Shown here: positions 1 to 64,000 of the stretch, piece by piece
How positions within the stretch are numbered: the first letter of the stretch is position 1
How the letters are laid out: each line of letters opens with the position of its first letter
Source: Kondoa malvinella
Taxonomy: Eukaryota > Basidiomycota > Agaricostilbomycetes > Agaricostilbales > Kondoaceae
Assembly (NCBI GenBank): GCA_039545315.1
Contig: BCIM01000006.1
Coordinates: 496,001-560,000 of the forward strand
Direction: 5' to 3'
DNA: 64,000 bases
Translations under genes and position numbers: made by a program
Notes under the pieces: model-generated
What the model saw: the letters and a program-made list of their open reading frames with translations, nothing else
The model's database searches: none
What the model was told of the DNA's origin: nothing

Positions 1-1012
1 TTCGAGAGAGCGCTGTATATTGTCAAAGCCGGTTCGAGATCTGTTCCGATATCAGCTTGATGTGCATCTGTAAAGGAAAAGGACAGACCATGCAAACCGA
101 CTAGATACTTGATGGCTTCAGATGCCATAAGTGTACCTATCACACCAGTCACGCTACCCATGACACCTTCATCTTCGCAATTCTGACTATCTTGAGTCGC
201 TGATGAAGTTTCAGGAAAGACACAACGATAACATGGACCTCTTGCTTCCGATTCTGCAGGAGGTAGATTCCATAGTACTACTTGTCCGTCCATTCTTATC
301 GCTGCTCCGCTTAGTAGGACCTTGTCATGAGCTACACAAGCGTCGTTCAACAAATAGCGTGTCGCGGCGTTGTCTGTACAGTCTAGTACTAGGTCGAAGG
401 AGAGGAAGTTGAGCTCGGGGGAGTAGATAGACTGCGGTGTGAGTGGTGAAAGATGAGTCTTGACGCGGATAGATGGATTTCGTCTGTGCTTTGGTCAGCT
501 TATCCATCACGAGAAGAATAGACTCACTCGTGGATGTACAACTTGGCCGACTGAGCTTTCGGCAGTCCTATCCTTGCTTCGGTGTGCATGATCTGCCTAT
601 GGAGGTTCGACAGCTCGACAGTGTCATGATCCACAATGTCTATAGATCCTGCTCACAAACCATCAGAGCTCCGTCTAGTATAGCTTGCGAGTACTTGCCG
701 ACGCCTGCACCAGCAAGATATTGCAACACTGGACATCCCAGTCCTCCTGCACCTACGACCAATATCGATGCTTTCTTGAGTCGTAATTGCCCTAAATGAC
801 TACTGCATCAAGTTCAGCTCTCTTTAGAATCATAGGAGCAGCTCACCTTCGAGCCCAAAGCCGTCCAGAATCATCTGTCGACCATATCTTCGATAGTCAG
901 GCAAACTCAATGCGTCGTCTTGTCCTTGTGTTTCGTGATCTTTTGTCTCTAGAGCCTCGAGTTTTGCTATTTCTGCTTTCAGCGCTGCGATTTTTGAAGC
1001 AGTTCGAGTCAT
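1..1012 (-). CDS. UBA4: Uba4/MOCS3-type E1 (adenylyltransferase-sulfurtransferase), 3' truncated by window edge
   Basis: N-terminal two thirds of the E1-like enzyme that adenylates and thiolates Urm1 (tRNA wobble-U thiolation, urmylation); MOCS3 also serves molybdopterin synthase. Reading on the minus strand from the ATG at 1012: a coiled N-terminal helix, YGRQMIL, the nucleotide loop GAGGLGCP, then [27 protein letters not shown], the zinc-type Cys pair in GPCYRCVF and CEDEGVMG. The C-terminal rhodanese domain lies beyond position 1. Several short introns are needed; one (649-698) has a GC donor. Divergent from the Ysc84-like gene. Family identity is very secure; exon joints are inferred from conservation. 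Confidence 0.92.
649..698 (-). other. GC-AG intron in UBA4
   Basis: The donor reads G|GCAAGT and the acceptor CAG. Removing it joins AGVG to SIDIVDHDT, the conserved ThiF/E1 sequence; no GT donor gives that joint. Confidence 0.75.
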
Positions 1013-1648
1013 TTTGACGCTTTCCGTTGCTTGCTGTCAAGATGCCTTGCTGATCTGACCAGCGGATCTAGGAAGCCATGAACAGCCAGCCAAGTCCCGT
1101 CTCTCTATGTCTGACGTTGCTGTCTAGCGCATGCTGTCACGTTCCTTTTGATAAGGCTTGGCCTGTACAGATCTTGATCTCACATCTTCTTCAAAGTGTC
1201 CTAGCTACATCTGATGTGCCTGCAATCGATCTCTCTCATTGTCACTGCATGTAGCGGTTGCTTCTATGGAGTGAGACATGCTTAGACGGTTCAAGCGCAC
1301 AAGGCTTCACCTCACCGATCGATACTGAACCTACATTCGGTCCTCTACTGGATGTATACAATCTACTTACGCGAGCCCAATAGATGACTCGCTGCGGGCA
1401 CAGCTGTCAAGTAAGTCAGCGCTGAGGTGCATTCGCTGGCATGAGATTGCCCCAAAGCCAGGTCTCATCCGAGCGATAAGCTCTTCGAACAGTCAGCTAC
1501 TACGAGTATCATAATGTATAACAGCAAGTTTGTCCAGCTTTGACGGGATTGTCTGTTGACCGAACTCGTCATACGCTCGTTTGCTCGCAATCACCAATAT
1601 TTCTCGTTCGCGCAAGGTCTACAGCACGCATATAATCACAAGATCGGA
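1013..1648. other. Divergent intergenic region UBA4 / Ysc84-like gene
   Basis: 636 nt between two start codons. I see no convincing ORF or RNA gene here. It must contain both promoters, but no specific element can be named with confidence. Confidence 0.5.
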
Positions 1649-2926
1649 ATGTCCATGTTGAAGCGATTCCAGAAGGCAGCCAGCGACGTTGGCAAACAAG
1701 CACAGGTCGCTGGAACAATCTTGGCTTCGCAGCTTGACGAAGGAGGCAAGCAGATCCAAGGTGAGCAGGCCTTCTACAGCTACATATACAGCTAATCACT
1801 GTCTCCAGGCGGATTCACGCTCGAGAAAGAATGCTCAAGAGCAGCAAAGACCCTGTCGAGCTTTCTCGCGTGAGTTGCTTCCTATGCACACTCACAGTAC
1901 TCTGACAATCCGCACACAGAAATCCAGAACACCCTCAATCTGCACTTAACTCTATCCCTAAAGCTGTCCTGCGCAAAGCGAAAGGGCTCGCAGTCTTCAC
2001 TATCGCGAAAGCTGGGTTCGTATGGAGCGGTAAAGCGGGAAGCGGCCTCATCATCGCTCGTCTACCGGATGGATCCTGTAAGTCTTTCCCTCTATCGCAA
2101 CACACTGCGCTATATGAAGCTTTCTTACAGGGTCTGCACCATCCTGCATCTTTACCGGCGGCGTTGGATTCGGTTTTCAGATAGGAGCGGATATCTCAGA
2201 ATTTGTGGTCGTGTTGAATAGCGAGGAAGCAGTACGGACATTCGCTAGAGGTGGAAATCTCAGTATGTATTCAATTTCGCTTGTTTCGCGCATCGAGCTG
2301 ACATCTGTTGGCTAGCAATCGGTGGCAGTCTGGGCGCTTCAGCAGGGTAAGCGGTGATGATGTCCCTCTCTTCCAAAATGTGTAATTCTCGATGTTATCA
2401 GTCCAGTAGGAACGGGAGGCTCTATAGACGCGGTTCTAGCGAAAGGGTCTACACCACTCTTCACCTGTAAGCGCATACACTCAGCTGCTGGACTTCTGAT
2501 CATCCAGTATAACAGACTCCAAGTCGAAAGGCCTTTACGCTGGTGTATCACTCGAAGGCACAGCATTACTAGAACGGGTTAGTCAAGATTTGCTTTCGTA
2601 TGCGAACTGTCTGACAGCAACTTCGATTGAGCAGAAAGATACCAATGCTGCTTTTTACGGCCAACGAATTCCAGCTGGTGATCTACTCAGCGGCAAAGTG
2701 CCTGCGCCGGAAGCTGCTTCTGCTCTATACACTGTAGTGGAGAGCGCAGAGTCGATAGATGAGACTGCTTTACCAGAGAACTCGTTCGTGGTATGTCATC
2801 CTTTCGGTGCCAGGAATTTGAAGCTCATCATCTTTGCAGCCGGAAGGAGCGCCTTTGATGTCGCCCGGAGGTACACCACAGGCAGAAAGACCGATATTCG
2901 ACGCCGACACTGACCACAAGTCATAG
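1649..2926 (+). CDS. YSC84: Ysc84/SH3YL1-type SYLF-domain protein (no SH3)
   Basis: Member of the SYLF family, which binds phosphoinositides and actin at endocytic patches. Exons read: an amphipathic start (MSMLKRFQKAA), then KECSRAAKTL, IPKAVLRKAKGLAVFT, KAGFVWSGKAGSG, PSCIFTGGVGFG, IGADISEFVVVLN, FARGGNL, GGSLGASAGPVG, SKGLYAGVSLEG and FYGQ. These are the family's hallmark blocks, and they fill nearly the whole protein. After LPENSFV a last exon (from about 2840) adds only about 30 Pro/Gly-rich residues and stops at 2924-2926. The C-terminal SH3 domain of yeast Ysc84 is therefore absent, as in the short fungal forms. The start could be 1649 or the in-frame ATG at 1655. Convergent with the next gene. 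Confidence 0.9.
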
Positions 2927-3040
2927 AGCAGACTACGGATAAGTGTGTAAATAGATATGCGCGACGGAATGATCATGCTATTACTCGAGACTGGTACAGG
3001 ATTCAAATTGCAAACTGAAACCTTAGCCCATACAAACACT

Positions 3041-4671
3041 TAATCGACCTTGGTGACTCTCCATCGCTGCAGAGATGACTGCGACACGGCATCAAATCTC
3101 CATCAAGTGAAAAATCGCATGCACTCACTTTGTCGAATACCTCGAGACGGGTAGACCAGATGTCAGTGCCAACTTGCTGATCTTTCATACCAGATAGCGC
3201 GCGAGTTTGCATGCTATCGAATGGTCAGCCATATCACACTAATAAGTCCAAAACGTACTCCATCAAGTGGTCTCGTCCGACGATAAAGTATTCTATAGCC
3301 AAAATCAGCTGTTGGCGTACACGAAAGACACAGGACTAACCATCAGGGATATACTGTACTTGACGCTTGATCAAGCTAGCTTCTCTTGCAGCGATAGCAC
3401 CGTCTCTTGCAGCAAGGTCCTTTGCAGTCCGAGCCGCAACCTCGGCACGCCTGCGATGATCGAAAGAGCGACGGCGAAGGCATTTCTTAGGTGCTGGTGC
3501 TGCTTCGTGAGTTTCAGCTGGTTCAGAGTAGGCCTTCTCTTCAGGGACAGGAGCTGGTTTCTTCTCTTCTGGCTTAGGAGATGGCTCAGGTTTGGGCTCT
3601 TTTGCCTTTGATGCTGCTTTGGGCTTCTCTTCCACAGGCTTTGGCGATTCTTTAGGCTTAGCGGCTTCAGCATCAGCTTCGGGTTCTTTGGGTGCAACAA
3701 GCTTGTGGATGCCTGCATCTTCAAGAACAGCAGCGGCGACTTTCAGCTGGGATTTGGCGACCTATCTAGCGTTTAGAAGCGGTTCCTAGAAGCACTCATA
3801 TACACGTGTACATACCTCCTTTACTCCTGCGCTGACTTCCACCTTGGCTTCTGCTCTGACCGGGATGAAAGCGAAGACTTGCTTGGCTGGCTCCACAGTC
3901 GAGGGAACTTTGTTTGGGCCAATACCGCCTGGAGAAGAGGTGAGAGAGTTTCGAAGTTGGCTAGAGCAGCTTACAAGCGTAAAGAGCAGCACTGGTGTTC
4001 ATGTCAGAAATACAATCGAGCCTCGAATATCAAGCACATCGCTTACAGCCAGTTGCCGCCTAGAAAGTGGTTGCAGCAGGCGATGAGTGGCTAGTCTCAA
4101 TGCAAAAGAGCAAAATCACTGACCGAGAATGGACTTGTCACCAGTGTTAGTTGCATCGCCTTCGTACCACCTTCGCACGACATCAGTCACGCTCCTGGCT
4201 CGATTGGTATACTTACCATTGCTGACTGAGGCACTTGATCCTGCCATAATGGTCCGAAGTATGGATTCTTGACCCGTCATTCTCCATGTTGGTCAAGTAC
4301 AGAGTGGTCGCTTTGGTCTCGTCGACTACAGTAACAGGTCAGAAGCTTGTCGAATGATAGATATCGCACTCACCGCCTGAAGGAAAGATGGCCTGACCAT
4401 TGTCATAATTGTAGGTCAGATAATCTCCTGTTTCAATGTTTTGGAAGGTGTATCTAGAAAAGCAGCACTTCAGCGTCTGAGACTTCCACTCAGAGCTGCA
4501 GACCTACTTGCCATCTGGCAGGTTGATCATAGCATCCTCGACGGTCGAAGCGACGGCCGTATTGTCGAGATTGCCTTGACCGTGAGAAGTGTCGTACTTG
4601 CCGAGCTCGATGGCCTGGACATAGGCTACGCAGAGCAAGAGAAGAGTCGAGATTCTTTTGTTGGAAAACAT
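3041..4671 (-). CDS. Secreted protein: beta-trefoil-like N-terminus, Lys/Pro/Glu-rich middle
   Basis: I do not recognise the family. A clear signal peptide starts at 4671 (MFSNKRISTLLLLCVAYVQA). It is followed by a stretch resembling one ricin-type/MIR beta-trefoil repeat (YTFQNIETGDYL ... YDNGQAIFPSG) and a block ending KCLSQQWWYEG. Next comes a globular piece (PAKQVFAFIPVRAEAKVEV), then about 60 residues of KPEP/EEKP low-complexity, a basic helix with RRRSFDHRRR, and a compact C-terminus (EYFIVGRDHLMDMQTRALSG ... RWRVTKVD). An LIKR|QV site resembles a Kex2 site. At least eight exons; one intron (about 4166-4212) has branch point CTGAT. Likely extracellular or wall-associated; function unknown. 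Confidence 0.7.
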
Positions 4672-5145
4672 AGCGAAAAAGAGTGGAATGGGATGCTGAA
4701 GAGCTTGGGAGGGATCTGCCTGAAAAGTTGATAACAATGCCAGCCAGCAGAATTGTGATGGCGATATAGGGAGAAGAAGCAGAAAGAAGCTGTACAGCTC
4801 TACGCCAGAAATAGCGCATGTGCCGCGTTTCTTCTTAGAAAATCCATATACGCCGCATTGCGCTTTGACCTCGGTCATGGACACGCGTCGAAAGCAAGGA
4901 GAGTCTATCTGCAAGGTGTAATATGCAAGATCAATGGGCGAGAGCGTTTAGGAGAGGCAGCGAACTATGGTCGAAGACCAAGATGATAAGCACGACGGGC
5001 AAACCGATAAAATGTAACACATAGGTATGGAACAGCAGTAGATTGAGTACCAGATGCTTGACGATATTCAAATCAACACATGCGTGCAGGGGTATCACCT
5101 CTAAGGATTGCTACAGACGAACGACGACCTCTTGCTGCTCTTCTA
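4672..5145. other. Intergenic region, no gene seen
   Basis: 474 nt between the 3' end of the aminotransferase gene and the start of the secreted-protein gene. The frame of the secreted protein stays open upstream of its ATG, but that part lacks signal-peptide character and the ATG at 4671 begins a good one. Probably promoter plus terminator. Confidence 0.45.
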
Positions 5146-6598
5146 CTAATCGACGACGTAGGACCATTCTGACGAAATAGCGCCAGTCTGTCGTTGGTAA
5201 ATGCCGTGGTAGAAAGTTCTTGCTGCTCGACCACCTTTGACGAGTTCACAAGGTACTTCGATATCGAAATCATCTGAGCTGAGGTTGCAATCCGCTGATA
5301 CACCGAGCTTGTTGACAGGTTGTACGACGACTGGTCACAACCTGTAAGCATCATCCACTGTCAATGGGAAAGAGACGTACCAGCTGTTCCTGTACCAAAC
5401 ATTTCTACCAAAGACCCATTTCTTTCTGCTTCTACTACTTCCGCCAATAGAATCTTGCGCTCGCTGACGACAAGTTTCGCAGGTAGATCCATATCCGATT
5501 CCCTTGGTGCGGCAGCATGTTGTCTCGCCAGTGCCAGTACTGACATGCGCGTGATACCGGGTAAAATAAGACCATCGTCGAGTGAAGGTGTAGCTAATTC
5601 ATATGTCTCGCCGCGCTTGAAGAGGACAAAGAGGTTCATTCCCCTTTCAGTCTGATCAGCTACGTCCGGAAGTAACAAAGATATTTGCTCACCCGCATTC
5701 GGTTAATTGACCCTCTTCGAACAGCCAAAGGTTGTGAGCATAGCCGTGCTTCGCAACGTCTGCGATATGCTTTAATGTACTTCCGTAATTTCCCCCGACC
5801 TTGTAACTGCCTACACCTCCCGGCCAAGATCTCACAGCAGCCATAGAAGCATGCAGAGCTATAGGATGAGCTGGCCAAGGTGGATCTTCCCTCTGCAGGT
5901 CATTCATCTCTGGTGCAGGGTTGGTCTTTGGTGCGAAATAGGAAAACATAGGAGCGCATATGATGAATAAAGTAGCAGATGTAGCGCGATGAATACCTAA
6001 TGAATCGCCTGTGCCGATCATTGTTGGTCGGATGTAGAGTGAGGTGCCGTACTCGTCTGGAATGTGAGCTGCTTCGATGGAGACTAGTTTGGCCATTAGT
6101 CGAACGAGAACGTCAGAGTCGAAAGTGGGTAGACAAAGACGGGCAGAAGAACGGTTGAAACGGTCCATGTTGTCTTTCCTACAACCCAGCGCTCTATCAG
6201 ATTCAAGCAACGGTAATTGACGGAGAAGACATACGGTCTGAACAACCTAGTCTTTCCATCCTTTCCTTTATACGCCTTGCACCCTTCAAAGCAAGCAGTT
6301 CCATAATGCAACACGCTTGAAGCCGGATCCAGAGCCAACTTCTGTCTCGTACCAATCACAGGAGCCGACCAACCATTGACGGAATCCCATTCGATCGTCA
6401 ACATATGAGGTGTAAAGTGCTTCAAGCCGCTAGAACAGAGATTTTAAGCATATTTCGATGTTTGAAGGGAAGAACAAACGGTTGAGCGACCTTTAATGGC
6501 GCAGGAGGATTTTCATGCAGTGTAATTGACAGGGCAGACTCGTCTATGTGGTAAAGATCGCCATTAATGCCATTTGTGGGCTTGAGCGTATGTGCCAT
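5146..6598 (-). CDS. BAT2: Branched-chain amino acid aminotransferase (fold type IV PLP)
   Basis: Transaminates Leu, Ile and Val with 2-oxoglutarate (EC 2.6.1.42). Conserved blocks in order: HMLTIEWDSVNGW, LHYGTACFEGCKAYKG, MDRFNRSSARLCLP, YIRPTMIGTGDSLG, then VGGNYGSTLKHIADVAKHGY in place of the usual GxYKxGxNY, followed by LFKRGETYELATPSLDDGLILPGITR and C-terminal EWSYVVD. The lysine in SYKVGGNYG is the expected PLP Schiff-base residue. The N-terminus (MAHTLKPTNGINGDLY) is not a mitochondrial presequence, so this is probably the cytosolic BAT2-like isoenzyme. Introns are about 50 nt; the first needs the donor GTTTGT after VAQP. Stop at 5146-5148. Confidence 0.93.
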
Positions 6599-6949
6599 TG
6601 TGCAAGTTCTCGGGTGTTGTATTGTCTAGAGTGTGTATAGATGTATATGCAGTGTTGTGTTTCAAAAGTATTGGCGGTGCTGGAAGGACGAGATAAGGGA
6701 TTTTAAAGATTTTCTTGACTCGCGCGTTTCCGGTTCACGGCAAGCCGCTGTTGTGAGCTGAACAGATGTACAGGAGAGCCTACAAGAGGGCTGAATGTAT
6801 ATGCTGTGGAGAAGTAACGGATAAGATGCTAGCTTGATAGCCGTGTAGAGGGATGCGACGAGTTTCGATGATAGGCAATGCCATGTAGCATGCATTGTAC
6901 TCTTGCAGATCTAGCCCATATACAGTCGCTGCCACGCATTCTGATAAGA
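6599..6949. other. Intergenic region BAT / PDX3
   Basis: 351 nt between two minus-strand genes. No supported ORF or RNA gene. It should hold the BAT promoter and the PDX3 3' end. Confidence 0.45.
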
Positions 6950-7892
6950 TCAAGGACCCAATCGGTCAATCTTCCACTGTTCTGAACCTTCTGCCAACCG
7001 GACGTAGCGATAGCGATCATGTAGCCTATTACACTCAGCTCACACTCGCTCTGTCAGAAGGACACTCACCTGTTCTTCCTCCCTGCCCAGAACTCGACTT
7101 CATTTGGTATCAACCTGAGCCAATAGTATGAGCTTAAAAGCGGAACCCAAAGTTGCTACTTTACCTATAGCCGCCCCAATAATCGGGAGCTTGCAAATCT
7201 TTCGCTTCACCCTCTGCAGCTTCACTCCTTTCATTACTACCCCTCTGCACACCTAACCGATCCTCCATCTGCATTACCTTTTCATTCAATTCCTCCCTAC
7301 TTGCCAACACTTGGCTTTGCGGAGACGCATAAGCCCCGACTCTGCTTCCAATAGGTCTGCTCGCAAAGTACTTCTGCGTTTCCTCCTTTGACACGCGCTC
7401 AACTTTGCCCACCAACCTCACAGAGAGTGACAATTCTTTCCAATAAAAAGCCATGGAAGCGACCGGGTTTTCTTGCAATTCTTTACCCTTGCGTGAATTG
7501 TAATTGGAGAAAAAGACGAGTCCGTTCAAATCTGCGTGTTTGAGCAATACAAAGCGGGTAGAGGGGATGGAAGAGAGAGAACAAGTTGATAAAGCTACAG
7601 CTTCTGGTTCTTTGACGCCTGATTCGGGTGACAAGACTTTGGTGAACCATTCTTGGAAGAGGACGAGTGGGTTTGAAGGTAGGGATGAAGCGTCATCGGG
7701 GAGCAGAGCGGGAGCAGAATATTGGTTGTGTGAGAGGACTGAAGTACTTGCTGGTGCGCTAGAAAGGTTCATGCTTGCTGTTCGGGTGATGGTAGGCCGT
7801 AAGAGCTGGCGTAGCATACAGGTGTGGTCGATTCGGATAGAAAGTGACGATCGCTCAAACATGGCAAGCAAGGACATTGGGAAGATAGTCAA
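6950..7892 (-). CDS. PDX3: Pyridoxamine 5'-phosphate oxidase
   Basis: FMN-dependent last step of vitamin B6 salvage (EC 1.4.3.5), making pyridoxal phosphate for enzymes such as the neighbouring aminotransferase. Seen: LVLFQEWFTKVL, then STRFVLLKHADLNGLVFFSNYNSRKGKEL, which is the FMN/substrate region. MAFYWKELSLSVRLVGKVERV, YFASRPIGSRVGAYASPQS, VEFWAGRKNRLHDRYRYVR and the diagnostic C-terminus WKIDRLGP follow. The last two introns (45-51 nt) are needed to reach this end. Several in-frame ATGs exist near the start; 7892 is the longest. The methionine before NLSSAPAS (about 7772) is an alternative, and the extension could be a weak targeting segment. Confidence 0.92.
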
Positions 7893-7945
7893 CAGCTACA
7901 GCATTCATTTTTTCGCCCAACAGATCCCCTGTTTTAATTCACGTC

Positions 7946-8565
7946 TCACTTGTCGCTAGAAGTCGCTGCCTTGCGAGCTGTCACCGAGAAATGAGTCAAC
8001 ACATCACCGGCCTCTGCAAGGATGACCTACCTTTCTGCGTGCCCTCCTTCTGTAATTCCTCAGGTGACTTGTCATGCTTTGCACCTTTCACATCCTCTTC
8101 GGCTTTGGTTGGCTATATTCACATCTCATCAGCTTTGTCTTGCCAACGACATGTATTGAGGAGCTTACAGCTTCAGAGTCCTTTGTAGGGCTCACAGCAG
8201 GTTCCGGCGTGCGGTTAGGCGAGTCTTGGGAGCTTATTTCGACGGGTAAGTTCAAACAAGTTTGGCCGAGACTGAAAGACTCACGAGACGAATCGCCCGA
8301 CAGCCAGTGATCGAGGTGCTACTCGTGCTCTGAAAAGTGACAACATGCTTATTAGACGAGATGCTGGTATCGGAAGAACATGGGGAATTCAAATGTTGTC
8401 GCTGTACAGCCGCCTTCAGCTCTCTTTCTCGCAAATGCTATAGGACTACCTCTGCTTGGTACATGCTCTTGCCTGCGCAGAGACGCTCTCTCGCTTCTAG
8501 CAACATCCAAATTTCAGACGTACTTCGATCACATTGCCATTCTGTACCTGGACGAATCGTGCCAT
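7946..8565 (-). CDS. Small hypothetical protein, multi-exon
   Basis: Not recognised. A reading consistent with local splice signals starts MARFVQVQNGNVIE. It passes through SPIAFARKRAEGG and FEFPMFFRYQHL, and ends with a polar tail (RTPEPAVSPTKDSEA, KAEEDVKGAKHDKSPEEL, ARKAATSSDK) and a stop at 7946-7948. The last three joints use good GT-AG introns (47-56 nt); the joint after the first exon is uncertain. The tail looks disordered. It lies between PDX3 and the divergent MYND gene. The gene is probably real but the exact protein is doubtful. Confidence 0.45.
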
Positions 8566-8748
8566 AGGCTGTAGTGACCTGCCTGGGCTCTAACAGCTGT
8601 CTTGAAATACTTGTCTTTGTTTGATCTTGTTATGTCAAATGCCTTAAAGGACCTTGTCATTCATTTAGCTGTGGTAAAGACAAGGGTCTGAGCGCAACGG
8701 ATGTCTTCCAGCTTGTTACTGTCTCTTTAAAGCGACCAGTCTGGGATA

Positions 8749-10481
8749 ATGGTGTTAAAATCTTCGTCAGAGACGTTTGAAGAACGCGGTATCCTGTGCA
8801 TCCCTTACTGCGCGTAAGAAATCTTACGTAACAGCTGGAAGCATTGCTGATACGATTCTACAGGAGCGGTAAAGCCCAGCCTGTAGTCTGTCTTCTACAA
8901 AGGCTCATATCTGGACAGATGAGATGAACTACGGTCTTGACGTATGCAGTCAATGCTACACTCTTGTCAAACACATCCGAAAGTGTGGTGGGTGCTATGT
9001 AGCTCGCTACTGTTCCAAAGGCAAGCTTGGCTGTAACTCAACCCGAACAACTCTCTAATGCCTACTTTAGAGTGCATGCTCAAGGATTGGAAAATTGGTC
9101 CGCAAAAGCACAAAATCATTTGCAACGACTTGCGCTGGTCTGGTCAAACCAGTGTAGTCATTCAAGAACAGATCCCACGCCCACTCAATCCAAATGTGAA
9201 CCTCAATTTGGGCCACGATGCAACCATGAACCCGTTCAAATTCTGGTCGCTTGCTAACGCATCAAATTTCGCTCTTATCGCCGCGACTTGTTCATCATTT
9301 ACCCAGACCAGCATGGCAAAAAACACCACTGTGATCTACGTAGGCAGAAAACTCAGCACGATTGGTCTGCGTTGGCACATTGTTGGGTGAGCGAAGCTTT
9401 CCTTAGGCCTGTAGTGATTATCTCATTCTATCTGCTAGAGTCTACATGTGCGTACCTGCTGGCACATCGCGCTTGGATTTCGGCTCATCTCTTGCAGGTA
9501 TACGAGGGATTATGGCGCAAAGCAGGAAGGTGCGCAAGTCCCCAGTCCCAAAGGACCTTACTCATGCTCTCTTCTAGTCAGGATGTCATTTGATGAGCCT
9601 ATCAAAGACGTCAATCTTTCGCAAGATCAGCATTTGGTGCTTGTGCAGGAAGAAGATTGTCCAGTACCGGTACATTCAGGCTGATAGGTTTCTGACCGAC
9701 ACTTACAACCCATGTTCAGGGAGCCCAAACTTTCAAGTTTCCAGTAGAAACTTCACCAGACAAATGGTCGCCTCTACCGTACACTTTCAGCTTGCAAAAG
9801 TTTATCCTTCTTCTCAACCAAGGACAGCTGATCGACGTCAGCATCCCCGTGCGCACAATTATGGGTGAAGACGCTTTTGACAAGTACATCCAAAGTCTGT
9901 TTGGCTGTGCTGAATACATCGGCATTGGTATGTGTTTCCATAGCTTCGGCGAGACAGTGCTGAGCAGTCATACCAGACATGCGAAAGATCATCTTGAAAC
10001 ATTGCCAAGGACCAGGGTGTACGGACGAGGATTTTGAAGCCTTGAAGAAGATTTATGCCTCTATCCCTTCTGATCAAACGCCGAGCATGAGCGAATTTGG
10101 TTTTCGTGATCCATCTGGTCAGCCTCACCTCAGCTAGAACACAGATCGAAGCTGATGTTTAATGGTTAGGAAACAACACTAACCAGATCTGTCAGTGTCC
10201 ACCTACAATCAATGCATTTCCTAAATTCCGTGGCCTTAGATGCAATCAATGGCCAAATTGTTCCTGCACCATTTCAACCAATCATGAAACGTCTCTATGC
10301 CAACACAAGAAATTCTGACGAGCAAGAAATTTTGTTCGACAGTCCGCAAGGTGACTTGTAGTCTATTCTTCGCGTATTGGCAGGTGCTAATACGTCCTTC
10401 TCTAGCCTTCGTGCAATCGGTATTGAAGAGTGGTCTGGACATGAAATCTCATGCACAGTCAGCTGTCGATGTAATGGCTGA
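8749..10481 (+). CDS. MYND-type zinc-finger protein
   Basis: Contains one MYND finger near the N-terminus: VCSQCYTLVKHIRKCGGCY, YCSKECMLKDW and GPQKHKIIC give the C-x2-C ... C-x2-C ... C-x3-C ... H-x3-C ligand set. MYND fingers usually bind proline-rich partners. The rest (FKFWSLANASNFALIAA; VPGAQTFKFPVE; LQKFILLLNQGQLIDV; GCTDEDFEALKKIY) resembles the stand-alone MYND proteins that are expanded in mushrooms and relatives. The finger is split by a GC-AG intron (9021-9070), and a 5-nt exon (8864-8868) is needed just before it. The 3' end is uncertain: splicing 10196-10244 gives a protein ending near 10481, whereas keeping that intron stops at 10316-10318 with a Cys-rich tail. Confidence 0.75.
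8864..8868 (+). other. Candidate 5-nt exon in MYND gene
   Basis: GAGCG lies between CTACAG and GTAAAG. Using it joins CIPYCA to SDEMNYGLDVCSQC in frame; omitting it breaks the frame. The flanking introns are both about 50 nt. Confidence 0.5.
9021..9070 (+). other. GC-AG intron inside the MYND finger
   Basis: Donor AAAG|GCAAGC, acceptor TTTAG. Removal creates YCSKECMLKDW, the invariant core of the finger, which no GT-donor alternative gives. Confidence 0.75.
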
Positions 10482-10969
10482 TCTGGCGCGTTCGACAGGT
10501 CTTCTTGAAGCGCCGTCTGCGTTCGGCGCTGGGAGCATCGCCTATCGAAGCCTCGTCTCGCTGTCTCTTCAGGCAGCACGCAATGTACATAATGATTTTG
10601 GCGAGCGTTTTTCGTCGCTGCTGTCTATAGTTTCGACCGACACCACGACTGATAATGATTCGCATGACCCGAAGCTACCAGGCGGAGAGCCTGACTCGTC
10701 TATATCATGCCATTGCGCGCGTGATCTCCTTGCTTAGCGCTGCTGCTGTGTGAAACTGTCGCTTCAACTTGCTCCCAGCCGGAACATCTGCTTGCTCTCA
10801 CAAGGGCGCTACTATCGTAGACCATTAGGCCGATTCTCTGCAATATCTCTCTGTTCGTTCCTCTGGCACCCATGTACAGCTCGAGCCTATTATACCTGGC
10901 ATGGAGTTCGGCGCTGAATGCGATCTTTCGGCAACGCTGCTATCTTTTGCATCTTCTACTTGATCATCG
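10482..10969. other. Intergenic region, no gene supported
   Basis: 488 nt between the MYND gene and the arylsulfotransferase-like gene. Open frames of 60-150 codons occur on both strands but show no conserved motif or signal peptide, so I take them as chance. Confidence 0.45.
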
Positions 10970-12755
10970 ATGAAGTCTGTGCTTGCGCTGCTCGCTCTCT
11001 GTGTAATTGTGCGCTCACAGTCGTACATCAATTCAACGACCTACGATGAAGGCCAATATGGCCGAGCGCCTTACCAGAACTTCACCTCAAGGCCAGACTT
11101 GCATCCAGCAGCGGTGAACGTCCGACAGGGCTATAATGCTTCCCTTTCGCCAGGCTACTTCTTCCTCGGCTATGCTGGCCCCGATGCTGCCTTTCCGTCG
11201 CCTCAGATCCTTGACCAGCATGGTGAGCTAGTGTGGATGTCGAACAACAGCGCAATGGTGCTTGGCTTCAGAGCGCAGACGTATCAGAATCAATCGGTGC
11301 TGTCGTACTGGCAGGGCGAATTCTTTCCGATCGGTTATGGGCACGGCGTGTGGAACCTGCTCGATACCAGCTACAACCTTATACGAACGGTGCAAGCGAT
11401 AGGTTATAATGATTTGGTGACGGATTTGCATGAGATGCAGATCACTTCAAAGTGAGTCCGAACTCTCGTGAAATCGATCGAGAGCTGATCAAGCCACAGC
11501 AACACTTTCTTGGTAGAGCTCTGGGTACCTACTCAGACAGACCTGACCAGTGTTGGAGGATCAACGAATGGATGGACCTATGATTGCATGTCAGTTACCA
11601 TTCATGCACGCTGATCTGGCTCATCGTCATGCAGATTTCAAGAAATCGATGCTGAAGGCAACATCCTCTTCGAATGGCACTCGCTCGATCATGTTCCAGT
11701 GTCACAAACCTACTTTGGACTCGGAGCTGATGTCGACAACAGCGCTGAAAACGCTTTCAATTACTGCCATCTGAACTCGATAGACAAGGACGATGATGGG
11801 ACGTATCTCGTGTCATGTAAGCTCTTTTCATACTTCTTCCAAACGTGACTGAATTTGTAAACCAGTACGTGGACCATCCACTATCGTCAAAGTCGGGACA
11901 AACGGCCAGATCCTTTGGAACCTGGGCGGCAAACGAGCAGACTTTTCGCCGCAAGTACTTGCTGAGCAACCCACCTCATTCCTGTATCAGCACGACGCAC
12001 GCTTGCACAATGACTCTTCCACCAACCCTCGCTATATCTCGCTCTTCGACAATAACGGCTCGCCCGGCTAAGTAGGAGGGGACCCAGCTCGAGGCATGCT
12101 TTTGATCATCGATACGAATAACATGACCGTCTCGCTGGCCGAAGAGTACATCGCATCTAGTGGGACCTTCTCGGCCTCTCAAGGTTCTGTCAAGATACAA
12201 GATAATGGAAATGCGGTTGTTGGATGGGGCTCTCAACCGTATTACAGCGAATTTGCAGAGAATGGCTGAGCTCGTTGACTCTGTCGACTGATCTGACTGA
12301 TGTATCATAGCACCCTGATATACGATGTTCACTTTGGCGCGAGCGAGAATTTACAAAGCTATCGGGTTTGGAAGGGCGAATGGAATGCGTTGCCCGAGAC
12401 TTTGCCCGACATAGCGGTCCAGAACAATACAGTATTCGTCAGCTGGAATGGTCAGTATTCTAGCTCTGCCATTAGGACAAAGCTGATACTTGTACAGGCG
12501 CGACGAATGTTACCTCTTGGATGCTCATGTCTGGCAGTAAGGCAGATTCGCTAGCTGCAGTCGCTCAGTTCAACAAGACGAGCTTCGAGACTAGCTTTGC
12601 GCTGCCTACTAGCAGTCAAGATGCTTATATAGCGGTTGCTGCATACAGTAGCACGGTGCGCGTTTTTGTCCTGCTTGAAGTTGTATCTGATCTCGCGACA
12701 GAATGAGATCATTGGCACGTCTGATACAATGTCGCTCGGTTTCGCTGGTCTGTAA
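10970..12755 (+). CDS. Secreted arylsulfotransferase-like protein, interrupted by an in-frame TAA
   Basis: Signal peptide MKSVLALLALCVIVRSQS followed by a beta-propeller-type protein of the fungal arylsulfotransferase-like (ASST) family: LSPGYFFLGYAGP, SPQILDQHGELVW, SYNLIRTVQAIGY, LHEMQIT, FQEIDAEGNILFEWHSLDHV, YCHLNSIDKDDDGTYLVS, VGTNGQILWNLGG and FLYQHDARL. The read-through continues as TNNMTVSLAEEY, VVGWGSQPYYSEF, LIYDVHFG, SYRVWKGEW and VFVSWNGAT, to a stop at 12753-12755. Sulfotransferase activity of fungal members is unproven. A TAA at 12069-12071 lies in the same frame between NNGSPG and VGGDPARGM, with no possible intron around it. It is a nonsense mutation, a sequencing error or readthrough. 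Five introns of 47-60 nt. Confidence 0.75.
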
Positions 12756-13118
12756 TCGATCAGCTGCCTGTTCACTGGTCGGGTTTTCTTCGTTTCGTTT
12801 CTCGTCGAATGGACAATACGGACTTTGCATGAAGTAGGACCAATGTACATAGAGAGCATATCATTGCTAGCACTTGACAGAGAGAACTCTCTATCACCGT
12901 GGCGTACACGACGTCCGACGTGAAGTTCGCGCTTCTGCTTGACGCACGCCCATACACACGAGATATCCCTTCGCCCTGCTCCAAGCACTGTAAGGCACGC
13001 AGAGCACGCCAAGATACCATAGCAGCGACTGACCGCGTGCAAAAGAACCTCGCGCTTTGTCTGGTCAACCTGAACTTTGCTTGAAACCACAAGACTCGCT
13101 CGCAACAAAAGCAACAAG
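12756..13118. other. Intergenic region upstream of PP2A gene
   Basis: 363 nt with open frames on the minus strand but no recognisable protein. Probably terminator of the arylsulfotransferase-like gene plus the PP2A promoter. Confidence 0.4.
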
Positions 13119-14684
<1,566 letters not shown>

Positions 14685-14837
14685 TCGTTTGTGTACAAAA
14701 AGGGATTCGAAATTGATGAGTTGGAAAAGGGGAGGGATACAGGGAAGTCTAGTAGAATGCTAAAGATGTGCTTTCCCTTTCCGTTCTGATCGCTCTACTA
14801 CTATACAAGATGATACAATACAACACATGCTCTGTCA

Positions 14838-15298
14838 TCATGCCTTCTTGAAATATGGCAACAGCTTTTTGAGCTTGCTGATCTGCCAACCTTCGCCGTA
14901 GGCTGTTTGACCTTTTGCATTCAGCCTATAGCGCTGTCAGTAGGATCCTTAGTATTGATAAGAAGGGATGATTACCGCTGCTGTGACAGTGCTGCATTCA
15001 AACTGGCGCATTCATGAGCGAGCCGTAGCAGCTACTGAAGGAGATCTGCGGGCTTACTGTTGTTTGCCTGCATGTTTACGCTTGAATTTGCCTGAAGCTA
15101 TTGCACTCCATCGTTTCGCTGTTCCCTGATGCGTCTTCCTAATATCTCTCATCAGACCTCGACTTCTCACAAGGCAACAACTTGTCCAACTCACATTTTC
15201 CTGATTGGCCTTACTTTACCATACAAGCCTACCACAGGCGTAGTAGAGAAGCATCTTAATCCTATCACAGGTATTCTAGCGATATTGAGGATTTGCAT
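14838..15298 (-). CDS. Mitochondrial large-subunit ribosomal protein bL35m
   Basis: Start at 15298 with a typical presequence (MQILNIARIPVIGLRCFSTT, a classic RCFST cleavage context). The bL35 core follows: RKTHQGTAKRWSAIASGKF, KRKHAGKQHLNAALS, QQRLNAKGQTAYGEG and the end KLKKLLPYFKKA, with a stop at 14838-14840. Bacterial bL35 has the same KTH-G-AKRF...SGK-KR--A--H layout; the C-terminal KLKKLLPY extension fits fungal mitochondrial forms. A 27-nt exon (14976-15002) is flanked by good GT-AG introns. Divergent from an unknown gene with only 26 nt between the start codons. Confidence 0.82.
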
Positions 15299-15324
15299 CG
15301 TTGATCAGCAACCGTGACGCCAAC
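15299..15324. promoter_or_regulatory. Ultra-short divergent promoter gap (26 nt between start codons)
   Basis: The ATG of bL35m (15298, minus) and the ATG of the next gene (15325, plus) are 26 nt apart. The transcripts must start inside each other's gene or have almost no leaders. Both starts are the most plausible ones (presequence on one side; the first ATG of an acidic N-terminus on the other). Confidence 0.5.
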
Positions 15325-16321
15325 ATGCAGGACAACTTTGATTTCGATTTCACGCAATTAACGGACTTTGAGGACACGCAAACGCAAGGGGACAGACAAG
15401 AGACGCCAAGTCCTGCTGCCAATGTTGTACCTCAGCCTCAGCCTCAGCCTCAGCCTCAGAAGTTTAGCTTCAAGCAATCTGGCGGAGGAAGGCAATGGAA
15501 AGCACCTGCTGAGCCTGGTGCTGCTGCTGCTATTATCAACAAGGCTCAGCCTGTTCAGCCTATTGCTCCTCAGGGCTTCAAGCCTAATGCTGCTGTCAAC
15601 AAGTGGAAACCCATCGTGCAAAGGGAGGAAGAATCTGTCGAGCGTAAGTCTTCCTGCAGCAAAGGGGCAGGAATAAGTACAAACGCCTTTGCAAAAGCTC
15701 AAACTCTTGCCAAACGAGCTGCTTCCGACGACTCTGTGCACGGACGCGCCAAAAAGTTGAAAGAGGTAAGTCTCTACAACTCGCGCTGAGCTTGTCTTTA
15801 TGCTTGATCTGTCAGGACATGACTCAGACGATGGCTGATCCGGACGATTCGGTGCTTTATTCGCCCAAACGCGTCTCGCTTCCCCCGCCCGAGAGCTCAA
15901 AGGAACTCCCTCTTGATGATGAGCTGCCTGTCCCTCCTGTCGATGAGCCTGAGGAGGTTGAGTCTGCAATGGAGAAGTGGAAGCATTGCACTCGTGAGTC
16001 AAGCCCTTTGTTATCAAGTCAGTCAGCTGATGTAAGTTTATCGCCAGACGAAGAATGGGTTTTAGGCGGTCAGGACATTCTCAGACGCTTGACTGCTTTG
16101 CAGAATGAATTTGTTCAGCTTCAAATGTGTGTCTTTTCCCTTCCGGTCTTTCGCAAACGAGACTCAATTGAGATAGGACGGCTTTGACGACCAACACGAA
16201 CGTCATGCAGGAATTGGATGAGCATCGAGCTAATCAAGACATTGAAACGGCGAAGATCAAACAAACGGAAATCAACCTTCAGCGTCATTTTCAAAGCATC
16301 TTTGCTCCGCTTGGCTTGTGA
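15325..16321 (+). CDS. Hypothetical nuclear-type protein with PQ repeat and C-terminal helix
   Basis: Not recognised. N-terminus MQDNFDFDFTQLTDFEDTQT is acidic, then five Pro-Gln dipeptides, KFSFKQSGGGRQWKAP, a basic patch RAAS...HGRAKKLKE, an acidic Pro-rich middle (LPLDDELPVPPVDEPEEVE) and EEWVLGGQDILRRLTALQNEFVQLQM. A long charged helix (ELDEHRANQDIETAKIKQTE) ends in FQSIFAPLGL with a stop at 16319-16321. The helix could form a coiled coil. The last intron is 49 nt with donor GTGTGT. Composition suggests a chromatin or nuclear protein; this is inference only. Confidence 0.65.
15430..15459 (+). repeat. Five tandem CCTCAG hexamers (Pro-Gln)5
   Basis: Perfect 5 x 6-nt repeat inside the coding exon, giving alternating Pro-Gln. 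Whole-codon units keep the frame when the copy number changes, so it is probably polymorphic between strains. Confidence 0.85.
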
Positions 16322-16744
16322 TCCCGCGTCCTTTCATCAAGCTTCTCCAGCTTCTTTTACATCCGTACATGGGATACCACAATCATGGCAAGATCAGCAG
16401 CACTAATAATCATTGTTCGATACCAATTGCATTCATCTACCTATGGATATGCTATCAGATGATGCAATGTCCATGTCTTGCTACTGAGCCTAATCGAGCA
16501 CAATATAAACAGGGGGACGCGCGCTACTTGTAGCTATCCTTTAAAAGTGTGACAAGTGTCGCGTACTTTCGTGTCGCGTAGGTGTCTGTCAGCGACCACC
16601 AGCTAGGAGTACACCTTTGCGATATCCCCTTCAGGTCGTGTCCTGTCGTCTTCCCCCCTTCTGTGTACATCTCCGTTGATACCCGCTTACGGAATAGCAA
16701 TATCGAGACTTGTCATCACTCCTCTGCTCTAGACACGTCCAAAG
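16322..16744. other. Intergenic region upstream of gluconokinase
   Basis: 423 nt in the same direction as both neighbours. Short chance frames only; nothing conserved is visible. Confidence 0.4.
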
Positions 16745-17564
16745 ATGAGCGCAAACGACAGCCAGAAGCCTATAGTATTCATCGTCATGGGCGTGAGTGC
16801 GTGCGGCAAGAGTACAATTGGCGATTCTCTGGCAAAGCATTATCAATGTTCGTTCAAGGATGGCGATCAGTGAGCAGTGCATCTTAGAGTCTTGTGGAAT
16901 ATTTCTGACAGCTGTAATAGGCTACATGTCAGTCTCTTCAACGCTTTGCTATGTTATATAGCTGAGCATCGCAGAACTTGACAGCCCAAGTCAAACATTG
17001 AAAAGATGTCAAAAGGAGCAGCTCTGACGGACGACGATCGCTGGCCTTGGTTAGAACAAGTTCGAGATTATGCTCGCGAGAACGCTTCAGAGGGCAAGAC
17101 GGACCTCACTTCTCGACCTATGATCGTCATACCTTGTTCGGCGCTCAAAAAGTCGTATAGGGAGCTATTGAGGGACAGTCAAGCGACGACGGTCATTGTG
17201 TTTCGTATGTTATCACAAGCACAGGTGTGGGGGGGATTAGCTGAATGAGATGCAGTGAAAGGATCGTTCGAGACGCTTAATGAACGGATGAAAGATAGAG
17301 GAGGGCATTTTATGAAGTCTGGTGTGTCTACTTGTCCACTTGTGGTTGATTTCCAGCTGATAGCCGGGGCAAGATATGCTCAAGGGACAAATAGATACTC
17401 TAGAAAGGTAAGTGCAAGGGCGAGATGTGACCTCGTGATGTTGAGCTCATGTCTACAGCCCTGAGGGAGAAGAAGGCGTCCTCACTATCAGCATAGAGCA
17501 AGATCAGACGCAAGTCATTACAAATACTTGTCACCAGGCGGATGATTTCCTGCGGTCTCTCTGA
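16745..17564 (+). CDS. Gluconokinase (shikimate-kinase-like P-loop fold)
   Basis: Phosphorylates D-gluconate to 6-phosphogluconate, feeding the pentose phosphate pathway (EC 2.7.1.12). Motifs: the P-loop in MGVSACGKSTIGDSLA, DGDQLHPKSNIEKMSKG with the conserved LHP, LTDDDRWPWL, CSALKKSYRELLR, FLKGSFETLNERM, RGGHFMKSDMLKGQIDTLE and PEGEEGVLTI. The stop is 17562-17564. A 7-nt exon (16921-16927) supplies the LH of LHP. One later intron uses the acceptor GGCAAG to restore KSDMLKGQ. About 190 residues, normal for the family. Confidence 0.92.
16921..16927 (+). other. 7-nt microexon in gluconokinase
   Basis: GCTACAT lies between AATAG and GTCAGT. It completes GAT-CAG-CTA-CAT, and thus DQLHP, the substrate-loop motif that is almost invariant in gluconokinases; skipping it shifts the frame. 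Confidence 0.85.
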
Positions 17565-17705
17565 GATGCAGCGGACGTGCAGAGACAGTGAATGTAGCAT
17601 ATAGAATAGCATAGAGCCTTGAATAGAGTCGTGCATACGCGCCTCTCAAAAATATATGAACGCGTCTTTCAAGTTTGATCTTGTTCCATCAAACAGTGCT
17701 CAATC

Positions 17706-20700
17706 ATGGTCTCACCAGGCTCAAAGGAGAACGCGCCTGATCCAAATGCGCCTGACTTGGCACCCCCTCCCAGTCCAAAGCGCAGGAAGCTCGAGACTGC
17801 GCCTGTCGTTTTGACCAAGAATAAAGGCAAAGGTGTCAACAGGGAAGCTGTCGCTCCTAGTACTTTCGAATCTGTGCTTGCTAGAATTAATGGCGAAGGC
17901 GGTCGTGAGCTCTTTTCATTGGCGTGTGAACGACAGAGCATGTCTGATTTGCACCGGGGCATAGCGTCTGTCGAGAAACAAGAATGGAAGAGACCGCGTT
18001 TACCAAAGCTCAATCCAGCTTCTGAAAAGCTCAGTAAGCTGTTATGGAGACTATATGAGTGATCTGGCCGCTTAGACAGTACCTTCTTTCCGAACAGTCT
18101 TTCAGCAGATCGATATTGAAGAGCATTCGGAACCTGGCAAAGGACCTGTTTTGCGCATGTTTGGCATCACTGAAGAAGGCCATTCGGTTCTCTGTCACGT
18201 CAAGGAGTTCTTGCCTTACTTCTGGGTCGCTGCGCCTAAAGGCTTTCGGAATGAGGATTGCAAAGATTTCGTCAATTACCTCAATGTATGCATTCACGTC
18301 TGTCTCGCGCTGTATGTCCTGACTTTGGTTATCGCGCCAGGGCGTCGCTACGGGTGCTGGAGGTGGAATCTGTGTCACACGCGTCACAGTAGCCAACAAG
18401 CTTTCGCTCTGGGGCTACAAAGGCGATGACAAGGTTCCTTTCCTCAAGATTGTCGTAACAGACCAGAAGAATCTACCTCGAGTCCGAAATAAGTTGCTTC
18501 CTTGCTTTATGTTGGCCGTCCTGGGCTTATTGTATTTTGATAGCTACATCACTTTGAAAGAGGCGAATGTAGCTTTCGGGATCTCTTCAAAGGCGAATTC
18601 CTCACTTATGAATCAAACATTGCCTATTTGCTGCGTTTCATGATTGACAAGGATGTGAGTCGTTTTCACATTAGCGGACTCGAGACTTTCCCTGATTGTC
18701 TTACAAGGTTGTCGGCATGAACTGGATTGAAATCCCTGCAGCAAAGTACACGCTTCGATCAGAGACTGCAAAGGTGTCGAACTGTCAGATTGAGATGGAA
18801 TGCTCGTGCGTTGCTCAAGCTTCACTGTCTAGCCTTTCTGATATCTTGCATAGCGCCGATGATATAGTCTCGCACTTCCCTGATGGAGAATGGGCAAAGT
18901 TGGCTCCTCTTCGTATCTTGTCTTTCGATTTGGAATGCGCTGGTCGCAAGGGTATCTTTCCTGAAGCCGAGATCGATCCTGTCATTCAAATAGCAAACAT
19001 GGTTACCAGACAAGGTGGGAATCTTGCTTGCTTTAGTCTATCGTATCGACTGAGGCTTGTTATACTTTAGGCGAAACAAAACCTTTCATTCGTAATGTCT
19101 TTACCCTCAACACCTGCTCGCACATTGTGGGAACGCAAGTGCTCGAATTCCATGACGAAAAGAAGATGCTCTCTGAATGGCGGCGATTTGTAGAAGAGGT
19201 CGACCCAGATGTCGTGATTGGTTACAATACGGCAAATTTCGATTTACCTTACCTGATGGATCGAGCAAAAGCTTTGCGCGCTACCGACTTCCCTTTCCTC
19301 GGTCGATTGAAACGAGTCAAGACTGAAGTCAAGGACACGCATTTCTCTTCTAAAGCCTATGGAAACCGAGATTCGAAAGAAACAAAGATGGATGGCAGGT
19401 TGCAGTTGGATTTGCTTCAGGTCATGCAGCGGGATTACAAATTGCGAAGTTATACCCTCAATTCAGTCTGCGCGCATTTTCTCGGTCAGTCGGATTTGTG
19501 AAGCCTTCAGCTTGAGCTGATGTCTTTGCCGTCGGACGTCAGGCGAGCAAAAAGAAGATGTGCACCATTCGATCATTACCGAATTACAGAATGGTGGTCC
19601 AGAATCTCGTCGACGTCTCGCTGTCTACTGTCTAAAGGCAAGTTGACTCGAAAGCGAGACGATCTTAGCTTACGCTATATGTGTAACAGGACGCCTACTT
19701 ACCGCAGCGTCTTCTCGACAAGCTCATGTGCTTTATCAATTATACCGAGATGGCTCGTGTGACCGGCGTACCATTCAATTACCTTCTGTCTCGTGGTCAG
19801 CAGATCAAAGTCGTGTCCCAGCTCTTCCGCAAAGCGAAAGAGCAAGGCTACCTTGTTCCAGCATTGAAGAGCGAAGGTCTGTGCTGCGCTGTTGCTGAGG
19901 AATACCGTCTGAAGAGTGCTGCTTGCTGACAGGGACCGACGAGCAATATGAGGGTGCAACAGTCATTGAGCCGACGAAAGGTTACTATGATGTCCCAATC
20001 GCTACCCTCGATTTCGCTTCTCTATACCCTTCAATTATGATGGCGCACAACCTCTGCTACACTACTTTACTGGATCCAAAGTCTGTAGAGCCGCTCAAGC
20101 TAGTCAAAGATCAAGATTATGTGATTACGCCTAACAATGGTATGTCTGACCTCTGTAGGTCGCTGCCCTCGCTGAAGCAGTGATTGTTAGATTACTTTGT
20201 CAAGTCCAATAAGCGGAAGGGTCTTTTACCTACTGTGTTGGAAGATCTACTCGCTGCTCGTAAACGCGCTCGGGCTGATTTGAAGGTCGAGACGGATCCG
20301 TTCAAGCGCGCCGTGCTGGACGGTCGACAACTTGCTCTGAAGGTATACTGTCATTAGATAGCGTAGTATCGCGTCTGACCAAGTTTGTTCTTCAGATCAG
20401 TGCCAATTCCGTTTATGGTTTCACGGGAGCGACTATCGGAAAACTACCTTGTCTGCCTATATCGACCAGTGTTACCGCTTTCGGTCGTCAAATGATTGAA
20501 TACACCAAGCAACAAGTCGAGGGTAGCTTCAACACTGATAATGGCTATGATCACGATGCGGAAGTCATTTACGGTGATACCGATTCTGTCATGGTCAAAT
20601 TCGGATGCAAAGATCTGGCACAGGCTATGGAACTGGGTTAATCAGACACTCTCACGTCGTCGGTCTATTCTGATTGCCCTATACAGGTGCCCAAGCTGCA

Positions 20701-22067
20701 GAGAAGGTGACTGCAGGTTTCGTCAAGCCCATCAAGCTCGAGTTCGAAAAGGTCTACTTCCCATACCTGCTCATTAGCAAGAAGCGTTACGCTGGTCTCT
20801 ACTGGACAAAGCCGGACAAGTATGACAAGATGGACGCTAAGGGTATCGAGGTACATGAGATCATAGGCATCTGAGTCGGCGCTGATTTCCTATACAGACT
20901 GTTCGAAGAGACAATTGCCGACTCGTCGTGACAGTCATTGAGACGTGCCTCAAGAAAATGTTGATAGACCGAGATGTCCGAGCTGCGGAAGAGTAGGTTC
21001 CAGACTGTTAGCTTGCGTACTCCAGCTAATCTGGGCTGTAGGTACACCAAACAAGTCATCTCGGATCTGCTGCAGAACAAGATCGATCTGTCACAGCTTG
21101 TCATCACCAAAGCGTTAGCGAAAACAGATTATGCTGCCAAGCAGGCGCACGTTGAGTTGGCTGAACGCATGAAGGTCCGTGATGCAGGTGAGTTTGCATA
21201 CACCAGCTGGGGTCGGATGCTGATGGTTGCTCAAGGTTCCGCACCTGCACTCGGCGATCGTGTTGCCTATGTCATCATCAAAGGAACCAAAGACGCGAAA
21301 GCCTACGAGAAGTCTGAAGATCCTCTCTATGTTCTCGAGCACAACTTGCCAATTGATACTCGCTACTACCTCGATAACCAGCTGTCGAAACCGCTCTTGA
21401 GAATCTTTGAGCCTATCTTGGGCGATAAAGCAAATTCACTTTGTCCGTCGATTCTTATCTGCCCTTGATTTAAGCTTATACATGAACAGTGGGTGGCGCG
21501 CATACTCGGACTGTATCTATCGCTACCCCGACTACGGGCGGTCTCATGGGCTTTGTGAAAAAGACTTTGACATGTCTGGGCTGCAAAGCCCCTCTAGGCA
21601 AATCAAAGTCAGGCTCAAGTGAGTGCGCTGCCTACCAGGCTCTTACTTGGCTCAATGTATCTATAGATACGGCTGTTTGCAAGAATTGCGAAAAGAGGAC
21701 TGCGGAACTGTACCAGAAACAAGTCAGTCGTTCTTCACGGAGGCGCTCGCTCGCTAATTGTCAATTGGTCCAGATGATCACTACTACTGGCTATGAGACT
21801 GCGTACTCTCGTCTGTGGGTTTGCTGTCAGAGATGTCAAGGCTCGTTGCACAACGTAAGTACATGGAATATCCAGCCGAGCGAGACTCATTGGTGTGCAG
21901 GATGTCCTCTGCACGAGTAAGGATTGTCCCATCTTTTATCAGCGAGTGCGAGCGAAGGTCAGTCGTGTTCATCAGGCTTTCTTCAGCTGCTGAAGGATTG
22001 TCGCCAACTACAGAAAGACGCATCTGAAGCGCAAGCGACACTGGAACGGTTCGATGGCACTTGGTAG
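17706..22067 (+). CDS. POL3: DNA polymerase delta catalytic subunit
   Basis: Replicative B-family polymerase with 3'-5' exonuclease. The N-terminus has a basic nuclear-type signal (PKRRKLE). Exonuclease motifs: [10 protein letters not shown] (Exo I) and [15 protein letters not shown] (Exo II). Polymerase motifs: [20 protein letters not shown] (motif A), [18 protein letters not shown] (motif B), [13 protein letters not shown] (motif C) and VAYVIIKG. The C-terminal cysteine modules are CLGCKAPLG...CKNCEKR (CysA zinc) and CQRCQG...CTSKDC (CysB, the Fe-S cluster site). One intron (19638-19689) has a GC donor. A joint near 18480-18540 is not resolved: the conserved frame resumes one nucleotide away from the only apparent GT donor. 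The stop is 22065-22067. Confidence 0.96.
19638..19689 (+). other. GC-AG intron in POL3
   Basis: Donor AAAG|GCAAGT, acceptor AACAG. Removal gives [17 protein letters not shown], which is invariant in Pol delta. Confidence 0.8.
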
Positions 22068-22332
22068 CTGGTCCTGTCATATATTGTAACCTTGTACAGC
22101 CTCGTTCGACCATTACCATCTTCGAGCCAAAGAGATTCGCCGGAATTCCATGCCGGAGCCTTTCACTCAAACTGCCCTTTCGCTCTCGAACAACAGATCC
22201 AGAGCTGCAGCAGACACAGAAATACCTCGGATAAGCCGATAAAGGTAAATCAAGCGTGCTAGCTGATTTCTTTGTACAATTTCGCTCATTCGCGCGTTTC
22301 CCTTATCTCCCTCAAGGTCGTTGACATCACAC

Positions 22333-24084
22333 ATGGCTCACTCGCTCTTGTCCGCTGGCATGGACAACAAACAAAACAGCTGGTCGGATCTACGTTCTGG
22401 TCATCACCAGAGCTTGCGGCATTCGGACACTCTGCCTTCTCTGTCAACTTCATTAGCTCAATCTACCGCGCCTCTTGCTCTCCCTCGCCTGGGTCACGAC
22501 GGACAACCATTAGGCCAGACAAGCAGCAACAGCACCAACTACTTTCTGTCACCTCTAGGAGCTTCAGCGTCGAATCCGGCTCAAGGGTCGCAATGCAGTC
22601 GCTGCGGTATGCCTGGGGTTCTACAATTTCACAAGGGCACGCATGAACAGCCTCTTTGTCTCGTAAGCTGCTCCATGATGCAGTATTATGCCAGACTGAC
22701 GCATTTTTGCAGGGATGCTGTAAGCTCCAAATAATGAAGGGCGCGCTTGGCTGACCCGCTCGTGTTGCAGCTACCCAAGAACAGAATCTTTCTCGATCTC
22801 AGTTACTGTCTCCTAGATATGCTCAAACGACCTCACTGCCCAGTCATCCTTCCGCCAGCTCAATGTCTGGCTTCCCGCAAAGCATGTCTGCACCGTCAAT
22901 AGCGCGCCCAACACATGCAGAGGCCGGACCAAAGCCTTCGCTACCTGTACCGAGCGCTTCTACTTCTACAGCACAAGAGCAACAAAAGAAAAGATCTGGT
23001 GAACCGCCAGTCGGTTCGTGCCCAGGTGACGGACACTGCAACGGACAAGGAGGCAAGAACTGCTGTACCGGTTGTCCAGCTTACATCAACAAGCACCACA
23101 CCAGCAAATCAAGAGGGCAAGCGAAAGGTGAAGCAGGAGGGAAAGGGAAAGGGACGTCGCAAGCGCCAATTCCTGCTTGGGCCAATGTCCCTGATGCCGA
23201 TGATGGAGAAGTGTCAGCTATGGTGTGCACAAACTGTCAGACCAAGACGACACCGCTGTGGAGGAGAGATTCGAGCGGAAATACGTGCTGTAATGTTGGT
23301 CCCTCACCAGCTGTAGATCTGAACTGTATGCTGACTTGAATTATGTCCTATAGGCTTGTGGTAAGACGGATTGAGCATCGCCTTGAAGTATGGAAGTTGA
23401 CATGATATGCAGGTCTTTATTTCAAGCTTCACGGGGCACATCGACCCGTAGGACTCAAGAAGCTCACCATCAAGCGCAGGAAAAGGCTACCAGCTCACGT
23501 CAGTCTTTCTTCATCGCGCAGTGCGCAATCTCTAACAGCACGTTCAACAGGTGAAAGCGCAAAACAAAACAGCCGCAGCTAATGCCTCAACCGAAGCGAC
23601 TACGAACGAAAAGAAACGACAATCCACTGCTTCTGACGAAGACGTGCAAACGCCTGCTCTCAAAAGATCGCGAAGCCATAACTCTGCAGTCGAAAATGGG
23701 ATGGACGCTTTATTAGCAGCAGCAGCTATCGGCGATGCTGCCTCACCAAATGAAGCAGCACAAGAAGCTAGTCGGCCGCCTTCAACCTACTCTCAATCAT
23801 CCCCCGCTCCATCGCCTTACAGTCTTCCTTCAGTTTTACAACCCTTTGACCCAGCTTCAGCTACTGCCAGCGATCTATCGCAGTTCCGCGACGCTTTGAT
23901 TTCGTCCTTGACTCAAGGCAAAGATCAAATGACGCGTCTGCAAACGTTCTTGGATAATGGAGAGGTCATGCTTGGTCAATTGGAAGCGTTGTTGGCTCAA
24001 GATCGCTCGGAGTTCGAAAGTCAGTTGGCAGCTTTGCCGACTGCTGCGGCTGTACCAATCCAGTTAAGGAAGGCTGGGTCGTAA
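22333..24084 (+). CDS. GATA regulator of the iron type (Fep1/Sre/Urbs1/Cir1 family)
   Basis: Carries the signature of fungal iron-sensing GATA repressors. A cysteine-rich region C-x5-C-x8-C-x2-C (CPGDGHCNGQGGKNCCTGC) lies before a canonical GATA finger (CTNCQTKTTPLWRRDSSGN ... CCNACGLYFKLHG) with a basic tail (LKKLTIKRRKR). An upstream finger (from about residue 88, CSRCGMPGVLQF ... PLCLGC) keeps the C-x2-C-x17-C-x2-C spacing but has lost TPLWRR, so it may not bind DNA. Such factors repress siderophore and iron-uptake genes when iron is replete. The C-terminus is Ser/Pro/Ala-rich with a helix (LLAQDRSEFESQLAAL). Both fingers are split by a 7-nt exon at the same position. The stop is 24082-24084. 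Confidence 0.9.
22713..22719 (+). other. 7-nt microexon in GATA finger 1
   Basis: GGATGCT lies between TTGCAG and GTAAGC. It encodes G-C and one base of the next codon, and so supplies the fourth Cys of the degenerate finger. Phase 0 in, phase 1 out. Confidence 0.8.
23354..23360 (+). other. 7-nt microexon in GATA finger 2
   Basis: GCTTGTG lies between CTATAG and GTAAGA. It encodes A-C and one base of Gly in the invariant CNACGLY. Phase 0 in, phase 1 out, exactly as in finger 1. Confidence 0.9.
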
Positions 24085-24886
24085 ATCGCACAAATGCAGG
24101 TGAAACTCTAGATTTGACCGCGTTCACCTATTCGCTTTCTTCTCTTTGTCTCTTCTCTGTAATTCACTCTTGTCCACTGCCAAAGATACTCTTTCCAAGC
24201 TTATGCCTATCCTACATCTATCTGCAGAGCAAGCATTGGGCTACAAGGCTGCAATGCACTCAAAAGAGCGGGAAATGTTCGGTAATGGTTCCGTCTGTCT
24301 GGTTGCTTCCTGGAACACGTCTGACTGTCGATGGAGGAGCGGAGGACCGAGCGGCGCCTGCAGTAATTGGGCACCAAGCGATAGTGGCAGAATCGCCCGA
24401 TGCATTTCTTGCATTCGCGATAGTCGGTAATTTCCGACATGCTGCGTGGTACCCATCCTCTTGTCTGTAAGACATGGCATGAGTTTCAGTGAGTGCTGAA
24501 AGGATGAACAATCCAAAGATTTGTTTTGGCAGACAAATTGAACAGATACACATCATAGATGGACAGAAGCTATCATAGATCGAGCCGACCAGGCTGTATA
24601 GGGACTTGGCATTGAAGATGCAGGAGATCACGATTGCGCCATGTCAATGTCAGGTTTACCGGTACCGAAGTCTGCTCTGACAGTCCCTACAGCATCCGCA
24701 TGACATAGACAAGCTATATAGCTGCATTAGCATAATGCTACACTAAGCTAAGGTCATCTGTCTGACACCCATAGATGGATGGAAGTTCGAATTATCGAAT
24801 TTTTTCGCTGACCACAAGCTTGAACTTTTTCGGCCAAGTCCAGCTCATCTCTCTTACATCGACTCCCCTCTGAAGACAAGCTCAAG
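24085..24886. other. 802-nt gap, no gene supported
   Basis: Overlapping open frames of 75-123 codons exist on both strands at 24114-24631, but none shows a known motif, a signal peptide or good splice continuity. A 13-nt palindrome (TAGCATAATGCTA) sits at 24728-24740. The distal part should be the RPS18 promoter. Confidence 0.4.
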
Positions 24887-25688
24887 ATGTCGCTCGTTCG
24901 TCACAGTAGCGGCTATTGCATGAGGATACCCTGACACTCGAGATTACAGGTCGCACCAGACCCAAATGCGCCTTTCCAGCACATTCTCCGTCTGTTGAAC
25001 ACCAAGTAAGCCCCTTTGTCTGTCTGTGTCCCATTAGTCGCACGCTGACTTGCTTCGACAGCGGTTTGTCTGGATACCGTAAAGATCGAGCAATAGACTG
25101 ACCCCCGAATGCAGTCGATGGACGAAGGAAGATTATGCAAGTCACATATTCGAGACGCTGGAGAGAGGGCTTGGGCTTACACTAGGGTGACAGGTTCGCC
25201 TTGACTGAAATCAAGGGTGTGGGCCGTCGTTATGCGTGCACAGTCTGCCGCAAAGCAGATGTCGACCTAAACAAGCGGTGGGTCTCGTCTCGGACAAGTC
25301 ATGGTTGTAAAGGCTCATGGCCTTCGTTGTTATCCACAGTGCCGGTCAGCTCAACTCGGATGAACTCGAGCGAATCGTCACCATCATGCAAAACCCAGCT
25401 CAATTCAAGATCCCCAAATGGTTCTTGAACAGGCAGAAGGACATTGTCGACGGCAAGGACTACCAGGTGCTTTCCAACGGTCTCGACTCCAAGATGCGTG
25501 AGGATTTGGAAAGGCTCAAGAAGATCCGCAACCACCGTGGTCTTCGTCATTACTGGGGTCTCAGAGTCAGAGGTCAGCACACAAAGACAACAGGCCGAAG
25601 AGGAAAGACTGTTGGTGTTGCAAAGAAGAGTATGTCGATTCATACATCGCTTTTCGCGTCTTGCATACTGACCCTTTTCACAGAGTGA
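24887..25688 (+). CDS. RPS18: 40S ribosomal protein S18 (uS13)
   Basis: Small-subunit head protein that contacts the P-site tRNA and helps form intersubunit bridges. The protein reads [137 protein letters not shown] and [13 protein letters not shown]. The first coding exon is 9 nt (MSL) followed by a GTTCGT donor. A 2-nt exon (25062-25063) is needed for NVDG, and a GC-AG intron (25137-25193) for KIMFAL. The last coding exon is 5 nt (AG plus TGA). Ribosomal protein genes are often intron-rich, but this one is extreme. Confidence 0.95.
25062..25063 (+). other. Candidate 2-nt exon in RPS18
   Basis: CG lies between CGACAG and GTTTGT. The codons become AAC ACC AA-C G-TC GAT GGA, i.e. [11 protein letters not shown], the conserved uS13 sequence. 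Both flanking introns (25006-25061 and 25064-25114) have their own CTGAC branch point and AG. Joining 25005 directly to 25115 would shift the frame. Confidence 0.7.
25137..25193 (+). other. GC-AG intron in RPS18
   Basis: Donor ATTAT|GCAAGT, acceptor GACAG. It restores [17 protein letters not shown] exactly; the alternative GTCACA donor would insert QGDR into a conserved helix. Confidence 0.75.
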
Positions 25689-25872
25689 TTTCTTCACTCA
25701 TCGACCTTGTATTCTTGGGCGGACCAGGCTGGCAGTACCTTGCATTCGTATTCAAACATTGCAACTTCCGACCGGTTTGAGCAGTCAAGTCATCCTTTCG
25801 CTGTCTACAATCTGCTTTTCGCCAGACTTTTGATACAAGCATCGCTATTTGACAATCAGTGCTATACTCCTT

Positions 25873-28800
25873 TCAATCTGAGATCTCCAAGGGATCATCT
25901 TCCTTGTACGAAACTGCAGCTTTGCTCGCCCTCTTAGACCTGCTTGGCCGAGGCGATTCGTTTGTCGATCGCGCACTAGCTGTTGCGCGAGTTGTTCGAG
26001 TCTTCTTCTTTGGTACCTCGTCTGGACTGAAATCTTCATCATCCTCATCTTCGTCATACGAACGCTTGCGAACTGATGAGCGGGCTGATGAAGTTCGACT
26101 TTTCGTGCTTTTCGCTGGTGACCGTTTCGGTGACGAAGTAGGAATGACAGGTTTCACGTCTTCCTCCGAATCGCTTGAGATGGTAGAGATGTCGTGTTTG
26201 GAACGGTACTTTGCCTTGGTGCCGTTTTCGGTAGGGAAAACAGGTAACGAGTTGTGTACTGGAATGGGAACAGACTCTTTAGCTAAAGCAGAGCCTGTTG
26301 CAGCGTCTTCTTCTGCGTCTTGATCGACTTCGAGGAACTGACATGCCATGAGCTTGACCGAGAAAGCTGAGGTTTAGCTCACCTGACTCTGCTCTGCTTC
26401 AGCCGGGTCTGCCATGTCTCGTGCTTTGATCACAGGCTGCTTGGCCTTGCTTGTACTTGCAGTAGCTTTGGCAAGTTGTGGACCATAGTCGTTCTGGAGT
26501 CGAGTGCGGATCGTCAGACCGACAATAAGCTTCTTCCATCGCTTCAGAGCCCGCTCTTGTTTCTTGGTGAAAGCTCTTTCTACCGCTGCGTGCTCTGCTG
26601 CCCAGTATGCCTGTTCTGATCTAAGCATAAGCCCGCACAAATGTAGGAGAACTTACATCTAGCACAACTTCTTGACTTTCGATCGGAACGACAATGCCTT
26701 CGACTGTTGGCACAGCACGGCGCTTGTGGAACTCGAAGCCGGTCTTGACAGCATATCAGCTGCAAGGCACCGACATACGGTCTCAAACTCACCACCGCCT
26801 CGGCGTAGCTGATGCCCAGCTGCTTTGCGATCTTTGCGATGCCTTTGTCTGTATAGCAGGCGTCGCTATGAGTTACTTGACAGAAGCAAGAAATGAACAC
26901 TCACAAGGCAAATGCACACCTCCAGGAGGAAGCATATGCGGCGCGAATAGATCCACATTGCCATAACCATTTCTGGGAACTTTGCCCTGCGTCCTTTGCT
27001 TCAGCCAGATGAATGTAAAGGCCAACCACACTCACATCGACCACAGGATCCGGTACGACTTGGCTAGTCTGCCAACGGGCATACAAACCCTGCATGGTAT
27101 CCTCCTCTCTACCTTCTTGAATGGCCAATTCGTGCGCTCTCCGCTTGTTGATGGTAGCAGCTCGACTTTTGACCATCTTCATCGGTTGTTCACCTTCTTT
27201 GATCTGGAGACCTTCGCGCATGTATTGTTCTGAAGATTTCAAGCTGACCACGTCGGATCTTCTGTAGACTGGTTCTTCTCGTATCAAGCCGAGCTGCTTT
27301 TTAGGGAAAATGACTTCGTCTCGTAAAAGATGGCGTTCGAGAGCGTAGCTAAGACATTGTTAGCGTTGTCAGAAAGTCAGACTTTACAACTCACAGAGGA
27401 TGGTTCTTGAAGGCATTAATCGACGTAGGCATAGCTTCATGCGTCTGGTTCTGCTGCAGCTGATTCGATTCGGCTTCATCTCGAGCCTGTGGAAAAACGA
27501 GTCCCTTAGCGCGCAACACGTGCAAAGCGAGCGAACCACCCACGAGAGCATATGTTCGCTTGAAGGGCGCAAGAGCAGCTTCCCACCAATCACCTTGTCC
27601 ACCCAAAGAAGGCGCACGTAGCTTCATTGTAGCTGTATATGCCCTCGTGTAACGAGAAGTGACGTCCCTTATCGAGCCATCTGTTGACTATGCATTAGCT
27701 CAGCAACCACTCTGGCCGAAGCTTGCATACCTTCTTCAATCGCAATTACATATGCCATTTTGTTGACCTTGTTGGTTTTTGCAGGTTCCATTTTATCGGC
27801 ACAGCGCATCTTTTTCCGAGTGACATCCACTACGACCCATTCTTTGTTTGCTCGATTGTAAATTTCGCACCAATAGACTGGACAGACTTGTTCTTCCGAT
27901 GCGTCTGCCGAATACAGTCAGGAAACACGCATAAAGACTCTGAATAGCAAACTTACCCGGAGAAGGGGAACGTTCAGGATCTTGTTGTTTGACACTCTTT
28001 GTCTTGCGTAACCTCACAGCAGGGACAAAGGCTTTCTTGCCTTTACTTTGATCGGCGCTCTCGTCCGCACTCTTCATGAAACCACCACCGATGCTTTCGA
28101 CATCCACACTAACAGGTCTGCTCCGACTTCCAGAAGGTATAGGCACAGCTTCCATTTCTACATCACTTTCTTCCGTTGCTGTTGCCGTTGTAGAACCAGC
28201 ACCACGACCTGATGTACTACCGATGCGACGGGCTGAACCCCAATTGAAATCACTTTGAGCTATACCAGCTCTTTTAGCGAGTTTGCTGATCCCGCTGATT
28301 GGTTTCTTCTTTTCTCTGGGTTGAGAGTTCTTCCTAGCTTTGCCTTTACCTTTACTTTCCTTTTTCGTTTCCTTGACTTCTTTTTCTTTCTCCTCTTCAT
28401 CCGTAAAGATTGCATTCCCCGCTGCTCGCCAACCCAATGGTTGCAGACTGACTACTAGCCTAGCAGCAATCTTGAGGCTTCTACAAAGCGAAACGAACAA
28501 TTGAGCAGACATGTCGATGCTCCCGCTTGAATTGAGCGCGCGCTTCATTAAACTTTGAGCAGATCGAATCGTCTCGCCAGGGACGTTTTGATCCTTTTCC
28601 AAATCGTAGATCCCATCTTTGATAGCTTCGGAATACGTTTTCGAAACCAAAGTCGCTACTTCTGGTCGAGGAATGTAGGTAGCGTACCAATGCGAGATGA
28701 GGTTCTTGAGAGCTGTTTCAAACATTCGTGACCGGTGAATTGCTTGTGGGTGTGTAGAGGGTTGAAAAGAGGAAAAGGCGTTGATTAGATGCACTGGAGT

Positions 28801-29331
28801 TTTGGACAGTAATCGGGCCTGATGTACAAGCATGAGTCAATTAGCAGACGCGCAGACTGGTAAGAGGAAGTAATGATAGACGCAGAGAAGAGACATGCGA
28901 AACAAAGAGAGCAGAAGAAGAAGAGAGCATTCACCTGAAGCAGTTCATCATTGAGCAGATCGTTGCGAACCTTTGTCGCTACCAGCAAACAAAAGACGTG
29001 CAACCGATGCGTCTCCAATCTGAGCTTCCTCTCTATGCCAGAGATACCTTTGCGCCTGTTCTTGCCGCATCAGCATCGACATCACGCCGTGCATGCATAA
29101 TAAGCCCTACTTTGGTTTACCTTTACCTTTCGAGGCTGTTTTCCCGTTCTCCAAGACGATTTCGATTCCTTCTTCTTGTTGTTCTTCAGCTTCAACAGGT
29201 CTGCGTTTGGTAGGGGCATTCAAGTCATTTTCAGGATTATTGAGCACTTCTTCGAATTCCATGTCGGAATCCTCATCGCCTGAGCCTGCAGCGTTGAGAA
29301 ATGCCATAGAGGCCGCATTGGCTTCTGCCAT
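25873..29331 (-). CDS. RAD4: Rad4/XPC nucleotide-excision-repair damage sensor
   Basis: Recognises helix-distorting lesions with Rad23 and recruits TFIIH. On the minus strand from 29331: an acidic N-terminus (GSGDEDSDMEFEEVL), RLETHRLHVFCLLVATKVRN, the transglutaminase-like core (ARLVVSLQPLGW ... CEIYNRANKEWVVVDVTRKK ... YVIAIEEDGSIRDVTSRY) interrupted by a Lys/Ser-rich insert, and the beta-hairpin domains (NHPLYALERHLLRDEVI, VYRRSDVVSLKSSEQYMREG, LYARWQTSQVVPDPVVDGKV, GNVDLFAPHMLPPGGVHL). RAVPTVEGIVVPIESQEVV follows. The C-terminus is a charged nuclear tail (KKKTRTTRATASAR) ending LEISD at 25873. Divergent from HOP2 with 179 nt between the starts. Confidence 0.93.
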
Positions 29332-29510
29332 CGCTTTGCTGGCAAGGTCAGAGTCGTCGTTTCGATGACGCTGTATAAGTTTGTTTTGAATCGGCCATTT
29401 GCTCTATCCTTTGCTGTTCTCTGTCAGCTACTACTGGCCCGCGCTATTTGCTATTGCAAGCGAATCCAGTCAACTTCACGCGTCTCCAATTCCGTTTCTC
29501 CTCCTCGTCA

Positions 29511-30675
29511 ATGCCTCCCAAGAAAGACAAGGAAGCCAAAGTCCCTCAGCTCAAAGGCGACGAAGCAGAGACTGAGGTCCTTTCCCTTTGATCCTAATCA
29601 CTCTGTCTGGCTCTTACTCTGCATATGAGGGCAGATTCTAGCCTACCTCAAACAGCAGAACAGACCTTACAACTCTACCGATGTTTCGCTCAATATGAAG
29701 TCAGTCAGCAATCTGTCTTAGTATTAGGCTCTTGTTTATGCTGACGCTTGTACTCGCGATCATTGCAGGACTGTGTCGAAAGTTACTGCTACAAAGGTCT
29801 CTTCTTTCTCCTTGTCTGCGTGATATCGGCTGATTGAATGAAGGCCCTCGCTGCATTGGCTGAGAAATCATTGATCGTCGCCAAAGTAAGCCTTGCCTTT
29901 CTCGCACTTTTGCAAATCGCTCACGCCTGCACCTCAGCCATACGGGAAACAAATCATCTACGCTACAAAACAGGTTTGCGCTTTCTCTTCCTCTCTCTCC
30001 CGCCCATCGTCAAACAAGGTATAGGACGTACCAACCCAAGTCGAAGGAGAAGATGATTTAGAAGAAGTCAAAAAGGACATTACGGCTGCTACGACAAAGA
30101 TTACAGAGTTGAAAGAAGGTATTAAAAATCTTAGTTCTAGTATGCCCCTTTCTCTCCTCTCTATGCTTGATAATCCGCTTGATGAGGTCTTGTTAGAAAG
30201 GGATAAATTGGCAACGCAACCTTCTACCGCTGAGCTTCTTCCACTGACTGAGAAACTGCTCTCCGAGGTCTGTCCTGTTCCTTACCTACTATCACTGATA
30301 CTCAGACTATGGGATGGAGCAGACTCAAGTAGCTCAAACTCGTCTTCAGAAATTGAAAGAAGAACCCGATTGCCTCATCTCCACATCTGATCTAGAAACG
30401 CAGGATAAAGCGTACGACCAAGCACACAAACTTTGGGTCGGTCGAAAGAAGGCTTTCAAAACTTTGCTAGGTACGTTCTTTCCCCCTTCTGACAGGGGAG
30501 AAGCTTGATGGAATGCTAAGATGCCATGACTGAGTCAATGGACAAAGCGCAACGCGAGGATTTGTTGGATGATTTGTTTGATGGGTTGCCAGATGAGGGT
30601 GAAGAGGCGAAAAGGATTGCTGAAGAGGAGAGAATCAAGTTGATCAGGCCGGTCAAGAAGCGCAAGATTGGTTGA
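29511..30675 (+). CDS. HOP2: Hop2/PSMC3IP meiotic recombination factor
   Basis: With Mnd1 it stabilises Rad51/Dmc1 filaments and promotes homologous pairing. Seen: the winged-helix domain (ILAYLKQQNRPYNSTDVSLN, VSKVTATKALAALAEKSLIV, KPYGKQIIYATKQ), a central coiled coil (EEVKKDITAATTKITELKEG, LLERDKLATQPSTAELLPLT, LQKLKEEPD) and KLWVGRKKAFKTLL. The C-terminus is QREDLLDDLFDGLPDEGEEAKRIAEEE..KKRKIG, with a stop at 30673-30675. Small exons separated by 45-70 nt introns. Its presence suggests a meiotic (sexual) lifestyle. Confidence 0.92.
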
Positions 30676-30943
30676 GAAGCAGCTCGATCTGTCGTTGCTC
30701 TTGCGTTTGCTCGTCGCGCTTGAGTATGGGGCAGATCTGTCAAGTCTCCTTTTTCTCCAAGTGCAATTCTATCTTTCTACGCTTTCAATCATTATCCTCA
30801 TCTCGTCTGGATGTATTATGTCTATATTGATGCATGCAAGGAGTCAACGATTGATTCGTATCTGCCCTTCTATCGTGAAGAAGTGACATGTAGTTCCAGA
30901 TGGGCTAGCCATGGTGATGGCTTGCCAATTGAGCATGTTTTGC

Positions 30944-31489
30944 CTATTCGGCTGGGGCTGTCCTCGCCAGAACCCACGATGTCAACCATTTCTGATGCTG
31001 CTCTGATCGGAGTAAAGGAAGCTCGACGAGAGAGCGTTCTTGGAGTGTGCTTGCATTTTGAACCTTCTGGATACCGGTTAAAATCTCTTGCATCAGTCGA
31101 GGACGTTCTTCTTTGCGCTGATCGGGGCTCATCGTATCCAACTGTCGGCAAGGATGCAATAACGAGAGACTTTTGAGAAGAGGTATTACCTTGCTGAAAT
31201 ATGCGTCACGTTCTGGGTTTTCCTGAATCTGAGCAGGCATTGGCTCCTTGATTGGTTCACAACTTGATAGAGCCGCTCTTCGACTGGAATCTGAGCGAGC
31301 GAGCGTAATAAGAAGATGAATTCTAGAAGATACTTTGACCAACTGTTGAACAATCCCTTCATTGTATGCATAACGAAGTGAGCAAGAGGATATGCGAGAC
31401 TCAAGGACGCTGGGAGAGTGAATGGGTAGTAGAGAGATAGTGAGACATCGGCAAGAAGCGTTGGCCAAGCCCGCTTACAGAAGAAGCAT
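30944..31489 (-). CDS. Hypothetical protein, helical
   Basis: Not recognised. The preferred reading starts MLLLVLESRISSC at 31489 after splicing out 31405-31473. It continues YAYNEGIVQQLVKVSSRIH, LLITLARSDSSRRAALS, EPIKEPMPAQIQENPERDAY, then a 49-nt intron (donor GTAATA, acceptor CGACAG) and LDTMSPDQRKEERPRLMQEI, LTGIQKVQNASTLQERSLVE and a stop at 30944-30946. No membrane segment or known motif. It sits between HOP2 (convergent) and the MFS transporter. The start is uncertain. Confidence 0.45.
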
Positions 31490-31649
31490 TCGTGAAACAG
31501 CAGGAAAGAACAGAGCAAGCCGTCTCCCGAACGTACTACTACTGGCGGACCGGATAATAGCTCAGTGTAATGTTTGTGTTGTTCCAGCGGAACGGATTGT
31601 TGAAATCATTACGAATACAGCCCAAAAATGACAGTCCAAGACGGAGCCA

Positions 31650-34239
31650 TCAATAGCGATAACGGAATTCGGGATGCTTGGTCCCAAGTCTAGCTACCTC
31701 TTCGGCTGTAAAACATTTTAGCATTGAGATATCGCAGCAAAGATGAATCTTACCAGTCTTCTCTTCTATGTGACGATCATGTTCTCCCCTTTCTTTCGTC
31801 TTATTCTGCTTCACCTGCCAGGACCAAAGGCCAGCGCTCAGACAGAACATGACGATACTTGCGGCTAGATTGAGAGAGTTGCCAGGTATCTGGGAGGGTT
31901 GATATTGGGTCAAGAAGGTCCATGTAGCAACGATACCACCTGCGCAAATCAGTTCGGTGTTGCTACTAGTCCGAAACACCGCCTACCAGTGTTGCCAAAC
32001 AGCACGACGCAAGCGATCGCACCATTACGGGCAGTATCCGAGGTGACGTTGCTGGATGCCCAGCTGATCATCAGAGCTGCTCCAGGATATGCACCTGTTC
32101 CAAGTATGATTCAGATCAGGGTGGAAGGTAGAGTGGAGGTATAGTCACCTAGCGCGATGATATGAGCTGCGACATAGCGCGCAGGTCCGTTGGTCGTCCC
32201 GAGAAAGATCGCAAAGCCTAAGTCACACTTTAGCCTAATTTTCGTCTGTCTGGAAGGTCTCAGCTGACCGACTGCCATGAATGGTGCACACATCTAGGAA
32301 AAGGCATTAGCCTGAGAGTACGGAACAAAAGATGAAAGGTGCCATCATGACGGATCCTTTTTTATTCAGCTTGTAGGAGATGTATGGAAACAGGATCGAT
32401 GCGATACCGCCTGCAATAGCTCGATCAGTGATGTACTTGCCATGCCAGCATTCAGCACCCACCTCCGACATATGGCGATACCGTCCTGAGCTGTATTTGC
32501 ACATTGGAGAGCTCCGGGAAGATCTGCAACGCGAATCAGTATGCAGCATGTCAGACCGCCTAACACATACGCTGCGAACAATCGAGGGCAGGAAAAAACC
32601 AAGGCCTTGTACCGTAATGTTATTGAGCAGGAAGACAAGAGAGCACACCAAAGTCTGGAAGAATTCAGCATGTCACCACTTCACTGACGCGAAGCATACA
32701 GTGGGGTTCAGAGCTCCACTTAGCCAGACTTTGCTTTTCGCAGAGTCCAGCACAACAGCTGATCCAATGTTATCTGCCTTGATGCGAGCTGCACATAGAG
32801 CTTTTTCTTCCTCTGTAAGCCACTTTGCCGTGTCCGGGCGATCTGTCATGAGGAACCATGATGCGACTGAATGCCAACAGGATTGATCAGCACGCGTTCT
32901 GCCGCCGATGTGCATGCCTTACTTCCGACGAGCATGGTAAGGCCGCCCTCCTGAATAGCGATAGCCGTCAGCCACGGCATCTCTAGATAGTCAGAAGTAG
33001 ATCGTACAATCAGGAACAAACTAGTCCAATTGAAGTAGCCAGGTACCGGAGGGAGGAGGAAAATAGCACTGGCAACTGCAAGACTCTCAGCAAGAATTTT
33101 GACTTTTAGTAAGAGACGAACGCAATCCGCCAAAGCCGCCGCTACATGATGGTCAGCAATGAACATGAGGTCATGCACTAGATCAACTAACGCAAGTGGT
33201 GTGCCGATGATATAGATTGACATGACGAAGGGTAATTCGGCTTTTGTGTACCACCGTGACAAGTAGTAGGCGAACCCAGGAAAGACGCCTGAGCATCTTC
33301 TTAGACGTAGCTGCAGCTTGGGATGAGGCGACTTACCTGCTTCGGCTATCCCGAGCAAGATTCGGACAGGAATGGCAGCACCAAAACTCTTGACAAAGCC
33401 AGTCGCGAGCGAGAAGAGTCCAAAAGCGACAGTAGAGATAGGCAAGAACTTTCCTGGTGTAACGATTTTGCAGAGATAGTCTGTTCGAATTGATCAGCCT
33501 AACACTTCTGAAATGGGTATTGTGGTGCTCACTCATGAACGGCTCAGAGATAGCATAGGGCACATAGAAAGCGGTAAGTAGGATGTTGAAATCATAAGTC
33601 CCTGTTCTGGTGCTTAATTACGTGTGACAAGCATTAGTTAAGGCATACCTGTCATGCCCAAATCTTCTGGTAGACCAGCGATACGAGCCTGTGTCCAAGC
33701 TTTAGCTTTTTGTACGGTATCAAGGCCGAGCAACCTTACATTGCCTGAATGAGCAGTGTTAGCTTTGAGAAATCTGGGCAAATACAGCAAAGCTCACCGA
33801 TGTTTGCACGATCGATGAAGCAGAACAGGTACCTAAGAAGAGACACGATCGTCAATCGCTGTGCACTCTCTTACTTGGAATGACTCACATCAATGCAATG
33901 ATAGGCAAGATTCGTTTGGAAATCTGCAATGAATCCGCATTAAATCAAGACTTGTCGGCGTCTGAACAGCCTCGGCGTACCTTTCTGAACAAAGCAGCCT
34001 CCTTTGCCTTGTCGATATGAACGAGGGGGTTTCCGTAGGCCTTTCGTCTGGCTGTCAATCATCTTTCTTTGGCAGTGCGAGAGAGACCCACGTCTGTAGC
34101 ATAGTGGCCTCTTTTTGCGACATCACCTTGTGTACGAGTATGAGATCAAGCACGTCTCGTTGACTCGGACCTCACCTAAAATGTCTGCAGTTGAGCCAGT
34201 CAAGGTTTTCTCCAGAGGTGTATCCATCGGACTCGACAT
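31650..34239 (-). CDS. MFS anion:cation symporter (Dal5/Tna1-type)
   Basis: Major facilitator of the allantoate/nicotinate/pantothenate permease family. N-terminal MSSPMDTPLEKTLTGSTADI, then about a dozen short exons encoding hydrophobic helices. Landmarks: YLFCFIDRANIGN (helix 1 loop), PCALSIPFMSE-type helix 2 segment, IPVRILLGIAEAG and FPGFAYYLSRWYTKAEL (motif around helices 4-5). Then DRPDTAKWLTEEEKALCAAR in the central loop, helices NSLNLAASIVMFCLSAGLW, and the polar tail KTAEEVARLGTKHPEFRYRY with a stop at 31650-31652. That tail is typical of the family. The substrate cannot be read from sequence. About 15 introns make this one of the most fragmented genes here. Confidence 0.85.
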
Positions 34240-34886
34240 CGTATAGCTAGAGACTATGTCTTCGTCGTACGTTTGCTATGAGATGACCGTGCACTCTTGA
34301 TAAAAGCAAAAATTTATGTAGACGAGCGGAATTGATCGCGTGATCGAAAGGCGCCGCGATCAAGGATCAGCATCTCGATCACTAATTCGCTTGCTTGGCA
34401 ATTGTCTGTACGTAGCAGAGCTTCAGCGTTCAAAGCCACCCTGCACAGAAGGAGCAATGGAAGCACGAATTCAATGTTTGACAGCACTACCTTTTCTATC
34501 TGCTATTAACAAGAAAGAAGGCTATTCGAGAGCAGCATACGACTCTATAAGCAGAAGAGATTCTCAGTCAGCACAGCTATAGACTGGCGTAGAAGAAGAT
34601 TCTCGGAAGGGCAGGCAGTAACGAACACCTGTATAGGTATCTTGATATAGGGCATTGTTGTGCTTCATATGCTCCGTGTACACAGCGATCCGATTCTAGT
34701 CTACTTTTGATCGGGACGGTACAAGATAGGTAGCTGTCGAAAGTCAGACTCTTATTGCGATCGGAGAGAGATGTACGGACTATCTTGAATGCATTCCGCA
34801 GGAGGTCGCGTGATTCCCTTGGCTGCCTCTGCCTTGCGGATCCTGTTCACCACATTCAGTGCTTGTTTGTGCTGTATGTCACTGTC
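34240..34886. other. 647-nt gap, no gene supported
   Basis: It lies upstream of the MFS gene and downstream of the first tandem paralogue. One 80-codon frame on the plus strand (34340-34582) has no recognisable content. Probably promoter and terminator sequence. Confidence 0.4.
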
Positions 34887-35715
34887 TTACGCCTCGATAC
34901 GCTGAGCCTGCACTCTAAGGATGTGTTCCTGACCTCCAGCACTGCTTGTATCATAGGCCACGGCCTCCACGCGGGTATTACCATTGGCTGAATTCTTGAG
35001 CAGCGCGAGCACAAAGCGACCTTCAGCTCCTTCTGAAGTAGGCTGACCGCCGAGCCGAAATTCGAATGCACGCATCCCAGAAGTTCCAGTACGGAGAGGG
35101 TAGTAGATTCTTTGCTCGATGACCTTGCCTGGATCATACGAAGCAACACGATAGCCAACGACGCGGGTATACTTGATGAAGCGGGTGTATGTAAGTTGCC
35201 TGACTGCTGGATTTGGCCAGTGCGAGTGGTGTAGAGACTTCATACCGTTTTCAAAACCGGCGTGAACATCAAGAAGAGACTGCAACTATCACCAGAAGAT
35301 AAGTTCACGTAAGCAGAGGATTTGCAGGAACCAGACGAACAGCGGAACTTTGCTGTAAAGCAAAAGAAGCGTCAGCAACATTCCAACTGACCATAATTGC
35401 AGATCGTACCAAAGCCGTAGCTTGCCTCCTCCCGCGTATATATGGGACTATCCTAAGCTTGCTCCTAGAATGATAATTCTGGTCCAAGGCAGCCTGCGCA
35501 CTCTGTGTCAGACTCTCTTGTCTAAGCGCTTCGATCCTGATCTTTGGTCGAAGACCTTCAGCTTCAGCTTCGGACTCTTGGGACGGATGCATCAGCCCTG
35601 TACGACGGTTCGAGGTGAAGGAGGGAGAAGCAGCAGTCTGGCTAAACACAAAGAGAAGAAGATCAGAAGAATTCATCCTGGCAAGTGCTATGAAGAGGGC
35701 TGTCGTGCGCGGCAA
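34887..35715 (-). CDS. Unknown protein, tandem paralogue A
   Basis: Not recognised. Two or three exons: a basic N-terminal part (ALDQNYHSRSKL, GRRQATALVRSA) and a C-terminal domain (FIKYTRVVGYRVASYDPGKV, RTGTSGMRAFEFRLGGQPT, EGRFVLALLKNSANGNTRVE, AVAYDTSSAGGQEHILRVQA). The C-terminal domain aligns with paralogue B 1.2 kb away: YR-x-x, AFEF[RK]L, EGR..LA, [AH][VI]AYD. The start is uncertain (35715 or the Met before NSSDLLLF); that short hydrophobic stretch is not a convincing signal peptide. Confidence 0.5.
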
Positions 35716-36065
35716 CGTAGCGGCTACACTGCTAGAGAACCGAGGATGGACTCAAAAAGCAAGATTCTTGAGAATCGCTCAAGTAGATGGCAGCGCATTT
35801 GGAAAGATCATCGTGGAGGCTGAAAGACTACAATGTAGATAACATGCAAAGGAAAACAGGTGAAATTGGCATAAAGAGGAGAGCAGATCCGTATATCGAC
35901 CGCCCCGGCTGTCCCGGCGCGCGAGAGTTGCAGGCTACTTTCGAATGGTGTAGGTGCCTATGTTGACATCGCACTTCCCCAATTTGCCTTGCGGTGCAGC
36001 AGCGGAAAGACTATCGCAGCGGCAGATGCGCGTTTGCTACAAAGCCGTTATTCAAGAAAGTGGAC
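35716..36065. other. Spacer between the tandem paralogues
   Basis: 350 nt. Only short chance frames; nothing further seen. Confidence 0.35.
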
Positions 36066-36693
36066 TTACGCCGCTGTCGACTTCTGTGGGTAGCGAGTCG
36101 CATAGCAATTATTGTGATGTTCCAGATTACCACGACTCCCAGCATCGTAGGCGATATGTTCGAAGTCCGGAGTGCCGTCATCCAAGAAGCTGCGGTATAT
36201 CGCAAGGAGCTTACGCCCTTCACTGCCCCCTCGTGATTCACCACCCTTGCTCGAAAGTTTGAACTCGAAAGCTTTCCAATCAGCGGCATTCTTGGCCACG
36301 AAGCTGATCTTAAGCTCGGTGCCTTTAACAGCTGGTTTCGGTTGATGCTCGAAAATGCGATAGTAGCCGTTTCTGCGCTGATACAAGTAGTGATGAATGG
36401 TCGTATGGGGGTAGTAGCCTTTCTGACGAGCAGTAGCAATAGCCTCGTTGCGCTGACAATGGAGCTCGATAAGACAAAGGGAGAAGCATAGCGAGAGTGC
36501 TACGTACAAGCTTGCTAGCCTGTCGGTAGCCTTGGTAGCTCTGCTTTATGGTGGACCACTTGAAGTTCTCCTTGTGATATTTTGCCTGAAAAACATGCTT
36601 TGCGATTTCCAACAGACGTTCTTGTTTTTGTCTTTCTTCGTCGTCGTCATGCATCTGCGCTAACGGGGTTTCGAACATGACGAAGAAGAACAA
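36066..36693 (-). CDS. Unknown protein, tandem paralogue B
   Basis: Not recognised. An N-terminal charged helix (MHDDDEERQKQERLLEIAKH, VFQAKYHKENFKWSTIKQSY, QGYRQASKL) is followed by a 44-nt intron and a Tyr/His-rich domain (ARQKGYYPHTTIHHYLYQRR, GYYRIFEHQPKPAVKGTELK, ADWKAFEFKLSSKG, GRKLLAIYRSFLDDGTPDFE, HIAYDAGSRGNLEHHNN). It shares the C-terminal fold pattern with paralogue A at low identity, so the duplication is old. No signal peptide. The start may be 36693 or the Met at about 36654. Confidence 0.5.
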
Positions 36694-37243
36694 GAATTGC
36701 TAAGATGCTAGAAAGCAAGTTATACTGAGATATGGTAGTCGGAGAATGAGAAGGACGCCGAGTCTGGAAGCCGAGCGCTCAACGAATCGCGGATGAAGAA
36801 CAAAGGGCCAGTACTTTGACCGGAAGAGTACGATGTTATTCTATTTGGAAAGAACGACTAACTAACGCAAAGGATGAAGGTCAGGCTACGGCGAATCGAG
36901 AATGAATTAAAGTGAATAGCGGCCAAAATGAGTCGTTGGCGACACGCGACGGGATCAACGCAGCAGCAGCTTTGTAAAAGACATGGCATTGTGAACCATT
37001 TGCGAGGCGGAGGAGCGTCGACTAGTCGAAGCCCAAAGTGGTCTTGGCTATAGCAGAGCTTCGCTGACAATTCTCGCTGGAAGATGCTGATGTGGTATCA
37101 GTGCGAGCACTAGGCGAGCGCGCTCAGGCAGGTATCATCTACTCCGGTAGTGCATGACGGTTCAAGAGCAACCTGTGCAATTTCTTGAAGTCGGGCTATA
37201 CGCTGTTCCGCGACCTGAAGCAGCTCAACAACGCATCTGGACA
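36694..37243. other. 550-nt divergent region upstream of RPAP3
   Basis: No independent gene seen. An upstream ATG at 37154 is in frame with RPAP3 and would add 30 residues, but the protein aligned to the family begins at 37244. Confidence 0.4.
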
Positions 37244-38520
37244 ATGATGGCAGCTTCAGTCAAGCTCTCGATCGAAAAGACAGCCGGCGACGTCCACTTT
37301 CGAGCAGGTCGATACCAGGAAGCCATTACACAATATACAGCCGCTATAAAGGCAGGCGACAGTTCAGATCCAGTGTATCTGAATCGTGCTCAAGCATATG
37401 TACGCCCTCATGCTTCAGTACTTCATTTGGCTAAGTCTTGTTCGACAGCTGAAAATCAATTCATGGGACGAGGCAGAAACAGACGCGACGACTGTACTTG
37501 GCCGAAAGCCTAATGCTAAAGCATTTTATCGACGAGGGACAGCTCGTAGAGAGCTCCAGAAGCTGGACGCTGCGTTACAAGACTTTCGACAGGCGTTCGA
37601 ACTGGATCCTACGAATCAAAGCATTTTAGAAGAGATCAGTCTCATAGAGCGTCAGCAAAAAGCCGAACGAATAGCAGCAAAGAATGCTATCAAAGCTGCT
37701 ACGAAACAAGATACTGCAAACGATGACAAGACTCGAAAGCTGAAAGCGGCAGTTTCGTCTACTGGGCAGGAGGATACCGGCTTGATGAAGGCTGTATCCA
37801 CAAGACGCATCTCTGGAGCGACAGCGCTGACCCCTGAACCATCTTTCCAAGCAGCCAAAGCAGCTCGGCAAACTCGTCTAGCTAGCGTGGAACCTATTCA
37901 GCGTGCGCGAATACCAGCTACCAAATCATCTACCTCATCACAGACTATACCTGACCCTGCCAAACCAGAACCAATATCAGCCTCGAAACAGCCTGCCGTG
38001 AATCCGGTAGCTTCGACATCCAAGCTGCCTCTTTCCAGTACGCGACCTTCAATACGGACTGCGTATGACTTTACAAGAGAATGGAGAGAAGCAAGAGCTG
38101 TAGAGAAAGCTTCTGGCTCATATGCAGCGAGATGGGGAGCTTTGCTGGTACGTTGCTAGCCAGCCATTCGACGGAGATTGGAAGCTGATCCCTGATTTTA
38201 AGTGTCTGCCTTCAGAGCTAAAAGCGGTCTTTCAAGCTAGTCTGGAGCCAGAGTCGGTGTCTGAGATCTTGTTCTGCCTTGAAGCTGTGTGAGCAACACC
38301 TTGTTCTGCTTCGTTCAAGCTCATATCTGCTGATAGAACAATCGAAGAACCGAAAGCGATACCAGTAGCGAGCGAAATATTATGCAATCTACCTGCTGTC
38401 CCGCGCTTTGACATGATCGCCCTGTTCTTGGAAGAGAAGGAACAGCAAATAGTTTGGCGAATCTTGGATGCGGCAGAAGTATCAAAAGACGACGCGCGGA
38501 GAAAAGCCTGGGGCATATAA
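37244..38520 (+). CDS. RPAP3: RPAP3-like TPR cochaperone (R2TP complex)
   Basis: Adaptor of the R2TP/Hsp90 system that assembles RNA polymerases, snoRNPs and PIKKs. N-terminal TPRs: KTAGDVHFRAGRYQEAITQY, KAGDSSDPVYLNRAQAYLKI, WDEAETDATTVL, NAKAFYRRGTARREL, ALQDFRQAFELDPTNQ. A Lys/Ser/Thr-rich linker follows (about 37680-38060). The RPAP3 C-terminal domain is TAYDFTREWREAR, WGALL, GDWKLIPDFKCLPSELKAVF, SLEPESVSEILFCLEAV, EKEQQIVWRILDAAEV, ending KAWGI with a stop at 38518-38520. Convergent with the DCR2-like gene, with only 4 nt between the two stop codons. Confidence 0.88.
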
Positions 38521-38524
38521 CACA

Positions 38525-41049
38525 TCATTGCATGGCACCTTTGCCCACTAAGATTACATCGTCTATCCGCTCATACCGAGAACTCTTGAGCTGTCGCTTC
38601 CATTCTCCAGCGCCCTCGACCTTTTCTGCCTCTTCTACCATCTCCTCAATCACCTCTTCCAGTGTCTCTTCGTCCAATCCCCCAACATCATCATTATCAT
38701 TGATCTCGTCGCTAACGAAATCAGTCTCTTTGGGAGGTTCCGTCTGGTCCGGCTTGCTCGTTCCAGTCTTCTGCGCTGCTACAGCACTAGCGCTGAGCGA
38801 AGCGAATGTCCCATCTTCCCGATCACCACGTCCAGATCCATCGAGCAGCTTGTATGTCGAAATTGTTTCGCCCCAGTCTGATATCGAAAAGATTCTCACT
38901 CTCCGGTCAAATCCGCGCAAGCCATAAGCTGAGTAGCTTGAGCCACCGGACTGCAACAAGTCAGCTTGGGCTCAGGTGATAGGTCTAAGGACGGACGAAG
39001 CACATCCAGATTCCCTTGATGCGTTGGCAGCTATCTCTCAGATGAGAATGTCCGTGCGCCAGGACTTTGACTTCAGGCAAAGGCGCAGCGTCGACAAAGT
39101 CATCTAGGAAGTCGACTGCACCAACTTCGCTCTGCGCTAGAAGAGCTTTCTCGAAGAAGCCAGAATTGGCTGTATCAAATGTCAGGATCGCTGAAATAAA
39201 GTTTGGATGTCGCTTACTATCAGGCGCAGAATAGCCTTCTAGTTCTGTCGTGCCAATGGACAGAGGCTCGCCGGATAGGGAACGATCCGGAGCAGAATAG
39301 GCTTCGGGGACTGGTACGCAAATCAGCATGCAAGTTTCAGTGACACCAAGAGAAGCTAACCAGGAATATGGAAGAAAGCCATGGCATTGGGCTTTTTCAA
39401 TTCTTGCCCTACCAGCTGTCTTTTAGGCCGTCGCCGCCTACTGCGTTTGTCGTTCAGAGCTTGAATTGTACCGGCGCGATCATCGGAATAAGGTGAGGAG
39501 CCGAGCCCCTTGTCCCAGCCGAAAGCTACATCCTCCGTTGACAAGTCAGCCGGCCCCTGATACGGTCGCAAAATAGCTTTGATTGCATTGCTAGTCGACT
39601 TGAACCAGCTGATTTGAGAGTCTTTGAGCCAATCGTAGGTATATCCAGAAAACAGCGAGGTCTTGTGGGACGAATGCGAGTCGAGAAAGTAGAGCGAGAA
39701 GAGAGGATCGCTGCTTTCGTCTGGGCTGCTGATGGGAAGATCATAATTCGATCCGCCGTCGACATCAGCTGTACATTGGTCAGCCAATTACGCTGGAGAA
39801 TGCGCCTGACATACAAGAGCCTGCTGATCCAATGAAGAATGGAAATTCCTGCATCAGTCGCATCTGCGTCCGCCTATCCAAATCCGTGGTCTCGCTGTCA
39901 TGGTTCCCATACACGGCAGTCCAAGGTATTTTCCTGCCGTTGAAAAGCGACTTAACCTTGTATAGTACAGACACAGCATCCCAACTTGTCTCTTGGCCAT
40001 TTAATTGATCGCCCGTCAAGACTATCAGGTCCGGCTCTGTTTCATCTATGAGAGGATTAAGCCAGCGTAGCGTAGCTTCATCCGAGTCTTCTGTTGATGT
40101 AGAACAAGCTGTCTCGTTGGCTATGTCGCGACATTTTCCTTCGCCAACGGAAAAGTGAAGGTCGGCGATCTGAAGGATTGTAAAGTTGCCGTTCGAGTTG
40201 AATTGGAGAGACGGACGAGGATTAGGTGCAGCTAAGACGGAATCTCATCAGCTCCCGATTTTCGTGCGAGCTTATATACTTACGATCTCCTCGAAGCGCT
40301 TGTAGCTTGACAGCCTGTTTATCCTTCACATGACTGATAGTACCTATCTCTTCCCAGCCCTCCCTCAGTGCTGACGGCCCATACACAATTTGTAAATCAG
40401 TGATCGGTCTGGCGCCTCCGTTTGTTTGATACCATAGATTGAGTTCTGGCTCTCGCCAGATACCGCTAGTGAGAGATTCGCCTTCTGCTCTTCGCCAGCC
40501 TCCTTCGCGCAATGATCCGCTGATATCATCAGATTGCGCTTCACCCGGCGTCAGGAGCTGAATATTCGTGATCGCAGGAACGGGACTTCCAGATATTCTT
40601 CGCCGAAAGAATACGTAGGTGTACCAAAGACCAACTCGCTTGTTGAGATCTCGGTTCAGCATTATCCAAGGTCCCCGAACAGCCTCTTCGGCTGGAGTTG
40701 CTGGGGGAGAGCAGACATCCCATAGCGAAGGAGGGAATGTACAGCTTTGGATGTAGATCTCCGTTAATTCACTGAGGCGATCTGTCGAAGAGCTGAAGCT
40801 AGGCAGGTCAGCCTGGGTCGTTTGATTTGTCGCAGTCCCCGTGACATTATCTGTGAGTTGTAGTATCGCAGGCTGATCATGCTGCCAGCCAATGGAGACC
40901 CCAGACAACGGTGGAGCATCTTTGACTCGCCCGAGGAATGTTTGGAAGCTCAGCAGGACAGCTATAGCCAACGCGACGCCGAAGTAAGATAGAGTCGAAA
41001 TCCGCTTGGACGAGAGGAAGCCGTTCCCTGTTAGGCCAGTGCGCCTCAT
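38525..41049 (-). CDS. DCR2: DCR2-like metallophosphatase, intact copy
   Basis: Calcineurin-like phosphoesterase of the Dcr2/purple acid phosphatase-related fungal group; yeast Dcr2 acts on Sic1 and Ire1. N-terminal membrane anchor (YFGVALAIAVLLSFQTFL), then WIMLNRDLNKRVGLWYTYVF, ITDLQIVYG and the metal motifs in order: ILQIADLHFS (DxH), VLTGDQLNGQ (GDQ), VYGNHDSE (GNHD) and VLAHGHSHLRD (GHxH). SYSAYGLRGFDRRVRIFSIS precedes a long acidic Glu-rich C-terminal tail (DEETLEEVIEEMVEEAE) that the downstream paralogue lacks. Extracytoplasmic or vacuolar orientation is plausible. Starts at 41049, ends in GKGAMQ at 38525. Four or five short introns. Confidence 0.88.
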
Positions 41050-41142
41050 AGCTTGGACATCATCGAACGTCTATGGGTATAGCTCGATCAGGTATCACGC
41101 AGATGTTTGACTTGGTCGGACCAGGTCGTCAATAATTTAGTG

Positions 41143-43350
41143 CTATGTCACCCTACTGCCATTCCCTCTTACTAAGGTCACAGAATCAATGCGAACATAT
41201 CGACCGCTGTCGCGATCCACCTCGTCGAGGAGCTTGTTGGTCGATATTGTTTCACCCCAGTCTGAGAGATGAAAGACTCTAGCTCGACGATTGAAATCAG
41301 GTCTTCCATATCCTGCATACGAGCTCCCACCAGACTGCGCTAGAAGGTCAGCATCTGTACGCGGACATTAAAGTGAGACTTACAAAGCACATCCATACCC
41401 CTCTTATCCGCTCGCAGCTATCTCTGTTGTGACAGTGACCATGCGCAATCACTTTTACTTCGGGAAGCAGCCGCTCGTCGGTCTCCAGCTGATCCATCGG
41501 ACCTCGTTCTGTTTGATGCAGCAGAGCTTGCTCGAAAAAGCCAGAGTTGTCTGTGTATCATCATTTAGCAGAGAGCTGCAGGGATTCGTGCTAGTCTTAC
41601 GCTTAGGTGCGCTGTAGCCTTCATACTTGGTGGTTCCAACTGACAGAGGTTGACCATCAACAGATAGATCGGGCTTGAGATACGCTTCGGGCACTGCAGC
41701 CATGTTTAGCTTGCTGTTTGGCAGCTTTATGTAGCTTACGAGGGATGTGTGTGCGATGGCATTAGGCTTCTTCAGACTTTGTCTGGAGGATCTTTTGCTC
41801 GACCGCCATTCGTTGCTGACTCCATCGGAGACGCTCCGAGTGCCTCGTATCGGTCGCATGATCGGTTGCACCTTGTTGCTGATAGACTTGAGCCAGTCGA
41901 TTTGGGATTGAGTCAACCAATCATAGTATGACCAGAAGAAGGCTTTTTTGTGATGCGTATGCGAGTCGAAGAAATATAGTGAAAAGATCGGATCATCTGA
42001 AACCTCCGGCGCGTATATTGGAAGCTGATAGTTGGAAGCCCCATCCACCTCGACTACCGACAATCCGTCAGCTGCAATTTTAAGGGACATACTCGAGTCA
42101 ACGCACGAGGACCCGAAGATCCAAGGAAATTAGGAAATTGCTGCATGACCTTCATCTGCTCACGTCGGCTGAGACTAGTTGCCTCGCTATCATGATTCCC
42201 AAATATCGCTGTCCACGGTATCTGGCGTCCAGCGAAGAGCGAGTTCACTTTTTATCGGAACGCTCAAAGCATCCCAGGAGGACTTCTGGCCGTTGAGCTG
42301 ATCGCCAGAGAGGACAATCAGATCGGGTGATACTTCGTCCACCAGAGGATTGAGCCAGCGCATCGTTGCTTTGTCGGCCTCTTCAGGTGAGGTAGAGCAC
42401 TTGTGCAGATCCGCAACGCCCCTACAGTGTCCTTCACCTGTTGAAAAGTGCAAGTCTGCTATTTGCAAAATACGGAAGTTGCCGTTTCTGAATCTTAGAA
42501 CAGGCCCCGATGTCAAGGTAGCTGAAGTGGGATTGAGACAAATTTCGTAGCAAGATGGCAATAGCTTACAATGACCGGTCTGAAATAGTAGCTTAACCAC
42601 CGCCTTCCGACGCGAATAACTCAAGATGCCAGCCTCCTGCCATCCTTGTAGCAAACAGATGATCCATAAACTACTTGCAGATCCGTTACAGCAGTCGTAT
42701 TCGTCTCCTTCTTGAACCAGAGATCGTAATCTGGCCTTCTCCAGCTGCTTGTTTCACTAACAGCTCGCATCCAACCTTCGCTTGCGAGTCTCCCTCGCGC
42801 AGTTTCGTCTTGCTCGCTTGATGAAGATAGAACACGTATATCGGTAATTGGAGATCGCAGTGGGTCTTTGCGGAAGAAAATGTAGGTATGCCAGATACCA
42901 ACAGCAAGACTGGTTTCGCGCTTCAATTTGATCCATGGTGAGACGGCTCCTTCCAGTGTATCGGACGGTACACATGATGATTGCCAAAGCGCGCTTATAG
43001 CACATTGTACCACTGCAGGCATGATTAGTGACCTGTATCAGACCAACAGCAGGAAGTCGCGTACTGACTATGTCCGTCACAGCATCTTTACTTGTCGCAG
43101 TCACCGTGAAACGTGTTATGTCAGCTTGCGGCAGTCCATTACTGACATGCGATTTAGATTGTTGTTGTATTGTAGGCGAAGTGGGCTGCAAAATGTTACA
43201 CAGCTCTTCGACGAAAATATGACCCGTGAGGAGCAGGAAAAGGCCAGCGACAAACAAAAGCAAGCGAGGCTTGGCGACAAAATTCAAACTGTTGTATGGC
43301 GGGGTGCTGGATCGACCTGGCGCAGCCGAAGTAGACCGATTGATTCGCAT
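41143..43350 (-). pseudogene. DCR2-like metallophosphatase, tandem copy with two frameshifts
   Basis: Tandem paralogue of the preceding phosphatase, same strand, 93 nt upstream of its start codon. It keeps the anchor (LLLFVAGLFLLLTGHIFV) and all metal motifs (QIADLHFSTGEG, VLSGDQLNGQ, IFGNHDSE, AHGHCHNRD) and a proper end (NGSRVT, stop 41143-41145). The frame breaks twice. Near 42649-42660 the match moves from VVYGSS to LLQGWQEAGI with one base missing. At the T5 run 42249-42253 one extra base separates SVPIK from VNSLFAGRQIPWT. No intron fits either site. It lacks the acidic tail of the intact copy. Either a young pseudogene or two homopolymer sequencing errors. Confidence 0.65.
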
Positions 43351-43358
43351 CCACCCAG

Positions 43359-43598
43359 CTAGCGCTGGTCGAGTCGGTCAGACATCTTGAAAAGCTGTAC
43401 GCTTGGCAGATCCGCTGTAGAGGTCTTGCGCAGGCGCATGGTCCCACAAGGCATTTCTTGATTAGTCATCGTGATTCCCGGCTTGTAGTGGAGTCTTTTG
43501 ACGCGAAGATGTGCGAGGAGCGTCTTGAAGTCACCCTTATTGTATGGCTTGCGCGCAAAGACGGTGATGTCGGTAGCGGGCGATGTCTTTACCACCAT
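43359..43598 (-). CDS. Small ORF of unknown status
   Basis: A 79-codon frame (MVVKTSPATDITVFARKPYN, KGDFKTLLAHLRVKRLHYKP, GITMTNQEMPCGTMRLRKTS, TADLPSVQLFKMSDRLDQR) between the frameshifted phosphatase and COX10. The composition looks coding. A second plausible coding piece lies just upstream in another frame (LRDNAERVRINDNESSLVSD, about 43630-43720), so this may be the last exon of a small spliced gene. No family recognised. Confidence 0.3.
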   Translation of the reverse strand: MVVKTSPATDITVFARKPYNKGDFKTLLAHLRVKRLHYKPGITMTNQEMPCGTMRLRKTSTADLPSVQLFKMSDRLDQR

Positions 43599-43822
43599 GG
43601 AACTCGACCATGCTCATTCGCTGTATTGAAGCGAATGCTGCTAACGCACAAATCAGACACGAGACTGCTCTCGTTGTCGTTGATACGTACACGTTCAGCG
43701 TTGTCTCGCAAAGGTAGGCTTCCCTTTCATCGGCGGATTCTGGCCAGCGTTAAATTACGCAAAGGCACTTGACACCCTGATCGAACTATCAGTCATCAAG
43801 GCCAAAGGTCTAAATCTAGCAC

Positions 43823-45262
43823 TCACGAAGCCACCATCCTCTCCCATCTCTCTTTCAGCCTCGTCCACAACCCAACTTTGCACACCATCATCAACACCAA
43901 CAACCCAGGTAGATGCACCACACTAGCCCAAAACGCCCACTTGGCTTCCTTGTTCCTACTCTGCTGCTGCTTCGCCTGCTCTTCCACACTCCCACGTCTG
44001 TTTATCACATCCGCTGTGCTTCGCCAAAATCGATACGAAGTCCATGCTAGCGCGGCGTTCGGTATTGCGCTGAGGACGGCAAACCATTGATTCGTCAGAC
44101 CGAGAGCTGGGAAAGCGGCGCAGATGGGAAAGAAGGAAATAGCGTATCGTAGACCAACACGAGCGTTCAAGAGCGGGTTGGTAACAGACATCATCTTGTA
44201 TCCTGCTCTTGCGTAATCGCGACGTAGTGTATGGGCGAGAGGATTGAAGTGAGGGAATTGCCACGCGAAGAGTAACGCGAATAGAGCCCATGCGCCAGGT
44301 TGGGTTATTGGGTCGATCGAGCCAGTGCATGCTGCCCACCCCATCATTGGCGGTAGTGCGCCGACTACTGCTCCAACCCATGTATTGACTATATGCATTC
44401 GCTTGAGAGGTGTGTAGATGAAAGAGTAGAGAATGATGTTGGCTAAACCGAGTGACGCCGTGAGAGGATTGACGAGCGTCCACAAGATACTGGCACCTGC
44501 TATGCCTGTTGAAGCAGCGAAAGAGAAGGCGTGAAGCGGACTCAGCAGACGTCGGACCAACACACGATTTCTAGTACGAAGCATTTGCGCATCATATGGG
44601 ACTTCTGACATTTGATTGAAGGTGTTTGCCGAGCAAATGCAGAGTAACGTCCCCACTGTAGTCGATAGCAGAGTCGGCAGCGTAAGCGAATAAGCTGAAG
44701 TAGCGACTGAAGGCCCATTGCCCATAGCGAGATCCGACAAATCGACACCTCCGGGAAGGGACACCACGAAAGCTTGCAGCGCATCACAGCCAGAAGAAGG
44801 ATCCACAGGACATATTGCATATCCGGCCATTGTAGTGAGCACGACCAGCGCAGCGAGTTTAGCTTTCGACAGTTGCATGTACATCTTGAGCAGTTCGGCT
44901 GCACTGTAAGTCTTGGCGATAGGTCTCCATCCTTCGGCGAGTAGCTCTTCAGTTGATTTGCTCTCTACAGGCCGATCAGCTTTAATTTGCTGTTGCACAG
45001 GTCTGGCTATACTTGTCGAATTGGACACTTCATCTTGAGGCAAGAACTTTTGTGTTCGATCGCGCAGTCGTGTAGCTAGTGGAGTAGTAAAGAAAGTATT
45101 CCATTGACTGCTCGTGGAGGCCGGCGGCTTGCTAGAAAACGAAGATGCTGCAAAAGTTGCTGTCGTTGCATTGCGAGATATTAGGCTTCTGGGTATAATT
45201 GCTCGAGCGGTAGCAGGACGCAGCAGGGCAGTCTTGCAAAGTGCACATCGCGCAGTGTGCAT
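43823..45262 (-). CDS. COX10: Protoheme IX farnesyltransferase (heme O synthase), intronless
   Basis: Mitochondrial inner-membrane UbiA-type prenyltransferase that makes heme O for cytochrome oxidase. The chosen start (MHTARCALCKTALLRPATAR) begins an Arg-rich presequence; the frame is open 26 codons further (to 45340). Motifs: MQLSKAKLAALVVLTTMAGY, CSANTFNQMSEVPYDAQMLR with TRNR (first Asp-rich prenyl-diphosphate site), YTPLKRMHIVNTWVGAVVGA, PPMMGWAACTGSIDP, AWQFPHFNPLAHTLRRDYAR and GYKMMSVTNP (second site). About seven to eight hydrophobic helices. The whole gene of about 480 codons is one exon, in sharp contrast to its neighbours. Confidence 0.95.
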   Translation of the reverse strand: MHTARCALCKTALLRPATARAIIPRSLISRNATTATFAASSFSSKPPASTSSQWNTFFTTPLATRLRDRTQKFLPQDEVSNSTSIARPVQQQIKADRPVESKSTEELLAEGWRPIAKTYSAAELLKMYMQLSKAKLAALVVLTTMAGYAICPVDPSSGCDALQAFVVSLPGGVDLSDLAMGNGPSVATSAYSLTLPTLLSTTVGTLLCICSANTFNQMSEVPYDAQMLRTRNRVLVRRLLSPLHAFSFAASTGIAGASILWTLVNPLTASLGLANIILYSFIYTPLKRMHIVNTWVGAVVGALPPMMGWAACTGSIDPITQPGAWALFALLFAWQFPHFNPLAHTLRRDYARAGYKMMSVTNPLLNARVGLRYAISFFPICAAFPALGLTNQWFAVLSAIPNAALAWTSYRFWRSTADVINRRGSVEEQAKQQQSRNKEAKWAFWASVVHLPGLLVLMMVCKVGLWTRLKERWERMVAS

Positions 45263-45491
45263 CTGGTGCCTTGAGTGGACGATGGCAAAGAAAGGCAAAA
45301 AATACAGATGAGCTGATTCGACAAAAGCAGTCAAAGACAATGCATAGATTTACTCTGCAGATCAAAGCTATTGTCATTTCAGTTTCCTTTACGATCCTTT
45401 CTGTTCGCGATTTGCTATAGTTTACTGTCAGCGTGCAGCAGCGTTGTTAGCTCTGGCGAGACAAAGCATCTCAACGCAAAGGACTGACAAC

Positions 45492-46624
45492 CTACGCTTG
45501 AGACTTGGAGTATCGGTCGGCAGCCTCGGTGAACTATGACAGGCTTTAGCTCGTGACATAGCTCGCAAAGTTGAAATCTCACATTGATCACAGACCAGAT
45601 GGCCTCTGATTACAGGGGTCAGAGTTCTGCTATACTAAAAACGGGGGCTCAACGCACTGAGGTAGTCAGCCTTGACGTTCTGTTCACAAAGGACATCAGC
45701 ATCAGAATTGAAATGGAGCCAAAGATCATCACGAACCTTGTACTGCAAGTAGAAAGCGTGTTCCCAAATGTCAACACCAATGATGGGCTTGCCGACTGCT
45801 ATATTTCAGCTTCCTTCTTCTCTAGAGCACAGAGCTGCCTACCGGTGACTGGGTCCTGGTCCTTGGTAGTCTGGATGGAAAGCTTTCCGCCGTTAGAGAC
45901 AAGCCAGCCCCAGCCGGAACCCTGAATACCAGCGGTAGCGGCGTTGAACTTGGTCTTGAGCTCATCAAGGGAACCAAAGTCTCGGTTGATGGCGTCGCTG
46001 TATCAATATTAGCTTTACCTTGGAATGCGATAAGCGTGACACGTACGCGAGAGGACCAGACTTGAGCTTGGTCTCGTCAGAACCGGTAGGAGCCAAGTTC
46101 TTCCAGAAGAGCGAGTGGTTCTGTCAGTACAACAGCTGGTTTAGCGTCGAAAACACAGAACAACCCTGTAACTGACCAAGTGTCCACCACCGTGGAACTT
46201 CAGCGCGGCTTGGAGCTCAATCTTTTTGGCGACATCGCCGTTGGAATCGGCTGCAGCGTAGGCTTCTTCAGCAGCGTTCAAACCGTTGACGTAGCTGTAT
46301 CCCTTGTTAGAGGTTGTTCGTACTGTGGGTGGATGATACGTACACCTGGTGGTGCTTGTCGTGGTGACTATCACGATATATCAGCGTGATGCTCCGCACG
46401 GGCAAACTGTCGAGTACTCACAGATCCATGATCTCCTGAGAGATTGCTGGCTCGAGAGCCTATTCCAAACAAGATGTCAGCGTTATTCTCTCAAGCCTTG
46501 CTGACACGCAGGAAGCTGGTGCTTACATTGGAAGGGTAAGGTAGAGGTGGAAGAGTGTCTGCATGACGAAATCAGTTATCGCGCTCCAATGGCGAAGGGT
46601 GGACTGACGTTTGCCTGTGACCAT
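45492..46624 (-). CDS. Mn/Fe superoxide dismutase, probably cytosolic
   Basis: Detoxifies superoxide. Exons read [127 protein letters not shown]. The metal ligands (His of DLHHDKH, His of GHLNHS, Asp and His of DIWEH) are present. The start MVTGKHTLPP gives no mitochondrial presequence; an ATG nine codons upstream is possible but does not add one. So this is likely a cytosolic MnSOD, as in several yeasts. A 24-nt exon (46344-46367) carries HHDKHHQ. One intron has the donor GTTCGT. Stop 45492-45494. Confidence 0.92.
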
Positions 46625-46901
46625 CAGTTTGCATAAGAAGGAGACCTTCATACTGCAAGAGATGCTCACCCATAATGAAAGATACGGTTGCAGTGCAAGA
46701 CTGGTCTCCACTCCGCGAAGGTCCAGTAAGCTAGTCCGGCGATTGTCGGTGGTCTAACTCTCGCTCACGGACTACAAGAGCTACTCTACTCGGTACTAGA
46801 GCCTCTAAAGATCTATCTCTATCTGATCCGATGACCTTCGCGCGTCATCACAGCTTCCCTTCTTGCGTCTTGTTCGCACCACCACCTGTCAGCCCTTTGG
46901 C

Positions 46902-48249
46902 TCAGTTCCGGCCTCTCGTACAAGCAGATGCATGCATACCTCCAAAGAAGTTTTCCTTTTCTGCAGTCTTTGCTTTCTCTTCAGCAGACTTGACATATGC
47001 AGTGTGTCTTTGTAAAGACTTTAAATGATCAACGACGCCAGATCGGATCAGCTCGACTTTGACTGGAATTTCCAAGTCAGGTAAGAAAGTCTGCTCTGGT
47101 ATCTCTGAAGCGATGGATGATTTAGCAGAGGAAACTTGATCTGATGTCGGAGCGAATGAAGAGGTGGGTGTTAGACGGAGTTGATGGTACGAAGTGTTCT
47201 GCAAGCTGCCGTAAAAGTTGTTTGGGTTATCTGGGTCTAGTATTTGGAGTGCTGAAGTGAGTTCGGCGATGGCCTGTAGACAAAGTCAGCTTGAGCCATT
47301 TTGTCTCATCGGAAGGACGCACGATTCCGTGCGATGTGATGACAATGTGATGATTTTCGTCCTTCGACAGTAGCAGCCCTGAAAATAGATACATCAGAAG
47401 GGCACTTAAGCAGATTGCAGATTGGTTCCACTCACACGGCCGGATTACTCGGTCGACAAACTTGTTCACTCGTTTCGATACATCATTTAGCTGTGCACGT
47501 AAGCGGCGTCAATTACTAAACAGCAGGTGTCGGGAGATGACACACCGTCTCTCCTTCGGGAAAAGTGTAGTCTCTCTGTCTCAACTCATCAGCTTCACAA
47601 CATGCGATGGACGACAGACCAACCTCAAACAATATCCTCGTCTCGGCGTACTTGCCCTCATCCCAAGGTAATCCCTCAGCAGCGCCAAAGTTCTGCTCGC
47701 GAAGTAAAGGCGTAGTTTTCGGTTGCGCTAGACCTGATGCTGAAGTTGATCGTAAGACAGGCGGTTCAGAGGCTTCGTTTCCGTCAGCAGCTGTTAAGCA
47801 GGTTTAGCTAGACGTAGAAGAAGGCAGTGGATGCAGTACCTGTTTCTTCGGCTGCAAACTCGTCGGACGTGAGACCATGGTGATTATAGATCTGCACTGT
47901 ATGCTCCACCCTTGGTATAAGCATATCGCCATATAGATAAGAGCGAGAGCATACGGCCAGTCCAGTGAGCTCGAAGTAGATCGCTGCTGTACAGCGCATC
48001 AATCTTTTCTTTAGCAAAGGCCTGTCCAACGAGCTTTGCTTGATTCTGCCTATTCAATCCAATGAGCAAGACACGTCATACCAGATGAATAGTCTTACCC
48101 GTGATTGGATAGAGGAGCGTTCTTGTAACCCGCCCATATCGCTAAAAGAGCCAAAGTGAGTCATGAAATTGGCAGCAGATAACGTCGCTCTGACCTAATA
48201 AGTTGTCTATGGATTCTCCATGGCGTGTTAGGGTGACTTTGAGAGGCAT
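46902..48249 (-). CDS. Histidine phosphatase (phosphoglycerate mutase-like)
   Basis: The N-terminus MPLKVTLTRHGESIDNLL has the RHG catalytic motif of the histidine phosphatase superfamily. It is followed by IWAGYKNAPL, LVGQAFAKEKIDALYSSDLL (the SSDL block with the conserved Arg) and, near the C-terminal half, ENHHIVITSHGIV with the second catalytic His. The tail (AIAELTSALQILDPDNPNNF, SLQNTSYHQLRLTP, then about 80 polar residues) goes beyond the catalytic domain and may be disordered. This matches the small fungal PGM-like phosphatases rather than glycolytic mutase. The substrate is unknown. Confidence 0.8.
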
Positions 48250-48527
48250 CGTGAGCTGTTAAGCGGCTGTTGAGGACAAACCAGCTATGACGCTTTTTCG
48301 TGTTGTTGACTTCGAACATCCAAGCGGCGTGCGTTCAGCTAAAGGCCCGGTGCAGCCACAAGCATACGATACCCGTACACGCTGCTGGAGCACAGATTTG
48401 CCTTTTGTTGCGCGATTGATTGGAGCAGCTTGCGACGCCAGACAGGCGCTTAGTGATATACCACCCTTACGCGTCCCTCCGTCCTGTCATCATGGCTTTC
48501 GTCCCTTCTTCTCGTAGCTTGCCAGCC

Positions 48528-49599
48528 ATGGAGATGCTTGACTTGGGCGCACACTGCTCAGAAACGACTTGCAATCAGCTGGACTGTGCGTCTACCTATT
48601 CCGCCTTCATACCAGGCTCACTGTGATCTAGTTCTTCCCTTTCGATGTCCTTGCTGCTTCCTTCAATTCTGCGGATCTCATTTTCGACCGCTTGAAGGAC
48701 ACAAGTGCTCGAAATATGATCCGCAAAAGATTGACAATCGAATACCAGCTTGTCCCCTCTGCAAGCAGGGTATCGATATTGCATCTGGAGAGGATCCCAA
48801 TTTCCCAATGGACAGACATTGTATGCCCAGCTCTACTACTCCCATAGGCGAGCTGATCTTGGAGCAGTAAGCACTTCATGCGCTGTCCTGGCACCGAACG
48901 GTCTAGCAAGGAAGAAAGCCAAGCCAGCTAATTGTTGTAAAGCCTCGAGATGCAAGACAAAGATGATTCAACCTATTCGATGCCCTTCATGCAAGCTCGA
49001 TTTCTGTCCGACTCATCGAAACCCAAAAGATCATGCTTGTCCTTCTGCTACACCTGCCCAAGGTAAACCTACTCCTAGTACAAGTCTGGAAGCGGTCAGA
49101 AGAGTGAGGTTGAAAGCGGCTGAAGCGATGCAACGGACCACTTCAAGCTCGTCAGTCAAAAAGGTCGTTATCGATATATCAGATTCCTCGGATGATGAAG
49201 CACCCGCGTCAAAGCCCTTGATCAGTAACAAATCTCAACAAAGCAATAAGAGCGGCGCGAGCCAGAAGAGTAAAGCTAATCAGAAGCAAGAGAGCGATTC
49301 CGACATAGAATTCATCTCGAGTACGCCTGCTGTCAAGAAGGCCATGTCGAGGTTACCTATTAAATTGAGCGCTGAAGAGAGGGCGAAGGCAAAGAGGGTG
49401 AAAGCAGAGAGGCAGAGTGCGCTCAAGGCTTTGCATGTCAGGGCTCAGAAAGGGTGAGTTGGGGCTCGAGGTCTTTAAAGAAAAACTTTGCTGATTATGC
49501 AACAGGATACTGAGCGAGAAGGAAAAGGTGGATTATGCCACTCTCAAAGCAGTCGAGGCCAGAGAAGGGAATACGAATAATGGTTGTTACATTTTATGA
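48528..49599 (+). CDS. Double AN1-type zinc-finger protein, ZFAND2/AIRAPL-like, with CAAX box
   Basis: Starts MEMLDLGAHCSETTCNQLDF, the usual beginning of ZFAND2/Cuz1 proteins (an ATG 12 codons upstream at 48492 is possible). Finger 1: CSETTC..FRCPCC..FCGSHF..EGHKC. Finger 2: CCKASRCK..IRCPSCKLDFCPTHR..DHAC. A polar tail has an acidic SUMO-interaction-like or UIM-like patch (VVIDISDSSDDE) and DSDIEFISST, then a charged helix (LSAEERAKAKRVKAERQSAL). The protein ends GCYIL, a CAAX motif (last residue Leu favours geranylgeranylation). Animal AIRAPL, which links ubiquitin, p97 and the proteasome at the ER, also has a CAAX end. A proteostasis role is inferred. Stop 49597-49599. Confidence 0.85.
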
Positions 49600-49729
49600 A
49601 CGAGAAGGCCAAGACAAGGTGTATATAGAAACATAATACATGTATTATTTCAAACGATTGACTAAAGACTATAACAAACACCCTTTTTGCATCTATTCGA
49701 AGATCGAAAAACAACCCCAATCATCACAC

Positions 49730-52700
49730 TCAATTCACGAAATCCATGAAAGCACTTTGGTCTTCCACGTCCCTTTCTCCCAGCACGCTGTCATGCCACA
49801 ACAAGCCTTGCAACATCCTTTCTTGGATCTCGTGCTCTGCCTTTTCATTGGAGGTGTTGACAGCCGGTAGATCGCGTTGAGCTATCGCACCGTTGCGTGA
49901 CTGAGCAGCTGGCGACGAAGAGGCTGCATCTGGCGAAGGGCTGGCAACGGGCGAGCTGGAGTAGACGGTTGCAGCTGAACTTGAAGATGAAGTCGTCGCT
50001 GCAGGAGTTGGTGCACCTGCTGCTCGCACGCTGGAAGAGCTGGTTGAAGTAGGTACTGGCGAAGAACTGGCTTTGGCAGGAGCGCCCATGACAACGATTT
50101 CGCTCAGACCAATGTTGACGTTTGCGCTAGAGACTTTCGTAATGGTGAAGAGAAGCGATGTGGTGGTGACTTGGCCGTTCATGTTGACATTGGTTGCTTT
50201 TCCGGTATTGTCGAGCTGACCAACGTTGATCGAAGAGCCATCACTGAACTTGATGGTTCCTCCTTGGATATGACTATTAAGGAAATGGTCAGACAAGAAT
50301 ATAGCTCTGCACGTGGGTACGTACTCGTCGAGATTGGGTCGATCATAAAGCGCGATGGAGTTGATGATCTGAGGAGATGACCAGGTAAGTTTAAGCCAGG
50401 CGCCAGCGCCGGACCCTTGAGTGACCCATTCAGCTGCCTCATTTCTAGGATAGCCATCGATCTTGCCATCGATAGCTGACTTGGCAGGAGCGTCTCGTTC
50501 GGCTGAAGACGCAGAGGCCGTCGCTGACAGACCAATATCAGACCATTGCGATCCAGAATTGGGGTAGATTGTCGAGGCAGGTGGTTGAGCCCAAGCAGAA
50601 TCGGTACCAGTCTCTTCTGGCGCGGACGTGATCGTGGAACTACTCGAAACGCTTGAACTGGCCTTGACTGAGCTCGAGCTAGTGACTACTGAAGATGTCT
50701 TTTGAGAAGAGCTGCTGCTTGAAGCTGAAGATGAGCTGGACATCGACGAGGAACTACGGAGTATACTTGAGCTCTTTGCAGACGAGGTTGAAGAGGGAGC
50801 GGCAAACCTTGCAGCGGCCTTTACCGGTGAGGAACTAGACATTGGTACAGACGCCGAAGAGCTGATGGCACGGCTTGAAGAGGAGACGACAGTGGAAGAA
50901 GAGGACGCTGGAGCGGCACTGGCGAGCCTGCCTTGTACGATGATCTCGGCCAAACCAGCATTCGCGGTTCCATCTGACACGCCCAAGACTTTGAAGAGCA
51001 GGCTGTTGGTAGTGACCGGATTCATCTTGACTGCTGTCGCTGATCCATCGGCATTCAACGGCCCAACTTGCACAACAGAGTTGTCTGAGAAGGTCATCGA
51101 GGCAGACGTAATTTGACTACAGTACTTGTATCAGCGACAGTCTAGCAAGAACAGCGTTCGCGCTTACTCGTTAGGATTCATGCGATCGTGTAAGAGGACA
51201 CCAGTGATGATCACGTCTTCGGGCCAGTTCATGCGATACCAAGCACCCTCTTTCTGAACAGACGCCCATTCCGCGGTCCGATTTCCAGGGTAACCATCGA
51301 AATTCCCATCGATCGCACCGAAAGCCGTACTAGAGGCGTACCACGTCGACGCGGCCACTCTGGCAAGACCAGCAATGTTGTTGGCGACCGAGTTTGATGG
51401 TGATCCAGTAGGTTGTACGGCAACTGAGCTGACAACACTTGACGAAGCGACGACAGAGCTTGATGAAGCGCTGGCCAAAGTGCCAATGACCACAATTTCG
51501 GTTAGGCCAGCATTACGAGTGCTGTCGGCAACTGAAGAGACTTGGAAAACCATCCGGTTGGTCGTGATAGGAGACATTTGAATCGGTGTGGCAGCTCCGG
51601 CCAAGGCCAAAGGACCAACACGAACAACAGAGTCATCCGAAAAGGTGAGGGTGCCCGACATGATACGACTGCGATAAAGCGTCAGCTTTGCGTATATGAT
51701 AGACAGGGATAGACTCACTCGTCCGAGTTCATGCGGTCGTAGAGAATGACGGAGGTGACGATCACATCTTCCGGCCAGGTCAGACGGAGCCAAGCACCTT
51801 CTTTTTGCACAGACGTCCACTCTCCAGTTCGGTTTCCAGGGTAGCCATCAAAGTTACCATCGATCGCGCTGAATGCCGTGCTCGAGGCATACCAGGTCGA
51901 GGCAGCAACCTTTGCGAGACCAGCGATGTTGTTTCCTGACGGTACAACAGTGCTTGTCGCAGCGGCTGCTGAAGAGGACCGGCTAAGGAACGCAGCCGAA
52001 GAGGATGCGGCTGCGGAAGACGACGCGCGGGAAGCTGACACGTAAGACGATTGGATGCTTGAGAACGCAGATGACGCGGATGCCATAGTAGAAGTAGGCC
52101 TTACGGACGAGATCGCCGAAGAAGAGACCGCCAATTGAGGTGGTGGTGCAGTAGAGTCGCGACCAAAGACGGCAAATTCTGACAAGCCAACATTCCATGT
52201 GTCAGGACCAACAGAGTTGACCGTGAACGTAATGCTGGTAGTGTTGATGGGCGCAGGCATGTTGACAGGAGATGCTTGGCCGTAGTTGGCAAGGGCACCG
52301 ACAGCAAGAGTTGTGCCGTCTGAGAACTGAAGAGTACCTGAAGTGACCCATCTGAAGAGATACATCAATATCAGCATACACCTACAGGACAAAGCCAAGA
52401 GCATACTCGTTTTGATTTGGTCGATCGTACAAAGTGATACCGGTGATGAGGTAGGACTTGGGCCAGGTGAGCTTGATCCAGGCTCCAGCTCTTTCTCCAC
52501 GAGAAGACCATTCGGAAGTGCTGTTGACAGGCCCTAGCACATATATGTCAGCAGAAGTCTATGAGGTTTGAAATTCAGGCTTACATCCTTGAGTGTTGCC
52601 GTCCACGACAGCTTGTGGCAATTGACTATCAGTCCAGGACGATGCAGTGATGGTCGCAAGTCTGGCAATGTTGTCTCCAACAATGGCAGCAGGTGCAGTG

Positions 52701-53836
52701 ACATTAGCGGTCACAACGTCGCCGGTGAAGCTAAACGCGAAATGAGCCGATATTGAAAGGACAGCTTCTGGGCACTCACATATCATTTTGAGCACCATGG
52801 GTCCAGCCATAACTAGAATGGTATCCCACTCGATCGCCATTGTTAGCTTTGGTAACAGAAGGATTCTCGTTGTGCATGTAGAAAGGCTGGCGAGGTCCAG
52901 ATGCACCTTGGGGCCAGGTCGCATCGAGGCTAGGGCTTCCATTAGCGTTGTCTCCGAATGCGCTTGCAAAAATGGCTTACGCAGGCTTCTGAGGAGCTCC
53001 AATTTTCTTGGTCATCTCTTGGAAACCGGTGACAGTGCAATCAAAGCCAGTCATATAAAAGTTCTGCAGTTGACGAATCAGCTAGTATTGACAGGTTGGA
53101 GTCTGAAACATACTGCTTGACCATAGTGCGCAAGCCAGAACCAAGCGCAGACACACTTCTTGCCGGTGCAAGGAGGCATAGCAGCAGGAATGTCGAAAGT
53201 CGTATCACGGTGGTAGACACAATGCGAGTTGACAGAGAAGACGACTAGATTCTCTCTTGTCACCAAGTTGGCATCATCGACATCAGCAATGGCGAGAGCG
53301 CAACCGGAAGTGCCTTCGTAACTAGGTTCAGGTGGAGGTGGCTCGATGTCTGCGTGCCAGGGACCAGAATCGCTGGACGAGGGACAGGCGTCCATGTTAC
53401 CGTAGGCAGATGGTTCGTAGCAACATCCCCAAGGAGTCCACTGAATACAGATCAGATCAAGTCGCTTGCATAAAAGTGATACTCACAGCAAAGTGACAAG
53501 CCATAATAGTACTGATGGACTTGCCTGCTGGCAGCTCCATGAGTTCTCCTCCAGTGTTGGGAGCAGAGTGCAAGTAGCCACGGAACCACCAATCGCGTTC
53601 AGGTAGATCGATCATAGGTGCAAAAGTACTATAGTAAGCATCTTAGTATGAGATACGCGCGAGCATGATGCGAGACGTACTCATCAGGCCAGTTCATCCA
53701 TCCGTACACTAAAGACTGATGTCAGGACATAGATCAAGCCGCATATATTTGACATACTCGATGGGTGCCAAATAGTCATGTGAGCTTGCGCGGTGGTGGC
53801 CAGCACCGACACGGCTGCAAGTACGCTAGATCTCAT
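49730..53836 (-). CDS. Secreted LPMO-like (AA14-type) protein with four galactose-binding-like repeats
   Basis: Signal peptide MRSSVLAAVSVLATTAQA is followed directly by His19 (HMTIWHPSMYGWMNWPD), the N-terminal His expected for a copper histidine brace. The module continues TFAPMIDLPERDWWFRGYL, ELPAGKSISTIMACHFAW, GCALAIADVDDANLV, VFSVNSHCVYHRDTTFDIPA, CTGKKCVCAWFWLAHYGQ, FYMTGFDCTVTG, HGAQNDIF, which resembles fungal AA14-like oxidases. Four discoidin/F5-8C-like repeats follow (about 52700-52160, 51940-51480, 51390-50930, 50560-50080). Each has NIA.LA.V.AS....AIDG...GYP...EW and a GAW.[KR][LM].W...I...L[YH]DR half, then SGT[LI].FSD.S..VG. They are linked by long Ser/Ala/Thr tracts. Repeats 2 and 3 are nearly identical. 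The end is polar, without a GPI signal. Confidence 0.8.
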
Positions 53837-54219
53837 TTTGCTAGAGGTATATATCTAGCTGAAGATTCAAGCAAGGGTATTGGATGCTGAAGGGAATGAC
53901 AAAAAGGAACGAGGTGAAAGAAAGCAAGAAGAGAACAAAGAAAACTATCCATGACATCTATGCGATCAGCAAGCCGAGGCCAGCTCCTGAATTTGGGAGT
54001 AGGGGCGAGTTAAATTGCAGCGGCAGAGAGAGGGCTTGACGCATTAGGAAAAATTGACAAATGCAGAAAACGGAGGAATTCTCAGAAGAGCAGTGGGGGA
54101 CGCTACTGTGCAAGTGCTAGCACCTTAGACACAGAGCCAGGAGCCGTTGACAGACTTGCAAAGTGGCATGACATGGAGGAATTAAGATATTTCTATGGTC
54201 ACAGGCGGAGAGCGATTCA
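53837..54219. other. Divergent promoter region LPMO-like gene / ankyrin gene
   Basis: 383 nt, purine-rich near the secreted gene (GAAAGAAAGC-type tracts at about 53915-53945). No ORF or RNA gene seen. Confidence 0.4.
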
Positions 54220-55012
54220 ATGGCCAATATTTGGACTGCCGCATCCAATGGAGACATAAATAGAGTCACAGTGCGCTTATCTTTCGCCTCAGATCACACA
54301 GGATGGACTGGTGCTGACGCGAAAATGGCAGGAATTACTTGACGAAGGTGTCTCGCCTTCTGCAAAGGACGAAAATACCTACACGCCTATACACGCCGCA
54401 GCGTCATGGGGTCATACAGAAGTCTTGAGGCTGCTGTTGTCGCGCGGAGGAGACGTTAATGTCGCAGATGAGGATGGAGAGTGAGTTGACAAAAATCTCA
54501 GAAGTGGGTACGCAGTGCTGATATCGCTACGACAGGACTGCTCTATTCGTCGTGGAGGATGTGGATATGGCAAAGCTTATGATTGAGCTGGGAGCCAATG
54601 CTTCACACCGGAATGGCGAAGATGAGACAGTCAGTCAAATACGTTTGCACACACAGCTGCAGCACTAAGCTGCTATCCTCTGCAGGCTGCACAGCGACAT
54701 TTAGAAGAGAATCCTGCCATCTCAGCGTACCTTGCCTCAATAAGCAACGAGGAGATTGACCTGCCTTCAGCCGAGGATCAGCAAGACATGGATCTTGACC
54801 GAAGTGTGGACCAATCCTCTTCGGCGCTCATGACTCAGGTGCAAGACATTATGCTTCAGTCAGAAAGAGACGGTACAGACCCAGAGCCGGCTTTGCGCGA
54901 GATTGTGACTAGCGTGGTTACTGGGGCAGCGCAGGAGGGTCAAGCGATTGGCGCAGACAGTCTGGATGCAGAAAGCAATACAAGGCCAAGACCGCCTGTT
55001 GCAGAACGATAA
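54220..55012 (+). CDS. Small ankyrin-repeat protein
   Basis: Begins MANIWTAASNGDINRVTELL, then repeats DEGVSPSAKDENTYTPIHAA, ASWGHTEVLRLLLSRGGDVN, VADEDGDTALFVVEDVDMAK, LMIELGANASHRNGEDETAA. An acidic C-terminus follows (EEIDLPSAEDQQDMDLDRSV, MLQSERDGTDPEPALREIV). This resembles the short fungal ankyrin proteins of the yeast YCR051W type, whose function is unknown. Three introns (about 51-62 nt). The stop at 55010-55012 lies 6 nt from the stop of the convergent neighbour. Confidence 0.85.
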
Positions 55013-55018
55013 TGCAAA

Positions 55019-56207
55019 TTACATCTGGCGCAAAGCTGGCGTCAATGCCATATCCCTATGTCGCAAGCCATCAAACACCGGCTCCATCATTCCCAGCTGC
55101 GCTTTCCGGAATGCCGACAAGGATTGCCTGAACGCAAACTGCTGCTCCCAATACAATCTTCTCTCTTCTCTTCGCTTCGACTTGGCCTTCAGATGATACT
55201 TCCACAAGGTCCACACCAGCGTTCCCATCCCTGCCAGTATACACAGTACAGTTACAATGTATATTCCTGCACCAAGGCTCCTCGGTGTTTCTGGCGGAGC
55301 GACACATTTCTCATCTTTACCGCAATTCTGGGACTGGCATTGGGCGTTCGTCTCGCAAACGGCTTCGTTTGGAAAGGTGTAAGCGCAATGAAGGGTGACG
55401 GCGTTGCAGTATAGATTAGGTGCTTGGCAATTGGATCGAGTGACAATGTCGCTGAATTCTGAACCGTTGGGCAAGAAACCGGAATAGGCGATGTTCTCCA
55501 TCACACAGGGCTGTAATGCATTGTCAGCTTTATAGTTCGCGCTGGCATCCTACTACTTACTTGATCGAATTGAACATTCGTCCACATGCATTGATAGTTG
55601 AGACAGATGGCCCCATTGTAGTCTGACGGGTCAAAGCCATTTCCTGTGCTAACAGCCAGGTCGACGGGCGGAGATACGCATTGATCTAGAGGATCATTAA
55701 AACGAGCCCTTGGCCAAGCCGGAAGACTCACCATCACGACCGAATTGGCAAGCGCCCGCCAAAGGCACTAGCGGCCTGCATGCATCTCCTTCATCTGGAC
55801 AGGCCTGACCAGTCGGACACATGGGCGGAACCGTATCTCCTGGTTTGTAGCTTTCGCTTTGTCAGTCGATATCTCAAGCCACTATTTAGCGCTCACCCGA
55901 AAGGAAACTCATCCCGCCTGCATCCTCTTCGCTGACAGGTGAAACCAGGTGCAGGAGGTGAGCTATCCCTTTTGGTAAAGATATCGATCAATCCTGGCGT
56001 TTCTTCGGGTGCATCTTCAGGTTGAACGACTCCGCCTGGAATGACATTGGGTGTTGTTGAATTCGAGCAAAACTCTGTGACTTCGCAATCGGACTGGAAA
56101 TGATGGGTAGATGGATCTAGTCGGTTATTCGATGTTGAGCATGGAGTTCCAATGATTGCATGCGTAGACGAAATCAAAAGGGATAAGAAAGGCACAAGAT
56201 GAAGCAT
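55019..56207 (-). CDS. Cysteine-rich single-pass membrane protein
   Basis: Not recognised at family level. Signal peptide MLHLVPF-LSLLISSTHA (start 56207), then a Cys-rich ectodomain: CSTSNNRL, CEVTEFCSN, CQRRGCRRDEFPFG, MCPTGQACPDEGDACRPL, GACQFGRDDQC, ICLNYQCMW, SNCQAPNLYCN, CAYTFPNEAVCETNAQCQSQ, NCGKDEKC. One transmembrane helix (GIYIVTVLCILAGMGTLVWTL) precedes a basic cytoplasmic tail (KAKSKRREERRLYWEQQFAF). Regular Cys spacing suggests EGF-like or dickkopf-like disulfide modules. Type I topology. It could be a surface sensor or adhesin; no evidence for either. Convergent with the ankyrin gene. Confidence 0.75.
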
Positions 56208-56496
56208 AGCTGGTTGGAATGCAAAATTCAGAAAGAAAGAGTGAATAGACATTCCTATCATGGACGGGATGTCAGTCCAAACTTGAATCAAAACAGACGA
56301 TAGCGAAGGGAACAATAAGTGATGGGGAACAATTTCACATTCCACTTTCATTCTTCCTGAGTAAGTCAGCGATACCCTAAATGTAATTGTGAGCATACGC
56401 AGGGCAGGCATTGGGCCAACTCACCTGCCTTCGAATTCCGCTTCCGCTTCTACTCCTTCCTCAGTGGGGTTCAATCAAGCCCTTGGCCAACTTTCC

Positions 56497-58161
56497 CTAC
56501 CTGCCATAACCATAGAACAGACCTGCTCCGGCGTACCTGATCCCGAATGCCAATACGCTACACCCAGCCTGAACACCCATAACAACCATAGTGAGCTTAT
56601 CCTCCCTCATAGGCCCACAAATCACAAGTATGCTACTGATGAGCGTCAAATTGCTCGTTGCTGTTATTTCACCTGCGTGCGAGTAGCGAAGATGGACCAG
56701 ACCGAATATCGAAAGCAGTCGTAGGATGAAGGTCGTCAAGAGTGAAGGAGCGCGGACAAGAGTGACGTAGGTTGGTTCTAAAAGACCGGTCTTTGCGTTC
56801 AATCTGTACACATTGTCAGTAAGGTACGAAGTGTGAAAGGGGATTGACAGACATTGGCATTCGATGACGTGGGTTTGGGACTAGACCGAACAATTGTGGT
56901 GTAGATAGAAGAAAGTTGAAGATCTGCGGGATGAAGAAGAGCAATAGAGTCTTGCTGAAATGGCCGAGGATGCCGACGACTGCAAAAGCCATTCCGGCGA
57001 AATAGCAGAAAGTGTCGCCTACAAAGGAGTGGGCCGGGTACCTGCTTCGGGTTAGCTACAGAGCTAGGAAGTAACGCAAGAGCGTACCAATTGTGTCGAA
57101 GAAGAGCTAAACAGACCCCGATCAAAGGTAGCGTAAAGTAGAAGCTGAACAAATGCCTGTCGAGCAATTCTTGATTGCTAGATGGTAGACCTAGTCGAGT
57201 GATAGCTGGTAGATCGAGGCGTCGAAGATCAGAGCTCATAAAGAGAAGATCGTTGACTGCTATTGAAATGGCAATGACTAGACTTTGTCCGACCTGCAGA
57301 TCGACATTTCAGTCGGAATGAAAGAGGAAAGAGTCCAGACTTACTTCCACGCCGTTGACACCAGCTAGGATGTTGATTGAATTGGTGCAAAAGGTAGAAA
57401 GGAGCGACATGTAGAGGTAGTAGAGCGGTCCTTTACGCCTTTTGAGCATTGACAACCAATAAATACTATTGCCCATACCTAGCTTTAGCACTCCTCCCGC
57501 GTGTTGTATCCCTAGCGCTTGTCTCAGGCCAAAGACATCAGGTAGCAGCACATCGGTAACTCCCTGCCCTGCTAGATAGACTACCAAAAGAGGCACAGAG
57601 GCAATGACTAGCCAAACCATTAGCGACATTCAACACAAGTAGAGTCTAGAGGACGGACTAGGAATAGGCAACTTATATCTCCACCGAATATCAAACACAT
57701 CGTCGAGAAAGCCGAGGAAAGTGGCCGTCAGCAGCGATAGCAAAGCAGCAAGGTAGGTAGTCAACGAGTGATGTGGGAAATGAACACCAATATCGACAAA
57801 GGCCAATGGCAGAAGATTGCTTGAGCCGAGGATGTGAGCGTAAAATGGTACCGGCGCAAAAAGCGAAAGCAGGCAAATGTAGACGCCAGCGCCGATGACT
57901 CCAGTAGGCTCTGGGCTAAATTCGATCAGTTTGTAATAGTCTCAGCGTGGGCATGACAAACAGCTTGACAGGATTCGCCGCATCTTGCTGCACTTTGAGC
58001 TTGTCGACACCTCCGAGACCTTTTGCCAGAAAGTGAGGACCAAGTTGCTTGACCAATTTTGAGGTTACAGCATAGGCCAACAGTGAGATCAACGCGCTAC
58101 TGGCCAGAGTTAAGAGCGTCTCTGCTGCCTTTGCATTGCTCATGCTCTCTTGAATTGACAC
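56497..58161 (-). CDS. ALG7: UDP-GlcNAc:dolichyl-phosphate GlcNAc-1-phosphotransferase
   Basis: First step of N-glycan precursor synthesis in the ER membrane, the tunicamycin target (EC 2.7.8.15). Motifs: [63 protein letters not shown] (DD motif), [19 protein letters not shown] (NxxN...G-NG), [46 protein letters not shown]. About ten membrane helices. The C-terminus is [19 protein letters not shown] helices ending [11 protein letters not shown] at 56497. The start is 58161 or the Met six codons later. Divergent from the RecQ gene with 242 nt between the starts. Confidence 0.94.
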
Positions 58162-58403
58162 GTCCAGTCGCTCGCGTCAGCTTTTCGACCTTCGCTTTGC
58201 TTTAAGTCGCTTGGACGCTGCTGTGCTGGCTCGCTTCTTCTGCTCTGTTCTGCGCTGCTCGTCGTGCTTTGAAAGGAGATTCGCGCTGTTGTTTACTTTT
58301 TTGGGTCAGAGCTTGTTGATCTCGAGCAATTGTGAAGGAGGTCAGTCAGAGACCATTACCTGGGAGAGGCAAGAGGACACTGCAATCATCCAAAGTCGTC
58401 GCT

Positions 58404-62624
<4,221 letters not shown>

Positions 62625-62711
62625 GCTAAAGGGGATTGAACATTCGTTTACATTGTCGATATTGCATTGCATCACAAGAGCACAGTTATATTACTTGATT
62701 AGCTATCCGCT

Positions 62712-63730
62712 TCAATGACTTCCGTTCATCTTGTTCATGGCTTCTATGCGAGCCGGTTCGATAGCGTCGTACCACTGTTTCGCGGGTCCCACAGGTATAG
62801 TATCTGTGCCATCGCGCAGGCCTTGCCAAGACTCCTTCAAGAAGTCCTCGATAGTCATGCCAATGGAACGGCCGTTTTCGATATCGGGCTCTGAGGCAAA
62901 GATGTTAGAGTGAGATGGTCGAACCACGGACGATGACGCTTACGATGCTTTGCGTCGTGCAATTCGGTCTGGACGGCAGCTATGGAAGACGTTCAGTCTC
63001 GTCAGCGCATCATGGACTGAGGACCTACGCGGCATTATCTCAATGACCTTCACGTTCGTGTCCTTTAATTGCGCACGAAGTGTCAAGATAAGCTGATGCA
63101 AGGCCGCCTTCGTAGCGCAATAGTTTCCACAGCGATAGAGAGGAACCATAGCGAGACCAGAGCTGGTAGCGATCACAGAAGTCGGCTTCTTGGATGCGAT
63201 AAGGTGAGGCAGGAACACCTTAAGCAGATGAATGTATGACGTGTAGTTGGTGACCATCTCCAGGCCGATAGTGTCAAGGTCGAGGGTCTCTGGCTTGGAG
63301 AAGTCCATGCCGCGTTGTATACCAGAGTTGAGGAAAACCGAGTCGAGGTCCGGATGCGCTTTCAAAACTCTGCAGGATGATCAGTCTTCCAACATAGCTG
63401 TACGGAAGATGTAGCGTACTCTTGAGCGAATGCAGGGATCTTGTCGAGCTTTGTGACTACAGAGACTATGAGCTCGGATGCACGAAACGATGATCGACGT
63501 ACTATCGAATGCATAGCTCGAAGCTTTCTCTTCTTTGCCTTTGATGAACTCGTCCAGCTTTTCCTGCCTTCTTCCGACGGCAATGACATGGATGCCTTCT
63601 TGCACAAACTTCTCCGCGAGCGTCTTGCCAATGCCTCTGTATACATGTGAGCAGACCGCAAATGCTGCACTGAGAGTACGAACGAGGTCGCTCCTAGCAC
63701 CAGAACCTTACGATATGGGAAGCCACTCAT
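62712..63730 (-). CDS. Short-chain dehydrogenase/reductase (SDR)
   Basis: Rossmann-fold oxidoreductase of the classical SDR type, similar to the DltE-like fungal group. Motifs: VLVLGATSGIGKTLAEKF (TGxxxGIG cofactor site), VIAVGRRQEKLDEF (Arg after beta-2 suggests NADP), LDSVFLNSGIQRG (NAG-like), PTSVIATSSGLAMVPLYRCG and NYCATKAALHQ (catalytic Ser, YxxxK), VKVIEIMPPAVQTELHD. The C-terminus is TIEDFLKESWQGLRDGTDTI..PARIEAMNKMNGSH. Starts at 63730 (MSGFPYRKVLVL). The first intron has the donor GTTCGT after the codons for GATS. The substrate is unknown. Confidence 0.88.
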
Positions 63731-63939
63731 GCTGCAGTGGAGTATGGCTGTGACGGAACGAAGTACAAAGATAGAAGCTCCCGATGATGACAGCCGACAC
63801 GGAGGGATACATTACGCGCGCTCGCAAGAACCAAGCCTGGCTTAGACAGCGACAGACAGAGCAACAAGAGCGACATAGCTTGAGGGTACTGAAGGCTCCC
63901 CGACGATTTCGGCAAGACACTTGTCAAGTTTTCGGTCAT
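63727..63939 (-). other. 70-codon upstream frame overlapping the SDR start (ATGA)
   Basis: An open frame from the ATG at 63939 ends in a TGA that overlaps the SDR start codon (ATGA). It contains a hydrophobic run (MSLLLLCLSLSKPGLVL). It may be an upstream ORF in the SDR leader or chance. Confidence 0.25.
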
Positions 63940-64000
63940 GCATTGATCTCCTCAGAAACGGAGCACGAGAGACCGTGTAGTACTGAATACATCGAGGTAT

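Follow-up and report, generated by a model that had tools for sequence, protein, structure and literature searches.

A 2-nt exon predicted between two ordinary short introns in the RPS18 gene of the basidiomycete Kondoa malvinella

How small can an exon be and still be joined into an mRNA? The question is raised by the gene for ribosomal protein S18 (RPS18, uS13), encoded on the + strand (CDS 24887-25688, seven exons) of the window, a stretch of 64,000 nt in contig C6 of a genome of 19.1 Mb and 20 contigs. The 109-nt span 25006-25114 within this gene divides into a 56-nt intron, the dinucleotide CG (25062-25063) and a 51-nt intron, and the original prediction was that exactly these two bases must be kept as an exon. 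An exon of 2 nt would then lie in one of the most conserved and highly expressed gene classes, within a genome whose exon lengths run without a break from hundreds of nt to 2. The smallest exon that a spliceosome can handle would become directly testable within one organism. The matter is also practical, as automatically produced gene models can put essential genes of such genomes out of frame. In our assessment, it is very probable that RPS18 mRNA carries CG as a constitutive 2-nt exon between ordinary short U2-type introns, which would be recognized by intron definition and probably removed sequentially.

The gene begins with exon 1 (24887-24895), which encodes MSL in the spliced alignments of four out of five proteins, followed by intron 1 (24896-24949; 54 nt, GTTCGT..ACAG, with a CTGAC branch point), placed by spliced alignment and intron score. 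The fifth alignment, with P0035, differs in this intron only (24900-24949). Exon 2 (24950-25005), delineated by spliced alignment and translation, ends in AA. The bases at the site then run AACACCAA, GTAAGC (from 25006) ... GACAG (to 25061), CG, GTTTGT (from 25064) ... GCAG (to 25114) and TCGATGG. The CG exon (exon 3) completes the AAC codon of N22 and starts the GTC codon of V23. It is flanked by two complete introns, intron 2 (25006-25061; 56 nt, GTAAGC..GACAG) and intron 3 (25064-25114; 51 nt, GTTTGT..GCAG), each with its own donor, branch point and AG. Their CTGAC elements lie at 25045-25049 and 25098-25102, with the branch A in both cases 13 nt from the 3′ end. Thus, coordinates, bases and splicing signals are as originally claimed. 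Exon 4 (25115-25136; 22 nt, spliced alignment) supplies the rest of V23, DGRRKI and AT. Intron 4 (25137-25193; 57 nt) is of the GC-AG type (GCAAGT..ACAG) and its junction is backed by the spliced protein P0034. Exon 5 (25194-25277; 84 nt) relies on spliced alignments, intron 5 (25278-25339; 62 nt) on spliced alignment and intron score, exon 6 (25340-25629; 290 nt) on intron score and a second aligner, and intron 6 (25630-25683; 54 nt, CTGAC branch point) on intron score. Exon 7 (25684-25688) is AG TGA, i.e. the end of the last K codon and the stop. A second cytosolic RPS18 copy was not found in the genome; the one other match, in contig C16, is 25% identical and, from its divergence, is probably the mitochondrial homologue.

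The assignment of CG as an exon relies on spliced alignment, translation and shuffled sequences. Five uS13 proteins from other fungi (P0002, P0035, P0012, P0025 and P0015) were aligned to positions 24800-25750 with a motif-blind aligner, whose whole knowledge of splicing is that donors are GT or GC, acceptors are AG and introns measure at least 25 nt. All five proteins picked the junctions 25006-25061, CG and 25064-25114. Among the matches listed of two protein searches, 159 are uS13 homologues and 154 of them cover the site; N22 followed by V or I23 is found in 152 of these 154 listed matches, and an insertion between residues 22 and 23 in none. The two exceptions, P0066 and P0122, have unrelated residues there. 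Leaving out CG breaks both the frame and this conserved motif: a single 109-nt intron over the whole span leads to MSLV..LLNTN-RWTKEDYVRLD-stop. Two further claims of the original prediction, that CG is needed to read NTNVDGRRK and that one intron shifts the frame, therefore hold. At the junction, the spliced form fitting the CG exon is AACACCAACGTCGATGG; AACACCAATCGATGG would count against it if it were the main form.

Both introns are typical of this genome. The first 34 alignments of conserved housekeeping genes from the same genome, RPS18 excluded, yielded 204 introns with the motif-blind aligner, of which 197 measure 46-73 nt (mean 54.7 nt, sd 5.0). These 197 constitute the training set of an intron model; seven others (30, 93, 112, 130, 165, 253 and 308 nt) were left out. 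Training introns have GT (193) or GC (4) donors, a G at position +5 in 94% of cases, as also in RPS18 introns 2 and 3, and a [CT]T[AG]A[CT] branch element 6-40 nt (mostly 11-27) from the 3′ end in 132 of the 197. On the intron score, whose branch-point matrix was set by hand after viewing the training set, intron 2 falls at the 93rd and intron 3 at the 32nd percentile of the 197. The single 109-nt intron falls below all of them, a very low score that is due to the length term. Motif-blind alignment and an intron model derived from other genes thus both support the reading of CG as a putative 2-nt exon.

Such a parse seldom arises by chance. The interior of the 109-nt span was dinucleotide-shuffled in 4000 trials, with 5 bases at its start and 24 at its end kept fixed. 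A 2-nt split whose two introns scored no worse than the real ones appeared in 2 shuffles, any frame-compatible split up to 20 nt in 12 and any split up to 20 nt in 28. The runner-up parse, found with donor 25064 forbidden and for P0002 and P0012 only, likewise contains a 2-nt exon, TC (25038-25039), between introns of 32 and 75 nt, the longer one a GC intron, and reads NTNLDG. The CG parse is ahead by just 8 score units in the two proteins (644 versus 636 and 630 versus 622). It is the intron model, not this motif-blind margin, that tells the two apart, because the 32-nt intron scores -6.3, below all 197 training introns. An origin of introns 2 and 3 by tandem duplication was rejected: the two have no more than 8 bases in common in their best match (score 16), a score reached by 17 of 197 and 27 of 197 other introns. 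Nor were intron families seen, as two training introns from genes of different names never reached a score of 34.

Other ways of preserving the frame have to be weighed against the CG exon. Extending the exon to 17 nt (25062-25078), with a 36-nt intron behind it (donor GTAAAG at 25079, acceptor at 25114), keeps the frame without a stop and leaves acceptor and branch point unchanged, but inserts five residues (NTN-GLSGYL-DGRRK). This is very improbable, since the 36-nt intron is shorter than the 46-nt minimum of the 197 training introns, has A at +5 (4% of the 197) and, with a total score of -1.9, falls below all of them, while V23 becomes L and no insertion there is seen in any of the 154 homologues that span the site among the matches listed. 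Hardly more credible is a single intron with non-canonical ends (AA-AG, GT-GC or TA-CA) that keeps two more bases and yields NTKFDG or NTKVDG. It too is in frame, and the genome tolerates some deviation, as GC donors occur in 4 of 197 introns. However, it would be 107 nt long with unusual termini, when the motif-blind aligner found just 6 introns longer than 73 nt among 204; at residue 22, the 154 homologues among the matches listed have N in 152 cases and K in none; and the two complete internal splice-site sets would go unexplained. The alternative donor retaining 25006-25007, put forward with the original prediction, belongs here: it needs an AA-AG intron, gives NTKFDG and fails on the same absence of K22. 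An assembly error or local indel, such that one intron or other bases in fact preserve the frame, seems scarcely likely either. Assembly errors may occur, because RPL8 in the same assembly shows CG in place of an AG acceptor, possibly a base error. Yet one intron keeping all residues requires two extra bases, not one, and both internal introns would be chance matches, at the level of 2 in 4000 shuffles.

A different possibility is that the CG exon exists but is spliced with low efficiency or in alternative ways, so that skipping or intron retention yields much non-productive mRNA, perhaps regulating RPS18 output. This is quite unlikely and is compatible with the preferred explanation except for the word 'constitutive'. 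It brings in P0034 (126 aa, source jgi, longest contig 958 nt), which is identical to the RPS18 prediction from M30 to the end. Because P0034 runs across the GC-AG junction and the next two junctions, its source would be RNA already spliced, from this species or a very near relative; its start lies downstream of the CG exon. Correct splicing would permit a 155-aa call versus the 126 aa of P0034. With CG skipped or intron 3 kept, both forms have early stops in the main frame, the stop lies upstream of M30 and M30 becomes the first in-frame ATG, so that the start of P0034 is the one expected from such transcripts. Nevertheless, this is one protein from one contig, and an internal-start call explains it equally: AAGGAAG, which resembles a bacterial ribosome-binding site, stands immediately 5′ of the M30 ATG, and may be why the gene caller chose this start. 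The bearing of P0034 on the CG exon is therefore neutral, or silent, to mildly adverse.

The putative CG exon can be set against exon lengths elsewhere in the genome. In 68 alignments (RPS18 included, some genes multi-copy), 381 introns fall within 14,266 residues, a density of some 8.9 per kb CDS. The aligner used for this exon tail, the second one, favours 40-76-nt introns. Queries with calmodulin, cyclophilin and ubiquitin-conjugating enzyme gave no gene model, and 7 of the 68 regions fetched (L058-L062, L064 and L081) lie outside the alignments. One RPL8 artefact exon was removed from the exon counts, while the intron counts still include the erroneous introns of this gene. The resulting 313 internal exons comprise 1 of ≤2 nt, 2 of ≤3 nt, 3 of ≤5 nt, 14 of ≤10 nt and 42 of ≤20 nt. 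The smallest are those of RPS18 (2 nt), an H3 variant (3 nt), Ran (5 nt), actin (6 nt) and α-tubulin (7 nt), followed by exons of 8 nt and up. If as many introns were scattered at random over the first 54 of the 68 alignments, the expected exon counts would be 5.7 (≤2 nt), 13.9 (≤5 nt), 27.1 (≤10 nt) and 111.9 (≤50 nt), versus 1, 3, 13 and 86 observed; the 14 alignments added later contain no exon under 8 nt. Very small exons are therefore disfavoured, or partly missed by the aligner, yet not forbidden. The CG parse is ordinary for this genome because both introns are typical and exons reach down to a few nt; the RPS18 exon is the extreme of a continuous length range, not an isolated oddity.

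How might such an exon be spliced? Short introns with tight donor-branch-acceptor spacing are recognized as units across the intron, and the intron length distribution of the genome suggests that RPS18 follows this mode. Each intron would be recognized as a unit, its 5′ splice site, branch point and AG all lying in a stretch of some 50 nt; recognition of the CG exon by itself would then be unnecessary. The original objection that an exon this small cannot be defined by ordinary exon-bridging factors has little force in a genome whose introns of 46-73 nt are most readily understood as units defined across the intron. From the sequence context we infer passage of the mRNA through CG and successive removal of introns 2 and 3, the latter probable because the AG of the intron 2 acceptor is within the U1 footprint of the intron 3 donor. 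Simultaneous engagement of both sites, which share the space of one U1 snRNP, would be unlikely. A first splice would join CG to a normal exon, and the second intron would then have a normal-sized flanking exon; intron 2, with its higher score, may go first. It is tempting to go further and propose that pure intron definition on 46-73-nt introns sets no firm lower limit to exon size, that many exons of 1-5 nt exist and that CG acts as a splicing checkpoint, skipping or retention giving non-productive mRNA that tunes ribosomal protein output. This broader proposal is, however, rather unlikely.

Ultra-short exons have been described in other organisms, and the original statement that exons of 1-2 nt are almost unknown was somewhat overstated. 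A 1-nt exon in Arabidopsis APC11 is reported as experimentally verified, with intron definition and one-after-another removal proposed (PMC4674806); 1-nt exons are also described in plant APC11 and VPS55 (PMC8831610) and in Fusarium CYP621A P450 genes, where the paper cites SRA reads in support (PMC12940212). As described, the APC11 exon is, like that predicted for RPS18, a constitutive ultra-short exon needed for the frame of a conserved gene (PMC4674806, PMC8831610). It is of 1 nt, from a plant and verified, whereas the RPS18 exon is of 2 nt, in a fungal ribosomal protein gene and predicted from sequence. The CYP621A case, as presented, is likewise fungal, was revealed by exon phases that do not join and has ordinary splice sites on either side; it differs in concerning 1 nt of an ascomycete P450 gene, whereas RPS18 belongs to a basidiomycete with micro-exons across housekeeping genes (PMC12940212). 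Spliceosomal twin introns (stwintrons) of Ascomycota, as described, also consist of two adjacent U2 introns removed in consecutive reactions. In a stwintron, however, one of the introns sits inside a splicing element of its partner, while in RPS18 both introns are complete and CG is retained. A stwintron identity of RPS18 introns 2 and 3 was therefore rejected, as donor, branch point and AG are proper to each and CG must stay. The RPS18 exon thus joins an already known class of ultra-short exons. What sets it apart is where it occurs: the gene encodes a ribosomal protein, and the genome has roughly nine introns per kb of coding sequence together with an unbroken tail of micro-exons. No earlier report of a 2-nt exon was found in the literature searched, where papers on HLA-F and on Okazaki fragments were set aside as irrelevant, and one scan of viral_contigs found no relative.

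Several other genes of this genome deserve mention. In a divergent H3 gene (124 of 136 residues identical to the query; L063, G000:C14:79300-80600), the 3-nt exon AAA (109-111) is exactly the K4 codon and sits between introns of 59 and 253 nt; its skipping would give an in-frame H3 without K4. In the Ran GTPase gene (L078 reverse strand, G000:C6:463400-465500), the 5-nt exon ACCTG (1573-1577) lies within S-P-A codons. Within the window, the gene for the PP2A catalytic subunit (about 13272-14206) has nine introns (51-60 nt) and a 9-nt exon. Introns >76 nt are only 3 of 381 in the model-guided alignments, which disfavour long introns (lengths of 93, 112, 130 and 165 nt came up as well with the motif-blind aligner): 253 nt in the H3 variant, 308 nt in PP1 and 400 nt in RPL18 (L063, L076 and L105). 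These three may be truly long or conceal more micro-exons.

A second 2-nt exon, suggested by the aligner in RPL8 (L073), was rejected, as the 'intron' beside it scores -11.9 and a stop occurs in the reading. In this gene (uL2; G000:C10:503300-505200), a 53-nt intron at 1356-1408 ends in CG, not AG, and the exon before NPVDHPHGGG, read by eye, begins at 1409. The simplest reading of the CG acceptor is an assembly base error, the alternative being a non-canonical 3′ splice site.

Finally, COX10 (window 43823-45349) is intronless over 432 aligned positions, although the genome is intron-dense. Its best species-named match is a Mixia osmundae protein (58% identical over 75%), which makes a position in the Pucciniomycotina most likely; a Mixia protein is absent among the 120 matches listed for either RPS18 protein search. 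The COX10 protein is 96% identical to P0160, whose source 'lgn' is taken as Logan assemblies.
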